Shown here in pieces: positions 1 to 64,000 of a DNA stretch of 64,000 nt. A program made the translations under genes and the position numbers. Origin of the DNA: an uncultured Coriobacteriaceae bacterium (GTDB lineage: Bacteria; Actinomycetota; Coriobacteriia; Coriobacteriales; Coriobacteriaceae); contig CALUOP010000001.1 in the NCBI GenBank assembly GCA_944322305.1, positions 310,001 to 374,000 of the forward strand, written 5' to 3'. Position 1 is the first letter of the stretch. Each line of letters opens with the position of its first letter. Below the pieces are notes generated by a model that had not been told where the DNA came from, made no database searches, and saw only the letters and a list, made by a program, of their open reading frames with translations.

Positions 1-845
1 GCGGTGATCACGGCCTTGTAGGCCTTGTTGCACTTCTGGATGATCTCTTTTTGGATGGTGGGGCACACCTCGGGAGCAACCTCTACGCCCAGGTCGCCGC
101 GAGCGACCATGATGCCGTCGGCCGGCTCCAGGATCTCGTCGAAATGGTACACCGCCGTGGCGCATTCGATCTTGGGGAAGATGCCCACGTGTGTGCCGCC
201 GTTCTCGTCGCAGAGCTTGCGGATCTCGCGCACGCCCTCGGCGTCGCGGATAAACGACGCCGCGATGAAGTTGATTCCCTCTTTCAGGCCGAACAGGATA
301 TCGGCGCGATCCTGATCGGTGATGGCCGGCAGGCTGAGTTTGACGTTAGGCACGTTCACGCCCTTGCGCTCGCCCAGCTCGCCGCCGTTCTCGACCGTGC
401 AGACGATGTCTTGGCCCTCGATGGCGGTCACCGTCAGGCCGATGAGCCCGTCGTCGATAAGGATCGTGCTGCCCACGCGCACTTCCTGCGGAAGCGCCAC
501 GTGGTCCAGGTAGAAATGCTCGGCCGTGCCCAAGCGCTCCTCGGAGGTCTCGGCCGCCGTCACGGTAACGGTAGCGCCTTGCTCAAGCGTCACCTTGGCG
601 TGCCCTTCCAGCAGCCCGGTGCGGATCTCGGGGCCCTTCGTGTCGAGCAGGATGCCCACCGGGCGGCCCAGCTCGCGCGCCACGCGCTTCACACGCTCCA
701 TCCGCACATGATGCTCCTCGTGGCTGCCGTGGCTGAAGTTGAAGCGGGCCACGTTCATGCCCGCTTTGATCATCTCGCACAGGACGTCCTCGTCATCACA
801 CGCCGGCCCCATGGTGCAGACGATCTTGGTGCGCTTAGTGAGCAT
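1..845 (-). CDS. pyk: Pyruvate kinase, first tandem copy (3' end outside window)
   Basis: Catalyses phosphoenolpyruvate + ADP to pyruvate + ATP, the last step of glycolysis, in the cytoplasm. The N-terminal 281 codons are visible and the gene runs off the left edge. The barrel motifs are present: [10 protein letters not shown] near the start, [12 protein letters not shown], a B-domain, FPKIECATA with the catalytic lysine, and [10 protein letters not shown]. The start is ATG at 845, preceded by a GAGGAG ribosome site. The protein matches the intact pyruvate kinase at 1415-2887 at most positions, so the two are a recent tandem duplication. The 569 bp between them carry repeats. Identification is firm; whether the 3' end is intact cannot be seen. 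Confidence 0.95.
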
Positions 846-1414
846 GCTGCTCCTCCTCACGTTAACGCCCGTAGCTCCCCAGCAACAGGCTTTCTGCGTA
901 CTTTACCCGCAACGAGAAGAACCAAGGCGCACGCGGCCGAACAATTCCGGAAGCGGCACCAAGCGCCGGGGCATTTGGATGAGGGAGACTGGACGCAGCT
1001 GCGGCGCGTCCCTGTCAGCTGGCCGCAGCTGCAGCGCACCAGGGCGCTGGTTGACTGCGATCTTGTTGTCCAAGCGCCCAGTCAGGCGCAAGCTTGTCGC
1101 CCAAGACGATGGTTGGTCGCGACCCTATCGCGCAGAGCGGAGGTTGGCCGCGGGCCCTATCACCCGGGACGATAGTTGATCGCACTTTCGTCACGAGCAG
1201 AACAGTTAACCGCACAAACCGCAGCCAACTCCCGATTTTCCGAGAATTACGCGTCGCCGAAGCGACCAACCGGTCCTTAGGCGTCGAGCCAGCGACCAAC
1301 CCGGCCATCAGCGGTCAACCCCGCGGCCAACCACAGCTTGAGAGCACACCCAACCCCGTAAGACGAAATGCGCCAAACCAGGCACGGCCTAATCTGGCGC
1401 ATCGGTCGGCTACG
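846..1414. other. Gene-free spacer between tandem pyk genes, rich in short repeats
   Basis: No credible gene is seen. The stretch contains repeated GGTTGRTCGC-like words (for example 1111-1120, followed by TATCGC at 1126-1131), a 40-bp block at 1217-1256 related to one at 13325-13365, and a hairpin element at 1368-1402 just past the pyk stop. The promoter of the left-hand pyk should lie in the first 100 bases but I could not define it. Confidence 0.6.
1368..1402 (-). repeat. Dispersed hairpin repeat, family A, copy 1
   Basis: An inverted repeat with arms ATGCGCCA and TGGCGCAT around a loop containing GGCCGTGC (read on the minus strand). It begins 13 nt after the stop codon of pyk (1415-2887) and could act as its 3' hairpin. 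A near-identical element, including the loop, lies at 35186-35222. Differences in the stem keep pairing through G-U wobbles, which suggests that the RNA fold is maintained. Confidence 0.75.
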
Positions 1415-2887
1415 TTAGCGCACCTGGGCCACATACACCACGTTCGTGCTCGTGGTCTGCTTCTTGCTCATATCCTCGATGGTCACCGAGGTCGCCGGGT
1501 CGCCCGCCGTGATGACCACAATGTCGCCTTCCTTGGCAAAGCCGCGCTCCTTGGCCTCGTCGATGGCACCCGAGACAATGAAGCGCACGTCGCCCATACC
1601 CGGACGGCACACCGGCTCAACGCCCCAGTACAGCGTCATCTTGTTGACGGCCCACCAGTACGGCGTGATGGCCAGGATCGGCAGCGACGGGCGGAAGTTC
1701 GACACGAGGCTCGCCGAGCGGCCCGTGAACGTGGGCACCAGGATCGCGCGCGCCTTCACGTTGAAGGCCGTGTTCACCGCGGCCAGGCCCACGGCGTTGT
1801 TGATGACGGTGACGCCCTTCTCGTCCGTGTGAAGGTCGAAGGTGCGGTGCTCAGGCAGGGTGGCCTCGGCGATAAGCGCCACGTTGGCCATCATCTGCAC
1901 CGCCTGCACTGGATACTTGCCAGCCGCTGTCTCGCCGGAGAGCATGACGGCGTCCGTGCCGTCGTCAATGGCGTTGGCGACGTCGGTAACCTCGGCGCGC
2001 GTGGGGCGCGGGTTGCGGATCATGGAGTCGAGCATCTGGGTGGCGGTGATGACCGGCTTGTACGCCTTGTTGCACTTGCTGATGATCTCCTTCTGCACCG
2101 TGGGGCACACCTCCGGCGCGATCTCCACGCCCAGGTCGCCGCGGGCAACCATGATGCCGTCGGCCGCCTCGAGGATGTCGTCGAAGTGGTACACGGCCGT
2201 GGCGCACTCGATCTTGGGCAGCACCGCCACGTACTCGCCGCCGTTCTCGTCGCAAAGCTTGCGGATCTCGCGCACGCCCGCAGCGTCGCGGATGAACGAA
2301 GCGGCGATGAAGTCGATGCCCTCCTTCAGGCCGAAGAGGATGTCCTGGCGGTCGCGCTCGGTGATGGTGGGCAGGCTCAGGTTGGCGTTGGGAACGTTGA
2401 CGCCCTTGCGCTCGCCCAGCTCGCCGCCGTTCTCGACCGTGCAGATGATGTCCTGGCCCTCGATGCGCTTGACGGTAAGGCCGATAAGCCCGTCGTCGAC
2501 AAGGATCGTGCCGCCGATGTGGACCTCCTGCGGAAGCGCCAGATGGTCCAGGTAGAAGTGCTCGGCGGTGCCGAGACGCTCCTCAGAGGTCTCAGCCGCG
2601 GTGACGGTGACCTCGGAGCCGGCGACCAGGGTCACCTTGGCATGGCCCTCGAGCAGCCCGGTGCGGATCTCGGGGCCCTTGGTGTCCAGCAAGATGCCCA
2701 CGGGGATGCCAAGCTCGCGGGAGATGCGCTTGACGCGCTCCATGCGCTCATGGTGCTCCTCGTAGCTGCCGTGGCTAAAGTTGAAGCGGGCCACGTTCAT
2801 GCCCGACTTCATCATCTCGCGCAAGATATCCTCGTCGTCACATGCTGGACCCATGGTGCATACGATCTTGGTTCGCTTGAGTAACAT
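1415..2887 (-). CDS. pyk: Pyruvate kinase, second tandem copy
   Basis: Glycolytic pyruvate kinase of 490 aa, the usual length for the family without the extra C-terminal PEP-utiliser-like domain. Visible motifs are [10 protein letters not shown] (about residue 32), [21 protein letters not shown] with the catalytic lysine, [21 protein letters not shown] and the C-terminal allosteric domain (GDIVVITAG). ATG start at 2887. It is followed by a second, closely related pyk, so the cell carries two tandem isozymes. The visible parts of the two proteins differ mainly by conservative changes. No promoter was assigned in the 345-bp gap upstream. Confidence 0.96.
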   Translation of the reverse strand: MLLKRTKIVCTMGPACDDEDILREMMKSGMNVARFNFSHGSYEEHHERMERVKRISRELGIPVGILLDTKGPEIRTGLLEGHAKVTLVAGSEVTVTAAETSEERLGTAEHFYLDHLALPQEVHIGGTILVDDGLIGLTVKRIEGQDIICTVENGGELGERKGVNVPNANLSLPTITERDRQDILFGLKEGIDFIAASFIRDAAGVREIRKLCDENGGEYVAVLPKIECATAVYHFDDILEAADGIMVARGDLGVEIAPEVCPTVQKEIISKCNKAYKPVITATQMLDSMIRNPRPTRAEVTDVANAIDDGTDAVMLSGETAAGKYPVQAVQMMANVALIAEATLPEHRTFDLHTDEKGVTVINNAVGLAAVNTAFNVKARAILVPTFTGRSASLVSNFRPSLPILAITPYWWAVNKMTLYWGVEPVCRPGMGDVRFIVSGAIDEAKERGFAKEGDIVVITAGDPATSVTIEDMSKKQTTSTNVVYVAQVR

Positions 2888-3232
2888 GCACTAACCCCGT
2901 TCCTTACGTGTGCCTAAAACCGTTTCCCCTACTCCTGCGACCAAACCGGTATGCGGTTTCGCCGACACCCTCCCAAGGTACCGGCCGATAAGCCCCCGAG
3001 CGGTTCCTGACGCCGACCGGAGGCCATGGTAGGCCTATCTTACCGTGCCGCCGCGGCCCGCGCACGTTAGCATCTCATTAATTCCGCCAACGGGGCCTAA
3101 CGCGAAGCCGCGCGCAAAGCCCGCCCCACGCAAAACGGGGCCGTCCCGAAGACCTGCCCGCAAGGCAGGCCGTCCCGACACGGCCCCGTCCCAAAACCCG
3201 GCCCCAGCACGCGGCCGAGAAGCGCGCACCCT
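2888..3232. other. Intergenic region between nagA and pyk
   Basis: No gene is seen. It holds the nagA 3' cruciform terminator (3135-3189) and must hold the promoter for pyk, which I could not define in this GC-rich sequence. Confidence 0.6.
3135..3189 (-). terminator. Cruciform-like terminator after nagA
   Basis: The outer arms ACGGGGCCGT and ACGGCCCCGT enclose an inner hairpin (CCTGCC/GGCAGG). It lies 44 bp past the nagA stop. On the minus strand the outer stem is followed by TTTTGCG. Confidence 0.65.
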
Positions 3233-4402
3233 TTACGCGGTGACCTCCGTGCCGCCCACGTAGGTGGCGGCGAGCGTCATGTCGGCGTTGAAGATCGTGA
3301 GGTCGGCGGAGCGGCCGGGCTTGATGAAGCCCACCTTGTCGTCCACGCGCGCCGAGCGCGCGGCCACCTCGGAGGCCATGCGGATGGCCTGCTCGGCGGT
3401 GACGATCTGCCAGTCAACCACGTTCTTCACGCCGCGGGCGAGTGTGAGCACCGAGCCGGCGATGTTGCCGGTGGTGCCGTCCTCGTTCTTGAGGTAGCAC
3501 AGCCCGTCCTCCATGATGACGGGCATGCCGCCCGAGACGTACTCGCCCTCGGGCATGCCGCCGCAGATGAGGCAGTCGGTGATAAGCACGCAGTGCTGCC
3601 AGCCCTTGGCGTCCACGAGCGCCTTGATGGCGCCGGGAACCACGTGGCGCCCGTCGCAGATAACCTCGGCGTAGGTGTCAGGCGTGGTCATGGCGCACCC
3701 GGTCACGCCGGGGTCGCGGTGGTGCAGGCCGCGCTGGCCGTTATAGGTGTGCACGAAGCAGGTGGCGCCGGCGTTCACCGCTGCCAGGGCCTCTTCGTAG
3801 TGCGCGTCGGAGTGTCCGATGGCGGTCACCACGCCGCGGGCGTCGAGCGCGGCGATGTACTCGCACGCGCCGGGCTTCTCGGCTGCCAAGGCGCTTTTCA
3901 CGATGCGGCCGCCGGCCTTCTCCTGCCACCCGTCGAAAACCTCCACGTCGGGGTCGATGAGGTAGACGGGGTTCTGCGCGCCCACGTGCGCGGTGGTGAA
4001 GAACGGCCCCTCCAGGAAGATGCCGGCGATGCGCGCGCCGGCGAAGTCGGCGTCGCGGCCCTCGTCGGCGGCGGCGATGGCGGCGCAGGCGCGGCCGATG
4101 TCGTCAACCGACTCGGTGAAGGTGGTGGGCACCCAGGCGGTGGTGCCGGCCTTGGCGAGCGCCACGCTCGAGTCGTCGATGCTGGCGGGGTCGCAGTCGG
4201 TGGTGGCGTGGTTGTGGAAGCCGTGGATGTGCGTGTCAACCAGGCCGGGGCCCACGATGGCACCCGGGTACTCGCGGATCTCGCAGTCGGGCTTCTCGGC
4301 GCTCCACTGGCCGAAGACGCCGTCCGTAACGGTGAGGTAGCCGCCTTGCATGGTGGCCCCCGGCAAAACGAACTTGCTTGCAGATAGTGCGAACGTGCTC
4401 AT
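3233..4402 (-). CDS. nagA: N-acetylglucosamine-6-phosphate deacetylase
   Basis: Removes acetate from GlcNAc-6-phosphate, feeding amino sugars into glycolysis. The 389-aa amidohydrolase has the metal-site motifs DTHIHG, LEGPFF, GHSDAHYEEAL, the actinobacterial-type FVHTYNG followed by HHRDPG, and the catalytic aspartate in LITD. The start is ATG 4402 with GAGAGGAG upstream; longer in-frame openings lack a ribosome site and are not NagA-like. It follows a GntR/HutC regulator gene and mannose-family PTS genes, consistent with amino-sugar use. A hairpin terminator lies between gntR and nagA, so nagA may have its own promoter. No nagB is nearby. Confidence 0.95.
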   Translation of the reverse strand: MSTFALSASKFVLPGATMQGGYLTVTDGVFGQWSAEKPDCEIREYPGAIVGPGLVDTHIHGFHNHATTDCDPASIDDSSVALAKAGTTAWVPTTFTESVDDIGRACAAIAAADEGRDADFAGARIAGIFLEGPFFTTAHVGAQNPVYLIDPDVEVFDGWQEKAGGRIVKSALAAEKPGACEYIAALDARGVVTAIGHSDAHYEEALAAVNAGATCFVHTYNGQRGLHHRDPGVTGCAMTTPDTYAEVICDGRHVVPGAIKALVDAKGWQHCVLITDCLICGGMPEGEYVSGGMPVIMEDGLCYLKNEDGTTGNIAGSVLTLARGVKNVVDWQIVTAEQAIRMASEVAARSARVDDKVGFIKPGRSADLTIFNADMTLAATYVGGTEVTA

Positions 4403-4443
4403 GCTACCGCTCCTCTCACGTGCCAACGCTGATAGATGAAAAC

Positions 4444-4459
4444 GGGACGCGTGCGTCCC
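4444..4459 (-). terminator. Short hairpin terminator between gntR and nagA
   Basis: GGGACGC and GCGTCCC arms are separated by 2 nt. On the minus strand they are followed by GTTTTC, directly after the gntR stop. Confidence 0.55.
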
Positions 4460-4472
4460 GGTGGTGCTGAAT

Positions 4473-5207
4473 CTACGCTCTGCGGTGCGTGACCGTGTAC
4501 TTGAACTGGTCGGCGCGCGCCACCGACAAGGTGAACTCCACGATCTCCTCGTCGGTGTTGTAGGTGGTGCGCACCAAGTCGAGCACCGGCGCACCCTCGT
4601 TGATGTCGAGCAGGCGCGCGTCCTTCATGCGCACGACGCTCGCGTACACCTCTTCCTCGGCCAGGTGGATCTTCTGCCCGAAGTCTGCCTCGATCACCTC
4701 GTACAGCGAGCGGCTCTCGAGCTCGCCGGGGGTGAGCGTGGGAAAGAGGCGCGCCGGCAGATACGAGCGCTCGACCATGAGCGCCATGCCGTCGGCTGAG
4801 CGCAGGCGCTTGAGCTTGATGAGCTTGTCGCCCGGCTCGAGGCCCATGTGGCCGGCCAGGTACTTGTCGGCGTCGAGCTCGCGGAACTCCAGGATGACCG
4901 TCTCCGGGTCGCGCCCCATCTTGCGCATCTGCTCGGTGAAGCTGTAGACCTGCATGATGTCGGTGGCCTGCGAGGTCTTGTCGGTCACGAAGGTGCCCTT
5001 GCCGTGGCGCTTGCGCACGAGCCCCAGGTTCTCGAGCTCCTGCAGGGCCAGGCGCACCGTGGTGCGGCTGAGGCCGTAGCGCACGGAGAGCTCGCGCTCC
5101 GAGGGGAGCATGTCGCCCTGCTCGAGCTCGTTCTCAATCTTGTCGCGCAGGGTGTCAACCAGCTGCTCGTACAGCGGCTGCTTTCTCGTTGCGGGCGCGG
5201 TGCTCAT
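4473..5207 (-). CDS. GntR/HutC-family transcriptional regulator (NagR/DasR-like)
   Basis: A cytoplasmic DNA-binding regulator of 244 aa. Residues about 10-75 form the GntR winged helix (LPSERELSVRYGLSRTTVR, then HGKGTFV). Residues about 95-235 form a UTRA effector domain ending in DLVRTTYNTDEEIVEFT. HutC-type regulators often sense phosphosugars, and NagR/DasR members sense glucosamine-6-P or GlcNAc-6-P. The neighbouring nagA and the mannose-family PTS genes fit that role, as does an operator-like sequence at 6530-6545 upstream of the EIIA gene. ATG 5207. A 9-bp inverted repeat (GCCGTTTTC/GAAAACGGC, 5251-5289) upstream may be a further control site. The ligand is inferred. Confidence 0.88.
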   Translation of the reverse strand: MSTAPATRKQPLYEQLVDTLRDKIENELEQGDMLPSERELSVRYGLSRTTVRLALQELENLGLVRKRHGKGTFVTDKTSQATDIMQVYSFTEQMRKMGRDPETVILEFRELDADKYLAGHMGLEPGDKLIKLKRLRSADGMALMVERSYLPARLFPTLTPGELESRSLYEVIEADFGQKIHLAEEEVYASVVRMKDARLLDINEGAPVLDLVRTTYNTDEEIVEFTLSVARADQFKYTVTHRRA

Positions 5208-5250
5208 GGAATCGGCTCCCTTGAAGTTGGCATGGGCGCGGCTCGAACAA

Positions 5251-5289
5251 GCCGTTTTCGGCGTTTTGGCTCAAAGCGCTGAAAACGGC
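5251..5289. promoter_or_regulatory. Inverted repeat upstream of the gntR-like gene
   Basis: The 9-bp arms GCCGTTTTC and GAAAACGGC are separated by 21 bp, 44 bp upstream of the regulator start. It could be an operator or an RNA hairpin in the leader. Confidence 0.4.
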
Positions 5290-5333
5290 CCGGTCTCTCA
5301 AGCGGGGCAAGGCCCGCCCGCCGGCTCAAAGAA

Positions 5334-5369
5334 CCCCTGGGCGCACCGCTGCACGGCCGCGCCCAGGGG
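5334..5369 (-). terminator. Terminator after PTS EIIB
   Basis: A perfect 11-bp stem (CCCCTGGGCGC/GCGCCCAGGGG), 18 bp past the EIIB stop. On the minus strand it is followed by TTCTTTG. Confidence 0.65.
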
Positions 5370-5387
5370 ATGTGGTTCAGATCGATG

Positions 5388-5870
5388 TTACGCGAACAGC
5401 TTGTCCAGCTCCTCCACCGGGGTGCTGGGAACGCGCTGGATCACGAGCTCCACACCGAGATCCTGAAGCTCGCGGAAGGCGGCAACGTCGGCGTCGTCAA
5501 CGGCAACCGCGGCGGCAACCTGGCGCTTGCCCTCGGCCATGTGCATGTTCCCGATGTTGACCTTCTTGATCGGCACGCCGCCCTTCACCAGGGCAAGGAC
5601 GTCCTGCGGGGTCTCGGCCACGATGAAGATCTGCTGGCGCGCGCCGGCCCCGGCCACGGCCTCGACGGTCTTCGCGAGCGAGAGGAAGCGGGTCTCCACG
5701 CCGGAGGGGGCGGCCATGCGCATGAGGTTCTGGCGCATGGTGTTGGTGGCCACGTCGTCGTTAGCCACGATGATGAGGTTGGCGCCGAGCGTGGCGTTCC
5801 ACTGCGTGGCGATCTGGCCGTGGATCAAGCGGTTGTCGATGCGCGTGAGAACAATGTTGGGCTCTGCCAT
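5388..5870 (-). CDS. PTS EIIB, mannose/sorbose/N-acetylgalactosamine family
   Basis: Cytoplasmic phosphocarrier that passes phosphate from EIIA to sugar at the EIIC/EIID membrane complex. The 160-aa protein shows the family's N-terminal RIDNRLIHGQI, whose histidine is the phosphorylation site, and the typical ending VELVIQRVPSTPVEEL. The start is ATG 5870 after GAAAGGAAG; a longer opening to 5939 adds unrelated sequence. The matching EIIA lies 153 bp upstream. No EIIC or EIID gene is in the neighbourhood, so the membrane part must be encoded elsewhere. Substrate is unknown; nagA and a NagR-like regulator next door make an amino sugar plausible. Confidence 0.9.
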   Translation of the reverse strand: MAEPNIVLTRIDNRLIHGQIATQWNATLGANLIIVANDDVATNTMRQNLMRMAAPSGVETRFLSLAKTVEAVAGAGARQQIFIVAETPQDVLALVKGGVPIKKVNIGNMHMAEGKRQVAAAVAVDDADVAAFRELQDLGVELVIQRVPSTPVEELDKLFA

Positions 5871-6023
5871 GGTAGCTTCCTTTCGTACGTGCCCCTCCTG
5901 CGGGCTCCTTCTACGCTTGAAGCCGTGCGGCAGGAGCAAGGTCGCCGCGCAGCCAGAAACGCCATTCCCAAACGCGGCCGCGCGCCCGGTACCCCCGTAC
6001 CCGTTCGCCCGGCCTGCCGCGCC

Positions 6024-6470
6024 TTATATTCCCTCCGCGGGCGCCGCGTCAGCGCCTGTCGGCGGGGCGAGAAGATCGGCGACCGACTTGTTCGCGATCC
6101 CCGCCTTCCCCACCGAGACCGCCGTCGCCACGAGCTCGGCGCGCGTGGCGCCCTGCCCGCGAGCCACGAGACACTCGAGCAGCATGGGCAGGTTCGCGCC
6201 GGTGACCACGTCCACGTCCGGCACCTCCACGCTCGCCAGCATCGCCTGGTTGAAGGGCGTGCCGCCGAGCAGGTCGGTGAAGACGATAAGCCCGTCGGTC
6301 TCAGCGGCGAGGTCGGCCATGGCCACCGCGAGCGTCTCGCCGAAAGATCCGGCCGTCTCGTCGGTGAAGGGAACCTGCGCAAACGCGGGCAGCTCGCCTG
6401 CCACCATGGCAAGCGCGCTTGTCAGCCCCGGCGCTAAGTCGCCGTGGCCCGTTAGGACGAAACCCACCAT
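6024..6470 (-). CDS. PTS EIIA, mannose family (AgaF/ManX-like)
   Basis: Cytoplasmic phosphocarrier that accepts phosphate from HPr. The 148-aa protein starts MVGFVLTGHGDLAPGL, in which the histidine is the expected phosphosite, and contains FTDLLGGTPFNQA and ANLPMLLECL, typical of the EIIA-Man fold. The start is ATG 6470 preceded by AGGGAG; the longer opening upstream lacks homology. It lies upstream of the EIIB gene on the same strand. A palindrome resembling NagR/DasR operators sits 60 bp upstream at 6530-6545. EIIC and EIID are missing from the window. Confidence 0.88.
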   Translation of the reverse strand: MVGFVLTGHGDLAPGLTSALAMVAGELPAFAQVPFTDETAGSFGETLAVAMADLAAETDGLIVFTDLLGGTPFNQAMLASVEVPDVDVVTGANLPMLLECLVARGQGATRAELVATAVSVGKAGIANKSVADLLAPPTGADAAPAEGI

Positions 6471-6529
6471 AGCCACGCTCCCTGTATGGTAATAAAAGAC
6501 GCGCTGCCCTGCGGCACCTGCGCAAATGC

Positions 6530-6545
6530 ACTGGTAGTAACCACA
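6530..6545. promoter_or_regulatory. Operator-like palindrome resembling a NagR/DasR (dre) site
   Basis: ACTGGT-AGTA-ACCAC matches the published dre pattern ACTGGT-CTAG-ACCACT in both half-sites; only the centre and last base differ. It lies 60 bp upstream of the PTS EIIA start. A HutC-type regulator is encoded at 4473-5207. The assignment is inference. Confidence 0.55.
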
Positions 6546-6767
6546 AAACAGCACTTAAAGTATACGGCTTGGGAAACCTCGGTCAAGCTGGGAGAAGCGC
6601 CCGCCGCTGGCAGCGATTTTCCTACCGCTCGGTGTCGGCGACCCAGCGCGGGCAGGTGCCCAGCTCTGCCGCGGGGGACGGGTACGAATGGCAGGGCGCG
6701 CGCCGGCAAGGTGCGCGCCCCGCCCCACAGGCAGGCGCGCCCGCGCCTGCCGCCCCCAAACGCAAAA

Positions 6768-6801
6768 AGCCCCGCCCGGGTCATAAGACCTGGGCGGGGC
6801 T
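6768..6801 (-). terminator. Terminator of the opp operon
   Basis: A 15-bp stem (AGCCCCGCCC.GGTC against its complement, one mismatch) with a 4-nt loop, followed on the minus strand by TTTTTGCG. It lies 85 bp past the oppF stop. Confidence 0.85.
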
Positions 6802-6885
6802 GTCCTTGACGCGGGAACGGCGCGGCCGGCATGGCAGAAAGCGACCGCGCCTCCCCGCGCAGAAGGAGGCAACAGGTGCGGACGC

Positions 6886-7989
6886 TTAGGCCTTCTTGGC
6901 TCCGGGCGCCACCACGGGGTCGGCGTTCACGTCCTTGGCGCCGCGGCCGTAGCTCGGACGGGCGGCGTCGTACTGGATATCGCGGGCGAGCTTGCGCACG
7001 TCGGCCGCGCCGCTGTTCTTCTCGTAGCGGTGACAGGCGCACAGGTGGTCCGGCAAGATCTCGCGCAGCTCGGGCGCGGCCACGTCGCAGGCGCCCACCT
7101 TGGCGAAGCAGCGGCTCGCGAAGCGGCACCCGGCCGGCGGGTCGATGGGGCTCGGCACGTCGCCCTCGAGGATGATGCGCTTGCGCTGCAGGTGCGGGTC
7201 CGGCGACGGGATGGCCGAGAGAAGCGCCTGCGTGTAGGGGCACAGCGGCTCGTGGTAGAGGCTGTTTTTAGGCGCGATCTCCATGAGGCGGCCCAGATAC
7301 ATCACGCCCACGCGGTCCGAGATGTGCTTGACCACGTTCAGGCCGTGCGCGATGAACAGGTACGTGAGCCCCAGCTGGTCCTTCAGGTCGTCGAGCAGGT
7401 TCAGCACCTGCGCCTGGATGGACACGTCGAGGGCCGACACCGGCTCGTCGCAGACGATGAGCTTGGGGTTCACCGCGAGCGCGCGGGCGATGCCGACGCG
7501 CTGGCGCTGGCCGCCGGAGAACTCGTGCGGGTAGCGGTTCTTCATGTAGCTCGCCAGGCCCACGCGCTCCAGCAGCTCGTCCACGCGCGCGTCGATCTTG
7601 TCGGCCGGCAGGATGTTGTTGGTGCGGATGGGCTCCGCCACGATCTGGGCGATCGTCATGCGCGGGTTCAGGCTCGCGTACGGGTCCTGGAAGATGAGCT
7701 GGATGTCGCGGCAGTAGCGGCGGCGCTCCTTCACCGGCAGCGCGGTGATGTCCTTGCCCTCGAAGATGATCTTGCCGCTCGTGGGCTTCAGAAGGCCCAC
7801 GAGCATCTTGCCGATGGTGGACTTGCCGCAGCCCGACTCGCCCACGAGGCCGAAGGCCTCGCCGCGGCGGATCGAGAAGCTCACGTCGTCAACGGCCTGC
7901 ACGAACGAGGTCGGCTTGCCGAAGAAGTTGCTCTCGGCCACGAAGCTCTTGGTGAGGTGCTGGACCTCGATGAGGTTCTCGGACGCCAT
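6886..7989 (-). CDS. oppF: Oligopeptide/dipeptide ABC transporter ATP-binding protein
   Basis: One of two ATPases driving peptide import at the inner face of the membrane. The 367-aa protein has Walker A GESGCGKST, Q-loop LIFQDPY, signature FSGGQRQRVGIARAL, Walker B LIVCDEP and the C-terminal OppD/F domain with a cysteine cluster (GCRFASRC, C..C in DHLCACH). The switch-loop reads IAHGL rather than the common SHDL; the histidine is retained. It is the last gene of oppA-B-C-D-F, starting at the base next to the oppD stop codon, and is followed by a strong terminator. Confidence 0.95.
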   Translation of the reverse strand: MASENLIEVQHLTKSFVAESNFFGKPTSFVQAVDDVSFSIRRGEAFGLVGESGCGKSTIGKMLVGLLKPTSGKIIFEGKDITALPVKERRRYCRDIQLIFQDPYASLNPRMTIAQIVAEPIRTNNILPADKIDARVDELLERVGLASYMKNRYPHEFSGGQRQRVGIARALAVNPKLIVCDEPVSALDVSIQAQVLNLLDDLKDQLGLTYLFIAHGLNVVKHISDRVGVMYLGRLMEIAPKNSLYHEPLCPYTQALLSAIPSPDPHLQRKRIILEGDVPSPIDPPAGCRFASRCFAKVGACDVAAPELREILPDHLCACHRYEKNSGAADVRKLARDIQYDAARPSYGRGAKDVNADPVVAPGAKKA

Positions 7990-9039
<1,050 letters not shown>

Positions 9040-9045
9040 GCGCTA

Positions 9046-10005
9046 TCACCGCTTCCTTGCTTTGGGGTCGAGGGCGTCGCGCACGCCGTCGCCGAGCAGG
9101 TTGAACGCAAGCACGGTCACGGTAATGGCAAGCCCGGGGAAGATCATGGCGTAGGGCGCCTGGAAGATGTAGTTGCGGCCGCGGCCCAGCATGTCGCCCC
9201 ACTCGGCCGCCGGCGGCTGCACGCCCAGGCCCAGAAAGCCCAGCGCCGCAGCGTCCAGGATGGCGCCTGAGATGCCCAGCGTGGCGCGCACGATGATGGA
9301 GGGCAGCACGTTGGGGAGCACGTGGCGGAAGATGATGGTGAAGTCGTTGTCGCCGATGACGCGGGCGGCCGCCACGTAGTCGGACTGCTTGACCGACAGG
9401 ATCTGGCTGCGCACGATGCGCGCGTACTCCGGGATGGAGACCAAGCCGATGGCCACGATGGCCTTGTCGATGCCCTGGCCGAGCGCCGCCATGAAGGCGA
9501 TGGCCAGAAGGATGGACGGGATGGCGAGCATCATGTCCATCACGCGCATGATGACCGTGTCGACGACGCCGCCCTTGTAGCCGGCGACGGCGCCCAAGGT
9601 CACGCCGATGGCCAGCGAGATGGCCACGGAGAGCAGGCCGACGGTGAGCGAGATCTGCGTGCCCACCAAAACGCGGCTGAAGATGTCGCGACCCTGCTGG
9701 TCGGTGCCGAACCAGTGCTGCATGCTCGGCGGCTGGAACGACTGCGAGAGATCCTGCTGGTAGGGATTGTACGGCAACACCTGCGGGGCCACCGCGGTCA
9801 CGATGGCGATAACCACCAGAAGCAGGATGAACACGAGGCTCACCATGGCGGTCTTGCTCTGGGTCAGCGAGTACCACATGTCCTTCCACAGGCTCTCGGG
9901 CTTCTGCGCGGCATGCTCGTAGTCGGGGGCCTCAGGCGGAACGCTCGACGGGTTGGGCTCGTCCTCGGAAAGCAGAACGTCGTCATCGATAAGCTCTGTC
10001 GTCAT
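9046..10005 (-). CDS. oppC: Oligopeptide/dipeptide ABC transporter permease
   Basis: Membrane permease of about 319 aa. A hydrophilic N-terminal tail of about 50 residues is followed by six predicted membrane spans and the BPD_transp_1 EAA loop (ARVIGDNDFTIIFRHVLPN). The start taken is ATG 10005 with AGAGGGG at good spacing. An in-frame GTG at 10014 would overlap the oppB stop but sits on the ribosome site. Third gene of the opp operon. It contains the (P)GTDQQGRD motif typical of OppC/DppC periplasmic loops. Confidence 0.93.
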   Translation of the reverse strand: MTTELIDDDVLLSEDEPNPSSVPPEAPDYEHAAQKPESLWKDMWYSLTQSKTAMVSLVFILLLVVIAIVTAVAPQVLPYNPYQQDLSQSFQPPSMQHWFGTDQQGRDIFSRVLVGTQISLTVGLLSVAISLAIGVTLGAVAGYKGGVVDTVIMRVMDMMLAIPSILLAIAFMAALGQGIDKAIVAIGLVSIPEYARIVRSQILSVKQSDYVAAARVIGDNDFTIIFRHVLPNVLPSIIVRATLGISGAILDAAALGFLGLGVQPPAAEWGDMLGRGRNYIFQAPYAMIFPGLAITVTVLAFNLLGDGVRDALDPKARKR

Positions 10006-10010
10006 GCGTC

Positions 10011-11027
<1,017 letters not shown>

Positions 11028-11100
11028 GCTACCTCCCCTCCTTTCCGTTGTGTGCGCGAGCCGCGAGTGGCCCGCCGGCTCGGTAAGCTCATACCAAAAC

Positions 11101-11123
11101 GGGCCGGGCAGCGCGCCCGGCCC
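11101..11123 (-). terminator. Hairpin between oppA and oppB, probable partial terminator
   Basis: GGGCCGGGC and GCCCGGCCC arms, followed on the minus strand by GTTTTGG. A second GC-rich hairpin (ACCGCGCGC/GCGCGCGGT) at 11128-11157 lies just before it. Attenuating hairpins after the binding-protein gene are common in opp operons. Confidence 0.6.
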
Positions 11124-11204
11124 TCAAACCGCGCGCGGGCCGATACCTGCGCGCGGTTATCTTGCCAGATGAAGGCGGCTTGAGGCGCTGGGCCCCTTGC
11201 TTTC

Positions 11205-12827
11205 TTAAGCCTCCTTCGTGACGCCCTCCATGTGGACGACGCCCGTCGGATGATAGTAGAAGCCCTTGACCTTGGGGTTGTAGCCGGCGAGGTTCTTGGA
11301 GTGGCTGATGAGCATCCACGGAGCCTGCTCGGCAACCATCTGCTCGCACTGCAGGTAGATGTCGTCGCGGTCGTCGCCCTCGACGGTGGCCAGGCCCTGC
11401 TGGATGAGCGCCTTGTACTCGTCGTTGCTGTAGCGGCCCACGTTCATGGAGACGTTGGTGTCGGCGAGCAGGTTCATGAAGTTGTCCGGGTCGCCGTTGT
11501 CGCCCACCCAGCCGTACAGGCAGCAGTCGAAGGCGTCGGTCTCGACCTTGGTCTGGTAGGTGGTCCAGTCGTACTGGGAGATGTTCACGGTCACGCCCAC
11601 GTCGGCCAGGTAGCCCTGGATGGCCTCGGCGAGCGCGGTGCCGCCGATGGAGTTGTAGGGACGCACGTTGGAGTAGGTGTAGAGCGAGACCTCCTTGATG
11701 CCCAGCTCCTCGAAGGTGGCCTTGGCGGCGTCCGGGTCATAGGCGGTCTGCTTGACGTCCTTGTCGTACGGCGCCATCCACAGCGGCATGACGGAGGTGG
11801 CCACGCCGGCGTAATCGCCGTACAGGCTCTTGACCATTTCCTCGGTGTTCACCGCCTGGCAGAAGGCGATGCGGGCGCGCTGGTCGGTGAACTGGCCGGA
11901 GTCGTTGCGGAAGGCCAGGTAGTTGATGTTCATGCCGTCCTCGTCGAACAGCTCGTAGCCCGCGTCGGTGATGGTGGGAACCACGGAGGCGTCGATGCCG
12001 TCGATGATGTCGACCTCGCCGTTGGTGAGCGCGGTCACGCGGCTGGAGTTCTCGGCGATGAAGCGGAAGATGACGTTCTTGGTCTTGGCCTTGTGCTCCT
12101 CGTCCCAGTAGTCCTCGTTGGCCTCGAGCACGATGTTCTGACCCTTGTCCCAGCTCACGAACTTGTAGGGGCCCGAGCCGATGGGGTTCTCGTTGGAGTT
12201 GCCGCCGTCCTCGTAAGCAGAGGGCGCCACGACCGGCGCGGCCAGCGCCATGGCCATGTTCTTGATGAAGGGGGTGGAGGCAGCGCGCAGCGTGATGACC
12301 ACGGTGGTGTCGTCGGGGGCCTCGACGGAGGCGACGCCGTTGTTGGTCTCCTCAGAGCCGTACACAAAGGAGGCGTAGGGCATGTCCTCGGTGCGGTTGG
12401 GCTCGAGCTGGCGGTCGATGTTCTTTTTCACGGCCTCGGCGTTGCAGTCGGTGCCGTCGTGGAACTTCACGCCCTCATGCAGCTTGAAGGTGTAGGTCAG
12501 GCCGTCCTCGGAGATCTCGGGCATGTCGGCCAGACCGGCAACGACGTCGCAGCTCTCGGTGTCGTAGCGCAGCAGCGTGTCGTAGATGTTGCACATGATC
12601 TTGGCGGACTCGCCGTCGTCAACGTAAGCCGGGTCGAGGCCGCGCGGGTCAGCGCCCTGGGCAAAGGTGATGGTGTCGGCAGCGCCGCTCTCGCCGGAGG
12701 CCGAGCTGGAGCCCGCCTCGCTCGCGCGCTGGCTGCCGCAGCCGGCCAACCCCATGACGCCAAAGGCACCCACAGCGCCCATGGCCTCAACGAAACGCCT
12801 TCTGGAAATGTCTGCCATGCTGGACAT
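11205..12827 (-). CDS. oppA: Oligopeptide-binding lipoprotein (SBP family 5)
   Basis: Extracellular substrate-binding protein that delivers peptides to OppBCDF. The 540-aa protein has a twin-arginine-type N-terminus (SRRRF) and a lipobox (LAGC, cysteine near residue 30), so it is probably a Tat-exported lipoprotein. A Ser/Ala/Gly-rich linker follows, then the SBP_bac_5 fold (KFHDGTDCNAEAV, GSGPYKFVSWDKGQNI, NNSGQ-type region). The start chosen is ATG 12827, with GGGAGG close upstream; ATG 12818 is possible. First gene of the opp operon. A close paralogue without permease genes lies at 21483-23096. Confidence 0.94.
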   Translation of the reverse strand: MSSMADISRRRFVEAMGAVGAFGVMGLAGCGSQRASEAGSSSASGESGAADTITFAQGADPRGLDPAYVDDGESAKIMCNIYDTLLRYDTESCDVVAGLADMPEISEDGLTYTFKLHEGVKFHDGTDCNAEAVKKNIDRQLEPNRTEDMPYASFVYGSEETNNGVASVEAPDDTTVVITLRAASTPFIKNMAMALAAPVVAPSAYEDGGNSNENPIGSGPYKFVSWDKGQNIVLEANEDYWDEEHKAKTKNVIFRFIAENSSRVTALTNGEVDIIDGIDASVVPTITDAGYELFDEDGMNINYLAFRNDSGQFTDQRARIAFCQAVNTEEMVKSLYGDYAGVATSVMPLWMAPYDKDVKQTAYDPDAAKATFEELGIKEVSLYTYSNVRPYNSIGGTALAEAIQGYLADVGVTVNISQYDWTTYQTKVETDAFDCCLYGWVGDNGDPDNFMNLLADTNVSMNVGRYSNDEYKALIQQGLATVEGDDRDDIYLQCEQMVAEQAPWMLISHSKNLAGYNPKVKGFYYHPTGVVHMEGVTKEA

Positions 12828-13042
12828 ACGTCCTCCCTTTCTTCCGTAGCGGAATGAACGACATTGTAGGCCCCATCCCGGTTGGAAGTGGTGCTTTACG
12901 CAGCGTTTACTTTATTGTATTAGAGCGTTCACTGCACAGAAACGTTTCAGAAACGCGGCAGAAACAGTTTGGAATGCCGGGTTCAGATGGGCTGATTTGT
13001 GCTATCGGGCGAGAAGCACCGGGGCGACAGCGCGGTGCGCTT

Positions 13043-13110
13043 GGCCGGCGGGCGATAAGAACCCGGATTTTGCCCGATATCAAAATCCGGAACCTTATCG
13101 CCCGCCGGCC
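13043..13110. repeat. 68-bp long hairpin
   Basis: The arms are 30 nt: a 17-bp perfect stem (GGCCGGCGGGCGATAAG), a 3-nt internal mismatch, then 10 bp (CCGGATTTTG), closing on an 8-nt loop. It does not immediately follow a gene: the nearest gene end is 355 bp away (13465) and the oppA start is 216 bp away. Confidence 0.85.
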
Positions 13111-13324
13111 TTCCTGGTTGCCGCGGCTTGCACGCGCAGGAGCCGGAGGCGCCTTCGATTGGTCGCGCCTACGTCGGGCAAGGATCCACGTCGGATCGGC
13201 TGGTCGCTGTCATCGCAGGTAGGGGTCGCGACTGGGCTGGTTGATCGCTCTTATCGCACGCAAGAGCCTTCCCCGTACCCGGTTACCCGTTGTTATCGCA
13301 GGGAAGATCTGATTAGGAGCGGAA

Positions 13325-13365
13325 ACCGCACGCCACTCCGGGAAATCCGGGAGTTGCGTGCGGTT
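13325..13365. repeat. Dispersed repeat, family C, copy 2
   Basis: A hairpin with ACCGCACGC/GCGTGCGGT arms and an inner ACTCC/GGAGT stem. The reverse complement aligns with 1217-1256 (shared AACCGCA, CAACTCCCG, ATTT, CCG). Both copies sit in spacers with GGTTGRTCGC words. Confidence 0.55.
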
Positions 13366-13464
13366 CGAGCGGGTAAACGCTCCTTAGATATCGCCAAGGC
13401 GTTTAACCTGGGGCGTATATGTCGTAGGGGTGTTCAACCGGGAGCTTAGATGCTGGAATGACGG

Positions 13465-13845
13465 TCAGTTCTTATCGTCCGAGATCGGTGCATCTGATTG
13501 CGTGCGCACCGCTTTGTTGTGCAGCCGGCAGAGGCGCACCGCCGCAACACAGGCAATAAGGACGTACGAGGGATACGAAATGAAGTTGGGCAGCGGCAGC
13601 GCAAAATAAACGGGTGCCAAGACAATAAGCGCCGCATCGAGCGGTAGCAGGAAGCGGCGCACGGCCGCGCCGCCCGTGGCGTCAAGATACAAGATGCGGA
13701 CAAGCCCGATAACGGTGATGCACCCCCAAAGGGGCAGCACGCTCATGCGCGCCTCGTCATCTGCCGCACCCACGAGCCCGTAGTAGCCGAAGCATGCAGC
13801 GACGCCCATAATGTACCAACCGTATTTGCTCAGTGGCCGCACCAT
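13465..13845 (-). CDS. Small membrane protein of unknown function
   Basis: A 126-aa protein with about four hydrophobic segments and a short hydrophilic C-terminus ending in SDAPISDDKN. ATG 13845 is preceded by GGAAAGGAG at good spacing, so it is probably translated. I recognise no family. It is the last of four same-strand small membrane-protein genes (13465-15793), two of which are frameshifted, downstream of a secreted-protein gene. Sequence composition here is less GC-rich than in the flanking operons, suggesting acquired DNA. Immunity-like or sensory roles are possible but nothing in the sequence decides. Confidence 0.7.
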   Translation of the reverse strand: MVRPLSKYGWYIMGVAACFGYYGLVGAADDEARMSVLPLWGCITVIGLVRILYLDATGGAAVRRFLLPLDAALIVLAPVYFALPLPNFISYPSYVLIACVAAVRLCRLHNKAVRTQSDAPISDDKN

Positions 13846-13898
13846 GGCACTCCTTTCCAGCAGCCCCCGCCAGCCGGCTTCCCTCTCGGCAGCGGCGC

Positions 13899-14470
13899 CT
13901 ACGCGCTCCAGCCCCGTTCCGCTCGGCGCTTTGCGGTGCAGTTTTTAACAAGCACCACAGCCGAGAAGAGCAGGGAGACCAAAGAGCAGCCGACCAACGG
14001 GCTTACGGCGAGGTTCAGGTACGTGAAGCGAAACGTTGCGTCCAACGCCGCCGGAACAAGACAGGCAACCGCTATGAGCGCAACGTTTACCAGCCACACC
14101 CGCAAGAAAAAGCGCGGCTTCATCGGCACGGCTTTGCTCGCTGCCGCACGGACAAGAGCAATCAGAGAGAAGGCCGTGTAGATAAAAGCAGCGCATCGAA
14201 CACGTTCCCAACCAGCATCTGAACGTTGGCGTGGGCAACGAAGCCTTCGGGATTTGCGCTAGCTGCCCGCACGAGATTCTCAAGGGGAAACGCCACGCTT
14301 GTTGCAAACAGCGCGCCGCAGTAAACGATCACCGCAAGCGCCGGCAGCAGGAAAAACACCGTCTGCACCCGACAGGCAACGCCAGAGCGCGATCCCCTGC
14401 CCGCAGCCCCTCCCCCATGCACCAAGGAGCCTTTGTCCGTAAAGCGAGGAATGGAATGGGAAGAAGGCAT
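13899..14470 (-). pseudogene. Small membrane protein gene with a frameshift
   Basis: Two overlapping open frames encode the two halves of one membrane protein. The first starts at ATG 14470 after GGGAGGTG, and runs through two hydrophobic segments to a stop at 14162. The second frame continues with two more spans and ends at 13899. One extra T in the TTTT run at about 14186-14189 (minus strand) would join them as ...DALLFIYTAFSLIAL..., about 190 aa. Either a real inactivating indel or a sequencing error in a short homopolymer. The family is not recognised. It lies between two other small membrane-protein genes on the same strand. Confidence 0.65.
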
Positions 14471-14608
14471 GGTACACCTCCCGGCGTTGAGCACGCAGCT
14501 ACCGTTTTTTGAAAGCTGCTTGAATCATAGCACTTTATCAAGCGATACTGGCTCCCGCGGAGAAGCAATTGTCAGGACGAGAACCGCTCGCGTGTGTGCA
14601 AGCCGCCT

Positions 14609-15047
14609 CTAGGATTGCGCCTGCTCGCGGCGGTTCGCGCGGGAAAGCGCAATCCCTGCAAAGACGAACGGCGCGATGGCGCAGGCAATCTTCACCATTC
14701 CGTACCAGATCCCGTCACGCAAGAAAAAAAGTTCGCGCCGTTCGGTGTAAACGAGAGCCAGGTCGGAGAAGCTCATCACCCCCCCCCACAGCGAGATACG
14801 TAGCCGCGGCGCAGAAACCCAAAAGCTTGTCAACCTGGCCCGGTTCCCGCAGCATGTCCGCAATCGTCGGCACCAGCATAATGCCGCAGACCGCCCACAC
14901 GGCGCACACCGACACCTGAGATAAGATCGGCTGCCACCGCACCAGGTCGAACAGATCTGACAGCACCAATAGAAGAATCAGAAACGTAACCGCGTAATAG
15001 ACCCGCCCGAACAGCTTGCTCCGATTCTTGTAGTTGGCATACAGCAC
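14609..15047 (-). pseudogene. Small membrane protein gene interrupted at a G9 tract (possibly phase-variable)
   Basis: A paralogue of the intact gene at 15365-15793, sharing MLY(A/S)NYK, the VPTIAD motif, REPG and SRA(N/R)RRE. Reading from GTG 15047 the frame breaks at nine consecutive G (minus strand; plus 14779-14787) and soon reaches a stop in the wrong frame. With eight G the frame continues ...AVGGVMSFSDLALVY... and aligns end to end without gaps with its intact paralogue, about 145 aa with four hydrophobic segments. The state shown is therefore 'off', by slippage or by a sequencing error. No function is recognised. Confidence 0.75.
14779..14787 (-). repeat. Homopolymer tract G9 within a coding sequence
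   Basis: Nine C on the plus strand, nine G in the gene. Eight would restore the frame of the 14609-15047 gene. It is a typical length for slipped-strand mispairing. Confidence 0.85.
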
Positions 15048-15364
15048 GGAACCTCAACCCCCTACCGCGGGAAAACGGCGACACCGGGGTCGACGACCAA
15101 GTTCGAATCCCAGCGCGCACCGCCGACCACCTGCAAGCCTGAACTGCAGTTGAAATTTGCTTGCTATATACCCGATTGCAAACAACCATTCGCCGGCCGT
15201 GCGAGGAGTTCGCTCCCGCACGATTGGCTACGTTTCTCGCAGGCAGGACCTACGCACGGGTCGACTAGTTGTCACGTTGACGGCAGGCAACAAGAGCGTG
15301 GATTTGCGCCAAACGCAACAATCCACATCTTGCCGCCCGCCGATTCGCTGAGTTGTCACCAGGC
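15048..15364. other. Gene-free spacer within the small membrane-protein cluster
   Basis: I see no convincing gene, terminator or repeat. A TTCGAATCCC word near 15100 looks like a tRNA T-arm, but no tRNA can be folded around it. Confidence 0.5.
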
Positions 15365-15793
15365 TCATGCGCCTTCGCGCCGCCTTGCGCGGGAAAGCTC
15401 AAGCTCGATAAAGAGGCACACAGCGAAAACGAGGGCGAGCTCCACAATCCGATACGAGGTGGCATCGCGCAAAGCAAGAGCTCCGAGATCCACGCCATAG
15501 ACGAGCAGCAAGTCAACGACCATCATAACCTCGGCGAGCAGGTAAACCGCGGCAGCACCGATACCCAAGAGCCTATCTGCCCCGCCGGGCTCCCGCACCA
15601 TGTCGGCAATCGTCGGTACAAGCACAACACCGCTGATCGTCCATGTTGCAAACGTGAGCGCAACAGGCAGCAACGGCGACAAGTCGATCAAGTTAAACAA
15701 TTCCAGCGCGCATGATAAAAGATTGACAACGATGTTTGCCGTGACAATCCCCGAGAGCAACCTCTCTCGTTTCTTGTAGTTGCTGTACAGCAT
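15365..15793 (-). CDS. Small four-span membrane protein, intact paralogue
   Basis: A 142-aa protein beginning MLYSNYKKRERLL, with four hydrophobic segments, a central VPTIADMVREPGG motif in a loop and a charged C-terminus (ELSRARRREGA). The start is ATG 15793 after GCGAGG; an in-frame opening to 15832 is less likely. It is a paralogue of the frameshifted 14609-15047 gene, and conservation is strongest around VPTIAD and the ends. It lies downstream of a secreted-protein gene on the same strand. The family and role are unknown; small paired membrane proteins next to a secreted protein can be immunity proteins, but that is speculation. Confidence 0.75.
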   Translation of the reverse strand: MLYSNYKKRERLLSGIVTANIVVNLLSCALELFNLIDLSPLLPVALTFATWTISGVVLVPTIADMVREPGGADRLLGIGAAAVYLLAEVMMVVDLLLVYGVDLGALALRDATSYRIVELALVFAVCLFIELELSRARRREGA

Positions 15794-15842
15794 AGAACCT
15801 CGCCTCATCAGATGGCAGCCACTGAACAACATTGATCAGAGT

Positions 15843-15880
15843 CTCGGAGCCAAGCGCGGCTTACCCCACTTGGCTCCGAG
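15843..15880. terminator. Hairpin after the secreted-protein gene
   Basis: A perfect 12-bp stem (CTCGGAGCCAAG/CTTGGCTCCGAG) lies 14 bp past the stop of the gene at 15895-16566. There is no U-run, so termination is uncertain. Confidence 0.5.
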
Positions 15881-15894
15881 GCCGATCGTGCGAC

Positions 15895-16566
15895 CTAGCT
15901 CCGACTGGTGAATGGGCCTACCGTCGTCTCCATGATGAAGGCACCGGTATTGGCGACGTACCACCTCTGAACATTAAAGAAATAGTAGGTGCTGTAATTC
16001 ACGTACTGATCCTGGATCATGTAGATAGCAGGCACTACGGCTTGTGCCACAGTCCCCGTAATCGAACGCGCCAGGTTGATTATTGCATTTGCCTGCCCCG
16101 ACGTAATGCCAAAGATCAGAAGCTGCACCAACACGTTCGCTATAACATCGGTTCGAATATCATAGCGAACAGTAGACAGATGCGTGTATCCAGAGGGAAC
16201 GCTTGCCCTAGTGGATGCGTAAATCTGCGGAATCTCTGGCAACGGAACGCCATCCACATAAACCGTGCCGTTCTCTTCACGAGAAAACGTTGACACCGTA
16301 CCGTCAGCATACACGATGGTGGCAGTCGCATTCGGAGCGTCAAACACCACCGTAGCACTTTCACCATGAACCTCGTCAGTAACACGATAGCCGTTGGGGA
16401 TCTCTTCCACGCAAACGCCATCGAACTCGAGATTCCCGTCAGTTACCGACAAGTCGAGAGCAGATACTCGCTTTGGGCAAATGCACGCAAACGCAGACAA
16501 TGCGCCGGCTGCCAAAACAGCCCTCCTGCTCACCACCAAACGAGAAGATTGCAGAGACGAAGACAT
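15895..16566 (-). CDS. Secreted protein of unknown function with a hydrophobic C-terminal segment
   Basis: About 223 aa. Residues 1-36 form a signal peptide with a twin-arginine-like start (SRRAVLAAGALSAF) and a cleavage-like VSA. The mature part has a beta-rich N-terminal half with short repeats of the Val/Tyr/Asp-Gly kind (VYADGTVSTF, VYVDGVPLP). A hydrophobic helical stretch follows (about residues 140-185), then an aromatic tail (YSTYYFFNVQRWY). ATG 16566 follows GGGGAGGTG. A promoter-like TTGTTC-N16-TATATT lies upstream (16639-16666). I do not recognise the family; the layout resembles some large secreted bacteriocin-like proteins, which is only an analogy. Confidence 0.7.
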   Translation of the reverse strand: MSSSLQSSRLVVSRRAVLAAGALSAFACICPKRVSALDLSVTDGNLEFDGVCVEEIPNGYRVTDEVHGESATVVFDAPNATATIVYADGTVSTFSREENGTVYVDGVPLPEIPQIYASTRASVPSGYTHLSTVRYDIRTDVIANVLVQLLIFGITSGQANAIINLARSITGTVAQAVVPAIYMIQDQYVNYSTYYFFNVQRWYVANTGAFIMETTVGPFTSRS

Positions 16567-16638
16567 GATCCACCTCCCCATATCGAAGACACTTCTGACA
16601 CCTTCCGGAAGGCTGATTAAATCGTAGCGCGCCGTCGG

Positions 16639-16666
16639 AATATAAATTGTGCAAATAGGAGAACAA
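16639..16666 (-). promoter_or_regulatory. Candidate promoter of the secreted-protein gene
   Basis: Minus-strand -35 TTGTTC (16661-16666) and -10 TATATT (16639-16644) with a 16-bp spacer, about 75 bp upstream of the ATG at 16566. Confidence 0.5.
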
Positions 16667-16725
16667 ATCGTGGGATAACAAAACAGATTGTTTACGCCCG
16701 TCAGATTGCTTTAGCATGAACTGAT

Positions 16726-17619
16726 TTATGGATGCTGCTTAAGGCACGCGACTAGACCGTCGAGTAAAAATGCATGAAGCTTATCTGCCTCCGCCTCCGC
16801 ACCTGTAGAGCAAAAATAAAAGCTGAGGCGGTTCTTGTCGTCGGCTTTGATGGAATGCCTCACAGCGTCATCCCATTGATCCATAGGCGAGGCGCCATAC
16901 CCAAAGATAAAGCCACCACGTTGCATAAAATCATGTAATGCGCGCTCACTGTTTTCCACCAAATCGAAAGATGCGTGGACATTGAAGGCGAGCAAGAGAT
17001 TGCGAATGTAACTGAAACAAACATGGGTATCGGTCGGAACGGCAATATGAGCGTTTTGGAAATCTTCGAGGTCGAGCTCCGGCTGAGCAACACGCGACGA
17101 AGAAAACACGCAGAGCGGCGCAGAATGAAAATACTTGCATCCTATACGCTGCCCTTCTTCAAAACTGCCTTGGATAACTGCAGCGTCAAGAAGTCCTTCG
17201 CGTAGCCCATCCTTACATGCTTCGTTTTGCAGAAAATGGAGCTGTACGCTGATCCCCTTTGCTTCCGCACGAGTCGCAAGCGTAGCCTTATCGAAAAGAC
17301 ATCCACGGAGAGGGGCTTCGGTGATGCCGAGCTTGATCTCCCGCTGTTCCGAATGTTGCGCGTCGCGGCGATGGACTCGAGCGGCAAAGTCAGAGAATCC
17401 CACAACTAATCGCTCAGCATAAGGAAAGAGCTCAATCGCAAGCGGAGTGGGCACAATCTCCCTCCCCTGCTTTTGCATAAGCGTACTACCTAATTCGTGC
17501 TCAAGACGTTTGATCGACTGGGCGATTGCCTGGGGAGAAATGTAGAGACGCTTTGCCGCCTTGCGGTAACTGCCAGTACGCATAGCCTCTACAAAGTACT
17601 CTAACTGCGTATTGTTCAT
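16726..17619 (-). CDS. LysR-family transcriptional regulator
   Basis: A 297-aa regulator. Residues 1-60 form the LysR winged helix (TGSYRKAAKRLYISPQAIAQ, then IKRLEHELG). The rest is a substrate-binding-like effector domain. LysR proteins usually control a divergently transcribed target, and here the radical SAM gene at 17791 is divergent across a 171-bp intergenic region containing a GACAACA-N3-TGTTGTC palindrome. ATG 17619. The ligand cannot be deduced. Codon use is less GC-biased than in the surrounding metabolic genes. Confidence 0.92.
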   Translation of the reverse strand: MNNTQLEYFVEAMRTGSYRKAAKRLYISPQAIAQSIKRLEHELGSTLMQKQGREIVPTPLAIELFPYAERLVVGFSDFAARVHRRDAQHSEQREIKLGITEAPLRGCLFDKATLATRAEAKGISVQLHFLQNEACKDGLREGLLDAAVIQGSFEEGQRIGCKYFHSAPLCVFSSSRVAQPELDLEDFQNAHIAVPTDTHVCFSYIRNLLLAFNVHASFDLVENSERALHDFMQRGGFIFGYGASPMDQWDDAVRHSIKADDKNRLSFYFCSTGAEAEADKLHAFLLDGLVACLKQHP

Positions 17620-17711
17620 TCTTATACCTCATATGTATAAATCACTGTTTATCGATGATTTCTATTTGATTATCAATGATGTTGAGTAATGTCGCAATAT
17701 ATCGAATGAAC

Positions 17712-17728
17712 GACAACATATTGTTGTC
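17712..17728. promoter_or_regulatory. Palindrome in the LysR/radical-SAM divergent region
   Basis: GACAACA-TAT-TGTTGTC, a perfect 7-bp inverted repeat, 62 bp upstream of the radical SAM start and 92 bp upstream of the LysR start. It is the best candidate for the LysR binding site. Confidence 0.55.
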
Positions 17729-17790
17729 AGTTCGAGGCATGCTCGAGCCGGCACCTCATGGATAATGTGAAACGTTGGAGGAGGTGAGCC

Positions 17791-19023
17791 ATGAACGGCT
17801 TTGCTTCAAAGGTGCGCGTCTTTAGTCTTGGCGCATTGAGCTTGATAGGCAACTGCGCTAACGGGTGCGTTATCGGGCTGACCGGGCAAGGCGCACAGGA
17901 CTGCGAACGTTATAGCAAGGGCACCATAGACGTCGCCGAACTTGAACGGCGTCAGCCCGAGCTAGCACATGCCTTCCGCCAATACGGCTTTTTTCACGAA
18001 GATGATGACGAACGCAAGCCCCTGCAAAGTGCTTACCTGCATGTAACCGACCGCTGCAATATGAACTGCGTCGGCTGTTACTCCCGATCAAGCGCACGGA
18101 ACGTCATCCCTGACTTATCTTTGGACGCGATATGCAGCATCATCAACAAGCTCGCTTGCGCAGAAGTAGAAACGCTTCACATCTCTGGCGGCGAGCCGGC
18201 GTTGCGTAGCGACCTATGCAGCATCGTTGAGCACGCAAAAGCAACTGGTATAGCACGCGTTGATCTTGCTACCAACGGACTGTTGGCGTTTGCGGGGTTG
18301 GATCTCAGCCGCTTGGCATCTTGCATAGACAGCGTATCGGTTTCTGTTGACGGCTTGCCAGACGGCTCCGTACACGCGGTTCGCTCCGAAGAGCGTAAAG
18401 ACCAGCAGCTGCAGGCAATACGCATCCTGCAGTCGCAGGGTATCGATGTTGCCATGTTGCCGACTATACATGCAAGGAACGTTGAAGATATACCGGCGTA
18501 TGCGGATCTAGCCGCAAAGATGGGTGTGCGCATCAACTACAGCATGCTTTCATGCTCAGCCTGCAACAGAGATCTTGGAAGGCTTGCCTTCACAGAAGAC
18601 GCCTTGCATCGGCTGGCTGAGGTCATCGTTGAACAGGCCTCCCAAAGCTCCCAGCATGACGAGTTGCCCGCGCTGTCTGTACGCCTGTCATGCGGTGCCG
18701 GCAAAACAACCCTGAGCGTTGGCGCAGATGGCAACGCGTATCCGTGTCACATGCTGCAAGCACCGGGATATTGCATGGGCAACCTTTTGCACAATTCCCT
18801 GGATGCAATTCTGGCATCACCGGTACGCAGAGAACTTGAGAGCGCGACCGTTGAAAACATTGACGGTTGCTCCCTGTGCGACTATAGGTATCTTTGCGGT
18901 GGAGGCTGCCGCGCACGCGCTGCGATTGTCGACGGACCGCATACCAAAGATCCCTACTGCACATTGTTGAAAACGCATTATGCTAAGGTGGAAAACCGTA
19001 TGGAAGAGATCATTGGAGGTTGA
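17791..19023 (+). CDS. Radical SAM/SPASM domain enzyme, probable peptide maturase
   Basis: 410 aa. Residues about 5-70 look like a PqqD/RRE-type peptide-recognition domain (LIGNCANGCVIGLTGQG...). The radical SAM core begins with TDRCNMNCVGC (CxxxCxxC, binds the SAM-cleaving [4Fe-4S]) and HISGGEPALR. The C-terminus carries a SPASM-type cysteine set (LSCGAGKTTLSV, YPCHML, GYCMGN, CSLCDYRYLCGGGCRAR, a final YCTLL) that would bind auxiliary clusters. Such enzymes usually make thioether or C-C links in ribosomal peptides or mature quinone cofactors. Very strong ribosome site (GGAGGAGGTGA). Divergent from a LysR gene and followed after 5 bp by a short Cys-containing ORF. The substrate is unproven. 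Confidence 0.88.
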   Translation: MNGFASKVRVFSLGALSLIGNCANGCVIGLTGQGAQDCERYSKGTIDVAELERRQPELAHAFRQYGFFHEDDDERKPLQSAYLHVTDRCNMNCVGCYSRSSARNVIPDLSLDAICSIINKLACAEVETLHISGGEPALRSDLCSIVEHAKATGIARVDLATNGLLAFAGLDLSRLASCIDSVSVSVDGLPDGSVHAVRSEERKDQQLQAIRILQSQGIDVAMLPTIHARNVEDIPAYADLAAKMGVRINYSMLSCSACNRDLGRLAFTEDALHRLAEVIVEQASQSSQHDELPALSVRLSCGAGKTTLSVGADGNAYPCHMLQAPGYCMGNLLHNSLDAILASPVRRELESATVENIDGCSLCDYRYLCGGGCRARAAIVDGPHTKDPYCTLLKTHYAKVENRMEEIIGG

Positions 19024-19028
19024 GCGCC

Positions 19029-19115
19029 GTGCAATTCATATGCATACCTCAGGACATTGTGCCGTGTGTGCAGCTGGGCTTCGGTGACGCACCGTGCCTC
19101 ATCATCGGGGCTTAA
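19029..19115 (+). CDS. 28-codon Cys-containing peptide ORF downstream of the radical SAM gene
   Basis: GTG start 9 nt after GGAGG (19015-19019), which lies inside the end of the radical SAM gene; the ORF begins 5 bp after that gene's stop. The predicted 28-residue peptide has cysteines at positions 5, 13 and 23, a central GFGD and a hydrophobic end LIIGA. There is no signal peptide. Position and cysteine content make it a candidate substrate of the adjacent enzyme, but it lacks the clear leader/core split of known precursors and could be a chance ORF. It is too short for homology judgement by eye. The next gene (DUF2975) starts 28 bp further on. Confidence 0.4.
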   Translation: MQFICIPQDIVPCVQLGFGDAPCLIIGA

Positions 19116-19143
19116 TGGGATAATGAAAGGAGCAGCGGATCGC

Positions 19144-19698
19144 ATGTCACGAAATGCAGCGGAAATCACCTCTGCTTCGGTTGAAAAACAGTGCGATAAG
19201 GTTATTCGTTTGTGTAAAGTCCTTTCGTCTCTTTTTTTCATCATTGCGCTCTGCCTCACCAGCTTGCTTGCCGCAATACTAGTGCTCTTGCTACTAGCGT
19301 TTATTGTTCCGGCTGTTTCCATCTCAATGGACGGAGATGCAATGACACTCCTTCCAACAGCCGTTGGCTATTGTTCTGTAGTGACATTAGCATGGGTACT
19401 GTGGGCGGTGGTGCAGACAATGGTGAAAACCGGTTCCCCATTTTCCACAGCCTCAGAACGTGGCATGGCGGTTCTTTCAATTCTGTATTGTCTTCTTGCA
19501 GGGGTTTCCCTAATCCCATCCGAACCCGCTGCGCTATTAATCAAAGTTGCAGGGATTACCGCCGGCTTCGTCTCTGACTCCGCAAGAAGCGGCAGGGTCA
19601 GCGTCGCCACCATTGGTGCCGCAATCATGTTTGCCGTACTTGCAGTCGTATTCAAATACGGCTCCCTACTTCAACGCGTCTCCGATGACACGGTGTAG
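19144..19698 (+). CDS. DUF2975-family membrane protein
   Basis: 184 aa with four predicted membrane spans: about residues 25-50, then a span near LLPTAVGYCSVVTLAWVLWAV, and two more near the C-terminus. The pattern of two spans, a loop with a FSTASERGMAVLSI-like motif, and two spans is typical of DUF2975. Such genes are usually followed by a small HTH gene, as here (19707). The start taken is ATG 19144; AAAGGAG is upstream at long spacing, and ATG 19123 in frame would be an alternative. The function of the family is unknown; it is often found in regulatory or stress-related pairs. Confidence 0.75.
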   Translation: MSRNAAEITSASVEKQCDKVIRLCKVLSSLFFIIALCLTSLLAAILVLLLLAFIVPAVSISMDGDAMTLLPTAVGYCSVVTLAWVLWAVVQTMVKTGSPFSTASERGMAVLSILYCLLAGVSLIPSEPAALLIKVAGITAGFVSDSARSGRVSVATIGAAIMFAVLAVVFKYGSLLQRVSDDTV

Positions 19699-19706
19699 GA
19701 GGCGCA

Positions 19707-19919
19707 ATGATAGTCGTAAACCTCGACCGTGTTCTCGTTGACCGCAAGGTGAAGTCAAAGGATCTCGCCAAGAAAATCGGCTTGTCGGAAAACAACCTCT
19801 CCCGCATCAAAACCAACAACATTCGCGCCATGCGCTTCTCCACATTGAACGGACTGTGCCGCGAACTCGGCTGCAAGCCGGGGGATATTCTCGACTACAT
19901 CCCCGACGAGGATGATTAG
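19707..19919 (+). CDS. Small Cro/CI-type HTH regulator (YozG-like)
   Basis: A 70-aa single-domain helix-turn-helix protein (VKSKDLAKKIGLSENNLSRIK, then FSTLNGLCRELGCKPGDIL). The ATG follows GGAGG by 6 nt and lies 8 bp after the DUF2975 stop, so the two are co-transcribed. Proteins of this type commonly accompany DUF2975 membrane proteins and probably autoregulate the pair. A short hairpin (GCAATGTGG/CCACATTGC, 19937-19963) follows the stop. Confidence 0.85.
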   Translation: MIVVNLDRVLVDRKVKSKDLAKKIGLSENNLSRIKTNNIRAMRFSTLNGLCRELGCKPGDILDYIPDEDD

Positions 19920-19976
19920 GCACGTAAAGCGGTAAATGCAATGTGGGGTGGCGCTCCACATTGCATATCTAGGCTA

Positions 19977-19992
19977 TACTTCTAGAGAAGTA
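19977..19992. promoter_or_regulatory. Palindrome overlapping the putative -10 of the DUF3990 operon
   Basis: TACTTCT-AG-AGAAGTA, a perfect 7-bp inverted repeat that overlaps a -10-like TATACT (19975-19980), 24 bp before the DUF3990 start. This placement fits autorepression by the HTH partner. Confidence 0.5.
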
Positions 19993-20015
19993 CTGCTTCC
20001 TGAGGAGTATGACCT

Positions 20016-20687
20016 ATGCTGCTTTTCCACGGCTCTTCGCGGCGCATTGAGCAGCCACGCTTTGGAGCAGGCAAGATGTACAATGACTATGGCCGGGGCT
20101 TCTACTGCACCGAAGTGCGTGATATGGCCATGGAATGGGCGGTTGACCGCGGACGCAACGGCTATGTTAACGCCTATGAAATCGACCTTGCAGGCCTCGA
20201 CGTGCTGAACTTAAACGACGGGAGCTACGGCATCCTGTCATGGCTCGCCGTCCTGTTGGAGAACCGCACGTTCGATATCCCTTCCGGACTTGCGCTGGAA
20301 GCGAGGGAATACTTGCTGGACCATTTCCTGCCGGACTACCAAACGCGCGATATCATCAGGGGCTACCGCGCCGATGACAGCTACTTTTCCTTTGCGCAGG
20401 ACTTCATCAACGGAACGATTTCGCTGAGGCAGCTCGGGCGCGCCATGCACCTCGGCAAACTCGGCGAGCAAGTGGTCATCAAGAGCCAAGCAGCTTTTTC
20501 TCGGCTGCGCTTTGTCAACGCCGACCCCGTTGACGCGGAAACGTGGTACCCGCGCAAGAGCGCACGCGATAGCGCGGCGCGGAGGGAGTACCTCGACGTT
20601 GGGCGCAACCGCCGCGAACGCGGCGACCTCTACATGGTTCAGATACTCGACGAGGAGATGGGCCCTGATGATCCACGCTTACGATAA
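20016..20687 (+). CDS. DUF3990-family protein, toxin-like (ADP-ribosyltransferase-type fold)
   Basis: 223 aa. N-terminal LLFHGSS, then DYGRGFYCTEVRDMAMEWA, YEIDLAGLDVLNL, RDIIRGYRADDSYF and KLGEQVVIKS, the order of motifs expected for DUF3990. The His, Tyr and Glu/Gln positions resemble the H-Y-E layout of ADP-ribosyltransferases; that comparison is inference. GAGGAG precedes ATG 20016. The last 20 bp overlap the start of an HTH-domain gene (20668), giving a coupled two-gene unit. DUF3990 genes are frequently found in toxin-antitoxin-like pairs. The arginine-rich C-terminus follows the core domain. Confidence 0.78.
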   Translation: MLLFHGSSRRIEQPRFGAGKMYNDYGRGFYCTEVRDMAMEWAVDRGRNGYVNAYEIDLAGLDVLNLNDGSYGILSWLAVLLENRTFDIPSGLALEAREYLLDHFLPDYQTRDIIRGYRADDSYFSFAQDFINGTISLRQLGRAMHLGKLGEQVVIKSQAAFSRLRFVNADPVDAETWYPRKSARDSAARREYLDVGRNRRERGDLYMVQILDEEMGPDDPRLR

Positions 20688-21339
20688 GTGTTACCTGCCC
20701 GCGGCGCGCACGGCGCTGGGGCGGGCGCTCGACTACGCCGTATACGATGCGGGCATGGCGCTGCCCCTGTTTTGGGAGGCGTTTCTCGCCTCCCCATACT
20801 CCCGGCAATTCGAACAGGGCAACCCCAAAGTGGTAGCAGGCATGTCGGGCGTTGAGATCGCCTGCGCCGTGTTGCATGAGGCGGGCATGCAAGAACTTCC
20901 TCCCGCTCGATACACCGTGGAAAGAAGTGCAGAATTCTGGGCGGGCTGGGCCCTGGCGCGCTACCAGTGGACTACGGCGCTTCCGTTCTCGGAGATCACC
21001 CGGGCGGTTCCCATCGAGCGCGTAGTCGAGTTCTACCACCCCTATCATGAGATGGACGTCAGCCAGTTTGTCGCCAAGATGAACGAGCTGTACCGCTGCG
21101 CGTTTCCCGACTCTCGGCTCAAACGACGACGCGTGAACGTCGGGCTCAGCCAACGGGAGCTTGCCGAGCTGTCCGGTGTCCCGCTGCGCACGCTCCAGCA
21201 ATACGAGCAGCGGCAAAAGAACCTAGGACGGGCAGGTGCCGAGACGGTGATCAAGCTGGCGCAGGTTCTCTCATGCGATCCGATCGATCTTCTCGACCTG
21301 GTGCCGGCAACTGATGAGCAAGCTGATGAGGCAGCGTGA
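20668..21339 (+). CDS. HTH-domain partner of the DUF3990 protein (antitoxin-like)
   Basis: 223 aa starting MIHAYDKCYLPAARTALG at ATG 20668, overlapping the DUF3990 gene by 20 bp. A long helical N-terminal region of unknown fold (about residues 1-150) contains short conserved-looking blocks (YAVYDAGM, GVEIACAVLHEAG, RSAEFWAGWALA). Residues about 153-215 are a Cro/CI helix-turn-helix (NVGLSQRELAELSGVPLRTL, then VIKLAQVLSCDPIDLLDL). The fused architecture suggests an antitoxin or autorepressor for the upstream protein. A longer reading to 20512 overlaps the DUF3990 gene in another frame and is not credible. Confidence 0.78.
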   Translation: MIHAYDKCYLPAARTALGRALDYAVYDAGMALPLFWEAFLASPYSRQFEQGNPKVVAGMSGVEIACAVLHEAGMQELPPARYTVERSAEFWAGWALARYQWTTALPFSEITRAVPIERVVEFYHPYHEMDVSQFVAKMNELYRCAFPDSRLKRRRVNVGLSQRELAELSGVPLRTLQQYEQRQKNLGRAGAETVIKLAQVLSCDPIDLLDLVPATDEQADEAA

Positions 21340-21366
21340 TCAAGCAGAGACGCAGGCGAGAAGGAC

Positions 21367-21390
21367 GGGGCGCGCCCGATGGCGCGCCCC
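21367..21390. terminator. Bidirectional hairpin between convergent genes
   Basis: GGGGCGCGCC-CGAT-GGCGCGCCCC between the HTH gene (plus) and oppA2 (minus). No U-run is obvious on either side. Confidence 0.55.
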
Positions 21391-21482
21391 GCAATGTGTC
21401 CCTTTCCCTTGCGCTCACCGATGCGCGCCGCAGCGTGCTCTTTCGCACGCGGCGATGCGCCCCGTAACGGGCTCGCCGCGCG

Positions 21483-23096
21483 TTACGCCTTTTCGATAGT
21501 CTCAGCGTCGTAGAAGCTCAACGGGTTAATGTTGTAGCCCGTCACGTTGGCCGCGGTGGCACCCAGGCACTTGCCGTGGGAGATGACCATCCACGGCAGG
21601 TCGCGCGCGGCGATCTGCTCGCACTGCAGGTACACGTTGTCGCGGTCCTCCCCCGCCGGCGTGGTGACGCCGGCCACGATAAGCGCGTCGTACTCGGCGT
21701 TGGAGTAGTGCGCCACGTTCTGAGTGCCCGCCTCGGTGGAGAGCAGGTTCATGAAGTTGTCCGGATCGCCGTTGTCGCAGAGCCACCCCGAGCAGGTCAC
21801 GTCGTAGTAGTCGGTTTCCTGACGGCTCTTGTAGGTGGTCCAGTCGTAGGCGGAGATGTTCATGGTCACGCCCACGTCGGCCAAGTAGCCCTGCAGGGTC
21901 TCGGCGAGCGTCTGGCCGGTGCGCACGTTGTAGTCCTGCGCGTTGGTGTAGCTGAGCATCTGGATCTCGGTCACCCCGAGGCGCGCGAAGGTCTCGCGGG
22001 CAGCGTCGGGGTCGAAGGCCGGACGCTCGATGTTCTGGGCGTAGGGCGCCATGGCCTCGGGCATGATGGAGTGCGCCACCGTGGAGTACTCGCCGTAGAG
22101 GCTCTCGACCATCTCGTCGATGTTGATGGCCTGGCAGAACGCCGTGCGCGCCTCGAGGTTGGAGAAGATGTCGCTCTCCATGTTGAAGGCCATGTAGTTC
22201 AGGCTGCTGGCGTCCTCCACGATGGACTTTCCGCCAGCCGCCGTCACCTGGTCGATCATCGCGGGGTCCACACCGTCGATGATGTCGGCCTCGCCGTTGG
22301 AGAGCGCCGTGACGCGGCTCGCCGCCTCGGGGATGAAGCGGTACACGATAGTGGTGCAGTGGGGCATGTTGTCCTTGTCCCAGTAGTCCTCGAAGGCCTC
22401 CATCTGGATGTTGTTGCCCTTGTCCCAGCTCACGAACTTGTAGGGACCGGTGCCGCAGGGGTGCTCGTTGAGGTTGTTGTCGTACTCGTCGAGCGCCGTG
22501 GGGCTCACGATGGGCGCGCCGAAGAGCATGGCCAGGTTCATCTTGAAGGGCGTACTGGCCGCGCGCATGTGGATGACGACCTCGTAGTCACCGGTGGCCT
22601 CCACAGACTCGACGCCGGTGCCGGACGCCTCGGAGCCGAACACGAACGAGGCGTAGGCCATCTCGTCGGTGCGATTGGGCTCGAGCTGGCGCTCGATGGA
22701 GCGCACCACGGCGTCGGCGTTGAAGTCGGTGCCGTCGTGGAACTTCACACCCTGGCGCAGCGTGAACGTGTAGGTGAGGCCGTCGTCGGACATGGTCCAG
22801 TCCTCGGCCAGGCACGGCTCCACGTCGGTGCAGTCGGCGTTGAACTTGAGGAGCGTCTCGTACATCTGGCTCATGATGGTGCCCGGGTCCGAGCTCGCCA
22901 GCGCCGGGTCGAGCCCGAGCGACTCGCTGCGCACCGCGTAGGTGAGCGTGGCCGACGAGGCCGAGCCCGTGCCGCCCTCTCCGCTGCCGACCTCGCTGGC
23001 GCGCTGGGAGCCGCAACCGGCAAGCGCCGCCGCGCCCGCCGCCGCCAGCGTCCCGGCGCCCGCCACGAACCCGCGCCGCGTGATGTTCTCGCTCAT
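21483..23096 (-). CDS. Orphan oligopeptide-binding lipoprotein (SBP family 5)
   Basis: A 537-aa paralogue of the OppA at 11205-12827, with the same layout: twin-arginine-type start (TRRGF), lipobox LAGC followed by GSQRASE, low-complexity linker, then the SBP_bac_5 domain (KFHDGTDFNADAV, GTGPYKFVSWDKGNNI). ATG 21096-side reading is excluded; the start is ATG 23096 after GGAAAGGAAG. No permease or ATPase genes adjoin it, so it probably delivers a different set of peptides to the OppBCDF complex at 6886-11027. That sharing is inference from the near-identical linker and domain sequence. Confidence 0.92.
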   Translation of the reverse strand: MSENITRRGFVAGAGTLAAAGAAALAGCGSQRASEVGSGEGGTGSASSATLTYAVRSESLGLDPALASSDPGTIMSQMYETLLKFNADCTDVEPCLAEDWTMSDDGLTYTFTLRQGVKFHDGTDFNADAVVRSIERQLEPNRTDEMAYASFVFGSEASGTGVESVEATGDYEVVIHMRAASTPFKMNLAMLFGAPIVSPTALDEYDNNLNEHPCGTGPYKFVSWDKGNNIQMEAFEDYWDKDNMPHCTTIVYRFIPEAASRVTALSNGEADIIDGVDPAMIDQVTAAGGKSIVEDASSLNYMAFNMESDIFSNLEARTAFCQAINIDEMVESLYGEYSTVAHSIMPEAMAPYAQNIERPAFDPDAARETFARLGVTEIQMLSYTNAQDYNVRTGQTLAETLQGYLADVGVTMNISAYDWTTYKSRQETDYYDVTCSGWLCDNGDPDNFMNLLSTEAGTQNVAHYSNAEYDALIVAGVTTPAGEDRDNVYLQCEQIAARDLPWMVISHGKCLGATAANVTGYNINPLSFYDAETIEKA

Positions 23097-23268
23097 ATCG
23101 CTTCCTTTCCAAACAGACCGGCTAACCCGGTCGGTAACCTGCTGATGAACCGCTTGCCCGCCAAGATGGGCCGCTCGGTCAACTTAAGCCTTGCTCGCGT
23201 CAGTGCGATAAAGGCAAGCTCCTGCGGGAGGGCTGGGCGTATCGTCGCCTGCGAGTTCCGCATGAGCA

Positions 23269-23289
23269 GGAGGCGCCAGTGGCGCCTCC
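23269..23289 (-). terminator. Hairpin after gatB
   Basis: GGAGGCGCC-AGT-GGCGCCTCC, 62 bp past the gatB stop. It has no clear U-run, so this is a tentative terminator. Confidence 0.4.
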
Positions 23290-23351
23290 GTCGCGAAGAG
23301 GACTGTCTGAAGCGGGCGACGACACGCCCGGCCCTCCTCGCCTGAAACGCC

Positions 23352-25049
23352 TTACGCCATCTTCTCGCGCAGAAGCTCGTTGAAGCGCTTGGGGTTGCCC
23401 TTGCCGCGGCTGGCCTTCATGCACTGGCCCACCAGGTAGCCCACGACCTTGGCGTTGCCGTCGCGGTACTGCTGCACCTGGTCGGGGCAGTTGGCCATGA
23501 CCTCGTCCACGATGGGGGCCAGCGCGTCGTCGTCGGAAACCTGGCGCATGCCGCGCTCGTCCACGATCTTGGCCGGGTCGTCGCCGGTCTCGGCCATGAT
23601 GCCGAAGACCTCGTGCGCCTGGTTGGAGCTCAGCGCGTCCTCGGCGAGAAGTGCGGCGAGCGAGGCCACCTGCGCGGGCGCGATGCCCGCGTCGGCGATG
23701 CGCGCGCCGCCGCCGAGGGCGTTCACGTAGCCGGCGAGCTCGTTCATCACGAGGTTCGCCACCGTGCGCACGCGCTTGTCGGCCGGCGCCTTGGACGTGA
23801 TCTTCTCGCCCGCGGCAACCGCCTCCTCGAAGAACGCCGCCGTGTCGGGGTCGCCGGCGATCTGCTCGGCGTCGGTGCGGCGCAGCCCGTACGCCGCAAC
23901 GTAGCGGTCGCGCTTCTCGTCCGGCAGCTCCGGGATCTCGGCGCGGCAGTGCTCGATGAACTCGTCGGTGAGGTTAAACGGCGCCAAGTCCGGGTCGGGG
24001 AAGAGGCGGTAGTCGTCGGCGGTCTCCTTCACGCGCATCACCACGGTGCGCTTGCGACTGGGCTCCCAGTGGCGCGTCTCCTGGTAGATGATGCCGCCTT
24101 CCTCGAGCACCTCGGCCTGGCGGCGGATCTCGTACTCCAGGCCGTCGTGCAGGGCCTTAAAGGAGTTGAGGTTTTTAAGCTCGGTCTTGGTGCCCAGCTG
24201 CGTGGAGCCGCGGCGGCGCAGGGAAACGTTGCCGTCGCAGCGCATCGAGCCCTTCTCCATGGAGCAGTCGGAGATGCCCAGCGTGAGGAAGATGCGGCGG
24301 AGCTTCTCCATAAACAGGCGCGCCTCCTCGGGCGTGCGCAGGTCGGGCTCGGTCACGAGCTCGATGAGCGGGGTGCCGCAGCGGTTGTAGTCGATGAGGC
24401 TCTCGGCCGCGCCGCCGATGCGGCCCTCCTCGCCGCCCACGTGCACCATCTTGGCGGCGTCCTCCTCCATGTGGATGCGCAGGATCCGGATCGGCACCGT
24501 GTAGGAGCCGTCGTCATGGCGCGCGGCGGCCTCGAGCGCGGTGTCGTAGGTGCCCTGGCTTGAGCCCGCCACGCGCGTGACGTCGGCCGTCTTCATGGTG
24601 GAGAGGCCCGTGGCGCCGGCGCTGGCGCTCGCCAGGCTCTCGGCCTCGGCCTCGCCAAAGGCGCACGCCGGGCGCTCGGCGGCACCCTGGCCCGTCACAT
24701 CCAGGCTCAGACAGCCGTGCATGCAAAACGCGATGGGCCCCTGGGTGGTTTGGAAGTTCTTGGCCATGTCGGGGTAGAAGTAGTGCTTGCGGTAGAACAT
24801 CGAGCGCTTCTGGATCTGGCAGTTGGTGGCCAGGCCCGCCTTCACGATGCTCTCGATGGCGCGCTTGTTGGGCACGGGCAGCGCGCCGGGCAGCCCCAGG
24901 CACACCGGGCACACGTTGGCGTTGGGCTCGTCGTCGTGGGAGAGCTTGCAGCCGCAGAACATCTTGGTGTCCAGCGCCGTGAGCTCGGTGTGGATCTCGA
25001 GGCCGATCACGGCCTCCCATGTCTCAAGTACCTCGGCGAGCGTTTTCAT
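23352..25049 (-). CDS. gatB: Asp-tRNA(Asn)/Glu-tRNA(Gln) amidotransferase subunit B
   Basis: The kinase/tRNA-binding subunit of GatCAB, which converts Glu-tRNA(Gln) and/or Asp-tRNA(Asn) to the amidated forms. 565 aa, longer than the usual 475-500. Core motifs are present: VIGLEIHTELT, CPVCLGLPGALPV with zinc-type cysteines (MFCGCKLSH, VCPVC), YRKHYFYPD, RIHMEEDA, and DYNRCGTPLIE. The C-terminal YqeY-like tail is present. The extra length is a Ser/Ala-rich insertion at about residues 115-180, between the FCMHGC region and RIHMEED. It overlaps gatA by 4 bp, so the two are translationally coupled. Confidence 0.96.
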   Translation of the reverse strand: MKTLAEVLETWEAVIGLEIHTELTALDTKMFCGCKLSHDDEPNANVCPVCLGLPGALPVPNKRAIESIVKAGLATNCQIQKRSMFYRKHYFYPDMAKNFQTTQGPIAFCMHGCLSLDVTGQGAAERPACAFGEAEAESLASASAGATGLSTMKTADVTRVAGSSQGTYDTALEAAARHDDGSYTVPIRILRIHMEEDAAKMVHVGGEEGRIGGAAESLIDYNRCGTPLIELVTEPDLRTPEEARLFMEKLRRIFLTLGISDCSMEKGSMRCDGNVSLRRRGSTQLGTKTELKNLNSFKALHDGLEYEIRRQAEVLEEGGIIYQETRHWEPSRKRTVVMRVKETADDYRLFPDPDLAPFNLTDEFIEHCRAEIPELPDEKRDRYVAAYGLRRTDAEQIAGDPDTAAFFEEAVAAGEKITSKAPADKRVRTVANLVMNELAGYVNALGGGARIADAGIAPAQVASLAALLAEDALSSNQAHEVFGIMAETGDDPAKIVDERGMRQVSDDDALAPIVDEVMANCPDQVQQYRDGNAKVVGYLVGQCMKASRGKGNPKRFNELLREKMA

Positions 25050-26542
25050 GCAAGCTCACCCCCCTTCCCAGCGAAATCGGGTGCGACGACGTTGACCGTT
25101 CCCGCCTCGCGCTCCAGCGCGCGGGCGAAGGTGAGCAGGCGCCGGTCTGAGAAAGCCGGGCCCACCAGCTGCGCGGACACGGGCAGGCCGCTTTCGGAGC
25201 CCAGCCCCAGCGGCACCGACACGCCGCCGTTGCCCACGATGTTGAGGCTCACGGTGAACACGTCGGAGAGGTACATCTGCGTGGGGTCGGAGATCTCGCC
25301 GAAGCGGAACGCCGTGCGCGGGCTCGCCGGCATGAGGATCACGTCGCAGCGCTCGAAGGCGCGCGTGTAGTCGCGCGTGATGAGCGTGCGGACCTGCTGC
25401 GCGGCGAAGTAGTACTGGTCGTACACGCCCGAGGAGAGCAGGTAGGCGCCGAGCATCTGGCGGCGCTTGGCCTCCGAGCCGAAGCCGTGCGCGCGGGACA
25501 GCGCGCTCTGCTCGGCCAGGGTCGAGCAATCCTTCTCCTGGTAGCCGTAGCGCACGCCGTCAAAGCGCGCCAGGTTGGAGAAAGCCTCGGCCGGGCCGAT
25601 CACGTAGTAGGCGGCGATGGCGGCGTCCATGTGCGGAAGCTCGATCTCCACAAGCTCGGCGCCCTGCGCCTCGAAGGCCGCCTTGGCGCGGGCCATGGCC
25701 TCGCGCACCTCCGGCGTCAGGCCCTCGGCCTCCATGAGGCCGGGGATGTAGCCCACGCGCATGCCCTCCACCGGGTCGTTCAGGTGCTCGACGAAGTCGA
25801 CCGGGCAGTCCTGGCTCGTGGAGTCCAGCGGATCGCGTCCGCCGGCGACAAGCGCGTTCATGGCGAGCGCCGCGTCCTCCACGGTGCGCGCGAACGGCCC
25901 CACCTGGTCGAGCGAGCTGCCGAAGGCCACCACGCCGTAGCGGCTCACCGCGCCGTAGGTAGGCTTCAGGCCCACCACGCCGCACAGCGACGCCGGCTGG
26001 CGTATGGAGCCGCCGGTGTCGGAGCCCAGCGTGATCGGGACCTCGCCTGCCGCGACGGCCGCCGCCGAGCCGCCCGAGGAGCCGCCGGGCACGCGCTCGG
26101 TGTCCCAGGGGTTGTTGGTGCGGTGGAAGGCCGAGCTCTCCGTGGAGGAGCCGAAGGCGAACTCGTCCATGTTGGTCTTGCCCACCGGCACCGCGCCGGC
26201 GTCGACGAGGCGCTGGACGCACGTGGCCGTGTAGGGGCTTTCGTAGTTCTCGAGCATGAGAGAAGCGCAGGTGGTGCGCGTGCCGGCAAGGTTCATGTTG
26301 TCCTTCACGGCAACGGGCACGCCGGCCAAGCAGCCGAGCTTCTCGCCCGCGGCACGGGCGGCGTCCACCTTGCGGGCATGCTCGAGGGCGAGCTCGGGGG
26401 TTACCTGGAGAAACGCCTGAACCGAGCTTTCGCGCGCCTGGATGGCGTCGAGCGCGGCGCGGGCGACCTCGGTGGCCGAGAACGTGCCGTCAGCCACGCC
26501 GGCGGCGATCTGGGCGGCGGTGAGGGTGTCGAAGCTCGTCAT
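25046..26542 (-). CDS. gatA: Asp-tRNA(Asn)/Glu-tRNA(Gln) amidotransferase subunit A
   Basis: The glutaminase/amidase subunit, which releases ammonia from glutamine and channels it to GatB. 498 aa, normal for the family. Catalytic Lys is in VAVKDNMN, and the Ser-cisSer-Lys triad is completed in GGSSGGSAAAVAAG and GSDTGGSIRQPA. ATG 26542 directly follows the gatC stop. Second gene of the gatC-A-B operon. Presence of GatCAB implies that the organism lacks, or does not rely on, a separate GlnRS and/or AsnRS. Confidence 0.97.
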   Translation of the reverse strand: MTSFDTLTAAQIAAGVADGTFSATEVARAALDAIQARESSVQAFLQVTPELALEHARKVDAARAAGEKLGCLAGVPVAVKDNMNLAGTRTTCASLMLENYESPYTATCVQRLVDAGAVPVGKTNMDEFAFGSSTESSAFHRTNNPWDTERVPGGSSGGSAAAVAAGEVPITLGSDTGGSIRQPASLCGVVGLKPTYGAVSRYGVVAFGSSLDQVGPFARTVEDAALAMNALVAGGRDPLDSTSQDCPVDFVEHLNDPVEGMRVGYIPGLMEAEGLTPEVREAMARAKAAFEAQGAELVEIELPHMDAAIAAYYVIGPAEAFSNLARFDGVRYGYQEKDCSTLAEQSALSRAHGFGSEAKRRQMLGAYLLSSGVYDQYYFAAQQVRTLITRDYTRAFERCDVILMPASPRTAFRFGEISDPTQMYLSDVFTVSLNIVGNGGVSVPLGLGSESGLPVSAQLVGPAFSDRRLLTFARALEREAGTVNVVAPDFAGKGGELA

Positions 26543-26848
26543 TTACGCAGCACCTCCGTCGCCCAAGATGGACGGCACGCGGAAAGAGCGGCCGCGCGTG
26601 GAGCCGGCGTTGCCGAGCGCGGCGTCGATCGCAAGGCCGGGGGCCTCCGCGTCGTCGCGCATGACGTTGGCCAGGTCGCCGATGGGGTGGTAGGTGGGCT
26701 CGACGCCCTCGAGGTCGTACTGGAGGATGGGGTCGAGGATCGCGATGGTATCGTTGAGGTACGCCGTCATCGCCTCGAGCTCCTCGGGGCTGAGCGCGAT
26801 GCGGGCGTAGTCGGCGATGCCGCGCACGTCATCTGCTGAAAGAGCCAT
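26543..26848 (-). CDS. gatC: Asp-tRNA(Asn)/Glu-tRNA(Gln) amidotransferase subunit C
   Basis: The small stabilising subunit of GatCAB, 101 aa, the family's usual size. Contains VRGIADYARIALSPEEL at the N-terminus and the conserved GVEPTYHP in the middle. The start is ATG 26848 after AAAGGAG. A longer opening up to 27043 is GC-driven and not GatC-like. First gene of the operon; a consensus TATAAT lies about 65 bp upstream (26912-26917). Confidence 0.94.
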   Translation of the reverse strand: MALSADDVRGIADYARIALSPEELEAMTAYLNDTIAILDPILQYDLEGVEPTYHPIGDLANVMRDDAEAPGLAIDAALGNAGSTRGRSFRVPSILGDGGAA

Positions 26849-26911
26849 AGCGCTCCTTTCGCGTTTGGGAAACCGCGCCCGCCTGCGGGGCGCGCGCACG
26901 GAATGCGTCCC

Positions 26912-26917
26912 ATTATA
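26912..26917 (-). promoter_or_regulatory. -10 element of the gat operon
   Basis: A minus-strand TATAAT in otherwise GC-rich sequence, 64 bp upstream of gatC. No clear -35 is seen. Confidence 0.45.
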
Positions 26918-27079
26918 CGTGCGGGCACGCGCACAGGCGGGCGGGCGGGCTGAAAGTACGCTGCTTTGTAACACGCCCAGAGCAGCCCCAGAGAACCGCT
27001 CGCCAGGAAAACGTTGAGCAAGACCCACACACGCGCCCGCCACGAAAGCGCCGGCGCGCGATGCTGTGACCGGCGTTCC

Positions 27080-27331
27080 CTAGATTATGAACACGGGCTT
27101 GAGCGCTTCTGCGGCCTCATGCTCGTCGGGCCCCTCCACGCACACGGAGAGGGTGTCCCCGCAGCGCGCGTCAAGCCCCATGAGCCCGACCAGGTCGGTG
27201 GCGGACGCGGTGCGCTCGCGGCACGCCACGGTAACGGTGCTTCGCCATGCGCGCGCGGCGACGGCTATCTGTGCCACGGGGCGCGCGTGCAGCCCCGAGG
27301 CGTCTGCGATCACATGCTGGAACCTCTCCAC
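27080..27331 (-). CDS. ptsH: Phosphocarrier protein HPr
   Basis: A general PTS phosphocarrier that passes phosphate from Enzyme I to EIIA proteins. 83 aa from GTG 27331 (GGGAGAGGGGAGAGG upstream). With this start the active histidine of GLHARP is exactly residue 15, as in E. coli and Bacillus HPr. At position 46, where the regulatory serine lies in many HPr proteins, an ungapped alignment gives aspartate (SATDLVGL). Adjacent upstream are EIIA-Glc and 6-phospho-beta-glucosidase genes. No ptsI is in the window. Confidence 0.93.
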   Translation of the reverse strand: MERFQHVIADASGLHARPVAQIAVAARAWRSTVTVACRERTASATDLVGLMGLDARCGDTLSVCVEGPDEHEAAEALKPVFII

Positions 27332-27429
27332 GATCCTCTCCCCTCTCCCTGGCAAAGCGCCCGCCGCCGCGCGAAGGCCCCAGAGCCCTCGGCATGCCTC
27401 CGCGGCGCCTTGGCCCCGGCGCACGAAAA

Positions 27430-27459
27430 ACGGGCGACCAGCACCGCTGGACCGCCCGT
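27430..27459 (-). terminator. Terminator after EIIA-Glc
   Basis: Outer stem ACGGGCG/CGCCCGT, inner stem CCAGC/GCTGG, followed on the minus strand by TTTTTCG. It lies 30 bp past the EIIA stop. Confidence 0.8.
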
Positions 27460-27489
27460 CTCTCGTTTTGGCTGGCGCTTGCGCCGAAC

Positions 27490-28026
27490 CTACTTGCGCG
27501 TAACCTTCACCACGGCGGTGCCGGCGGTAACCTGCGTCTCGGGATCAACGATCATGGACACGTCGGCGAACTCGGCGGTGTTGGACACGGCGAGAACCAC
27601 CACGTCCTTGTAGCCGGCGTCGGCGATGGCCTTCTTGTCGAACTGCAGCATGGGCTGGCCGGCGGTGACGTGGTCGTCCTTCTTCACCAGGCCCGTGAAG
27701 CCCTTGCCCTGCATGTTGACGGTGTCCACGCCCACGTGCACGAGAACCTCGATGCCGTCGTCGGACATGAGGCCAACGGCGTGGCCCATGGTGACGGTGA
27801 CGGTACCGGAAACCGGCGCGTACACGGTCTCGCCCTCGGGCCAGACGGCGCAGCCCTTGCCCAGCACCTCGGTGCCGAACACCGGGTCGGGCACGTCGGT
27901 CATCTTGACGGCCTTGCCGGTTGCCGGGGCGCACAGCGTGTCGGGAGCCGCGGCCGCGTCAACGCTGGCAACGGACGGCGCAGCGGCCGGCGCCTCCTTC
28001 TTCTTAAACATATCAAAGAAACCCAT
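27490..28026 (-). CDS. crr: PTS EIIA, glucose family (Crr-like)
   Basis: A cytoplasmic phosphocarrier for glucose/beta-glucoside/sucrose-type EIIBC permeases. 178 aa. The Ala/Pro-rich first 40 residues precede the EIIA-Glc domain (DPVFGTEVLGKG, VYAPVSGTV, H82 in GHAVGL, and H97 in VLVHVGVDTV, the expected phosphosite). The start is ATG 28026 after GGAG; an opening to 28113 is unsupported. It is a stand-alone domain with no EIIBC nearby, so it must serve permeases encoded elsewhere. Downstream of the GH1 genes and upstream of HPr, it fits a beta-glucoside PTS theme. Confidence 0.93.
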   Translation of the reverse strand: MGFFDMFKKKEAPAAAPSVASVDAAAAPDTLCAPATGKAVKMTDVPDPVFGTEVLGKGCAVWPEGETVYAPVSGTVTVTMGHAVGLMSDDGIEVLVHVGVDTVNMQGKGFTGLVKKDDHVTAGQPMLQFDKKAIADAGYKDVVVLAVSNTAEFADVSMIVDPETQVTAGTAVVKVTRK

Positions 28027-28233
28027 GATCCTACTCCTTGTCACAGGCCGCGCGAACGTACGCGCGAGCAAACCACATGTACGTACTATACGTTTCGGCC
28101 CTGATCCCCGCAAGCGCTTTCCCGCAGTTAGGCGCTCTCAACCTGTAAACGGTTACATATCTGGACAAGAGGGCGGTGGGCGGCCCGTCCGCGCGGGAAC
28201 GCGGCCCGCCCCCTCCGCCCCGCTGCCCCTGCC

Positions 28234-32471
<4,238 letters not shown>

Positions 32472-32715
32472 AGAGCCCCTTCCCTCTCGCGAGGGATTAT
32501 ACGCGGGTACCCGCGGGTCGCGCTGAGACGAACGTTTCATTTTTGAGGGCCGAGAAGCGCGCCGCGCCGCGACGCCTGACGCAAAGCGCAGGTGGAACGC
32601 AGGTGGAGCGCGGCTTGAACGACGCAGGCCGCCGCCTGCCGTGCGCTCGAGTCCGAGCCGGACGCTCCTGCGGTATCATAGCTGAACGAGAATAATACCC
32701 GGAAGGCGGACGCAC

Positions 32716-33768
32716 GTGGAGAAGCTACACGACGCATATGGGCGCGGCATCGACTACCTGCGCATCTCGGTTACCGACAAGTGCAACCTGCGCTGCATCT
32801 ACTGCATGCCGGCAGACGGCGTGCCGTTCCGCCCGCACGAGGAGCTGCTGCGCGCCGAGGAGATCGCGCGGTTTACGCGGCTGGCGGCGCACGAGGGCAT
32901 CCGCCGCGTGCGCCTCACCGGCGGCGAGCCGCTGGTGTTCAAGGGCGTTGTGGACCTGGTGCGCGAGCTGCGCGCCATCCCCGAGATCGAGGACATCTCG
33001 CTTACCACCAACGGAGTGCTGCTCCCCCGCCTGGCGCCCGAGCTCAAGCGCGCCGGCCTCGACCGCGTGAACATCTCGCTCGACACGCTCGACGCCGAGC
33101 AGTTCCGCCGCGTGACGCGCGTCGGCGACCTCGACGCAACGCTTGCCGGCATCGAAACCGCGCTCGCCCTGGGCCTTGACCCGGTCAAGATCAACTGCGT
33201 GGTGGTGCGGCGCCTGAAGCAGGACGTCCTCGCCTTCGCGCGGCTCTCGGTCGACCGGCCGCTGCACGTGCGCTTTATCGAGTACATGCCCATCGGCAAC
33301 GACGAGACCCGCTCCCACGGCGCGCTCGACCCCGAGGCCGCCACGTACGACGCCGCGCTCTGGGGCAAAAGCGACGTGGTGCCCACCGCCGAGCTTATCG
33401 ACAAGATCAACGCCCAAGCCGCCGCGGCGGGCCTTGAGCCCCTGGAGCCCGTGGGCGAGAAGGACCCCGCGCCGCTCGGCGCCGGCCCCGCGCGCTACTG
33501 GCGCTTCCCCGGCGCCGCGGGCACGGTGGGGTTCATCTCCGCCATGTCCAACCACTTCTGCAGCCGCTGCAACCGCCTGCGCCTCACTGCCGACGGCATG
33601 ATCCGCCCCTGCCTGTTCTCCGACGACGAATACCCCGTGCGCGACGCCCTGCGCCGCGGCACCGACGACGAGGTCCTCGCCGTCTACCGCGCCGCGCTTG
33701 AGCACAAGCCCAAGGAGCACGAGCTTATCGAAGGCACGGAGCGCTTCATGTCGCAGATCGGCGGCTGA
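32716..33768 (+). CDS. moaA: GTP 3',8-cyclase MoaA
   Basis: A radical SAM enzyme for the first step of molybdopterin synthesis, converting GTP to 3',8-cyclo-dihydro-GTP with MoaC's help. 350 aa from GTG 32716 (GGAAGG upstream). N-terminal cluster motif [11 protein letters not shown]-binding LTGGEPL, C-terminal substrate-cluster cysteines in [15 protein letters not shown] and RPCLF, and the conserved C-terminal GG. 94 bp downstream is a moaC-mobB fusion on the same strand, ending in a terminator at 35135-35172. Confidence 0.96.
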
Positions 33769-33862
33769 CCGAGAACCGCCCGCCCGAGAAGCGCCTGCCT
33801 TCGGCGCCCCGCCCGCGCAGGAAACTCCGCCCACTGCCAACCCCCAACCGAAAGGACGCCTC

Positions 33863-35107
33863 ATGTCTGACACCAACGCCCCCGCGCCCCGCGACGCCTA
33901 CCGCGACAGCCTCACCCACGTGGACGCGCGCGGCGACGTGCGCATGGTGGACGTGTCCGAGAAGGCCGTGACCAAGCGGCGCGCCATAGCCGAGGGCACC
34001 GTCCTCATGCACCCCGAGACCCAGACCATGGTGCTCGAGGACCGCGCCAAGAAAGGCGACGTGCTGGCGTGCGCGCGCGTGGCCGGCGTCATGGCCGCCA
34101 AACGCACCAGCGAGCTTATCCCCATGTGCCATCCGCTCATGATCACCAAGGCCAAGGTTGAGATCGAGCCCATCCCGGCCGACGCGGCGCACGCCAAGGA
34201 AGGCGGACCGGCGCCGCGACCCGACGGGCGCGTGGGCTTTCTCGTGCGCGCGACCTGCGGCGTCACCGGCGTCACGGGCATCGAGATGGAAGCGCTCACC
34301 GCGGCCTCCGTTGCCTGCCTCACCATCTACGACATGTGCAAGGCCGTGGACCGCGGCATGGAGGTAACCGACGTGCGGCTGCTGCGCAAGGAGGGCGGGC
34401 GCAGCGGCTTGTGGGAACGCCGCAGCGATGCCGCGCCGAGGCAGGCGGCAAGCCCTGCCGGCCCCAGCGCAAAAGACGGAGCTGAGGCCGAGCACGGAAC
34501 CGTGCCCGCTGCCGCGGCGGCCTCCTCTGCGCCTGCGACCGCTGAAGCCGCCGAGGCCCCCGCGCCCGCGGCTCCCGCCTTCGCGTTCGTGGGTTACCAG
34601 AACTCGGGCAAGACCACGCTGGTGGAGAAGGTCATCGCCGAGCTCACCGCCCGCGGCCTGCGCGTGGGGTCCGTGAAGCATCATGGGCACGCGCGCTTCG
34701 ACATCGACGCGCCGGGCAAGGACTCGTGGCGGCACGCGCGCGCCGGCAGCCGACATGTGGCCATCGTCTCGCCCGACCGCTGCGCCGAGTACCGCGACAC
34801 CGTGCGCGAGGCCGACGTGCGCGACGTGCTCGCCCACTACACCGACGTGGACGTGGTTATCGTGGAGGGCTACAAGGCCGCCGGCCTGGCCAACGTGATC
34901 GTGGCGCGCGAGGGCGTGGACGAGCTGCGCGGCAAGAACTCGCTCGACCTGGTGGGCGCGCGCACGCTCGCCATCGCCTGCGATGAGCGCCTGGCCCGCA
35001 AGGCCCAGCGCGCCGGCGTTGCGGCCGAGATCATCAACATCAACGACGCCGGCGCGGTGGCCCGCCTCATCGAGCGCCAGCTGACAGAGCGGGGCAGCCA
35101 GTCCTAA
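33863..35107 (+). CDS. moaC: MoaC-MobB fusion: cyclic pyranopterin monophosphate synthase and Mo-cofactor guanylation adaptor
   Basis: 414 aa with two domains. Residues about 10-185 are MoaC ([50 protein letters not shown]), which makes cPMP from the MoaA product. A 60-residue Ala/Pro/Glu linker follows. Residues about 240-410 are MobB, with Walker [30 protein letters not shown] and VIVEGYK; MobB helps attach GMP to Mo-molybdopterin. The start is ATG 33863 after AAAGGA. MoaC and MobB are usually separate. The fusion is in frame with no sign of a sequencing artefact. Confidence 0.94.
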
Positions 35108-35134
35108 CCGTCCCGCCAGCGCGTCCCCAAACGA

Positions 35135-35172
35135 GAACAGCCTCCCTGGGCAGCGGCTCAGGGAGGCTGTTC
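35135..35172 (+). terminator. Terminator after moaC-mobB
   Basis: A 14-bp perfect stem (GAACAGCCTCCCTG and its complement) then TTTAC, 28 bp after the stop. Confidence 0.85.
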
Positions 35173-35185
35173 TTTACACCGAGCC

Positions 35186-35222
35186 GATGCGCCAAATTGG
35201 GCCGTGCTTAATTTGGCGCATC
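35186..35222. repeat. Dispersed hairpin repeat, family A, copy 2
   Basis: A perfect 13-bp stem (GATGCGCCAAATT/AATTTGGCGCATC) around a loop with GGCCGTGC. Nearly the same element lies at 1368-1402, including the loop, in the opposite orientation relative to the window. Confidence 0.8.
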
Positions 35223-35233
35223 AACAAAGGAAA

Positions 35234-35339
35234 CGGCCTTTCCAGGTGCCCTGGATTGCCGTGAAAGCGGGAGCGCATGCGCCTTTTGGCGATGCGCGTC
35301 CGCTTGAGCGGCAAGGCGGGGTGCCTGGGAAGGCTGCCG
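35234..35339. repeat. Dispersed repeat, family D, copy 1
   Basis: The core GAGCGCATGCGCC...GGCGATGCGCG (35271-35300) is flanked by imperfectly complementary arms (35234-35261 and 35309-35339). The core and its flanks match 42690-42785. It lies between the moa operon and the end of the ABC exporter operon. Confidence 0.65.
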
Positions 35340-35352
35340 GGATAGAAACCCC

Positions 35353-37323
35353 TTACTCCAGCTCGAAGGCGCCCGTGTACAGCTGGTAGTACACGCCCTT
35401 CTTGGCGATGAGCTCGTCATGGCTGCCGCGCTCGATGATGCGGCCGTGGTCGAGCACTATGATCGCATCGGAGTTGCGCACGGTGGAGAGGCGGTGCGCG
35501 ATGACGAAGGTAGTGCGCCCGCTCATGAGCGCGTCCATGCCCTTCTGCACGATGGCCTCGGTGCGCGTGTCGATGGAGCTCGTGGCCTCGTCCAGGATCA
35601 TCACCGGCGGGTCGGCAACGGCCGCGCGGCTGATCGAGAGCAGCTGGCGCTGGCCCTGGCTCAGGTTGGAACCGTTGTCGGTGAGCATCGTCTGATACCC
35701 CTGCGGCAGGCGCTCGATGAACCCGTGCGCGCCGGCGAGCTTGGCGGCGGCGATGCACTCCTCGTCCGTGGCGTCCAGACGGCCGTAGCGGATGTTGTCC
35801 ATCACCGTGCCGGTGAACAGGTTCACGTCCTGCAGCACCATGCCGAGCGAGCGGCGCAGGTCGCTCTTCTTGATCTTGGTGATGTTGATGCCGTCGTAGC
35901 GGATCTTGCCGTCGGCGATGTCGTAGAAGCGGTTGATGAGGTTGGTGATCGTGGTCTTGCCCGCGCCGGTGGCGCCCACGAAGGCGATCTTCTGGCCGGG
36001 CTTTGCCCACACGCTCACGTCGTGCAGGATGGTGTGGCCCGGCTTGTAGGCGAAGTCCACGTTGGTGAGGCGCACGTCGCCCTCAAGCGGCACGAGCTCG
36101 GTCACGCCGTTGTGGTGCGGGTGCTTCCACGCCCAGCGGCCGGTGTGCTTGTTGGCCGGCACCTCAACGAGCTTGCCGTTCTCCATCTTGGCGTTCACCA
36201 GCGTCACATAGCCCTCGTCATGCTCAGGCTCCTCGTCGGCGAGCTCAAAGAGGCGCTCGGCGCCGGCGAGGCCCATGACCACGGCGTTGATCTGCTGCGA
36301 GATCTGGCCGATCTGGCCAGCGAACTGCTTGGTCATGTTCAGGAACGGCACCGTCACGGCCACCGAGAACGCCAAGCCCGAGACAGACAGGTTCGGCACG
36401 CCCGAGGCAATGAAGATGCCGCCGGCGAGCGCCACGATGACGTACATCAGGTTGCCCAGGTTCATGAGGATGGGACCGAGCGTGTTGGTGTACATGTTGG
36501 CGGCGCGCGCGGCACGGAAGAGCTTCTCGTTGCGCACGTCGAAGTCCTCCTGCGCGGCCTGCTCGTGGCAGAACACCTTCACCACGCGCTGGCCGTTCAT
36601 GATCTCCTCGACATGGCCCTCGACGACGCCGATCTCGTGCTGCTGCGCCACGAAGTTGCGCGCAGAGCGGCCGCCGAGCTGCTTGGTCATGTAGGCCATG
36701 AAGGCCACGCCGCACACGACCACCAGGCACATCCACACGCTGTAGTACAGCATGACGCAGACCACCGAGCAGCAAGTGACCACGGTGAGCAGGATGTTGG
36801 GCAGCGACTGGCCGATCATCTGGCGCAGCGTGTCGATGTCGTTGGTGTAGTAGGACATGATGTCGCCGCGCTGGTGCTGGTCGAAGTAGCTGATCGGCAG
36901 GTCCTGCATGTGGTCGAACAGCTTCTCGCGGAACTTCTCGAGCGAGCCCTGCGTCACGATGGCCATCAGCTGGGTGTACAGCGTGTTCAGCGCGAGCGTG
37001 ACCACGTAGACGCCGATCAGCGTGAGCGACAGCGTGCCGATCTGCCCGGCAACGGCGTCCCAGTCGCCGGTCTGCCAGTGGGCGGTGACGATCTCGAGCG
37101 CGCGCTGGATGAAGGTCGCGGGCATAGCCGAGAGCATGGCCGAGATCACGATGCACACGATGACAACGGGCAGGATCTTGGGATAGAACGAGAAGAGCGT
37201 CTTGATGAGGCGGCCGAGCGTGCGCATGCGGCCGGGCTTCTTGGGCCCGTCGCCCTTCTGGCGGCGCGCCACGTTCTGGCGGTTCTCCTCGTAGGCCTTC
37301 TTGGCGTCGGAGTTAGCGCTCAT
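35353..37323 (-). CDS. ABC exporter half-transporter, catalytic-site subunit
   Basis: 656 aa: six membrane spans (about residues 50-350) and an ATPase domain. Walker A is GATGAGKTT, signature LSQGQRQLL, Walker B MILDEATSSID with the catalytic glutamate, switch IAHRLSTV. An extra stretch (about residues 365-420) separates the membrane and ATPase domains. The start is ATG 37323, overlapping the upstream exporter gene by 11 bp. With the partner at 37313-39148 it should form a heterodimeric exporter of the TM287/288 or LmrCD type, moving drugs, lipids or peptides outward. The substrate is unknown. Confidence 0.93.
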   Translation of the reverse strand: MSANSDAKKAYEENRQNVARRQKGDGPKKPGRMRTLGRLIKTLFSFYPKILPVVIVCIVISAMLSAMPATFIQRALEIVTAHWQTGDWDAVAGQIGTLSLTLIGVYVVTLALNTLYTQLMAIVTQGSLEKFREKLFDHMQDLPISYFDQHQRGDIMSYYTNDIDTLRQMIGQSLPNILLTVVTCCSVVCVMLYYSVWMCLVVVCGVAFMAYMTKQLGGRSARNFVAQQHEIGVVEGHVEEIMNGQRVVKVFCHEQAAQEDFDVRNEKLFRAARAANMYTNTLGPILMNLGNLMYVIVALAGGIFIASGVPNLSVSGLAFSVAVTVPFLNMTKQFAGQIGQISQQINAVVMGLAGAERLFELADEEPEHDEGYVTLVNAKMENGKLVEVPANKHTGRWAWKHPHHNGVTELVPLEGDVRLTNVDFAYKPGHTILHDVSVWAKPGQKIAFVGATGAGKTTITNLINRFYDIADGKIRYDGINITKIKKSDLRRSLGMVLQDVNLFTGTVMDNIRYGRLDATDEECIAAAKLAGAHGFIERLPQGYQTMLTDNGSNLSQGQRQLLSISRAAVADPPVMILDEATSSIDTRTEAIVQKGMDALMSGRTTFVIAHRLSTVRNSDAIIVLDHGRIIERGSHDELIAKKGVYYQLYTGAFELE

Positions 37324-39148
37324 CGGCGACACCCCCTTCCTCGGTTGCGGCATCTGCGGCGGCTGTCAGCTCCTTGGACTCCTCGCCCTCGACGGTCGAG
37401 TCGTCCTCGATCTCCTCCGCGCCCGTGCGGTTCTGGCTCTCGTAGGTGTCGCGGTAGATCTCGCAGGTCCTCATGAGCTCGTCGTGCGTGCCGAGGCCCG
37501 CGATGCAGCCGTTGTCGAGCACCAGGATGCGGTCGGCGTGCTCGACCGAGCTGGTGCGCTGGGCGATGATGATCTTGGTGGTCTCGGGCAGGTACTGAGC
37601 CAGGCCCTCGCGGATCAGCGCGTCGGTCTTGGTGTCGACGGCGGAGGTGGAGTCGTCCAGGATCAGCACCTTGGGGTGCTTGAGCAGGGCGCGCGCGATG
37701 CACAGGCGCTGCTTCTGGCCGCCGGAGACGTTGGTGCCGCCCTGTTCGATGTAGGTGTCGTACTTGTGCGGGAAGCCCTGGATGAACTCGTCGGCCTGGG
37801 CGAGCTTGCAGACCTCTACGAGCTCGTCGTAGGAGGCGTCCGGGTTGCCCCAGCGCAGGTTCTCCTTGATGGTGCCCGAGAACAGCACGTTTTTCTGCAG
37901 CACCACGGCCACGTTGTTGCGCAGGAAGTCCAGGTCGTAGGCGCGCACGTCCACGCCGCCGACCTTGACCGCGCCCTCGGTGACGTCGTACAGGCGGCTG
38001 ATGAGGTTCACCAGCGAGGTCTTGGCGGAACCGGTGCCGCCCATGACGCCGATGGTCTCGCCGCTCTTGATGTGCAGGTCGATGTCGGAGAGCGCCGCGT
38101 TCTCAGCCTTGGCAGAGTACTTGAACGTCACGTGGTCGAAGTCGATGGAGCCGTCGGCCATCTCGGTCACCGGGTGCTCCGGGTTCTCGATGGTGGGCTT
38201 GGTCTCGATAACCTCGACGATACGCTCGGCCGACTCCTGCGCCATGGTGATCATGGCGAAGACCATCGACACCATCATGAGCGCCATGAGGATCATGAAG
38301 CCGTAGGTGGTGAGCGCGGAGAACTGGCCGACGTTGAGCAGTGTGCCCTTGCTCGAGATGATGAGCCACGAGCCGAACTGGATGATGACCACGAACACGG
38401 TGAACACCGCGAAGTTCATCATCGGCGTGTTGAGCGCCAGGATGCGCTCGGCCTTTGTGAAGTCGCGGCAGACGTCCTGGGCAGCGCTGCCGAACTTGGC
38501 CTTCTCGAAGTCCTGGCGCACGTAGCTCTTGACGTCGCGCATGCCGGTGATGTTCTCCTCGATGGACTCGTTGAGCGCGTCGTACTTGTGAAACACCGAG
38601 CGGAAGATGGGGTGCACCGTGCGCACGACCTTGACCAGGCCGAAGGCGAGGATCGGCACGACGATCACGAACACGAGCGCCATGGGGCCGCCCATGACGA
38701 AGGCCATGATGATGCCGCAGATGAGGATCAGCGGGCAGCGGATGGCCGTGCGGATGATCATCATGTAGGCGAGCTGCACGTTGGTGATGTCGGTGGTGAG
38801 GCGCGTGACGAGCGAGCTCGGCGAGAACTGGTCGATGTTGGCGAAGCTGAAGCGCTGGACGGCGGCGAACACGTCGTGGCGCAGGTTCTTGGCGAAGCCG
38901 CAGCTGGCCTCTGAGCAGGTAACGCCGGCGCCGATGCCGAAGCACAGCGACGCGAGCGCCATGAGCACCAGGATGCCCGCGTACGGCAGCATCTCGGAGA
39001 TGCTCGCGCCGGACTGGATCGTGTTGATGAGCTGCGCTGTCACGAAGGGGATCGCCACCTCCATCACAACCTCGCCCGTGACGATGATAGGCGTCGCGAT
39101 GGCCGCCTTCTTGTACTCACGGATACTTTGCATGAGCGTGCTAATCAT
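37313..39148 (-). CDS. ABC exporter half-transporter, degenerate-site subunit
   Basis: 611 aa with six spans and an ATPase domain. Walker B reads LILDDSTSAVD, with aspartate where the catalytic glutamate normally is, as in the degenerate-site subunit of heterodimeric exporters. Walker A is GGTGSAKTS, in which the usual third glycine is alanine, an uncommon change. Signature is VSGGQKQRL. The start is ATG 39148 after GGGAGG; the longer opening upstream runs through a structured leader and is not coding. First gene of the two-gene operon, preceded by a promoter (39375-39403) and leader RNA with terminator. Confidence 0.92.
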   Translation of the reverse strand: MISTLMQSIREYKKAAIATPIIVTGEVVMEVAIPFVTAQLINTIQSGASISEMLPYAGILVLMALASLCFGIGAGVTCSEASCGFAKNLRHDVFAAVQRFSFANIDQFSPSSLVTRLTTDITNVQLAYMMIIRTAIRCPLILICGIIMAFVMGGPMALVFVIVVPILAFGLVKVVRTVHPIFRSVFHKYDALNESIEENITGMRDVKSYVRQDFEKAKFGSAAQDVCRDFTKAERILALNTPMMNFAVFTVFVVIIQFGSWLIISSKGTLLNVGQFSALTTYGFMILMALMMVSMVFAMITMAQESAERIVEVIETKPTIENPEHPVTEMADGSIDFDHVTFKYSAKAENAALSDIDLHIKSGETIGVMGGTGSAKTSLVNLISRLYDVTEGAVKVGGVDVRAYDLDFLRNNVAVVLQKNVLFSGTIKENLRWGNPDASYDELVEVCKLAQADEFIQGFPHKYDTYIEQGGTNVSGGQKQRLCIARALLKHPKVLILDDSTSAVDTKTDALIREGLAQYLPETTKIIIAQRTSSVEHADRILVLDNGCIAGLGTHDELMRTCEIYRDTYESQNRTGAEEIEDDSTVEGEESKELTAAADAATEEGGVADER

Positions 39149-39202
39149 CCATAGACCTCCCTGTGTCACACTCCCCCGCAGGGGCGCGTCCGGTGCTGCG
39201 GC

Positions 39203-39368
39203 AAAAAAGAGAGCCGCCTGGCGGCGAGCTCTCGTGGTGGACCCTGCGCAAAAACACCGCGTCCGCACTGGCAGGAAAACCCTGTTCGGCGCGAACGCGG
39301 TGTCACGGGCTTGTGTGCCGTCCACCGATGCGCTTTTGCGCAGGCCGAACGCGTGCCCTAATTCGTAC
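39203..39368 (-). ncRNA. Structured 5' leader with competing helices and terminator (candidate cis-regulatory RNA)
   Basis: Minus-strand leader of the ABC exporter operon. Nested helices: P1 TTCGGC/GCCGAA (39344-39349 with 39285-39290); P2 TGCGC/GCGCA with an AAAA loop (39329-39342); P3 CGGTG/CACCG (39323-39327 with 39298-39302), continued by ACGG/CCGT (39318-39321 with 39305-39308). Then a CAGG/CCTG hairpin (39272-39284). Alternatives: ACACCGCG/CGCGGTGT (39296-39303 with 39254-39261), an 11-nt pairing CCTGCGCAAAA/TTTTGCGCAGG (39334-39344 with 39243-39253) and a 7-nt pairing GGTGGAC/GTCCACC (39320-39326 with 39236-39242). A terminator with six U follows. No known riboswitch class is recognised. 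Confidence 0.7.
39209..39234 (-). terminator. Intrinsic terminator inside the ABC exporter leader
   Basis: GAGAG and CTCTC with an inner GCCGCC/GGCGGC stem, followed on the minus strand by six T (39203-39208). It lies 55 nt before the ABC start codon and downstream of its promoter, so it can act as an attenuator. Confidence 0.8.
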
Positions 39369-39374
39369 ATAACT

Positions 39375-39403
39375 ATGCTAGAAGCATGCCGATTCGATTG
39401 CAA
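39375..39403 (-). promoter_or_regulatory. Promoter of the ABC exporter operon
   Basis: -35 TTGCAA (39398-39403), a 17-bp spacer, and -10 TAGCAT (39375-39380) on the minus strand. Transcription would start near 39368, about 220 nt before the ATG. Confidence 0.65.
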
Positions 39404-39678
39404 GGCACCTTCCATACCTGCGTCCCAACCATGCACAGAAGCTTCACATGAAGCTGAATCTCCCCTGTTAGCACGGGGCGTTTGGCGGTAAGGGCTGCCG
39501 CGGAACGGGCGTTGAGGGCAGCCTGTCAGGGCGCCGGGCGCGGTGTCAGGTTGGCGGGAGCTCGCGGCGCGGGCGGCGTCGCGTCAAGCCGGCAGGCAGC
39601 CGGCGTCGCGGGTGGCGTTGTGGGCGGCGTCGCGGGCACTTCTCGCCTACAATGGCACCAACTAGCAGAGGAGGCATC

Positions 39679-40821
39679 ATGACCGCTCCCGATCCCGCCG
39701 CGCGCCGCACCCGAGACGCCTGGCCGCGCACGCTCGAAACCGCCCGCCTCGTTTTGCGCCCTTGGCGCGAGCAAGACGCCGAGACAGCCTTCCCCTACAT
39801 GCACGACCCCGCCGTGGGCCCGCGCGCCGGCTGGCCTGCGCACCGCACCGTGGAAGAGAGCCGCCGCATCGTGCGCGAGGTGCTCGCCGTGCCCGAGAAC
39901 TACGCCATCACGCTGAAGCGCTTGGCGCCCTTCGACCTGCCCATCGGCACCATCGGGCTCAAAGGCCCGGGGGCGAGCAACTTTGCCGGCACGGGCGAGG
40001 CCGAGATCGGCTACTGGATCGGCCGGCCGTTCTGGGGCCACGGCATCGCGCCCGAGGCGACCATCGAGATCATCCGCCACGCCTTCGAGGACCTGGGGCT
40101 TGCGGCCGTATGGTGCGCCTACTACGAGGGCAACGAGCAGAGCCACCGCGTGATGGAGAAGGCCGGGCTTATCCCCCACCACGTGGTCGAGAACGCCGCG
40201 CGGCCGCTTTTGGGCGACACCGCCACCGAGTACGTGACGCGCCTCACCCGCGCGGAGTGGGAGCGCGGGCGCGCGCAGGACCCCGTGGACGCGGCAACGC
40301 GCAGCGCCCAGCAGGCAGAGCGCGCGCGGATCGAGCACGGCATGCGGCGCATCGCGTTCATCCGCTCCGGCGGGCAGACGGGATCGGACCGGGGAGCGCT
40401 CGACGCGGCGCGGGCGGCAGGCGTCGCCATCTGCGGCTGGTGCCCGGCCGGCGGCCTCGCCGAGGACATGGACGCCGCACCCGGGCTGCTCGGCCCCTAC
40501 CCCGAGCTTGCCGAGACGCCGTCGGCGGGCTACATGCAGCGCACCGCCTGGAACGTGCGCGACTCCCACGCCACGCTGGTGGTCTCGCCCGACGGCGTGG
40601 AGCCCGCGAGCGGCACCAGCGCCACCGTCGACCTCGCGCGCGCCTACGGACGGCCCGTGTTCGTCGCAGACCGCGTCGACGACCTGCCGGCCATCCGCGC
40701 GTGGCTCGCCGAGGTGGGGCGCGACCTCACGCTCAACGTCGCCGGCCCGCGCGGGAGCAAGGTCCCCACGGCCTACGCCATGACGCACGACATCGTGCGG
40801 CAGCTGCTGGAGGACGCGTAG
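39679..40821 (+). CDS. GNAT acetyltransferase fused to a molybdenum-carrier-like (SLOG) domain
   Basis: 380 aa in two parts. Residues about 15-190 form a RimJ/RimL-type N-acetyltransferase (ETARLVLRPWREQDAE, GEAEIGYWIGRPFWGHGIAPEA, GNEQSHRVMEKAGL). Residues about 225-375 match the 'putative molybdenum carrier' type of SLOG domain (IRSGGQTGSDRGALDAA, ICGWCPAGGLAEDM, RTAWNVRDSHATLVVSP). The start is ATG 39679 after GAGGAGG. The second domain binds molybdenum cofactor or nucleotide-like ligands in relatives. moaA and moaC-mobB are 5 kb away. The joined function is not known. Confidence 0.85.
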   Translation: MTAPDPAARRTRDAWPRTLETARLVLRPWREQDAETAFPYMHDPAVGPRAGWPAHRTVEESRRIVREVLAVPENYAITLKRLAPFDLPIGTIGLKGPGASNFAGTGEAEIGYWIGRPFWGHGIAPEATIEIIRHAFEDLGLAAVWCAYYEGNEQSHRVMEKAGLIPHHVVENAARPLLGDTATEYVTRLTRAEWERGRAQDPVDAATRSAQQAERARIEHGMRRIAFIRSGGQTGSDRGALDAARAAGVAICGWCPAGGLAEDMDAAPGLLGPYPELAETPSAGYMQRTAWNVRDSHATLVVSPDGVEPASGTSATVDLARAYGRPVFVADRVDDLPAIRAWLAEVGRDLTLNVAGPRGSKVPTAYAMTHDIVRQLLEDA

Positions 40822-41174
40822 CGCCCGCGCCGGCTGCGGGCGCTACGGTTGCGGGCGCAGCGGCGGTTCTCGCAAAAGCAACGGTTACGCATAGCTTCTC
40901 CAGCGGCGGAAGAAAAGGGCGACGGTTACGCATAGCTTCAACCGCGCGTTTTGCATAGTCATGCGCAACCGCACCCCTTCTGCCAGGCAAAACGCAAGAA
41001 GCTCCGGTTATGCCGCATAAAACCTCGCGCAAAGATATGCGTAACCGCCACTTCGCAAAAAGCATGCGCAACCGGCGCCTCTCGCTACCCGCCCTCTTAG
41101 CGATAACAGCAAAAGCGGCGCGACCCCGCGGGGCCGCGCCGCTTCACGTGCGCAAGGATCTTGCGTTCGCGCGC
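40822..41174. other. Convergent spacer filled by a repeat element
   Basis: No gene is seen. Holds family B repeat copy 2 (40883-41048) and a further ATGCGCAACCGG word (41063-41074). Confidence 0.65.
40883..41048. repeat. Dispersed composite repeat, family B, copy 2
   Basis: Two GGTTACGCATAGCTTC units (40883 and 40924), a GTTTTGCATA word, then GGTTATGCCGCATAAAACCTC (in part, from 41006) and ATATGCGTAACCG. This is the same order and spacing style as 29776-29984. Units here are 41 bp apart rather than 40. Confidence 0.75.
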
Positions 41175-42419
41175 CTACTTCTTGGTGGCAGCGGACTTCT
41201 TAGCCGCCGGCTTGGCCGCAGGCTTCGCAGCGGCCTTGGGTGCGGCGGCCTTCTTAGCCGGGGCAGCCTTGGCAGCAGCCGGCTTGACGGCGGCCTCGGG
41301 CTCCTCGGACTTCGGCGCAGCGGCCTTGGCGGCCGGGACAGCCTTGGCAGCGGGCTCGGCCTTAACCGCGGCGGCCGGCTTCGCGGCGGCCTTCTTGGCC
41401 GGAGCGGTCTTGGCGGCCGGGGCGGCACCCAGGCCGATCTTCTCGGCATAGGCGGCGAGCTCGGTGAAGGCGCTCTTCTTCACGCCGGCGGCGGTGCTGA
41501 GCACAGCCTCGATGGCGGCCACGGCCTCGGTAAGGTCGTAGCACGAGATGGCGGTCTTCTTGCCGTCGGGCAGCACAGCCTCGAGGCGCACCTCGTCGGC
41601 AAACGTGCAGGACGCCTCGGGCAGCAGCACGTGCACGGTAACCTTGAAAGGCACGGCGCCCTTGGTCATGACCACGGACAGCTCCACGGTGTCGGAACCG
41701 TCCTCCCAGTCGACCGAGCCCTCGGCGGGCTTCACCACGTCGGCCAGGTAGTCCTCGAGCTCCTCCACAAAGCCCTCGACCCCGTCCTCGAAGAAGGCCA
41801 GCTCGGCCTCGACGTCGGCCACGGCGTCGACGAACGTGTCGGACACGCCGGCGTAGCACACCTTGCCGCCCACGAAGACCGCCCACGGGTACGCCTCGCC
41901 CTCGCCGTCGTCGACCGGGTCAAGCGCCACGGCCACGGTGACCTTGCCGGCAACCGCGCGCACCGCGCTCCACTCAACCGCATCGTCGAGCCCGGAGGCG
42001 CCGCGCACCAAGCTCAGGCCGCGGGGCAGATCCAGATCCTCCACGATGTGGTCGAAACGCGCCTTGAGGTCGTCGGTGGCCTCGCTGAAGTAATCCTTGA
42101 ACTCCTTGGCGTAGGCCTTGAGCTTGGCCTGAGTGATGCCGAACGCCTTGGCGATGTCCTTCTCAGCCTTGAACGTGAGCACCGGCCACGCGAGCGAGCG
42201 GCGCGTCACGTAATCGTGATCCTTGGTCACGGTGACCTGCGGGTACAGGCCGTACTTCTCGATCATAGCCTTCATGTCGGCCGCGTCGAGGTCGTGATCG
42301 ACCGCGAAGCTCACGAAGCTGCCCAGGCTCTCCAGGGCGTAGTACTCGCTGCGCGCGCAACGCTCGTCGAACTCGGCCAGCGCCTGCTCGCGGGCAACCT
42401 GCTTGTCGATCTCTTCCAT
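41175..42419 (-). CDS. Protein of unknown function with a histone-H1-like Ala/Lys/Pro tail
   Basis: 414 aa. Residues 1 to about 330 are an acidic, mixed alpha/beta region with no family I recognise (blocks such as LAWPVLTFKAEKDIAKAFGI, PWAVFVGGKVCYAG and two similar Asp/Glu-rich halves). Residues about 332-414 are built of AAKP/PAKKAAA-type repeats, rich in Lys, Ala and Pro like eukaryotic H1 tails and some actinobacterial nucleoid proteins. ATG 42419 after AGGAGTG. The tail should bind nucleic acid or polyanions; that is inference from composition. It stands alone between two repeat-containing spacers. Confidence 0.8.
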   Translation of the reverse strand: MEEIDKQVAREQALAEFDERCARSEYYALESLGSFVSFAVDHDLDAADMKAMIEKYGLYPQVTVTKDHDYVTRRSLAWPVLTFKAEKDIAKAFGITQAKLKAYAKEFKDYFSEATDDLKARFDHIVEDLDLPRGLSLVRGASGLDDAVEWSAVRAVAGKVTVAVALDPVDDGEGEAYPWAVFVGGKVCYAGVSDTFVDAVADVEAELAFFEDGVEGFVEELEDYLADVVKPAEGSVDWEDGSDTVELSVVMTKGAVPFKVTVHVLLPEASCTFADEVRLEAVLPDGKKTAISCYDLTEAVAAIEAVLSTAAGVKKSAFTELAAYAEKIGLGAAPAAKTAPAKKAAAKPAAAVKAEPAAKAVPAAKAAAPKSEEPEAAVKPAAAKAAPAKKAAAPKAAAKPAAKPAAKKSAATKK

Positions 42420-42784
42420 CAGTACACTCCTTCGCATACCGTATCTTCGCGTGTGCACGCACGGCCGCGCCGCGCGTCCGCAATACCGCGGAAACACCCG
42501 CATATATATTTCATAATACTCGTTTTCCCTGCATAAGGGAAAGCCAAGGCGCCGCCTGTTAGCCGCCCGGAAACAAAACGGCAGCTCGGCGCCTTGCCCT
42601 AAAACCCGGCAGGGGCGTCCGCAGCGTCGGGCGCGCGAGAACGCATACGCCAGGGATGCGTCACCGGTCAGCGAGGACGCTCCTGGCGAGGCACGTTGGC
42701 GCGAAGGCGGAAGCGCATGCGCCCCACGGCGATGCGCGACGCCTGATCGCCAAGGCGCCCGGCAGGGGCGCCCGCGGCGTCGGG
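42420..42784. other. Spacer with direct repeats and a family D element
   Basis: No gene is seen. A 27-bp direct repeat (CCGGCAGGGGCG.CCGC.GC, then GTCGGGC) occurs at 42606-42632 and 42759-42785. Between the two lies family D copy 2. Confidence 0.65.
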
Positions 42785-42785
42785 C
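42690..42785. repeat. Dispersed repeat, family D, copy 2
   Basis: The core AAGCGCATGCGCC...GGCGATGCGCG (42711-42740) matches 35271-35300 with only loop changes. The downstream arm ends in the 27-bp direct repeat at 42759-42785. Confidence 0.6.
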
Positions 42786-43663
42786 TACAGGTGCTGCTCC
42801 AGCCACACCGCCACGCCGTCTTCGGTGTCGGGCGGGCAGACCTCGTTGGCTACAGCCTTGATCTCGGGCGTGGCGTTGCCCATAGCCACGAAGGTGCAGG
42901 GGCTCGCGCCGAAGGTAACGTCGTTGCCCGAGTCGCCAAAGGCCACGGCGCGGCGCTCGTCCACGCCGAGCTTCTCGCACAGGATGGAGAGGGCCGAGCC
43001 CTTGTTCACGCCCGCGCGCGTGATCTCGAGCTCGGTGGGGCCCACGCAGGCAAGCTCAAGCCCGCCGGTGGCCTCGCTCGCCTCAAGCGCGCGCATGGCG
43101 TCCTGCGTCTGCTGCTCGGTGTCGAACATGCAGCCGATCTTGAACACGTCGGTGGAGAGGTGCTCGAGCGCCTCGTCAACGGAGGGGATTTCCTCGACCT
43201 CCTGACCGCTTGCCAGGGCGTTCTCAACAAAGCTGAAGTTCGTACGGTTCCCGTCGGCGGCGCCGCGGCCGGCGAACTTGTGGCGGCTCAGCTCGACGTC
43301 GAAGCCCGCCAGGCCGGGCGCGAACAGGCTCCACCCACCGCGGCCGGCCGTGCCTCCCACCGTGCGCACGCATGCGACGATGGCCTGAACCTGCTTGACC
43401 GGCATCATGCGGGCAGCGACGATCTCGCCGGTGTGGGCGTTGCTCACGCAGGCGCCGTTCACCGTGATGTTCCAGTCGAGCCACGGCGCGTCCTTGAGGC
43501 TCGGGCCGAGCATGCCCAAGGGCCGGCCGCTCGCCACGGCGAGAAGCACGCCGGCGTTGTGCGCGGCCTCGAACGCGCGGATCACGCGGGGACGGATGAG
43601 CTTGGCGTGCTCGACGTACACCGTGCCGTCGAGGTCGAACGCCACTAAGTCGAAGTTGGGCAT
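42785..43663 (-). CDS. HAD-superfamily Cof-type phosphatase, second copy
   Basis: 292 aa. Motif I VAFDLDGTVY, motif II-like ASGRPLGML, lysine in GVNKGSAL and motif IV VAFGDSGNDVTF place it in the Cof/HAD-IIB group. ATG 43663 follows AAAAGGAG. It shares architecture with the phosphatase at 31656-32471 but the sequences are clearly different. The gene is flanked by spacers with no operon partner; the substrate is unknown. Confidence 0.9.
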   Translation of the reverse strand: MPNFDLVAFDLDGTVYVEHAKLIRPRVIRAFEAAHNAGVLLAVASGRPLGMLGPSLKDAPWLDWNITVNGACVSNAHTGEIVAARMMPVKQVQAIVACVRTVGGTAGRGGWSLFAPGLAGFDVELSRHKFAGRGAADGNRTNFSFVENALASGQEVEEIPSVDEALEHLSTDVFKIGCMFDTEQQTQDAMRALEASEATGGLELACVGPTELEITRAGVNKGSALSILCEKLGVDERRAVAFGDSGNDVTFGASPCTFVAMGNATPEIKAVANEVCPPDTEDGVAVWLEQHL

Positions 43664-43956
43664 GGGACTCCTTTTGCGCGCTCAGCGCGCCTTGCGGTCG
43701 TTTTTTCCGCGCACCATCATACGCGCGCTGCGCGGACGCGTCGGTAAGGGGACGGCAAGCCCTTGGGATTCCCACGTTTTGCGCACGAACGACAAGCGTG
43801 GACGATGCGGCGCAGGCGCGGGACGGGGCGCGTCGGCAACGCAGGCAAGGCGGCGCGGGCGCGAGCCCCCGAGGGGAACGGGCCCGCAGCGCCGCGATTG
43901 AACCCGCGCGCAGCCTCTCCTATCATGGGCGGTGTCACGCAACGCAAAGGAGCCCC

Positions 43957-44769
43957 ATGTCGTCATCGCCCACCGAAACCGCCGCCGTCACATCTGCCGC
44001 GCCCTCCCCCGCCGAGACGGGCTCGACGGGCACCGACCCCGCCGAAGCGCCCTTCTCCCGGCTGGAGCTCGCCGTGGGCGCCGACGGCTTCGAGCGCCTG
44101 CAGCGCGCCCGCGTGCTGGTGCTCGGCCTCGGCGGCGTGGGATCGGCCTGCGCAGAGGCGCTGGTGCGCGGCGGGGTGGGCGCCCTCGTGCTCGTGGACG
44201 GCGACACGGTGCAGCCGAGCAACCTCAACCGCCAGGTCATCGCCTTCACCGACACCCTCGGCATGCGCAAGACCGAGGCGGCCCGCCTCATGGCGCGCCG
44301 CATCAACCCCGAGACCCGAATCGAGACGGTCGACCGCTTCGTGCTGCCCGAGGACCTCCCCGAGCTTCTCACCGAGACGGGCGCCGCAGACGGCGGCGTT
44401 GACTACGTGGTGGACGCTGTCGACACCATCGCCACCAAGATCGCGCTGGCTGAGGCATCCGAACGCTACGGCTTCAGGCTCGTAAGCTCCATGGGCACGG
44501 CCATGAAGGTGCGCCCCGAGCTGCTGGAGGTAACCGACATCGAGAAGACCGCGGGCGACCCGGTGGCGCGCGTCATGCGCCGCGAGCTGCGCAAACGCGG
44601 TATCCGCCACCTCACCGTGGTGTGCTCGACCGAGCATCCGCGCCGCCGCGCCGAAGCCCCCGGTGCCGAGCCGGGCAGGCGCGCGCCGCTCGGCACCGTA
44701 TCCTTCGTGCCACCGGTGGCAGGCATGCTCATGGCCGGCGAGGTCATCCGCACGCTCGCAGATCTGTAA
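43957..44769 (+). CDS. tcdA: tRNA threonylcarbamoyladenosine dehydratase (E1-like)
   Basis: An E1/ThiF-fold enzyme that cyclises t6A37 in tRNA to ct6A using ATP. 270 aa. After a 30-residue low-complexity N-terminus come the ATP-binding loop LGLGGVGSACAEAL, the DGDTVQPSNLNRQ motif typical of E1-like proteins, VDAVDTIATK and the C-terminal SFVPPVAGMLMAGEVI. ATG 43957 follows AAAGGAG. Single gene, convergent with fbp. ThiF/MoeB are alternatives, but the DTIATK and FVPPVAG motifs favour TcdA. Confidence 0.88.
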   Translation: MSSSPTETAAVTSAAPSPAETGSTGTDPAEAPFSRLELAVGADGFERLQRARVLVLGLGGVGSACAEALVRGGVGALVLVDGDTVQPSNLNRQVIAFTDTLGMRKTEAARLMARRINPETRIETVDRFVLPEDLPELLTETGAADGGVDYVVDAVDTIATKIALAEASERYGFRLVSSMGTAMKVRPELLEVTDIEKTAGDPVARVMRRELRKRGIRHLTVVCSTEHPRRRAEAPGAEPGRRAPLGTVSFVPPVAGMLMAGEVIRTLADL

Positions 44770-44886
44770 GGAAACGCCGGGCAAGGACCTACCGTGCCCG
44801 CCGTCCGCAACCGCTTCCGGCAGGTCATCCAGAGCCGCCCGCCCCTCCTGCCCCGCGCCCTGCGCAGGCCAACCTCAGCGCACCCC

Positions 44887-46806
44887 TCACGCGCGCTCGG
44901 GCAGCACGCCCTCGCGGTAAGCCGCCAGCAGCTGGCGCAGGTCGCTGATCTGCTCGCGGATCTCCTCGCCCGCGTCGGTGTCGGCCACCATCACGGTGCG
45001 CTCCACCGGCTCGAAGCAGTCGGTTATGCTCGTGATGTCGGCGTTCTCCTCCAGCGCCTCCTCCACCGACTCGAACGGCCGGTGCTCCTTGATCCGCATC
45101 CCGTGGCTCGAGTAGATGAGCGTGTAGCCGGCGATGCCGGTGGTCTGCCGATACGCGCGGCAAAAGCCGCCGTCGATCACCAGCAAGCGCCCGTCGGCGC
45201 GCACCGGGCCCTCGCCGTCTTTGGCCCGCACGGGCGTGTGGCCGTTGACGATGTGGGCGTGCTCGGCAGGCAGGCCGAACGCCCGCAGAATCATGCGGCA
45301 CACGGCGGGGTCGCGCGCCAGGCGGTAATAGGGGTTTTGCGGCTCGTCCCACGCGCGCTCGTCCGCCACGAACGAGTGCTCGAAGGTCTTGACCGTCCGC
45401 CCCGTAAGCGGCGAGTTCCGCCCGCACCACAGGTACCACATCCAGTCGAGGTCGTCTTCGGCCCGCGTGCGCCACGCGCGGCGCGCCACCGCGTCGCAGA
45501 AGTCAAAGAGGCACGGCCCCGCATGCTGCGCGCCGTCCGACAGCACGGCCGAAAACGTCCCGTCCTCGTTGAGGGGCACGCAGCCGTGGAACAGCAGGTT
45601 GCGGTTGCACGCCAGGTACAGCGAGCCGCGCTCGTACAGGAAGCTCACGTGGCGCCGCAGGCGGGCGTTGCCCGTAAACGCCTCGGCGAGCTGGGCGACA
45701 AGGGCCGACTCCTCGTCGCTGAGAGCGTACGGGTCGGCCGGGTCCACCGTGGGGAAGTCGCAGGTGGCAAGCGGCCAGCGCGTGCCGGCGATCTCCACCG
45801 TGCCGCCCTTTCGGTCGAGCTTGTCCAACAGCAGGCGGTCGGCCATGTCGAACTCGGGATGGCGCCTGACGATCTGCCCCTCGAGCTTTGCCAGCATCAC
45901 GTTGACGGCCTTCACCAGCGGCGTGAGCCCCCAGCGCCTCTCTTCGCCCTCGTCGCGCCGGTACGTGCGCTCCGCGAAGAACGCCAGCTCGCGCAAGCCG
46001 ATGCCGTAGCCGCGCTCCAACACCTCGAAGTTGTCATAGCGCAGGTTGTTGCGCAGCACCGTCATGATGCAGGCGGGCTCACCGGCGGCCGCACCCATCC
46101 ACAGCACGTCGTGGTTGCCCCACTGGATGTCCACGTTGTGGTGGGCCATGAGCACGTCCATGACCTTGTCGGCGTGCGCGCCGCGGTCGTAAACGTCGCC
46201 CACGATGTGCAGGCGGTCGACGGCCAGGCGCTTGATGAGCGCGGCGAGCGAGGCGATGAAGTCGGCGGCAGAGCCGGTCTCGATGATCGAGGCCACGATG
46301 CGCTCGTGGTAGCGCACGCGGTAGTTCTCCTCGTCGGGGTGGGTGTGGAGCAGCTCGTCGATGATGTAGGCGTACGCGGCGGGCAGGGCCTTGCGCACCT
46401 TGGAGCGCGTGTAGCGCGCCGAGAGGCGCCGGGCCACGCGCACCAGCCGCGCAAGCGTTTCCTGGTACCACGCCGGCGAGTCGAGCCGCGCCTGCCGCAC
46501 GCGGGCGAGCTTCTCGCGCGGGTAGTAGATGAGGGTGCGCAGCTCGGCCTTCTCGCCGGCGCCGAGCGCGTCGCCGAAGACGGCGTCCACGTGCTCGCGC
46601 ACCACGCCCGAGCAGTTGTTCACGATGTGCATGAACGCCTCGTACTCGCCGTGGACGTCGCTCATGAAGTGCTCGGTGCCCTTGGGCAGGTTGAGGATGG
46701 CCTGCAGGTTGATGATCTCGGAGGAAGCCGCCTGCTGGCTGGGGAACTGACACGCGAGCAGCCTCAGGTACCTGAGGCGCTCGGGCGCCAAGCTGAGTGC
46801 GATCAT
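44887..46806 (-). CDS. fbp: Fructose-1,6-bisphosphatase class III
   Basis: A gluconeogenic phosphatase of 639 aa, the length of the class III (FBPase_2) family. The metallophosphatase motifs are SDVHGEYEAF, GDVYDRGAHADKV, WGNHD and HIVNGHTPV; YLWCGRNSPLTG is family-specific. ATG 46806 follows AAAGGA; a reading to 46917 lacks family sequence. Single-gene unit. Together with the duplicated pyruvate kinases upstream in the window it points to control of glycolysis versus gluconeogenesis. Confidence 0.95.
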   Translation of the reverse strand: MIALSLAPERLRYLRLLACQFPSQQAASSEIINLQAILNLPKGTEHFMSDVHGEYEAFMHIVNNCSGVVREHVDAVFGDALGAGEKAELRTLIYYPREKLARVRQARLDSPAWYQETLARLVRVARRLSARYTRSKVRKALPAAYAYIIDELLHTHPDEENYRVRYHERIVASIIETGSAADFIASLAALIKRLAVDRLHIVGDVYDRGAHADKVMDVLMAHHNVDIQWGNHDVLWMGAAAGEPACIMTVLRNNLRYDNFEVLERGYGIGLRELAFFAERTYRRDEGEERRWGLTPLVKAVNVMLAKLEGQIVRRHPEFDMADRLLLDKLDRKGGTVEIAGTRWPLATCDFPTVDPADPYALSDEESALVAQLAEAFTGNARLRRHVSFLYERGSLYLACNRNLLFHGCVPLNEDGTFSAVLSDGAQHAGPCLFDFCDAVARRAWRTRAEDDLDWMWYLWCGRNSPLTGRTVKTFEHSFVADERAWDEPQNPYYRLARDPAVCRMILRAFGLPAEHAHIVNGHTPVRAKDGEGPVRADGRLLVIDGGFCRAYRQTTGIAGYTLIYSSHGMRIKEHRPFESVEEALEENADITSITDCFEPVERTVMVADTDAGEEIREQISDLRQLLAAYREGVLPERA

Positions 46807-46959
46807 AGCGTCCTTTCGGGAACGCGGCGGGCCGAGCGCGACGCGCGGAACGGCGGCATCCGGGCCTCTCGCCCGCGCGGCGCACCGTGCCCGCAGCGCC
46901 CAGCCGCCAGGCGCCAAGGCTGCCTGGAGGCGCGGCGTCCGCGCGCGGCCGCCGCGGCG

Positions 46960-47470
46960 CTAGATCACCTGAACGTCGGCGTTGTCGCAGGCGCGGAGGA
47001 ACTCGTGCGGGAGCTCGCCGTCGAAGACCACCACGTCGACTGCGTCGAGGTCGCAGATCTGGAAGGTGCTGCGCCGGCCCACCTTGCTGGAATCCATAAG
47101 CACCACCGTTTGGTCGGCCCGCTCGATGCAGGCGCGCTTGAGGGCCGCGTCCTCGTCCGAGCCGCACATGAAGCCCGTGGAGCTCTGGAAGCTCGTAACG
47201 CCGAGGAAGAGCTGGTCGAAGCTCAGGCGGCGCACGTCCTCCGCGCTGCGCCCGCCGCAAACCGACAGGCTGCAGCGGTTGAGGTTGCCGCCGACGAGAA
47301 TGGCGCGCACCTGCTCCAGGCGCGCAAGCTCGCAGGCGCAGGTGATGCTGTTGGTAAACACGATGGAGCGTTGGTCGGGAAGCTCGCGCGCGAGCATGGT
47401 GGTGGTGCTACCCGAGTCGAGGAACGGCGTGCCGTTGGGGCGCACCAGCTGGGCGGCCTTGCGCGCCACG
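46960..47470 (-). pseudogene. DeoR-family regulator, 5' half missing
   Basis: About 165 codons of the C-terminal sensor domain remain: VARKAAQLVRPNGTPFLDSGSTTTMLAREL, read in two blocks, then VFTNSITCACEL, ILVGGNLNR, GVTSFQSSTGFMC and MDSSKVGRRS, all typical of DeoR. The N-terminal HTH (about 85 residues) is gone. Upstream of VARKA the reading frame enters the antisense strand of an mtlA fragment (47467-48243), so the gene was cut at about 47470. It has no start and is presumably non-functional. The regulator probably controlled the PTS gene it adjoins. Confidence 0.85.
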
Positions 47471-48243
47471 GCATCTTCACGCCCATCGGCCTCACGCAGG
47501 TTCAGGAGACCAGCCGCTCCATCATGTACATGCTCGAGGCCAACCCCGGGCCTGGCGTGGGCGTGCTTTTGGCCTACTGCTTCTTCTGCCGCGACGCAAA
47601 GACGCGCCAGTCGGCACCCGGCGCGATCATCATCCATTTCTTCGGCGGCATCCACGAGATCTACTTCCCCTACGTGCTGATGAACCCCAAGGTTATCGTG
47701 GCGCCGATCCTGGGCAACATGGCCGCCATCGCGTGGTTCAGCCTGACCGGCTGCGGCCTGGTGGCGCCGGCCTCCCCGGGTTCGATCATCGCGTTCCTGT
47801 CGATGACGCCGCCTGAGTACCTGCTGCCCACGATTGTCGGCGTGGCCATCGCCGCCGGCGTGTCGTTCGCAGTTGCCGCGCCCATCGTGCGCACCGCCGA
47901 CGTGGCCAACCTCGACCAGGCCACCGAGCAGATGCGCGAGATGAAGGGCACCGCCGAGGCCGCCGTGATCTCGGACACCACCAACGGCCTGGTGATCTTC
48001 GCCTGCGACGCGGGCATGGGCTCCTCGGCCATGGGCGCCACGCGCTTCCGCAACCGCATCAAGGCCGACCGCCCCGACCTCACCGTGAAGCACTCCAGCG
48101 TTGACATCGTTCCGCCCGAGGCCGACATCGTGGTGTGCCAGCGCGTGCTGGCCAACATCTGCAAGATCCTTGAGGACGACACCGTGGTTGAGAAGCTCAA
48201 GACCACCACGGACGTTGACTGGGTGTTGAGCGTGCTCGCGTAA
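47467..48243 (+). pseudogene. mtlA: Mannitol-type PTS EIICB (MtlA-like), 5' part missing
   Basis: About 258 codons remain: the end of the EIIC membrane domain (HGIFTPIGLTQVQETSRSI, EANPGPGVGVLL, FGGIHEIYFPYVLMNPK) and the whole EIIB domain with the phosphocysteine motif FACDAGMGSSAMGA. The beginning of EIIC, roughly the first 190 residues in relatives, is absent; the sequence before HGIFTPIG is antisense to the truncated deoR gene. No EIIA or mannitol-1-P dehydrogenase gene follows. A strong terminator lies downstream (48274-48328). Loss of mannitol uptake through this gene is likely. Confidence 0.85.
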
Positions 48244-48273
48244 GCGACGCGGCGCCCCTCCTCTCCCCACCGC

Positions 48274-48328
48274 GCGCGGGGCCAAGCAACCGGTTCGCAC
48301 GGGCGAGCCGAGCTGCTTGGCCCCGCGC
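48274..48328 (+). terminator. Terminator after the mtlA remnant
   Basis: A 15-bp perfect stem (GCGCGGGGCCAAGCA and complement) followed by CTTTTC, 30 bp past the stop. Confidence 0.85.
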
Positions 48329-48474
48329 CTTTTCTGTGGGCGGGCTCTGATGCGAGGTGCGATCCGCAAGGGGCGGCGGCCGTGCGCCCCGCCCAGCCCG
48401 CGCGCCACCCGCCCGCGCGCCGCCCGTTTCGTGCCACAATAGGCTCATCGCGCATCGCTTGCGAAAGGGGCGCC

Positions 48475-49281
48475 ATGCCAGAAGACCTGCAGCTTTACGA
48501 CACGCACTGTCACCTGGGGTTTCTCCCCGATCCCGCCCAGCATGCGCGCGACGCGGCGGCGCTTGGCATGAGCTGCCTTTCGGCCGGGGTTGAGCCGGCC
48601 GGCTGGGAAGCTGAGCAGGCGCTTCTCGGCGTGCTTCCCAACGTGACAGTGGGGCTGGGACTTCACCCTTGGTGGGTGGCGGAAGACGTCCAAGCGCGCG
48701 CAGAGCAGCTGGAGGCTTTTGAACGGCTCCTGCCCTCGGCTTGCTTGGTGGCCGAGGTGGGCCTCGACTTCGGGCAGGCCCACATCCATGCACGCGCAGC
48801 GCAGACAGAGGCGCTCCGGCGCATAGGCGCGCTTTGCGCAGAAACGCCCTCTGCCACCCCCGGTGGGCGCCGCGTCCTTTCCGTCCACGCCGTGCGCGCC
48901 GCTGGCGAGGTGCTCGACGTCCTCGGGCAAACCGGCGCCCTTGAGGCCTGTACCTGCATCTTCCATTGGTTCAGCGGCACGAGCGAGGAGCTGGCCCGCG
49001 CCGTGCGCGCCGGATGCCTGCTCTCGGTGGGACCGCGCATGCTCGCCACTCGGCGCGGGCGCGCCTACGCGCAAAGCGTGCCGGCTGACCGCCTGCTGCT
49101 GGAAACCGACCTCCCCGGCGCAGCTGGCGAGACGCTCTCTGCCGCCGAGCATCGCGCGGCGCTTATCGCGGCGCTCGAGGTGCTCGCAGGCCTGCGCCGC
49201 GAGCCCGACCTGGTGCAGCGCCTCGCGCAAAATGCCGCCAACCTGCACGTTGCGAAGGGTTTCCGGGGCGAGCCCCGGTGA
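48475..49281 (+). CDS. TatD-family metal-dependent hydrolase
   Basis: 268 aa TIM-barrel hydrolase. Metal and catalytic motifs: DTHCHL at the N-terminus, VAEVGLDF, SVHAVRAAGEV, FHWFSGT and LLETDLPG. TatD proteins act as DNases or related phosphoesterases in the cytoplasm. It is somewhat divergent from canonical TatD (EIGLD reads EVGLD, and spacing differs), so the substrate is uncertain. ATG 48475 follows AAAGGGG. Single gene, convergent with the ABC operon; a terminator for that operon lies at 49329-49374. Confidence 0.88.
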   Translation: MPEDLQLYDTHCHLGFLPDPAQHARDAAALGMSCLSAGVEPAGWEAEQALLGVLPNVTVGLGLHPWWVAEDVQARAEQLEAFERLLPSACLVAEVGLDFGQAHIHARAAQTEALRRIGALCAETPSATPGGRRVLSVHAVRAAGEVLDVLGQTGALEACTCIFHWFSGTSEELARAVRAGCLLSVGPRMLATRRGRAYAQSVPADRLLLETDLPGAAGETLSAAEHRAALIAALEVLAGLRREPDLVQRLAQNAANLHVAKGFRGEPR

Positions 49282-49328
49282 CTTGCGGCACGCCCCCGGC
49301 GGACGAACCGCGAACCCCCATGAAAAAG

Positions 49329-49374
49329 GCCTCCCGTCTCCCGCACCTTGTTTTCGATCCGAGAGATGGGAGGC
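49329..49374 (-). terminator. Terminator of the marR-ABC-ABC operon
   Basis: A GCCTCCC.TCTC/GAGA.GGGAGGC stem with one mismatch, followed on the minus strand by TTTTTCAT. It lies 39 bp past the stop at 49413. Confidence 0.75.
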
Positions 49375-49412
49375 GCTTCAACGGGCACCAACCCGCTTCG
49401 GGCGCGTCGCCG

Positions 49413-51380
49413 CTAGCTCAGCTCCAGCATGCCGGTGTAGAGCTGGTAGTAGCGGCCCTTTTGCGCCATGAGCTCGTCGTGGCTGCCGCGCTCCACGATG
49501 CGCCCGTGCTCGAGCACCATGATGGCGTCGGCGTCGCGCACGGTGGAGAGCCGGTGGGCGATCACGAAGGTCGTGCGCCCGCGCATGAGCTGGTCCATGC
49601 CGCGCCCGATGAGCATCTCGGTGCGCGTGTCGATGGAGCTTGTCGCCTCGTCCAGGATCAGCACCGGCGGGTCGGCCACCGCCGCGCGGGCAATGGCCAG
49701 AAGCTGGCGCTGCCCCTGGGAGAGGTTCGCGCCGTCAGAGGTCACCAGGGTGTCGTAGCCGTCCGGCAGGCGCCGGATGAAGCTGTCGGCGTTGGCGATC
49801 CGCGCCGCCGCGCGCACCTCCTCGTCGGTGGCGTCGAGCTTGCCGAAGCGGATGTTCTCGGCGATGGTGCCCGTGAACAGGTGCGTGTCCTGCAGCACGA
49901 TACCGAGGCTTTTGCGCAGGTCGTCCTTGGCGATGTTCTTGACGTTGATGCCGTCGTAGGTGATCTCGCCCTCCTGCACGTCGTAGAAGCGGTTGATGAG
50001 GTTGGTGATGGTGGTTTTGCCCGCGCCCGTCGATCCCACGAAGGCGATCTTCTGCCCCGGCTTGGCAAAGAGGTTGAGCTTGTGCAGCACCTCGTGCCCG
50101 GGCTCGTAGCCAAAGCTCACGTCGTGGAAGCGCACGTCGCCGTGCAGGGGAATGAGCCCTGTGGCCAGCACGGTGCCGTCGGCGCCCGGAGCCGTGGTCT
50201 CAGCCACCGCGCCCATCTGGGCGGCGGGAAGCTCCCCGTCCGCTCCGTCGCCGGCGCCGCCCGCCGCGCACGCCCGCTCCGAACCGGCCGCCACCGGCAC
50301 GAGCGCGCCCCACGCGCCCACGCCAAAGCCCTCGGGAACGCGCCACGCCCACGCGTCCTCGCCCGTTTTGACCAGGCGCACGGAACCTTCGTCCACCTCG
50401 GGCTTCTCGCGCATGGCCGCAAAGACGCGCTCAGCGCCCGCCAGCGCCGACAGCAGAAAGTTCGACTGCTGCGTGAACTGGTTGATGGGCAGGGCCGTCT
50501 GGCGCACGAACACCAGGTAGCTCGCCAGCGCGCCCACGTCGGTGGCGCCCGTGATGGCCATCCAGCCGCCCAGCGCCGCCACCACGGCGTAATCCACGTA
50601 GCTGATGGAAACCACGGCCGGGATCATGGACGCGGCATAGGCCTGGGCGCCGGTACCCGCCACGCGCAGGCGCTCGTTCTTGTCGCGGAACGTGCTTACG
50701 TTCGCCGCCTCGTGGTTGAAGACCTTCACCACCTTCTGCCCGGTCACCATCTCCTCGATGTAGCCGTCGAGCTCACCCAGCACCTCCTGCTGGCGACGGT
50801 AATACCCGCGGCTCTTCTTGGTGGAGTAGGCGATGTAGGAGAACATGGCCACGTACCCCACCACCACGAGCAGGGAGAGCTGCCAGTTCAGCACGAAGAT
50901 CATCACCAGCGTGCCCACGATCTGGATAGCGCTTTGGATCACCATGGCAAAGCTGTTGTTCATGGCCTCGGCCACGGTGTCCACGTCGTTGGTGAAGTAG
51001 CTCATCACGTCGCCGCGGCTGCGCGTGTCGAAATAGCGCAGCGGCAGCGTCTGGATGTGCGCGAACAGGTCGCGCCTGATGTCCACCAGCACCTTCTGCG
51101 CCGCGTGCACCATCAGCTGGGTGTAGCCCAGCGCCGACAGCGCGCCCACGCCGAAGATAACCGCCGTGAGCACCACGCCGCCCACAAACGAGCTCCAGTT
51201 GCCGGCGGTGAGGCTGTCAACCACCGGCCGGATCATGTAGGTGCCCAAAAGGTTCGCCAAGGCTGACACGGAGACCAACACGGCCACGCCCAAGAACAGC
51301 AGCCGGTGCCTGCCCAGGTAGGCGAGAAGGTCGCGCACGGTGCGCGCGAGGTCCTGGGGCTTGTTTCCCGGTGCCGGCAT
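49413..51380 (-). CDS. ABC exporter half-transporter, catalytic-site subunit (MarR operon)
   Basis: 655 aa: six spans (about residues 20-320) then an ATPase domain. Walker A GSTGAGKTT, signature LSQGQRQLL, Walker B LILDEATSSID with the catalytic glutamate, switch IAHRLSTV. A low-complexity insertion (about residues 360-407, rich in Ala/Gly) lies between the domains. ATG 51380 overlaps the upstream stop codon (TGATG), coupling translation. Pairs with the 51380-53128 product as a heterodimeric exporter controlled by MarR. It resembles the 35353-37323 protein; the two exporters are paralogous. Confidence 0.93.
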   Translation of the reverse strand: MPAPGNKPQDLARTVRDLLAYLGRHRLLFLGVAVLVSVSALANLLGTYMIRPVVDSLTAGNWSSFVGGVVLTAVIFGVGALSALGYTQLMVHAAQKVLVDIRRDLFAHIQTLPLRYFDTRSRGDVMSYFTNDVDTVAEAMNNSFAMVIQSAIQIVGTLVMIFVLNWQLSLLVVVGYVAMFSYIAYSTKKSRGYYRRQQEVLGELDGYIEEMVTGQKVVKVFNHEAANVSTFRDKNERLRVAGTGAQAYAASMIPAVVSISYVDYAVVAALGGWMAITGATDVGALASYLVFVRQTALPINQFTQQSNFLLSALAGAERVFAAMREKPEVDEGSVRLVKTGEDAWAWRVPEGFGVGAWGALVPVAAGSERACAAGGAGDGADGELPAAQMGAVAETTAPGADGTVLATGLIPLHGDVRFHDVSFGYEPGHEVLHKLNLFAKPGQKIAFVGSTGAGKTTITNLINRFYDVQEGEITYDGINVKNIAKDDLRKSLGIVLQDTHLFTGTIAENIRFGKLDATDEEVRAAARIANADSFIRRLPDGYDTLVTSDGANLSQGQRQLLAIARAAVADPPVLILDEATSSIDTRTEMLIGRGMDQLMRGRTTFVIAHRLSTVRDADAIMVLEHGRIVERGSHDELMAQKGRYYQLYTGMLELS

Positions 51381-53128
51381 CAGCGCTCACCTCCTTCCCC
51401 GTTAGGGGCCCCGTGCGTCTGCGACGCGTAAATCTCCTGGTAGATGCCATCACGCTCGAGAAGCTCCTCGTGCGTGCCCACCGCGTGCACGCGGCCGTCG
51501 TCCAAAACCACGATCTGGTCGGCCCCCACCACCGAGCTCACGCGCTGCGCGATGATGATCTTGGTCACGCCGTGAAGCGCCGCGAGGCTCTCGCGGATGT
51601 CTGCCTCGGTGGCGGTGTCGACCGCGCTGGTCGAGTCGTCGAAGATGACCACCTTCGGGCTCTTCAGCAGCGCGCGGGCTATGCACAGGCGCTGCTTCTG
51701 CCCGCCGGACACGTTCACGCCGCCCTGCCCCAGGTCGTAGTCGAGCCCGCCGGGCAAACGATCCAAGAACTCGTCCACGCGCGCCTGGCGGCACGCGGCG
51801 AGCAGCTCCTCGTCGGAGGCGTCGGCGTTGCCCCACCGGAGGTTCTCGCGCACCGTGCCCGAGAAGAGCACGTTTTTCTGCAGCACGATGGCCACCGCGT
51901 CGCGCAGGGCCGCGAGGTCGTAGGCGCGTACGTCGAGCCCGCCCACGGTAACCCTCCCCGCGGTGACGTCGTACAGGCGCGGGATGAGCTGCACCAGCGT
52001 GGTCTTGCCCGAGCCCGTGCCGCCGAGGATGCCCACCGTGGAGCCCGCGGGGATGGTGAGCGTCACATGCTCCAGTGCGTGCTCGCGAGCGTCGGCGCGG
52101 TACTTAAACGACACGTCCTCAAACGTCACCGCCCCGTTTCTCACCTCGGTCACAGCGCCTTCCGGCGAGGAGAGCGCCACCGGCTCGTCCAGCACCTCGC
52201 AGATGCGGTGAATGCTCGCCAGCGACCGCGTAAGCAGCAAAAACACGTTGGAGATCATGATGAGCGAGTTCATGATCTGCATCACGTAGGACAGAAGCCC
52301 CGTGAGCTCGCCCACAGCGAGGCCGCCGCCCAAGATCATCTGCCCGCCGAACCACATGATGAGCGTGGTCGCGGTGTACATGGACACCTGCAGCACCGGC
52401 ACGTTCAGCACCGCGTAGCGGAAGGTGTCCTCGCTCGTGCGCGCCAGTCCCTCGTTTACCTGGGCAAACTGCGCACGCTCGTAATCGCCGCGCACATAGG
52501 CCTTCACCACGCGCACCGCCGTGAGCATCTCCTGCACCCGGTCGTTGAGCTTGTCCACCGTGGCCTGCAGCACGCCGTAGCTGGGGCCCACGCGCCTAAC
52601 GATAAGCGCCAGCGCCACCGCCATCACCGGCGTCACGCACAGAAACACCAGCGCCAACTCGGCGTTGAGGTAAAACGCCATGCCGAAGCCGATCACGATC
52701 ATCACCGGGCCGCGCACCATGGGGCGGAACCCTGCGTTGAGCGCGTTTTGGATCACCGTGACGTCGGTGGTCATGCGCGTGACGAGCGAGGACGTCTCGA
52801 AGCGGTCGAGGTTGGAGAACGCGTACTCCTGCACGCGCTCGTACTCCGCCGCGCGCAGCCGCGCCCCGAGCCCGTAGCTGGCCCGCGCCGCGAAGCGCGC
52901 GTACAAAAGGCCCGTCACCAAGGCGAGAAGCGCGCAGACGCCCATGTAGGTGCCCTGGCGCAGGATGTAGGCGGTGTCGCGGTTGGCCACGCCCACGTCT
53001 ATGATGTCGGCCATGAGGATGGGGATGACCATCTCGAAGGCGCTCTCCACCACCACGAGCAGCATGCCGAGCACCGCGTCGCGCTTGTACTGCCCCAGGT
53101 AGCTCACGATGCGCTTAAGCTCGCCCAT
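51380..53128 (-). CDS. ABC exporter half-transporter, degenerate-site subunit (MarR operon)
   Basis: 582 aa with six spans and an ATPase domain. Walker A is GGTGSGKTT (consensus), signature VSGGQKQRL, and Walker B VIFDDSTSAVD has Asp in place of the catalytic Glu, marking the degenerate-site partner. The start taken is ATG 53128, overlapping marR by 14 bp with AAGGGGG upstream; ATG 53155 is possible. Middle gene of marR-ABC-ABC. Export of drugs or toxic metabolites is likely by analogy with similar MarR-linked pairs. Confidence 0.93.
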   Translation of the reverse strand: MGELKRIVSYLGQYKRDAVLGMLLVVVESAFEMVIPILMADIIDVGVANRDTAYILRQGTYMGVCALLALVTGLLYARFAARASYGLGARLRAAEYERVQEYAFSNLDRFETSSLVTRMTTDVTVIQNALNAGFRPMVRGPVMIVIGFGMAFYLNAELALVFLCVTPVMAVALALIVRRVGPSYGVLQATVDKLNDRVQEMLTAVRVVKAYVRGDYERAQFAQVNEGLARTSEDTFRYAVLNVPVLQVSMYTATTLIMWFGGQMILGGGLAVGELTGLLSYVMQIMNSLIMISNVFLLLTRSLASIHRICEVLDEPVALSSPEGAVTEVRNGAVTFEDVSFKYRADAREHALEHVTLTIPAGSTVGILGGTGSGKTTLVQLIPRLYDVTAGRVTVGGLDVRAYDLAALRDAVAIVLQKNVLFSGTVRENLRWGNADASDEELLAACRQARVDEFLDRLPGGLDYDLGQGGVNVSGGQKQRLCIARALLKSPKVVIFDDSTSAVDTATEADIRESLAALHGVTKIIIAQRVSSVVGADQIVVLDDGRVHAVGTHEELLERDGIYQEIYASQTHGAPNGEGGER

Positions 53129-53711
53129 GGCGCTCGCCCCCTTCGGAAGCCGCATCCAGCAGGTTGCCGTACGCGCGCGTGAGCAGCGCTTTGAACGTCG
53201 CGCGTTCCTCGTCCGTAAAGCCCGCGCACGCCGCCTTCTCCAAGTCGGCGCACGCCGCGTCCCACGCCGCCACGGCCTTGCGCCCGCGCGCGGTAAGCTC
53301 GATCTCCTTGGCGCGCCGATCGCGCGCGTGCGGCGCCGCCTCGATGTAGCCGCCGCGCTTGAGCGCCTCGATCATGCGAGAGATGGCCGCCGGGTCAAGC
53401 GAGAAATACTGGGCCACTTGCCGCTGTGTCGCCTTTCCGTACACGGCGAGGTACGTAAGGATCTTGGGTTGCCCCACGCCCAGCTCGACTTTGTCGTTGC
53501 AGAACAGGTATCGGCGCTGCGCGTGGAACAGGCGGTACACGAGCGCATGCAGGTCAAAGAGCGCGCTGCCCTTGCCCACGCTCACTGCGCGCTGCTCGGG
53601 CAGCTCGGGCCACGGCGGCACCGGCGCTGCTGCGGCAGGCACGGGCTCGCTAGCCGCGGCGACCCCCGCCTCCGCTGCGGGACGCTCGTGTTGCGCCTCA
53701 CCTTGTTGCAT
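53115..53711 (-). CDS. MarR-family transcriptional regulator
   Basis: 198 aa. A 45-residue Ala/Pro/Glu-rich N-terminal extension precedes the winged-helix core (ILTYLAVYGKATQRQVAQYF, LDPAAISRMIEALKRGGYI, RDRRAKEIELTARG). ATG 53711 follows GGGAG by 8 nt; GTG 53720 sits on the ribosome site. First gene of the operon. A perfect TTGATATATCAA palindrome and a partial copy lie just upstream (53731-53756), the probable autoregulatory operator controlling the exporter. Confidence 0.92.
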   Translation of the reverse strand: MQQGEAQHERPAAEAGVAAASEPVPAAAAPVPPWPELPEQRAVSVGKGSALFDLHALVYRLFHAQRRYLFCNDKVELGVGQPKILTYLAVYGKATQRQVAQYFSLDPAAISRMIEALKRGGYIEAAPHARDRRAKEIELTARGRKAVAAWDAACADLEKAACAGFTDEERATFKALLTRAYGNLLDAASEGGERHGRA

Positions 53712-53730
53712 CGCAATCACTCCCTATTAG

Positions 53731-53756
53731 TTGATATATCAATTATTGACATATCA
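53731..53756. promoter_or_regulatory. MarR operator candidate
   Basis: TTGATATATCAA (53731-53742), a 12-bp perfect palindrome, followed by the related TGACATATCA (53747-53756), in an AT-rich island directly upstream of marR. Confidence 0.7.
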
Positions 53757-53891
53757 TGTAATAAGAGGATTACGCAGGCTTGTCAAGGTTCGGCCCGATC
53801 CTTACCGAATCTTTACGCGCGCCTGACGCTTGGTTGACACGCACGCGGTATGAACGTATGTGAACGCTTCTGACGAAAGAGAGGAGCAGCC

Positions 53892-54149
53892 ATGCCGTCG
53901 CCCAACGATATCATCGGCCCGCGTGAGAGCGAGTTTACCGGCCTCAAGGGGCTGATCCTGCGCTACACCGGCACCACCTACGCCCTCATCCTCCTGAGCC
54001 TCTTCATCAAGGCGCTCACCTTCGGCGTCGGCGCGCCCGTTGCCGGCCCGCTCAACGTGCTTTCGCTCGTGGTACTGATCGCCGCGTTTGTGACGTTCCC
54101 CCTGCGTCGCCGCTGGCGCAAGCAGCAAGAAAGCCTCACGGCGGCGTAA
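53892..54149 (+). CDS. Small two-span membrane protein of unknown function
   Basis: 85 aa. Hydrophilic N-terminus (MPSPNDIIGPRESEF), two hydrophobic segments (about residues 28-45 and 52-70), and a basic C-terminus (LRRRWRKQQESL). ATG 53892 follows GAGAGGAG at good spacing and a terminator follows (54180-54210), so it is a genuine single-gene unit. I recognise no family. It is divergent from the marR operon, 180 bp away, but shares no obvious operator. Confidence 0.75.
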   Translation: MPSPNDIIGPRESEFTGLKGLILRYTGTTYALILLSLFIKALTFGVGAPVAGPLNVLSLVVLIAAFVTFPLRRRWRKQQESLTAA

Positions 54150-54179
54150 GCACCGTGCCAAAAGCAACCGTGTCCCTGC

Positions 54180-54210
54180 AAAAGGCGGAGTCCCCACGCT
54201 CCGCCTTTTC
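54180..54210. terminator. Bidirectional terminator
   Basis: AAAAGGCGGAG and CTCCGCCTTTT arms with an 8-nt loop; T-rich on one side and A-rich on the other, so it can work both ways. Confidence 0.8.
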
Positions 54211-54213
54211 TTG

Positions 54214-54286
54214 TGGGACGGATAGGGCAGGTTCTTGTGTCCCATCGCGGCAACCATGAGACAAAACAACCTGCCTACACGTCCCA
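54214..54286. repeat. Dispersed hairpin repeat, family E, copy 1
   Basis: TGGGACGGATAGGGCAGGTT at the left and AACCTGCCTA...CGTCCCA at the right form a long hairpin with an internal TTGTGTCCCATC segment. Copy 2 lies in the same orientation at 55869-55942, on the other side of the AlbA_2 gene. Confidence 0.75.
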
Positions 54287-54300
54287 AGGCACTGCGCCTG

Positions 54301-55851
54301 TCACAGCGCGCGGTAACGCATGCGGGGACTGTTCTTAGCCCCTCCCTCGGTAGCGATAAGCCCGCGCTCCAGCAGGTGTCGCAGCGCCTTCAGCACCGTG
54401 GGGCGCGAACGGCCCGTCCGTTCAACCAACTCGGACGTGCTCACCGTGTCCGCCGCGCGCACCTGCTCAAGCACGCTCTGCTCGGTTTTGCCCAGCAGGG
54501 TCTTCACGTCGTAAGGACCGCCCTGCTCCACGCGCACACGTCCGCTGGAAGCGTACGCGCAGGGAATCGAAACCGTCTCCACACCGCGTACTCCCCGAGC
54601 GGGCGCTATGCCATTCGAGCCGTAAAGAACCAGCGTGAAAAGCGCGATGCTGTTGCGCGGCACCGGTTCGGGAAGACCGGCGCGCTCAAGCTCGAGCTCG
54701 ATCGTGCGATACCCGCTGCCGCGGTTCTCTGCCACATAGCCGCCGCCGATGCGCGGCGTGCTCTCGAGCAGGTTGGCCAAGCACTCGTTGCGGCGCGACA
54801 CTGCCTCTCCAGCGCCCAGCGCGTCGACGGTGACCACGCCGTACAGGCCGCCGGGGTTGCGGATCTCAATACGATCGGAGAACAGCTCAACCATAACCGG
54901 CGTCCCCAGCGCCTCGGGCGAGTAGTCCCGGTGCATCACCGCATTGACCAGCGCCTCGCGCAAAGCTTCTGGCGGGTAGTCCGGCACGTCGTAGCGGTAT
55001 GCGCCCTCAACCCGCGCCCCCGTGCGGATGTTGCGCGCAACGGCGATCAGAGCGTCCTCAACCATAGCGGGCGCAGACCCCACGCAGGTGCAGGAGTCGA
55101 AGAAGCGCCTGCCATCGGCCGTAGTCTCCCCCTTTACCCGGGTGGGATAGCTTGCGAACGTTATCGTCAGGCTCGGAAAGAACTCCTGCGGGTACGACCC
55201 CAGTGCCACCAGGCCTGCCAGCGTGGGGCGGTCGACGCCCTGCTCGTCTCGCGCGATTACCCCCAGCTTGCGCAGGGCCGTTGCATCGTCAAGCTGCGAG
55301 AAGCTCCGCGTGTGCACGTACCGCTCGCGTCGAAGCAAGCCAGCAACCAGGTCGGAATCCAGGTCTCCCAGGGAGGCACACTCAACCACCTGGCGGTCGT
55401 AACGCGGCTGGCGATGCTCGTCAAGCAAGCGGTCGACCTCGTAGGGTGACAAGCGCCGATCGCCGTCGCCCACGCGGATGTACGAACCCGAGTACCGTCC
55501 CTGCGCCGTTACGTAACACGGCTTGTCACGCGGGCGCATCTCCTCCACCGTGGCAACCAGCACCGGCGCCCCCTCAAAGAGAACCATGTCGATAAGCGGG
55601 CGCACGGGCGGCGTCAGCTCGTCGCTGCATGTGCGCTCCAGCGCATCTTGGATGCGCTTGGGATCAAATCCTTCCGCTGGGGCAAAGCCGCGGTTCTCAT
55701 CCAAGCCGCAGACAAGCACGCCGCCCGCGCCGTTCGAGAACCCCGAAAGCGTACGGGCGATGTCACGCGTCAAACCGTTTGCGCACGCCTTGACCTCGCG
55801 CTGCTGGATGTCCGTCCCTGCGGCGCGCAAGCGCGCAACCAACATCTGCAA
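54301..55851 (-). CDS. AlbA_2/Schlafen-like putative transcriptional regulator
   Basis: 516 aa. Residues about 1-125 form an AlbA_2-type domain (EVKACANGLTRDIARTLSGF, NGAGGVLVCGLDE), residues about 270-375 an HATPase_c_4-like region (ALREALVNAVMHRDYS, IEIRNPGGLYG, NECLANLL, GSGYRTI), and the last 60 a winged helix (LVERTGRSRPTVLKALRHL). This architecture is usually annotated as an ATP-binding regulator or 'RecG-like' helicase, though helicase motifs are absent. Starts at TTG 55851 or ATG 55845; no ribosome site is clear. Copies of repeat E flank both ends, hinting at insertion as a unit. Confidence 0.82.
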   Translation of the reverse strand: MQMLVARLRAAGTDIQQREVKACANGLTRDIARTLSGFSNGAGGVLVCGLDENRGFAPAEGFDPKRIQDALERTCSDELTPPVRPLIDMVLFEGAPVLVATVEEMRPRDKPCYVTAQGRYSGSYIRVGDGDRRLSPYEVDRLLDEHRQPRYDRQVVECASLGDLDSDLVAGLLRRERYVHTRSFSQLDDATALRKLGVIARDEQGVDRPTLAGLVALGSYPQEFFPSLTITFASYPTRVKGETTADGRRFFDSCTCVGSAPAMVEDALIAVARNIRTGARVEGAYRYDVPDYPPEALREALVNAVMHRDYSPEALGTPVMVELFSDRIEIRNPGGLYGVVTVDALGAGEAVSRRNECLANLLESTPRIGGGYVAENRGSGYRTIELELERAGLPEPVPRNSIALFTLVLYGSNGIAPARGVRGVETVSIPCAYASSGRVRVEQGGPYDVKTLLGKTEQSVLEQVRAADTVSTSELVERTGRSRPTVLKALRHLLERGLIATEGGAKNSPRMRYRAL

Positions 55852-55868
55852 ACTGCGTTCTGAAAATA

Positions 55869-55942
55869 TGGGACGGATAGGACAGGTTCGCTTGTCCCAT
55901 CACGGTCACTACAGGGCAAACGAACCTGTCCTACCTGTCCCA
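55869..55942. repeat. Dispersed hairpin repeat, family E, copy 2
   Basis: TGGGACGGATAGGACAGGTT and AACCTGTCCTA...TGTCCCA arms with an internal TTGTCCCATC. Same orientation as 54214-54286. It lies 18 bp upstream of the AlbA_2 gene and just past the ligA stop. Confidence 0.75.
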
Positions 55943-55947
55943 GGGCG

Positions 55948-58338
<2,391 letters not shown>

Positions 58339-58357
58339 CTAACCCGCCTCACAGAAA

Positions 58358-58386
58358 CGGCCCGCCTGCGCTAGGCAGACGGGCCG
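58358..58386 (-). terminator. Terminator of the rnf operon
   Basis: A CGGCCCG.CTGC stem and its complement with a 4-nt loop, followed on the minus strand by TTTCTG. It lies 36 bp past the last operon gene. Confidence 0.7.
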
Positions 58387-58421
58387 GAAAAGCTCGGAGA
58401 CGTAAAGGCTTGGGCGCGCGC

Positions 58422-58628
58422 CTACTTGCCCTCGTCCTCCTCGATCGCGGCGTCGATGACGGCGCGGTACGCCGCCTGCTCGGCGTCCTTGATGCGCAGG
58501 CGCTCGGCCCACGCCTGCATGGGGTGGGTGCCCCACACGTCGGCAAAGGCCTTGGCGCCCACGAACCCGCAGCCGGCGATAAGGGCGATAAGCGCCACGA
58601 TGACGGCCGGAACCACAACGTAGATCAT
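58422..58628 (-). CDS. 68-aa single-span membrane protein in the rnfB position
   Basis: One N-terminal membrane span (about residues 3-26) followed by an amphipathic, acidic tail (FADVWGTHPMQAW, ending AAIEEDEGK). ATG 58628 follows GGGGGAAGG and lies 13 bp after rnfA, so it belongs to the operon. In most Rnf operons rnfB follows rnfA and encodes an N-terminal span plus a large Fe-S domain; here only a span-like region is present, with no Fe-S cysteine motifs (one Cys, residue 20). It may be a reduced RnfB or an unrelated accessory subunit. Confidence 0.8.
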   Translation of the reverse strand: MIYVVVPAVIVALIALIAGCGFVGAKAFADVWGTHPMQAWAERLRIKDAEQAAYRAVIDAAIEEDEGK

Positions 58629-58641
58629 GAAGCCTTCCCCC

Positions 58642-59232
58642 TTACACGAAGAGCCCGGACACCGCGCCGTTGACGCCCACGAAGGCGAGCGCCATGAGCG
58701 CAGCGGTGAGCACCGAGATCGGCACGCCGCGCAGCGCCGCGGGCACCATCGAATCGTTGACGCGGTCGCGCAGCGTGGCGAAAAGCACCACGGCGATAAA
58801 GGCGCCCAGGCCCGCGCCGACGGCGGTGCCGGCACCCACGTCAAAGGTGCAGTCGGCGCTGGCGATGCTTAAGGGGCAGGCCAGCAGGCAGGCGTTGAGC
58901 GCAACGGCCGTGCACATCGCCATGGCGTCGCGGCGCTCCTCGATGGGCTTGCGCGCGGCAAGCGCGCCGCCCACGAGAAAGACCACCGCGGAGGCCACCA
59001 CGAGGTACACGAGCGGCGCCAGGTAGGTGAGGCCCCACGGCTGCAGCAGCAGGTAGAAAAGCGGCCAACCCAGGATGCCGGAGGCGGCGGTAGCGCCCCA
59101 CAGGCCCAGACCGAAGCGCACGGACTCCTCCGGGCGCAGGGCGAGCACCATCACGCTCGCCATGCCCACCAGCTGCACGAAGACCAGGTTGTTGTCGATC
59201 GCGGCGGTGAAAAGCGCGTTCAGAAACTCCAT
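58642..59232 (-). CDS. rnfA: Rnf electron transport complex subunit A
   Basis: An integral membrane subunit (196 aa, about six spans) of the Rnf complex, which couples ferredoxin:NAD+ electron transfer to ion pumping. The N-terminal DNNLVFVQLVG corresponds to the usual NN-x-V motif, and the Cys in NACLLACPLSI lies where RnfA/NqrE has a cluster-binding cysteine. ATG 59232 overlaps the rnfE stop by one base. Fifth gene of rnfC-D-G-E-A. The sequence is divergent, so RnfA versus NqrE-like is judged from operon order. Confidence 0.85.
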   Translation of the reverse strand: MEFLNALFTAAIDNNLVFVQLVGMASVMVLALRPEESVRFGLGLWGATAASGILGWPLFYLLLQPWGLTYLAPLVYLVVASAVVFLVGGALAARKPIEERRDAMAMCTAVALNACLLACPLSIASADCTFDVGAGTAVGAGLGAFIAVVLFATLRDRVNDSMVPAALRGVPISVLTAALMALAFVGVNGAVSGLFV

Positions 59233-59879
59233 TACTTCTCACCCCCGTCGGAAGCGGATGCGGTGCGGAAGATGCCGCCCTCAAGGCTCTGCACGAACAC
59301 GGCCACGAGGGTGAGCACGAGAAGCGAGCCCACGGGCTTGCCGAACGCGGCAACCGGGGTCTCGGCGAGCTCGTTCATGGTGAGGCCGAAGATCTCGCCG
59401 GTGGAGAGGATGCCGTTTGCCAAGCCCACGAACGAAAGCGTGAGAACCACGGCCACCGCGCCGAACACGGCGGTGGCCAGCGAACCCTTGGCGGGCTTGA
59501 CCACGAAGTCGCTCTTGGCCACGAAGGTCATGGCCAGCGCGTTGGTGGCGGCAAGCGAGAGATACATGCCGAGCGCGTCGGCCACCGCGGGATCGATGAC
59601 GTACACGGCAAGCTGGAGCAGCGCCACGACGGCGGCGCTTATCATAAGCGCCACGGGAATCCGCGTCACCCAGTTGGTGAGACGGTTTACCAGCGGCATG
59701 ACCAACGCCATCGCAAGGATGGACACAGCCGACACAACGCCGATGGCGAAACCCTGCTCGAGGGTGTTGGCCACGGCAAGGCCGGGCAGCGACCCTGCAA
59801 CCACCAGGAACACCGGGCTCGAGAGAACCTTCTCGAGGCGTGCCTGGCGCAGGTTCGCGATATACGGGTGCAACGCCAT
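59232..59879 (-). CDS. rnfE: Rnf electron transport complex subunit E
   Basis: A 215-aa membrane subunit with about six spans, homologous to RnfA but in the E position. The N-terminal NLRQARLEKVLSSPVFLVVAGSLPGLAVAN region corresponds to the RnfE/NqrD opening. It lacks some of the usual cysteines (AVANTLEQG where relatives often have a Cys-containing LAVT..), so cluster binding is uncertain. The start is ATG 59879 after GGGAGG, immediately after rnfG; an upstream reading to 59918 is less likely. Confidence 0.82.
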   Translation of the reverse strand: MALHPYIANLRQARLEKVLSSPVFLVVAGSLPGLAVANTLEQGFAIGVVSAVSILAMALVMPLVNRLTNWVTRIPVALMISAAVVALLQLAVYVIDPAVADALGMYLSLAATNALAMTFVAKSDFVVKPAKGSLATAVFGAVAVVLTLSFVGLANGILSTGEIFGLTMNELAETPVAAFGKPVGSLLVLTLVAVFVQSLEGGIFRTASASDGGEK

Positions 59880-59880
59880 G

Positions 59881-60453
59881 TTAGTTCCCTCCCAACTGCT
59901 GGTAGGCCTGGATGGCAATGTTGACGTCCTCGATCACCGCAGTTGAGGTGAAGGTGGCGCCGGACACGCCGTCGACGTGGGCGGCGTCGCCCGTGGCGTC
60001 CTCGATGGTGACGCCGGTGTCGGTGGCCAGGCCGGCGAAGCTTCCGAGGTAGTCCTCGGTCAGCGCGTTGGTGCCGATGCCGTCGGTCTCGCCGTGGCTG
60101 ACAACCTGCACGCCCACCACGCCGGTGGAGTCGATGCCCACCATGAGGGTGACCGGGCCGCCGTAGCCCTGGCTGGAGACCTGGAACACGTAGCCGCCGG
60201 TGTCAGACTGGTACACCGAGTCGAGACCTTCGATGTCAGGGGCGGAAACAGCCGTGAACGAGCCGGCGTCGGGGAACAGCAGCGCGCGCTGCTCGCCGCC
60301 CTGGGCCTGCTCAAGGCGGGCGTCGGCGTCGGCAAGGGCGTCGGTTGCGGCGTAGTGGACGCCGGACACGACGAGCGTGCAGACGGCGGCCACGACCACG
60401 ATCGTGAGAAGCGAGAACGAGAGGCGCTCGCGCAAAGGCTTAGACGAGGGCAC
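59881..60453 (-). CDS. rnfG: Rnf electron transport complex subunit G
   Basis: 190 aa with one N-terminal span and an extracytoplasmic FMN-binding domain. The covalent flavinylation motif is DGVSGATFTSTAV near the C-terminus (Thr in SGAT.TS). The start taken is GTG 60453, 8 nt after GGGAGG and overlapping rnfD by 14 bp. GTG 60462 sits on the ribosome site. A flavin transferase (ApbE) would be needed for FMN attachment; none is in the window. Confidence 0.9.
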   Translation of the reverse strand: MPSSKPLRERLSFSLLTIVVVAAVCTLVVSGVHYAATDALADADARLEQAQGGEQRALLFPDAGSFTAVSAPDIEGLDSVYQSDTGGYVFQVSSQGYGGPVTLMVGIDSTGVVGVQVVSHGETDGIGTNALTEDYLGSFAGLATDTGVTIEDATGDAAHVDGVSGATFTSTAVIEDVNIAIQAYQQLGGN

Positions 60454-61372
60454 GCTTAACACCTCCCTCGGGTTTGGGGGCGAAGAACTTGTCGATCAGC
60501 GGAACGAGCATGTTCATGAACAGGATGGAGTAGGCCACGCCCTCGGGAGCCGACGCGAAGAAGCGCACGAGCGAGGTGATGAGGCCGCACCCCACGCCGA
60601 AGACGACCTTGCCCGTTTGGGTGGTCGGCGTGGTGGTGTAGTCGGTGGCCATGAAGAACGCGCCGAGCGCGAGGCCGCCGGAGAGCAGCTGCGCTGCCAC
60701 GTCGTTGCCGGTGATGAGGCTCATGAGCGCCACGACGCCGATGAACGGCAGGGTAGCCCAGCCGTCGACGACCTTCATGACGAGCAGGAACACGTAGCCG
60801 ATGAGCAGCGTGATGATGCAGGTCTCGCCCAGGGCGCCGGCGTGGTTGCCGAGCAAGAGGTCGAGGTAGCTCTGGTTGAAGGTGCCCGCGCTCATCTCGG
60901 CGAGCGGGGTGGCGCCGGTGATGGCGTCAAGCGGCGTGCCCTCGGGCGCGGGGTAGCTGCCCAGCGCCGACGGGAAGGCCACCATGAGGAACACGCGGCC
61001 GGCCACGGCCGGGTTGAACACGTTGCAGCCAATGCCGCCGAACAGCATCTTCACCACCACGATGGCGAACGCCGTGCCGAGCGCGGCAATCCAAAACGGG
61101 CAGTCGGCCGGCAGCGTCATGGCCAAGAGCATAGCGGTGACCACGCACGAGAAGTCGTCCGCCGTGGACGGACGGCGCTGGATGAGGCAGCACAGGTGCT
61201 CGCACACGAGCGCCGTGGCGATGCAGGCGAGCACGAGGATGGGCGCGCCCAGGCCGTACAGCACGGTGGCGGCGATCACGGTCGGCACGAGCGCGATGCA
61301 CACGCACCCCATGATCTTCTGCGTGGAGTCCTTCCCCATGAAATGGGGAGAGCCCTCTACGATGAGGCCCAT
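60440..61372 (-). CDS. rnfD: Rnf electron transport complex subunit D
   Basis: 310 aa, about eight to ten spans, with a periplasmic covalent FMN site in DAITGATPLA (SGAT-type threonine). Typical blocks are GCNVFNPAVAGRVFL and ATDYTTTPTTQTGKVVFG. ATG 61372 starts at the base next to the rnfC stop. Second gene of the operon; works with RnfG as the membrane flavin relay. Confidence 0.93.
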   Translation of the reverse strand: MGLIVEGSPHFMGKDSTQKIMGCVCIALVPTVIAATVLYGLGAPILVLACIATALVCEHLCCLIQRRPSTADDFSCVVTAMLLAMTLPADCPFWIAALGTAFAIVVVKMLFGGIGCNVFNPAVAGRVFLMVAFPSALGSYPAPEGTPLDAITGATPLAEMSAGTFNQSYLDLLLGNHAGALGETCIITLLIGYVFLLVMKVVDGWATLPFIGVVALMSLITGNDVAAQLLSGGLALGAFFMATDYTTTPTTQTGKVVFGVGCGLITSLVRFFASAPEGVAYSILFMNMLVPLIDKFFAPKPEGGVKRALV

Positions 61373-61373
61373 G

Positions 61374-62714
61374 CTAGTTCCCTCCCTTCGCTTCTTCGGC
61401 GAGGCGGCGCGTCTCGGTGCGGTAGAACGCCTTGCCGTTGCGGATTGCGTTGTTGATGCGGCGGTGCGCCGGGCAGGCGTAGGCGCACGAGCCGCAGTCC
61501 ATGCAGTTCATGACGCCCAGCTCGTCGAGCTTGACCAGGTCGTGGTTGTTGGACGCCACGGCCAGGCCGCACGGGTCGAGCGAGAGCGGGCAGGCGCGCA
61601 CGCAGCGGCCGCACTTGATGCAGGGGCTCTGCTCGGGCAGCACCGCGAGGTCGTCCCAGCACAGGATGGCGTTGTTGGCCTTGAGCACCGGGCAGTCCAG
61701 GCTGGAGATGGCGCGTCCCATCATGGGGCCGCCCATCAGCACCTTCTTGGGCTCCTTGGTAAGGCCGCCGGCCTCCTCGATAACGTCGCGCACGTTCATG
61801 CCGATCGGCACGCGGTAGTTGCCGGGCTTGCCCACGCAGTCGCCGGCAACCGTGATGGTCTTGCGCACCAGCGGCTCGCCGTAGCGGAAGTACTCCTCCA
61901 CGCGCGAGACCGACGTGACGTTCATCACCAGGCAGCCCGCGTCAACGGGCAGGCCGCCCGCCGGGACGGCGCGGCCGGTGGTGGCCATGATGAGGACCTT
62001 CTCGCCGCCCGCGGGGTACTTGGTGGGGACGGCCAGAACCTCGACCTTGTCGCCCACGCCCTTCTCGGCGATGGTCTTGTTGAGCAGCTCGACGGCCTCG
62101 GGCTTGTTGTCCTCGATACCGATGACGGCGCTCGGGATGTCCAAGGCCTCCACGATGCGGGTGCAGCCGTCGATCACGCGGCCGGCGTGCTCCATCATCT
62201 GGCGGAAGTCCGAGGTGATGAACGGCTCGCACTCCATGCCGTTGACCACCAGGTAGTCAAACTTCTTGCCCTCGGGGGCCTTCATCTTGAACCACGTGGG
62301 GAAGGAGGCGCCGCCCAGGCCCACGACGCCCGAGGCGCGCACGCAGTCGATGAACTCCTCCTTGGTGGTGTACGTGGGCTTGGTGATATTGGGGTCCTGC
62401 TCCATCTTGCCGTCGCCCTCGATCTCCACCACCGGCGCGGTCTGGCCGGTGGGCAGCTCCTCGGTGGCAACCGAGGTAACCGTACCGGAGATGCTGGCGT
62501 GGATGGGCGCGCACAGGCCCGTTCCGTCACCGATAAGCGTGCCCACGTAAACGTGGTCGCCCACGGAAACACAAGGCGTGCACGGGGCCCCGATGTGCAT
62601 GTTCAGCGGAATGCGCACCTGCTTGGGCGGCTGAACATACACAACGGGGCAGTCGCGCGTGTCCTTGTGCTGCGGCGGATGCACTCCGCCTTTTGTCTTG
62701 TGCAGCGAGAACAT
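61374..62714 (-). CDS. rnfC: Rnf electron transport complex subunit C
   Basis: A peripheral subunit, 446 aa, carrying the NADH/FMN site and two [4Fe-4S] clusters. Motifs are GGASFPTWFK (NADH/FMN region), NGMECEPFITSD, and the ferredoxin-type clusters CIKCGRCVRACP and CMDCGSCAYACP. ATG 62714 is the first gene of the rnfC-D-G-E-A-orf68 operon. The sequence MFSLHKTKGGVHPPQHKD is a standard RnfC start. The missing rnfB would normally link ferredoxin to this module. Confidence 0.95.
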   Translation of the reverse strand: MFSLHKTKGGVHPPQHKDTRDCPVVYVQPPKQVRIPLNMHIGAPCTPCVSVGDHVYVGTLIGDGTGLCAPIHASISGTVTSVATEELPTGQTAPVVEIEGDGKMEQDPNITKPTYTTKEEFIDCVRASGVVGLGGASFPTWFKMKAPEGKKFDYLVVNGMECEPFITSDFRQMMEHAGRVIDGCTRIVEALDIPSAVIGIEDNKPEAVELLNKTIAEKGVGDKVEVLAVPTKYPAGGEKVLIMATTGRAVPAGGLPVDAGCLVMNVTSVSRVEEYFRYGEPLVRKTITVAGDCVGKPGNYRVPIGMNVRDVIEEAGGLTKEPKKVLMGGPMMGRAISSLDCPVLKANNAILCWDDLAVLPEQSPCIKCGRCVRACPLSLDPCGLAVASNNHDLVKLDELGVMNCMDCGSCAYACPAHRRINNAIRNGKAFYRTETRRLAEEAKGGN

Positions 62715-62913
62715 GTACTCCCCTTACCGTTGGTACTACAACGATGCTGATGCGCCGCCGAATCCCTTGGTGAGCGTGAGCGCTCATACGGTTTTCAGCG
62801 GCAAACACAAAAACACCAGATATTGAGTTTACTTGTTTTTCATGATTTCTGCATCTGTCATTTGCGGGCAATCCCCGCTGGTGCGCTGAGCGAGAAGCAC
62901 CTCGCGCAAACGG

Positions 62914-62951
62914 CAAGCGCCCTTCCCCGGGTAGTAGGGGAAGGGCGCTTG
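62914..62951 (-). terminator. Terminator after htrA
   Basis: A 15-bp stem (CAAGCGCCCTTCCCC and complement) followed on the minus strand by CCGTTTG. It lies 44 bp past the htrA stop. Confidence 0.75.
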
Positions 62952-62994
62952 AGAAGGGAGGGAGCTGCCTTGGCTAAAGGTAAGCCGGACGCCG

Positions 62995-64000
62995 TTAACC
63001 TTGGCGGCCGCTGCGGCCGAGCAGGTTCTCCAGGTAGTTGTAGAAGTCCTCCTCGGACATGCCGTTGCCGATGCCGCTGTCCTGGCTGGTGTCCTGCTGC
63101 TCGGCTTGGAGCGCCTCGTCGGAGCCGAGGGTCACGTCGAGCGTCTCGTCGGTGCCGTTGCGGTTCACCGTCAGCGTGACCTTGTCGCCCACCTTGTGCT
63201 CGCGCACCAAGATGATCAGGCTGTCGGCGGAGTCAACCGCATCGTCGTCGACCTTGGTGATGACATCGCCCTGCTGGAGGCCCGCCTCGGCGGCGGGGCT
63301 GCCGTCGGTCACGGAGACCACGTAAGCGCCGCTTGTAACGCCGAGGTTGTTCTGACGCGCGGTGAGCGCGTTGACCGAGGAGAGCGTGGCGCCCAGGTAC
63401 GCGTGCACCGGCGTCTTGCCCTCGATGATCTGGTCGGCGATGTTCACCGCGTAGTTGGACGGGATGGCAAAGCCCACGCCCGAGCTCGAACCCGAGTAGG
63501 ACTCGATGATCGAGTTGATGCCGATGAGCTGGCCCTCGTCGTTTACCAGCGCGCCGCCGGAGTTGCCGGGGTTGATGGCAGCGTCGGTCTGGATCATGTT
63601 GGCGTAGATCGTGGTGCCCGTGGTGGACTGCATGGCCGTAGAGCGGTAAAGCGCGCTCACGATGCCCGTGGACACCGACTGCTCGTTGCCGAAGGGGCTG
63701 CCGATGGCCATAACCCACTCGCCCACCGTGAGCTCGTCAGAATCGGCGATCTCGACGGGGGTGAGCTCGCTGGCCGGGGCGTCAACCTTGATCACCGCAA
63801 GGTCGCTTGACTCGTCGGTGCCCACCACCGTGGCCTCGTAGCTGTTCTCGCCGATGTTGACCGAAATGCCGGTGGCGCCCTCGACCACGTGGTAGTTGGT
63901 GATGATGTTGCCGTCGGTGTCGTAAACCACGCCGGAGCCGATGCCGCCGCCCTCGGCCGTCTCGGTGGAGATGGACACCACCGAAGGCAGGGCCTTGCTG
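62995..64000 (-). CDS. HtrA/DegP-type serine protease with PDZ domain (N-terminus outside window)
   Basis: The C-terminal 335 codons are visible; the frame continues off the right edge with ALPSVVSI, the usual start of the protease domain. The catalytic His is in ITNYHVVEG, Asp in SSDLAVIKVD and Ser in NPGNSGGALV. A PDZ domain follows (SPAAEAGLQQGDVITKVDDD), then a Gln/Ser-rich tail ending NLLGRSGRQG. It should act outside the membrane or in the envelope in quality control of exported proteins. The N-terminal anchor or signal cannot be seen. Confidence 0.93.
   Translation of the reverse strand, partial: SKALPSVVSISTETAEGGGIGSGVVYDTDGNIITNYHVVEGATGISVNIGENSYEATVVGTDESSDLAVIKVDAPASELTPVEIADSDELTVGEWVMAIGSPFGNEQSVSTGIVSALYRSTAMQSTTGTTIYANMIQTDAAINPGNSGGALVNDEGQLIGINSIIESYSGSSSGVGFAIPSNYAVNIADQIIEGKTPVHAYLGATLSSVNALTARQNNLGVTSGAYVVSVTDGSPAAEAGLQQGDVITKVDDDAVDSADSLIILVREHKVGDKVTLTVNRNGTDETLDVTLGSDEALQAEQQDTSQDSGIGNGMSEEDFYNYLENLLGRSGRQG

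Follow-up and report, generated by a model that had tools for sequence, protein, structure and literature searches.

A genus-limited, terminator-bearing leader RNA as a candidate attenuator of a heterodimeric ABC exporter in Coriobacteriaceae

Comparison of a 64,000-nt stretch of an uncultured Coriobacteriaceae genome (the window) with related genomes suggests that the RNA leader preceding a heterodimeric ABC exporter is a lineage-specific, cis-acting transcription attenuator, which may serve as a terminator-based brake on the exporter after loss of its MarR repressor. We place the probability of this reading at about 0.58. The leader lies behind a conserved promoter, carries two stable sense-strand hairpins with U-tracts and has a fold under selection, and the cognate MarR gene is absent from the locus. 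In the proposed mechanism, transcription would start near 39368, the nascent RNA would form a stable fold of several helices (hp1, P2 around P3/T1, and finally T2), and polymerase would usually halt at T1 or T2, leaving the pump to be expressed from read-through transcripts only. The attenuator would have arisen in a small gut-bacterial genus that lacks an exporter-coupled MarR, as a substitute brake.

The exporter is encoded on the minus strand by two adjacent, overlapping half-transporter genes, both with ABC_membrane and ABC_tran domains. Half A (37313-39148) is TM287-like, with TM287 among its best bacterial matches, and its Walker B site reads LILDDSTS, in which the catalytic glutamate is degenerate; half B (35353-37353) carries the canonical MILDEATSS. 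This is the arrangement of heterodimeric exporters of the TM287/288 type with one degenerate site. Translation is expected from an ATG at 39148-39146, preceded by a GGAGG ribosome-binding site at 39156-39160 (both minus strand). The window holds a second, paralogous exporter half (51404-53107, minus strand; 45% identical) with its own adjoining MarR-type gene at about 53310-53471 (minus strand), and MarR control seems to persist for this paralog.

A sigma-70-like promoter, TTGCAA-N17-TAGCAT, was described upstream of the exporter in the preliminary description, and we locate it at 39403-39375 on the minus strand, with transcription predicted to start at approximately 39369-39368. It is conserved in all four sampled species of the genus (G000, the window genome, and G001 to G003). 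Beyond it, the window, G001 and the pair G002/G003 have different genes, but the exporter stays joined to the promoter in each. In the window the upstream gene is divergent, and the terminators have no upstream minus-strand gene to serve. The gene at this position in G001 is a different, co-directional one of the LysR type, and promoter, leader and exporter still form one block. The divergent neighbor in the window (39652-40821, plus strand) is a single reading frame that encodes both a GNAT acetyltransferase domain and a circularly permuted SLOG domain of the YpsA type, an unusual-looking fusion. Further upstream in G001, past the LysR gene (locus L038, 5738-7898), overlapping open frames resemble another copy of the exporter halves, shortened and rearranged.

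Outside the genus, the same exporter (about 60-90% protein identity) is differently equipped. Throughout the other genera of the family, the orthologous exporter follows immediately on a gene for a MarR-type repressor, which overlaps or abuts the exporter start at each of the 46 loci examined; these genes are 58-100% identical to the query and match the Pfam MarR family. In both arrangements the control element stands directly before the first exporter gene, but none of the four genus members has a marR beside the exporter, and their best MarR match anywhere is at most 40% identical, as expected of paralogs. The leader does not appear to be a remnant of marR, as tblastn gave no match at the locus in any of the four species, and inheritance of the promoter from a marR operon was likewise rejected, since in other genera the 1.5 kb preceding the exporter do not contain this promoter. 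From these comparisons, the simplest history would be that marR was lost in the genus and a new promoter acquired. The terminator leader would then have been either gained in the line of G000 and G001 or lost in that of G002 and G003; the tree of exporter half A is too poorly resolved to show whether the genus is a clade or which of the two occurred.

The leader itself, claimed earlier at about 165 nt, spans about 166 nt (39203-39368, minus strand) and folds far better than shuffled sequence. Its minimum free energy (MFE) is -83.2 kcal/mol (z = -4.93), a value equaled by none of 200 dinucleotide shuffles, and the leader of G001 gives a z of -3.48, versus +0.15 for the terminator-less leader of G002. 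In the MFE fold, a local hairpin, hp1 (GCGC-AAAA-GCGC, 39330-39341), is followed by the P2 helix, in which GGTGGAC (39326-39320) pairs with GTCCACC (39242-39236) to close the central domain of the leader around a small hairpin and the 16-bp P3 stem (39304-39289/39268-39253). P3 runs into UUUUU (whole element 39250-39304) and is probably a second, upstream terminator, T1; it was recognized by inspection of the sequence, its loop being longer than the limit of the scanner that compiled the terminator list. Then comes T2, a sense-strand intrinsic terminator located between the promoter and the first gene (39203-39233) and consisting of the hairpin GAGAGC-U-CGCC-GCCA-GGCG-GCUCUC (39233-39209) and six U (39208-39203). 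The stems of hp1 and T2 are invariant in G001, and the predicted probability of T2 is 0.93-0.995 in the two species. A terminator with six U had been noted 55 nt before the first codon, and the distance from the U-run to the start codon is 54 nt. Beyond T2, CCGGACGCG (39185-39193) can pair with CGCGTTCGG (39353-39345) in a long-range helix, P0, which is possible only in read-through RNA and is mostly retained in G001.

This leader occurs in two of the four sampled species, the window genome and G001, whose sequences are 77% identical across promoter and leader. A covariance model of the leader (R1) found convincing matches in these two genomes only, among 67 genomes of the family and 400 of the class. 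Weaker family matches (approximately 19-27 bits) were rejected, as their alignments contain many non-pairs and they recur nearly identically across species, as coding sequence would; one further match within the window's own genome covers only a P3-like hairpin. G002 and G003 have the promoter and the box upstream of it at identical spacing, but the leader that follows is unlike this one, measures roughly 100 nt and contains no terminator; that these species manage with the same promoter but without this leader counts against the attenuator. Their leaders (L005, 1400-1512, and the corresponding part of L004) are nearly identical to one another; they contain a long-range TTGACG/CGTCAA match and an ORF with a stop codon that overlaps the exporter start (ATGGATGATTAG).

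At 27 of 164 aligned positions the leaders of the window and G001 differ (16%, or 10% outside the P3 loop). The exporter differs at 29% of its four-fold degenerate sites, and the leader is thus the slower to diverge (P = 0.004 for the whole leader, 1e-5 excluding the P3 loop). Taking as fold model the MFE structure predicted from the window alone, G001 breaks five of 53 pairs, versus 10.7 expected by randomization (P = 0.008). All of the broken pairs fall in a weak 5' hairpin and the tip of P3, while hp1, P2, the P3 stem and T2 lose none. P3/T1 takes four one-sided compatible changes with no pair broken; changes in the main helices as a whole number four, all of this kind, with no double compensatory change. 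These patterns lend modest support to purifying selection on the predicted fold, with P-values that assume independent sites in one species pair. The genomes are drafts, three or more being metagenome-derived or uncultured, and the comparison covers two leader sequences, too few for true covariation to show. The preliminary description had looked to relatives for a leader of similar fold, which G001 provides, and for covarying pairs, where the main helices show one-sided compatible changes only.

The original interest of the leader lay in two long-range pairings, of 11 and 7 nt, reported in A-B-A'-B' order and thought either to make a pseudoknot or to exclude one another. Both are present in that order. 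Since the 7-nt linker would need to span about 18 stacked pairs, we infer that the two helices could hardly coexist, so that exclusion fits better than a pseudoknot. The 11-nt pairing joins CCTGCGCAAAA (39344-39334) to TTTTGCGCAGG (39253-39243); it has a predicted probability of about 0.06 in the window, is only about 2 kcal/mol less favorable there than the MFE ensemble, and is not conserved, three of its 11 pairs being disrupted in G001. The 7-nt pairing (39326-39320/39242-39236, the P2 helix) does not vary between the two species, which is uninformative for or against it. The 8-nt helix ACACCGCG/CGCGGTGT also exists, but rather than competing with the main fold it is the core of the 16-bp MFE stem (probability about 0.97), and this stem shares just one base with the 11-nt pairing. 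The 11-nt inverted repeat was also considered as a mobile element (MITE) and rejected, as it has a single genomic copy and is degenerate in G001.

The mutually exclusive folds do not hold up as a switch: the only relative that has the leader does not preserve the 11-nt helix, and no fold disrupts T2. Forcing the 11-nt pairing leaves T2, which it does not overlap, free to form, and prohibiting T2 costs approximately 19-22 kcal/mol in both species. Fold predictions for the window and G001 revealed no conserved antiterminator helix of useful strength overlapping T2; the sole helix that overlaps it in both species, GCGGTG/CGCCGC, has a probability of 0. As neither long-range pairing touches T2 and the 11-nt pairing is not conserved, no RNA-only switch is visible. 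Regulation, if any, would then require a factor acting in trans, a ligand that blocks T2, or tuning of terminator strength.

These results bear on the idea of a ligand-sensing riboswitch or protein-responsive antitermination, in which a metabolite, drug or RNA-binding protein would stabilize an alternative fold such as the 11-nt pairing and let polymerase pass. The small energetic cost of that pairing in the window suits such a mechanism, as do the complexity and conservation of the leader and the fact that an efflux-type pump is a common target. We nevertheless consider it unlikely, given that the 11-nt helix is broken in G001, that neither fold overlaps T2 and that the leader is found in only two of 400 class genomes sampled. 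Known riboswitch classes are usually far more widespread. Rfam cis-regulatory classes share with this leader a structured 5' region with a terminator, but none matches it: apart from a chance hit to a plant miRNA, a search of the leader returned nothing at gathering or relaxed (E <= 10) thresholds, including any riboswitch or T-box model, in agreement with the earlier failure to match it to a known class. A T-box reading of GTGACACCGCG was dropped as no model match accompanies it. A riboswitch reading of the leader is thus possible but unsupported, and we think it improbable that the genus swapped MarR for an RNA that senses the substrate or effect of the pump through an undescribed fold.

Attenuation coupled to ribosomes, as in bmrBCD, would require translation of an ORF beginning at an ATG just after the -10 box, with slowed ribosomes opening T1 or T2. 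Such an ATG lies 3-4 nt past the -10 box in all four genomes, and in the window its frame is open through into the exporter. However, the first part of this frame differs between the window and G001 by 10 nonsynonymous codons and one synonymous codon, after which a 10-nt indel shifts the frame, and the ATG in G001 yields a different ORF of 12 codons; substitution pattern and frameshift together speak against both a leader peptide and an N-terminal extension of the exporter. A Shine-Dalgarno sequence is impossible before the ATG, and transcription may start downstream of it. The absence of a conserved leader peptide argues against simple ribosome-coupled attenuation, which we regard as doubtful. 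Of the earlier reading, a cis-acting, terminator-bearing leader is supported, and mutually exclusive folds acting as a switch are not.

Control could instead be exerted at the promoter. The upstream box TTCTGTGCA (39432-39440, minus strand) precedes CCTTGCA by exactly 26 nt in each of the four genus members, and the arrangement TTCTGTGCA-N26-CCTTGCA, which abuts the -35 box, is confined to this genus in a scan of 84,980 species genomes. The box is possibly an operator half-site (TGCAWRG/CCTTGCA inverted repeat), on which a new transcription factor might act, the terminators then having little effect. As a full account this has a low probability, for it leaves fold selection in two species unexplained, and the arrangement occurs once in the genome, with no regulon seen. 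Promoter-level control and the attenuator are compatible, and both could hold. That the main product is instead a small RNA of approximately 115-165 nt, ending at T1 or T2 and acting elsewhere with incidental read-through into the exporter, would suit its own promoter, stable fold and tandem terminators but is highly improbable, as the same promoter drives the exporter directly in G002/G003, with no terminator, and the two species with the leader both keep it joined to the exporter.

The proposed attenuator resembles two characterized systems in part. In Streptococcus pneumoniae, a leader terminator restrains expression of the heterodimeric exporter patAB, and its disruption raises expression (PMC4319486); there too an intrinsic terminator precedes the start codon by about 30-50 nt. 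In patAB the start site lies 67 nt upstream, giving a far shorter leader, which has predicted antiterminator loops (PMC4319486), whereas the present leader is about 166 nt long, probably has two terminators and has no visible antiterminator. In the bmrBCD operon of Bacillus subtilis, which also encodes a heterodimeric multidrug exporter, the region between promoter and genes holds an intrinsic terminator along with alternative stem-loops, and attenuation requires the translated leader peptide BmrB (PMC4191407), for which the leader described here has no conserved counterpart. The present leader is thus closer to patAB in role and to bmrBCD in complexity.

In conclusion, transcription attenuation of heterodimeric exporters is already known, and what is new here is a very narrow, genus-limited case. 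It illustrates regulatory turnover, in which the exporter is kept, the linked repressor is gone and a genus-specific promoter takes over, joined in half of the sampled species by a structured terminator leader. This makes it possible to test how an efflux pump is controlled in the absence of its usual repressor, and whether RNA attenuators of recent origin begin as simple terminators and acquire their signal later.
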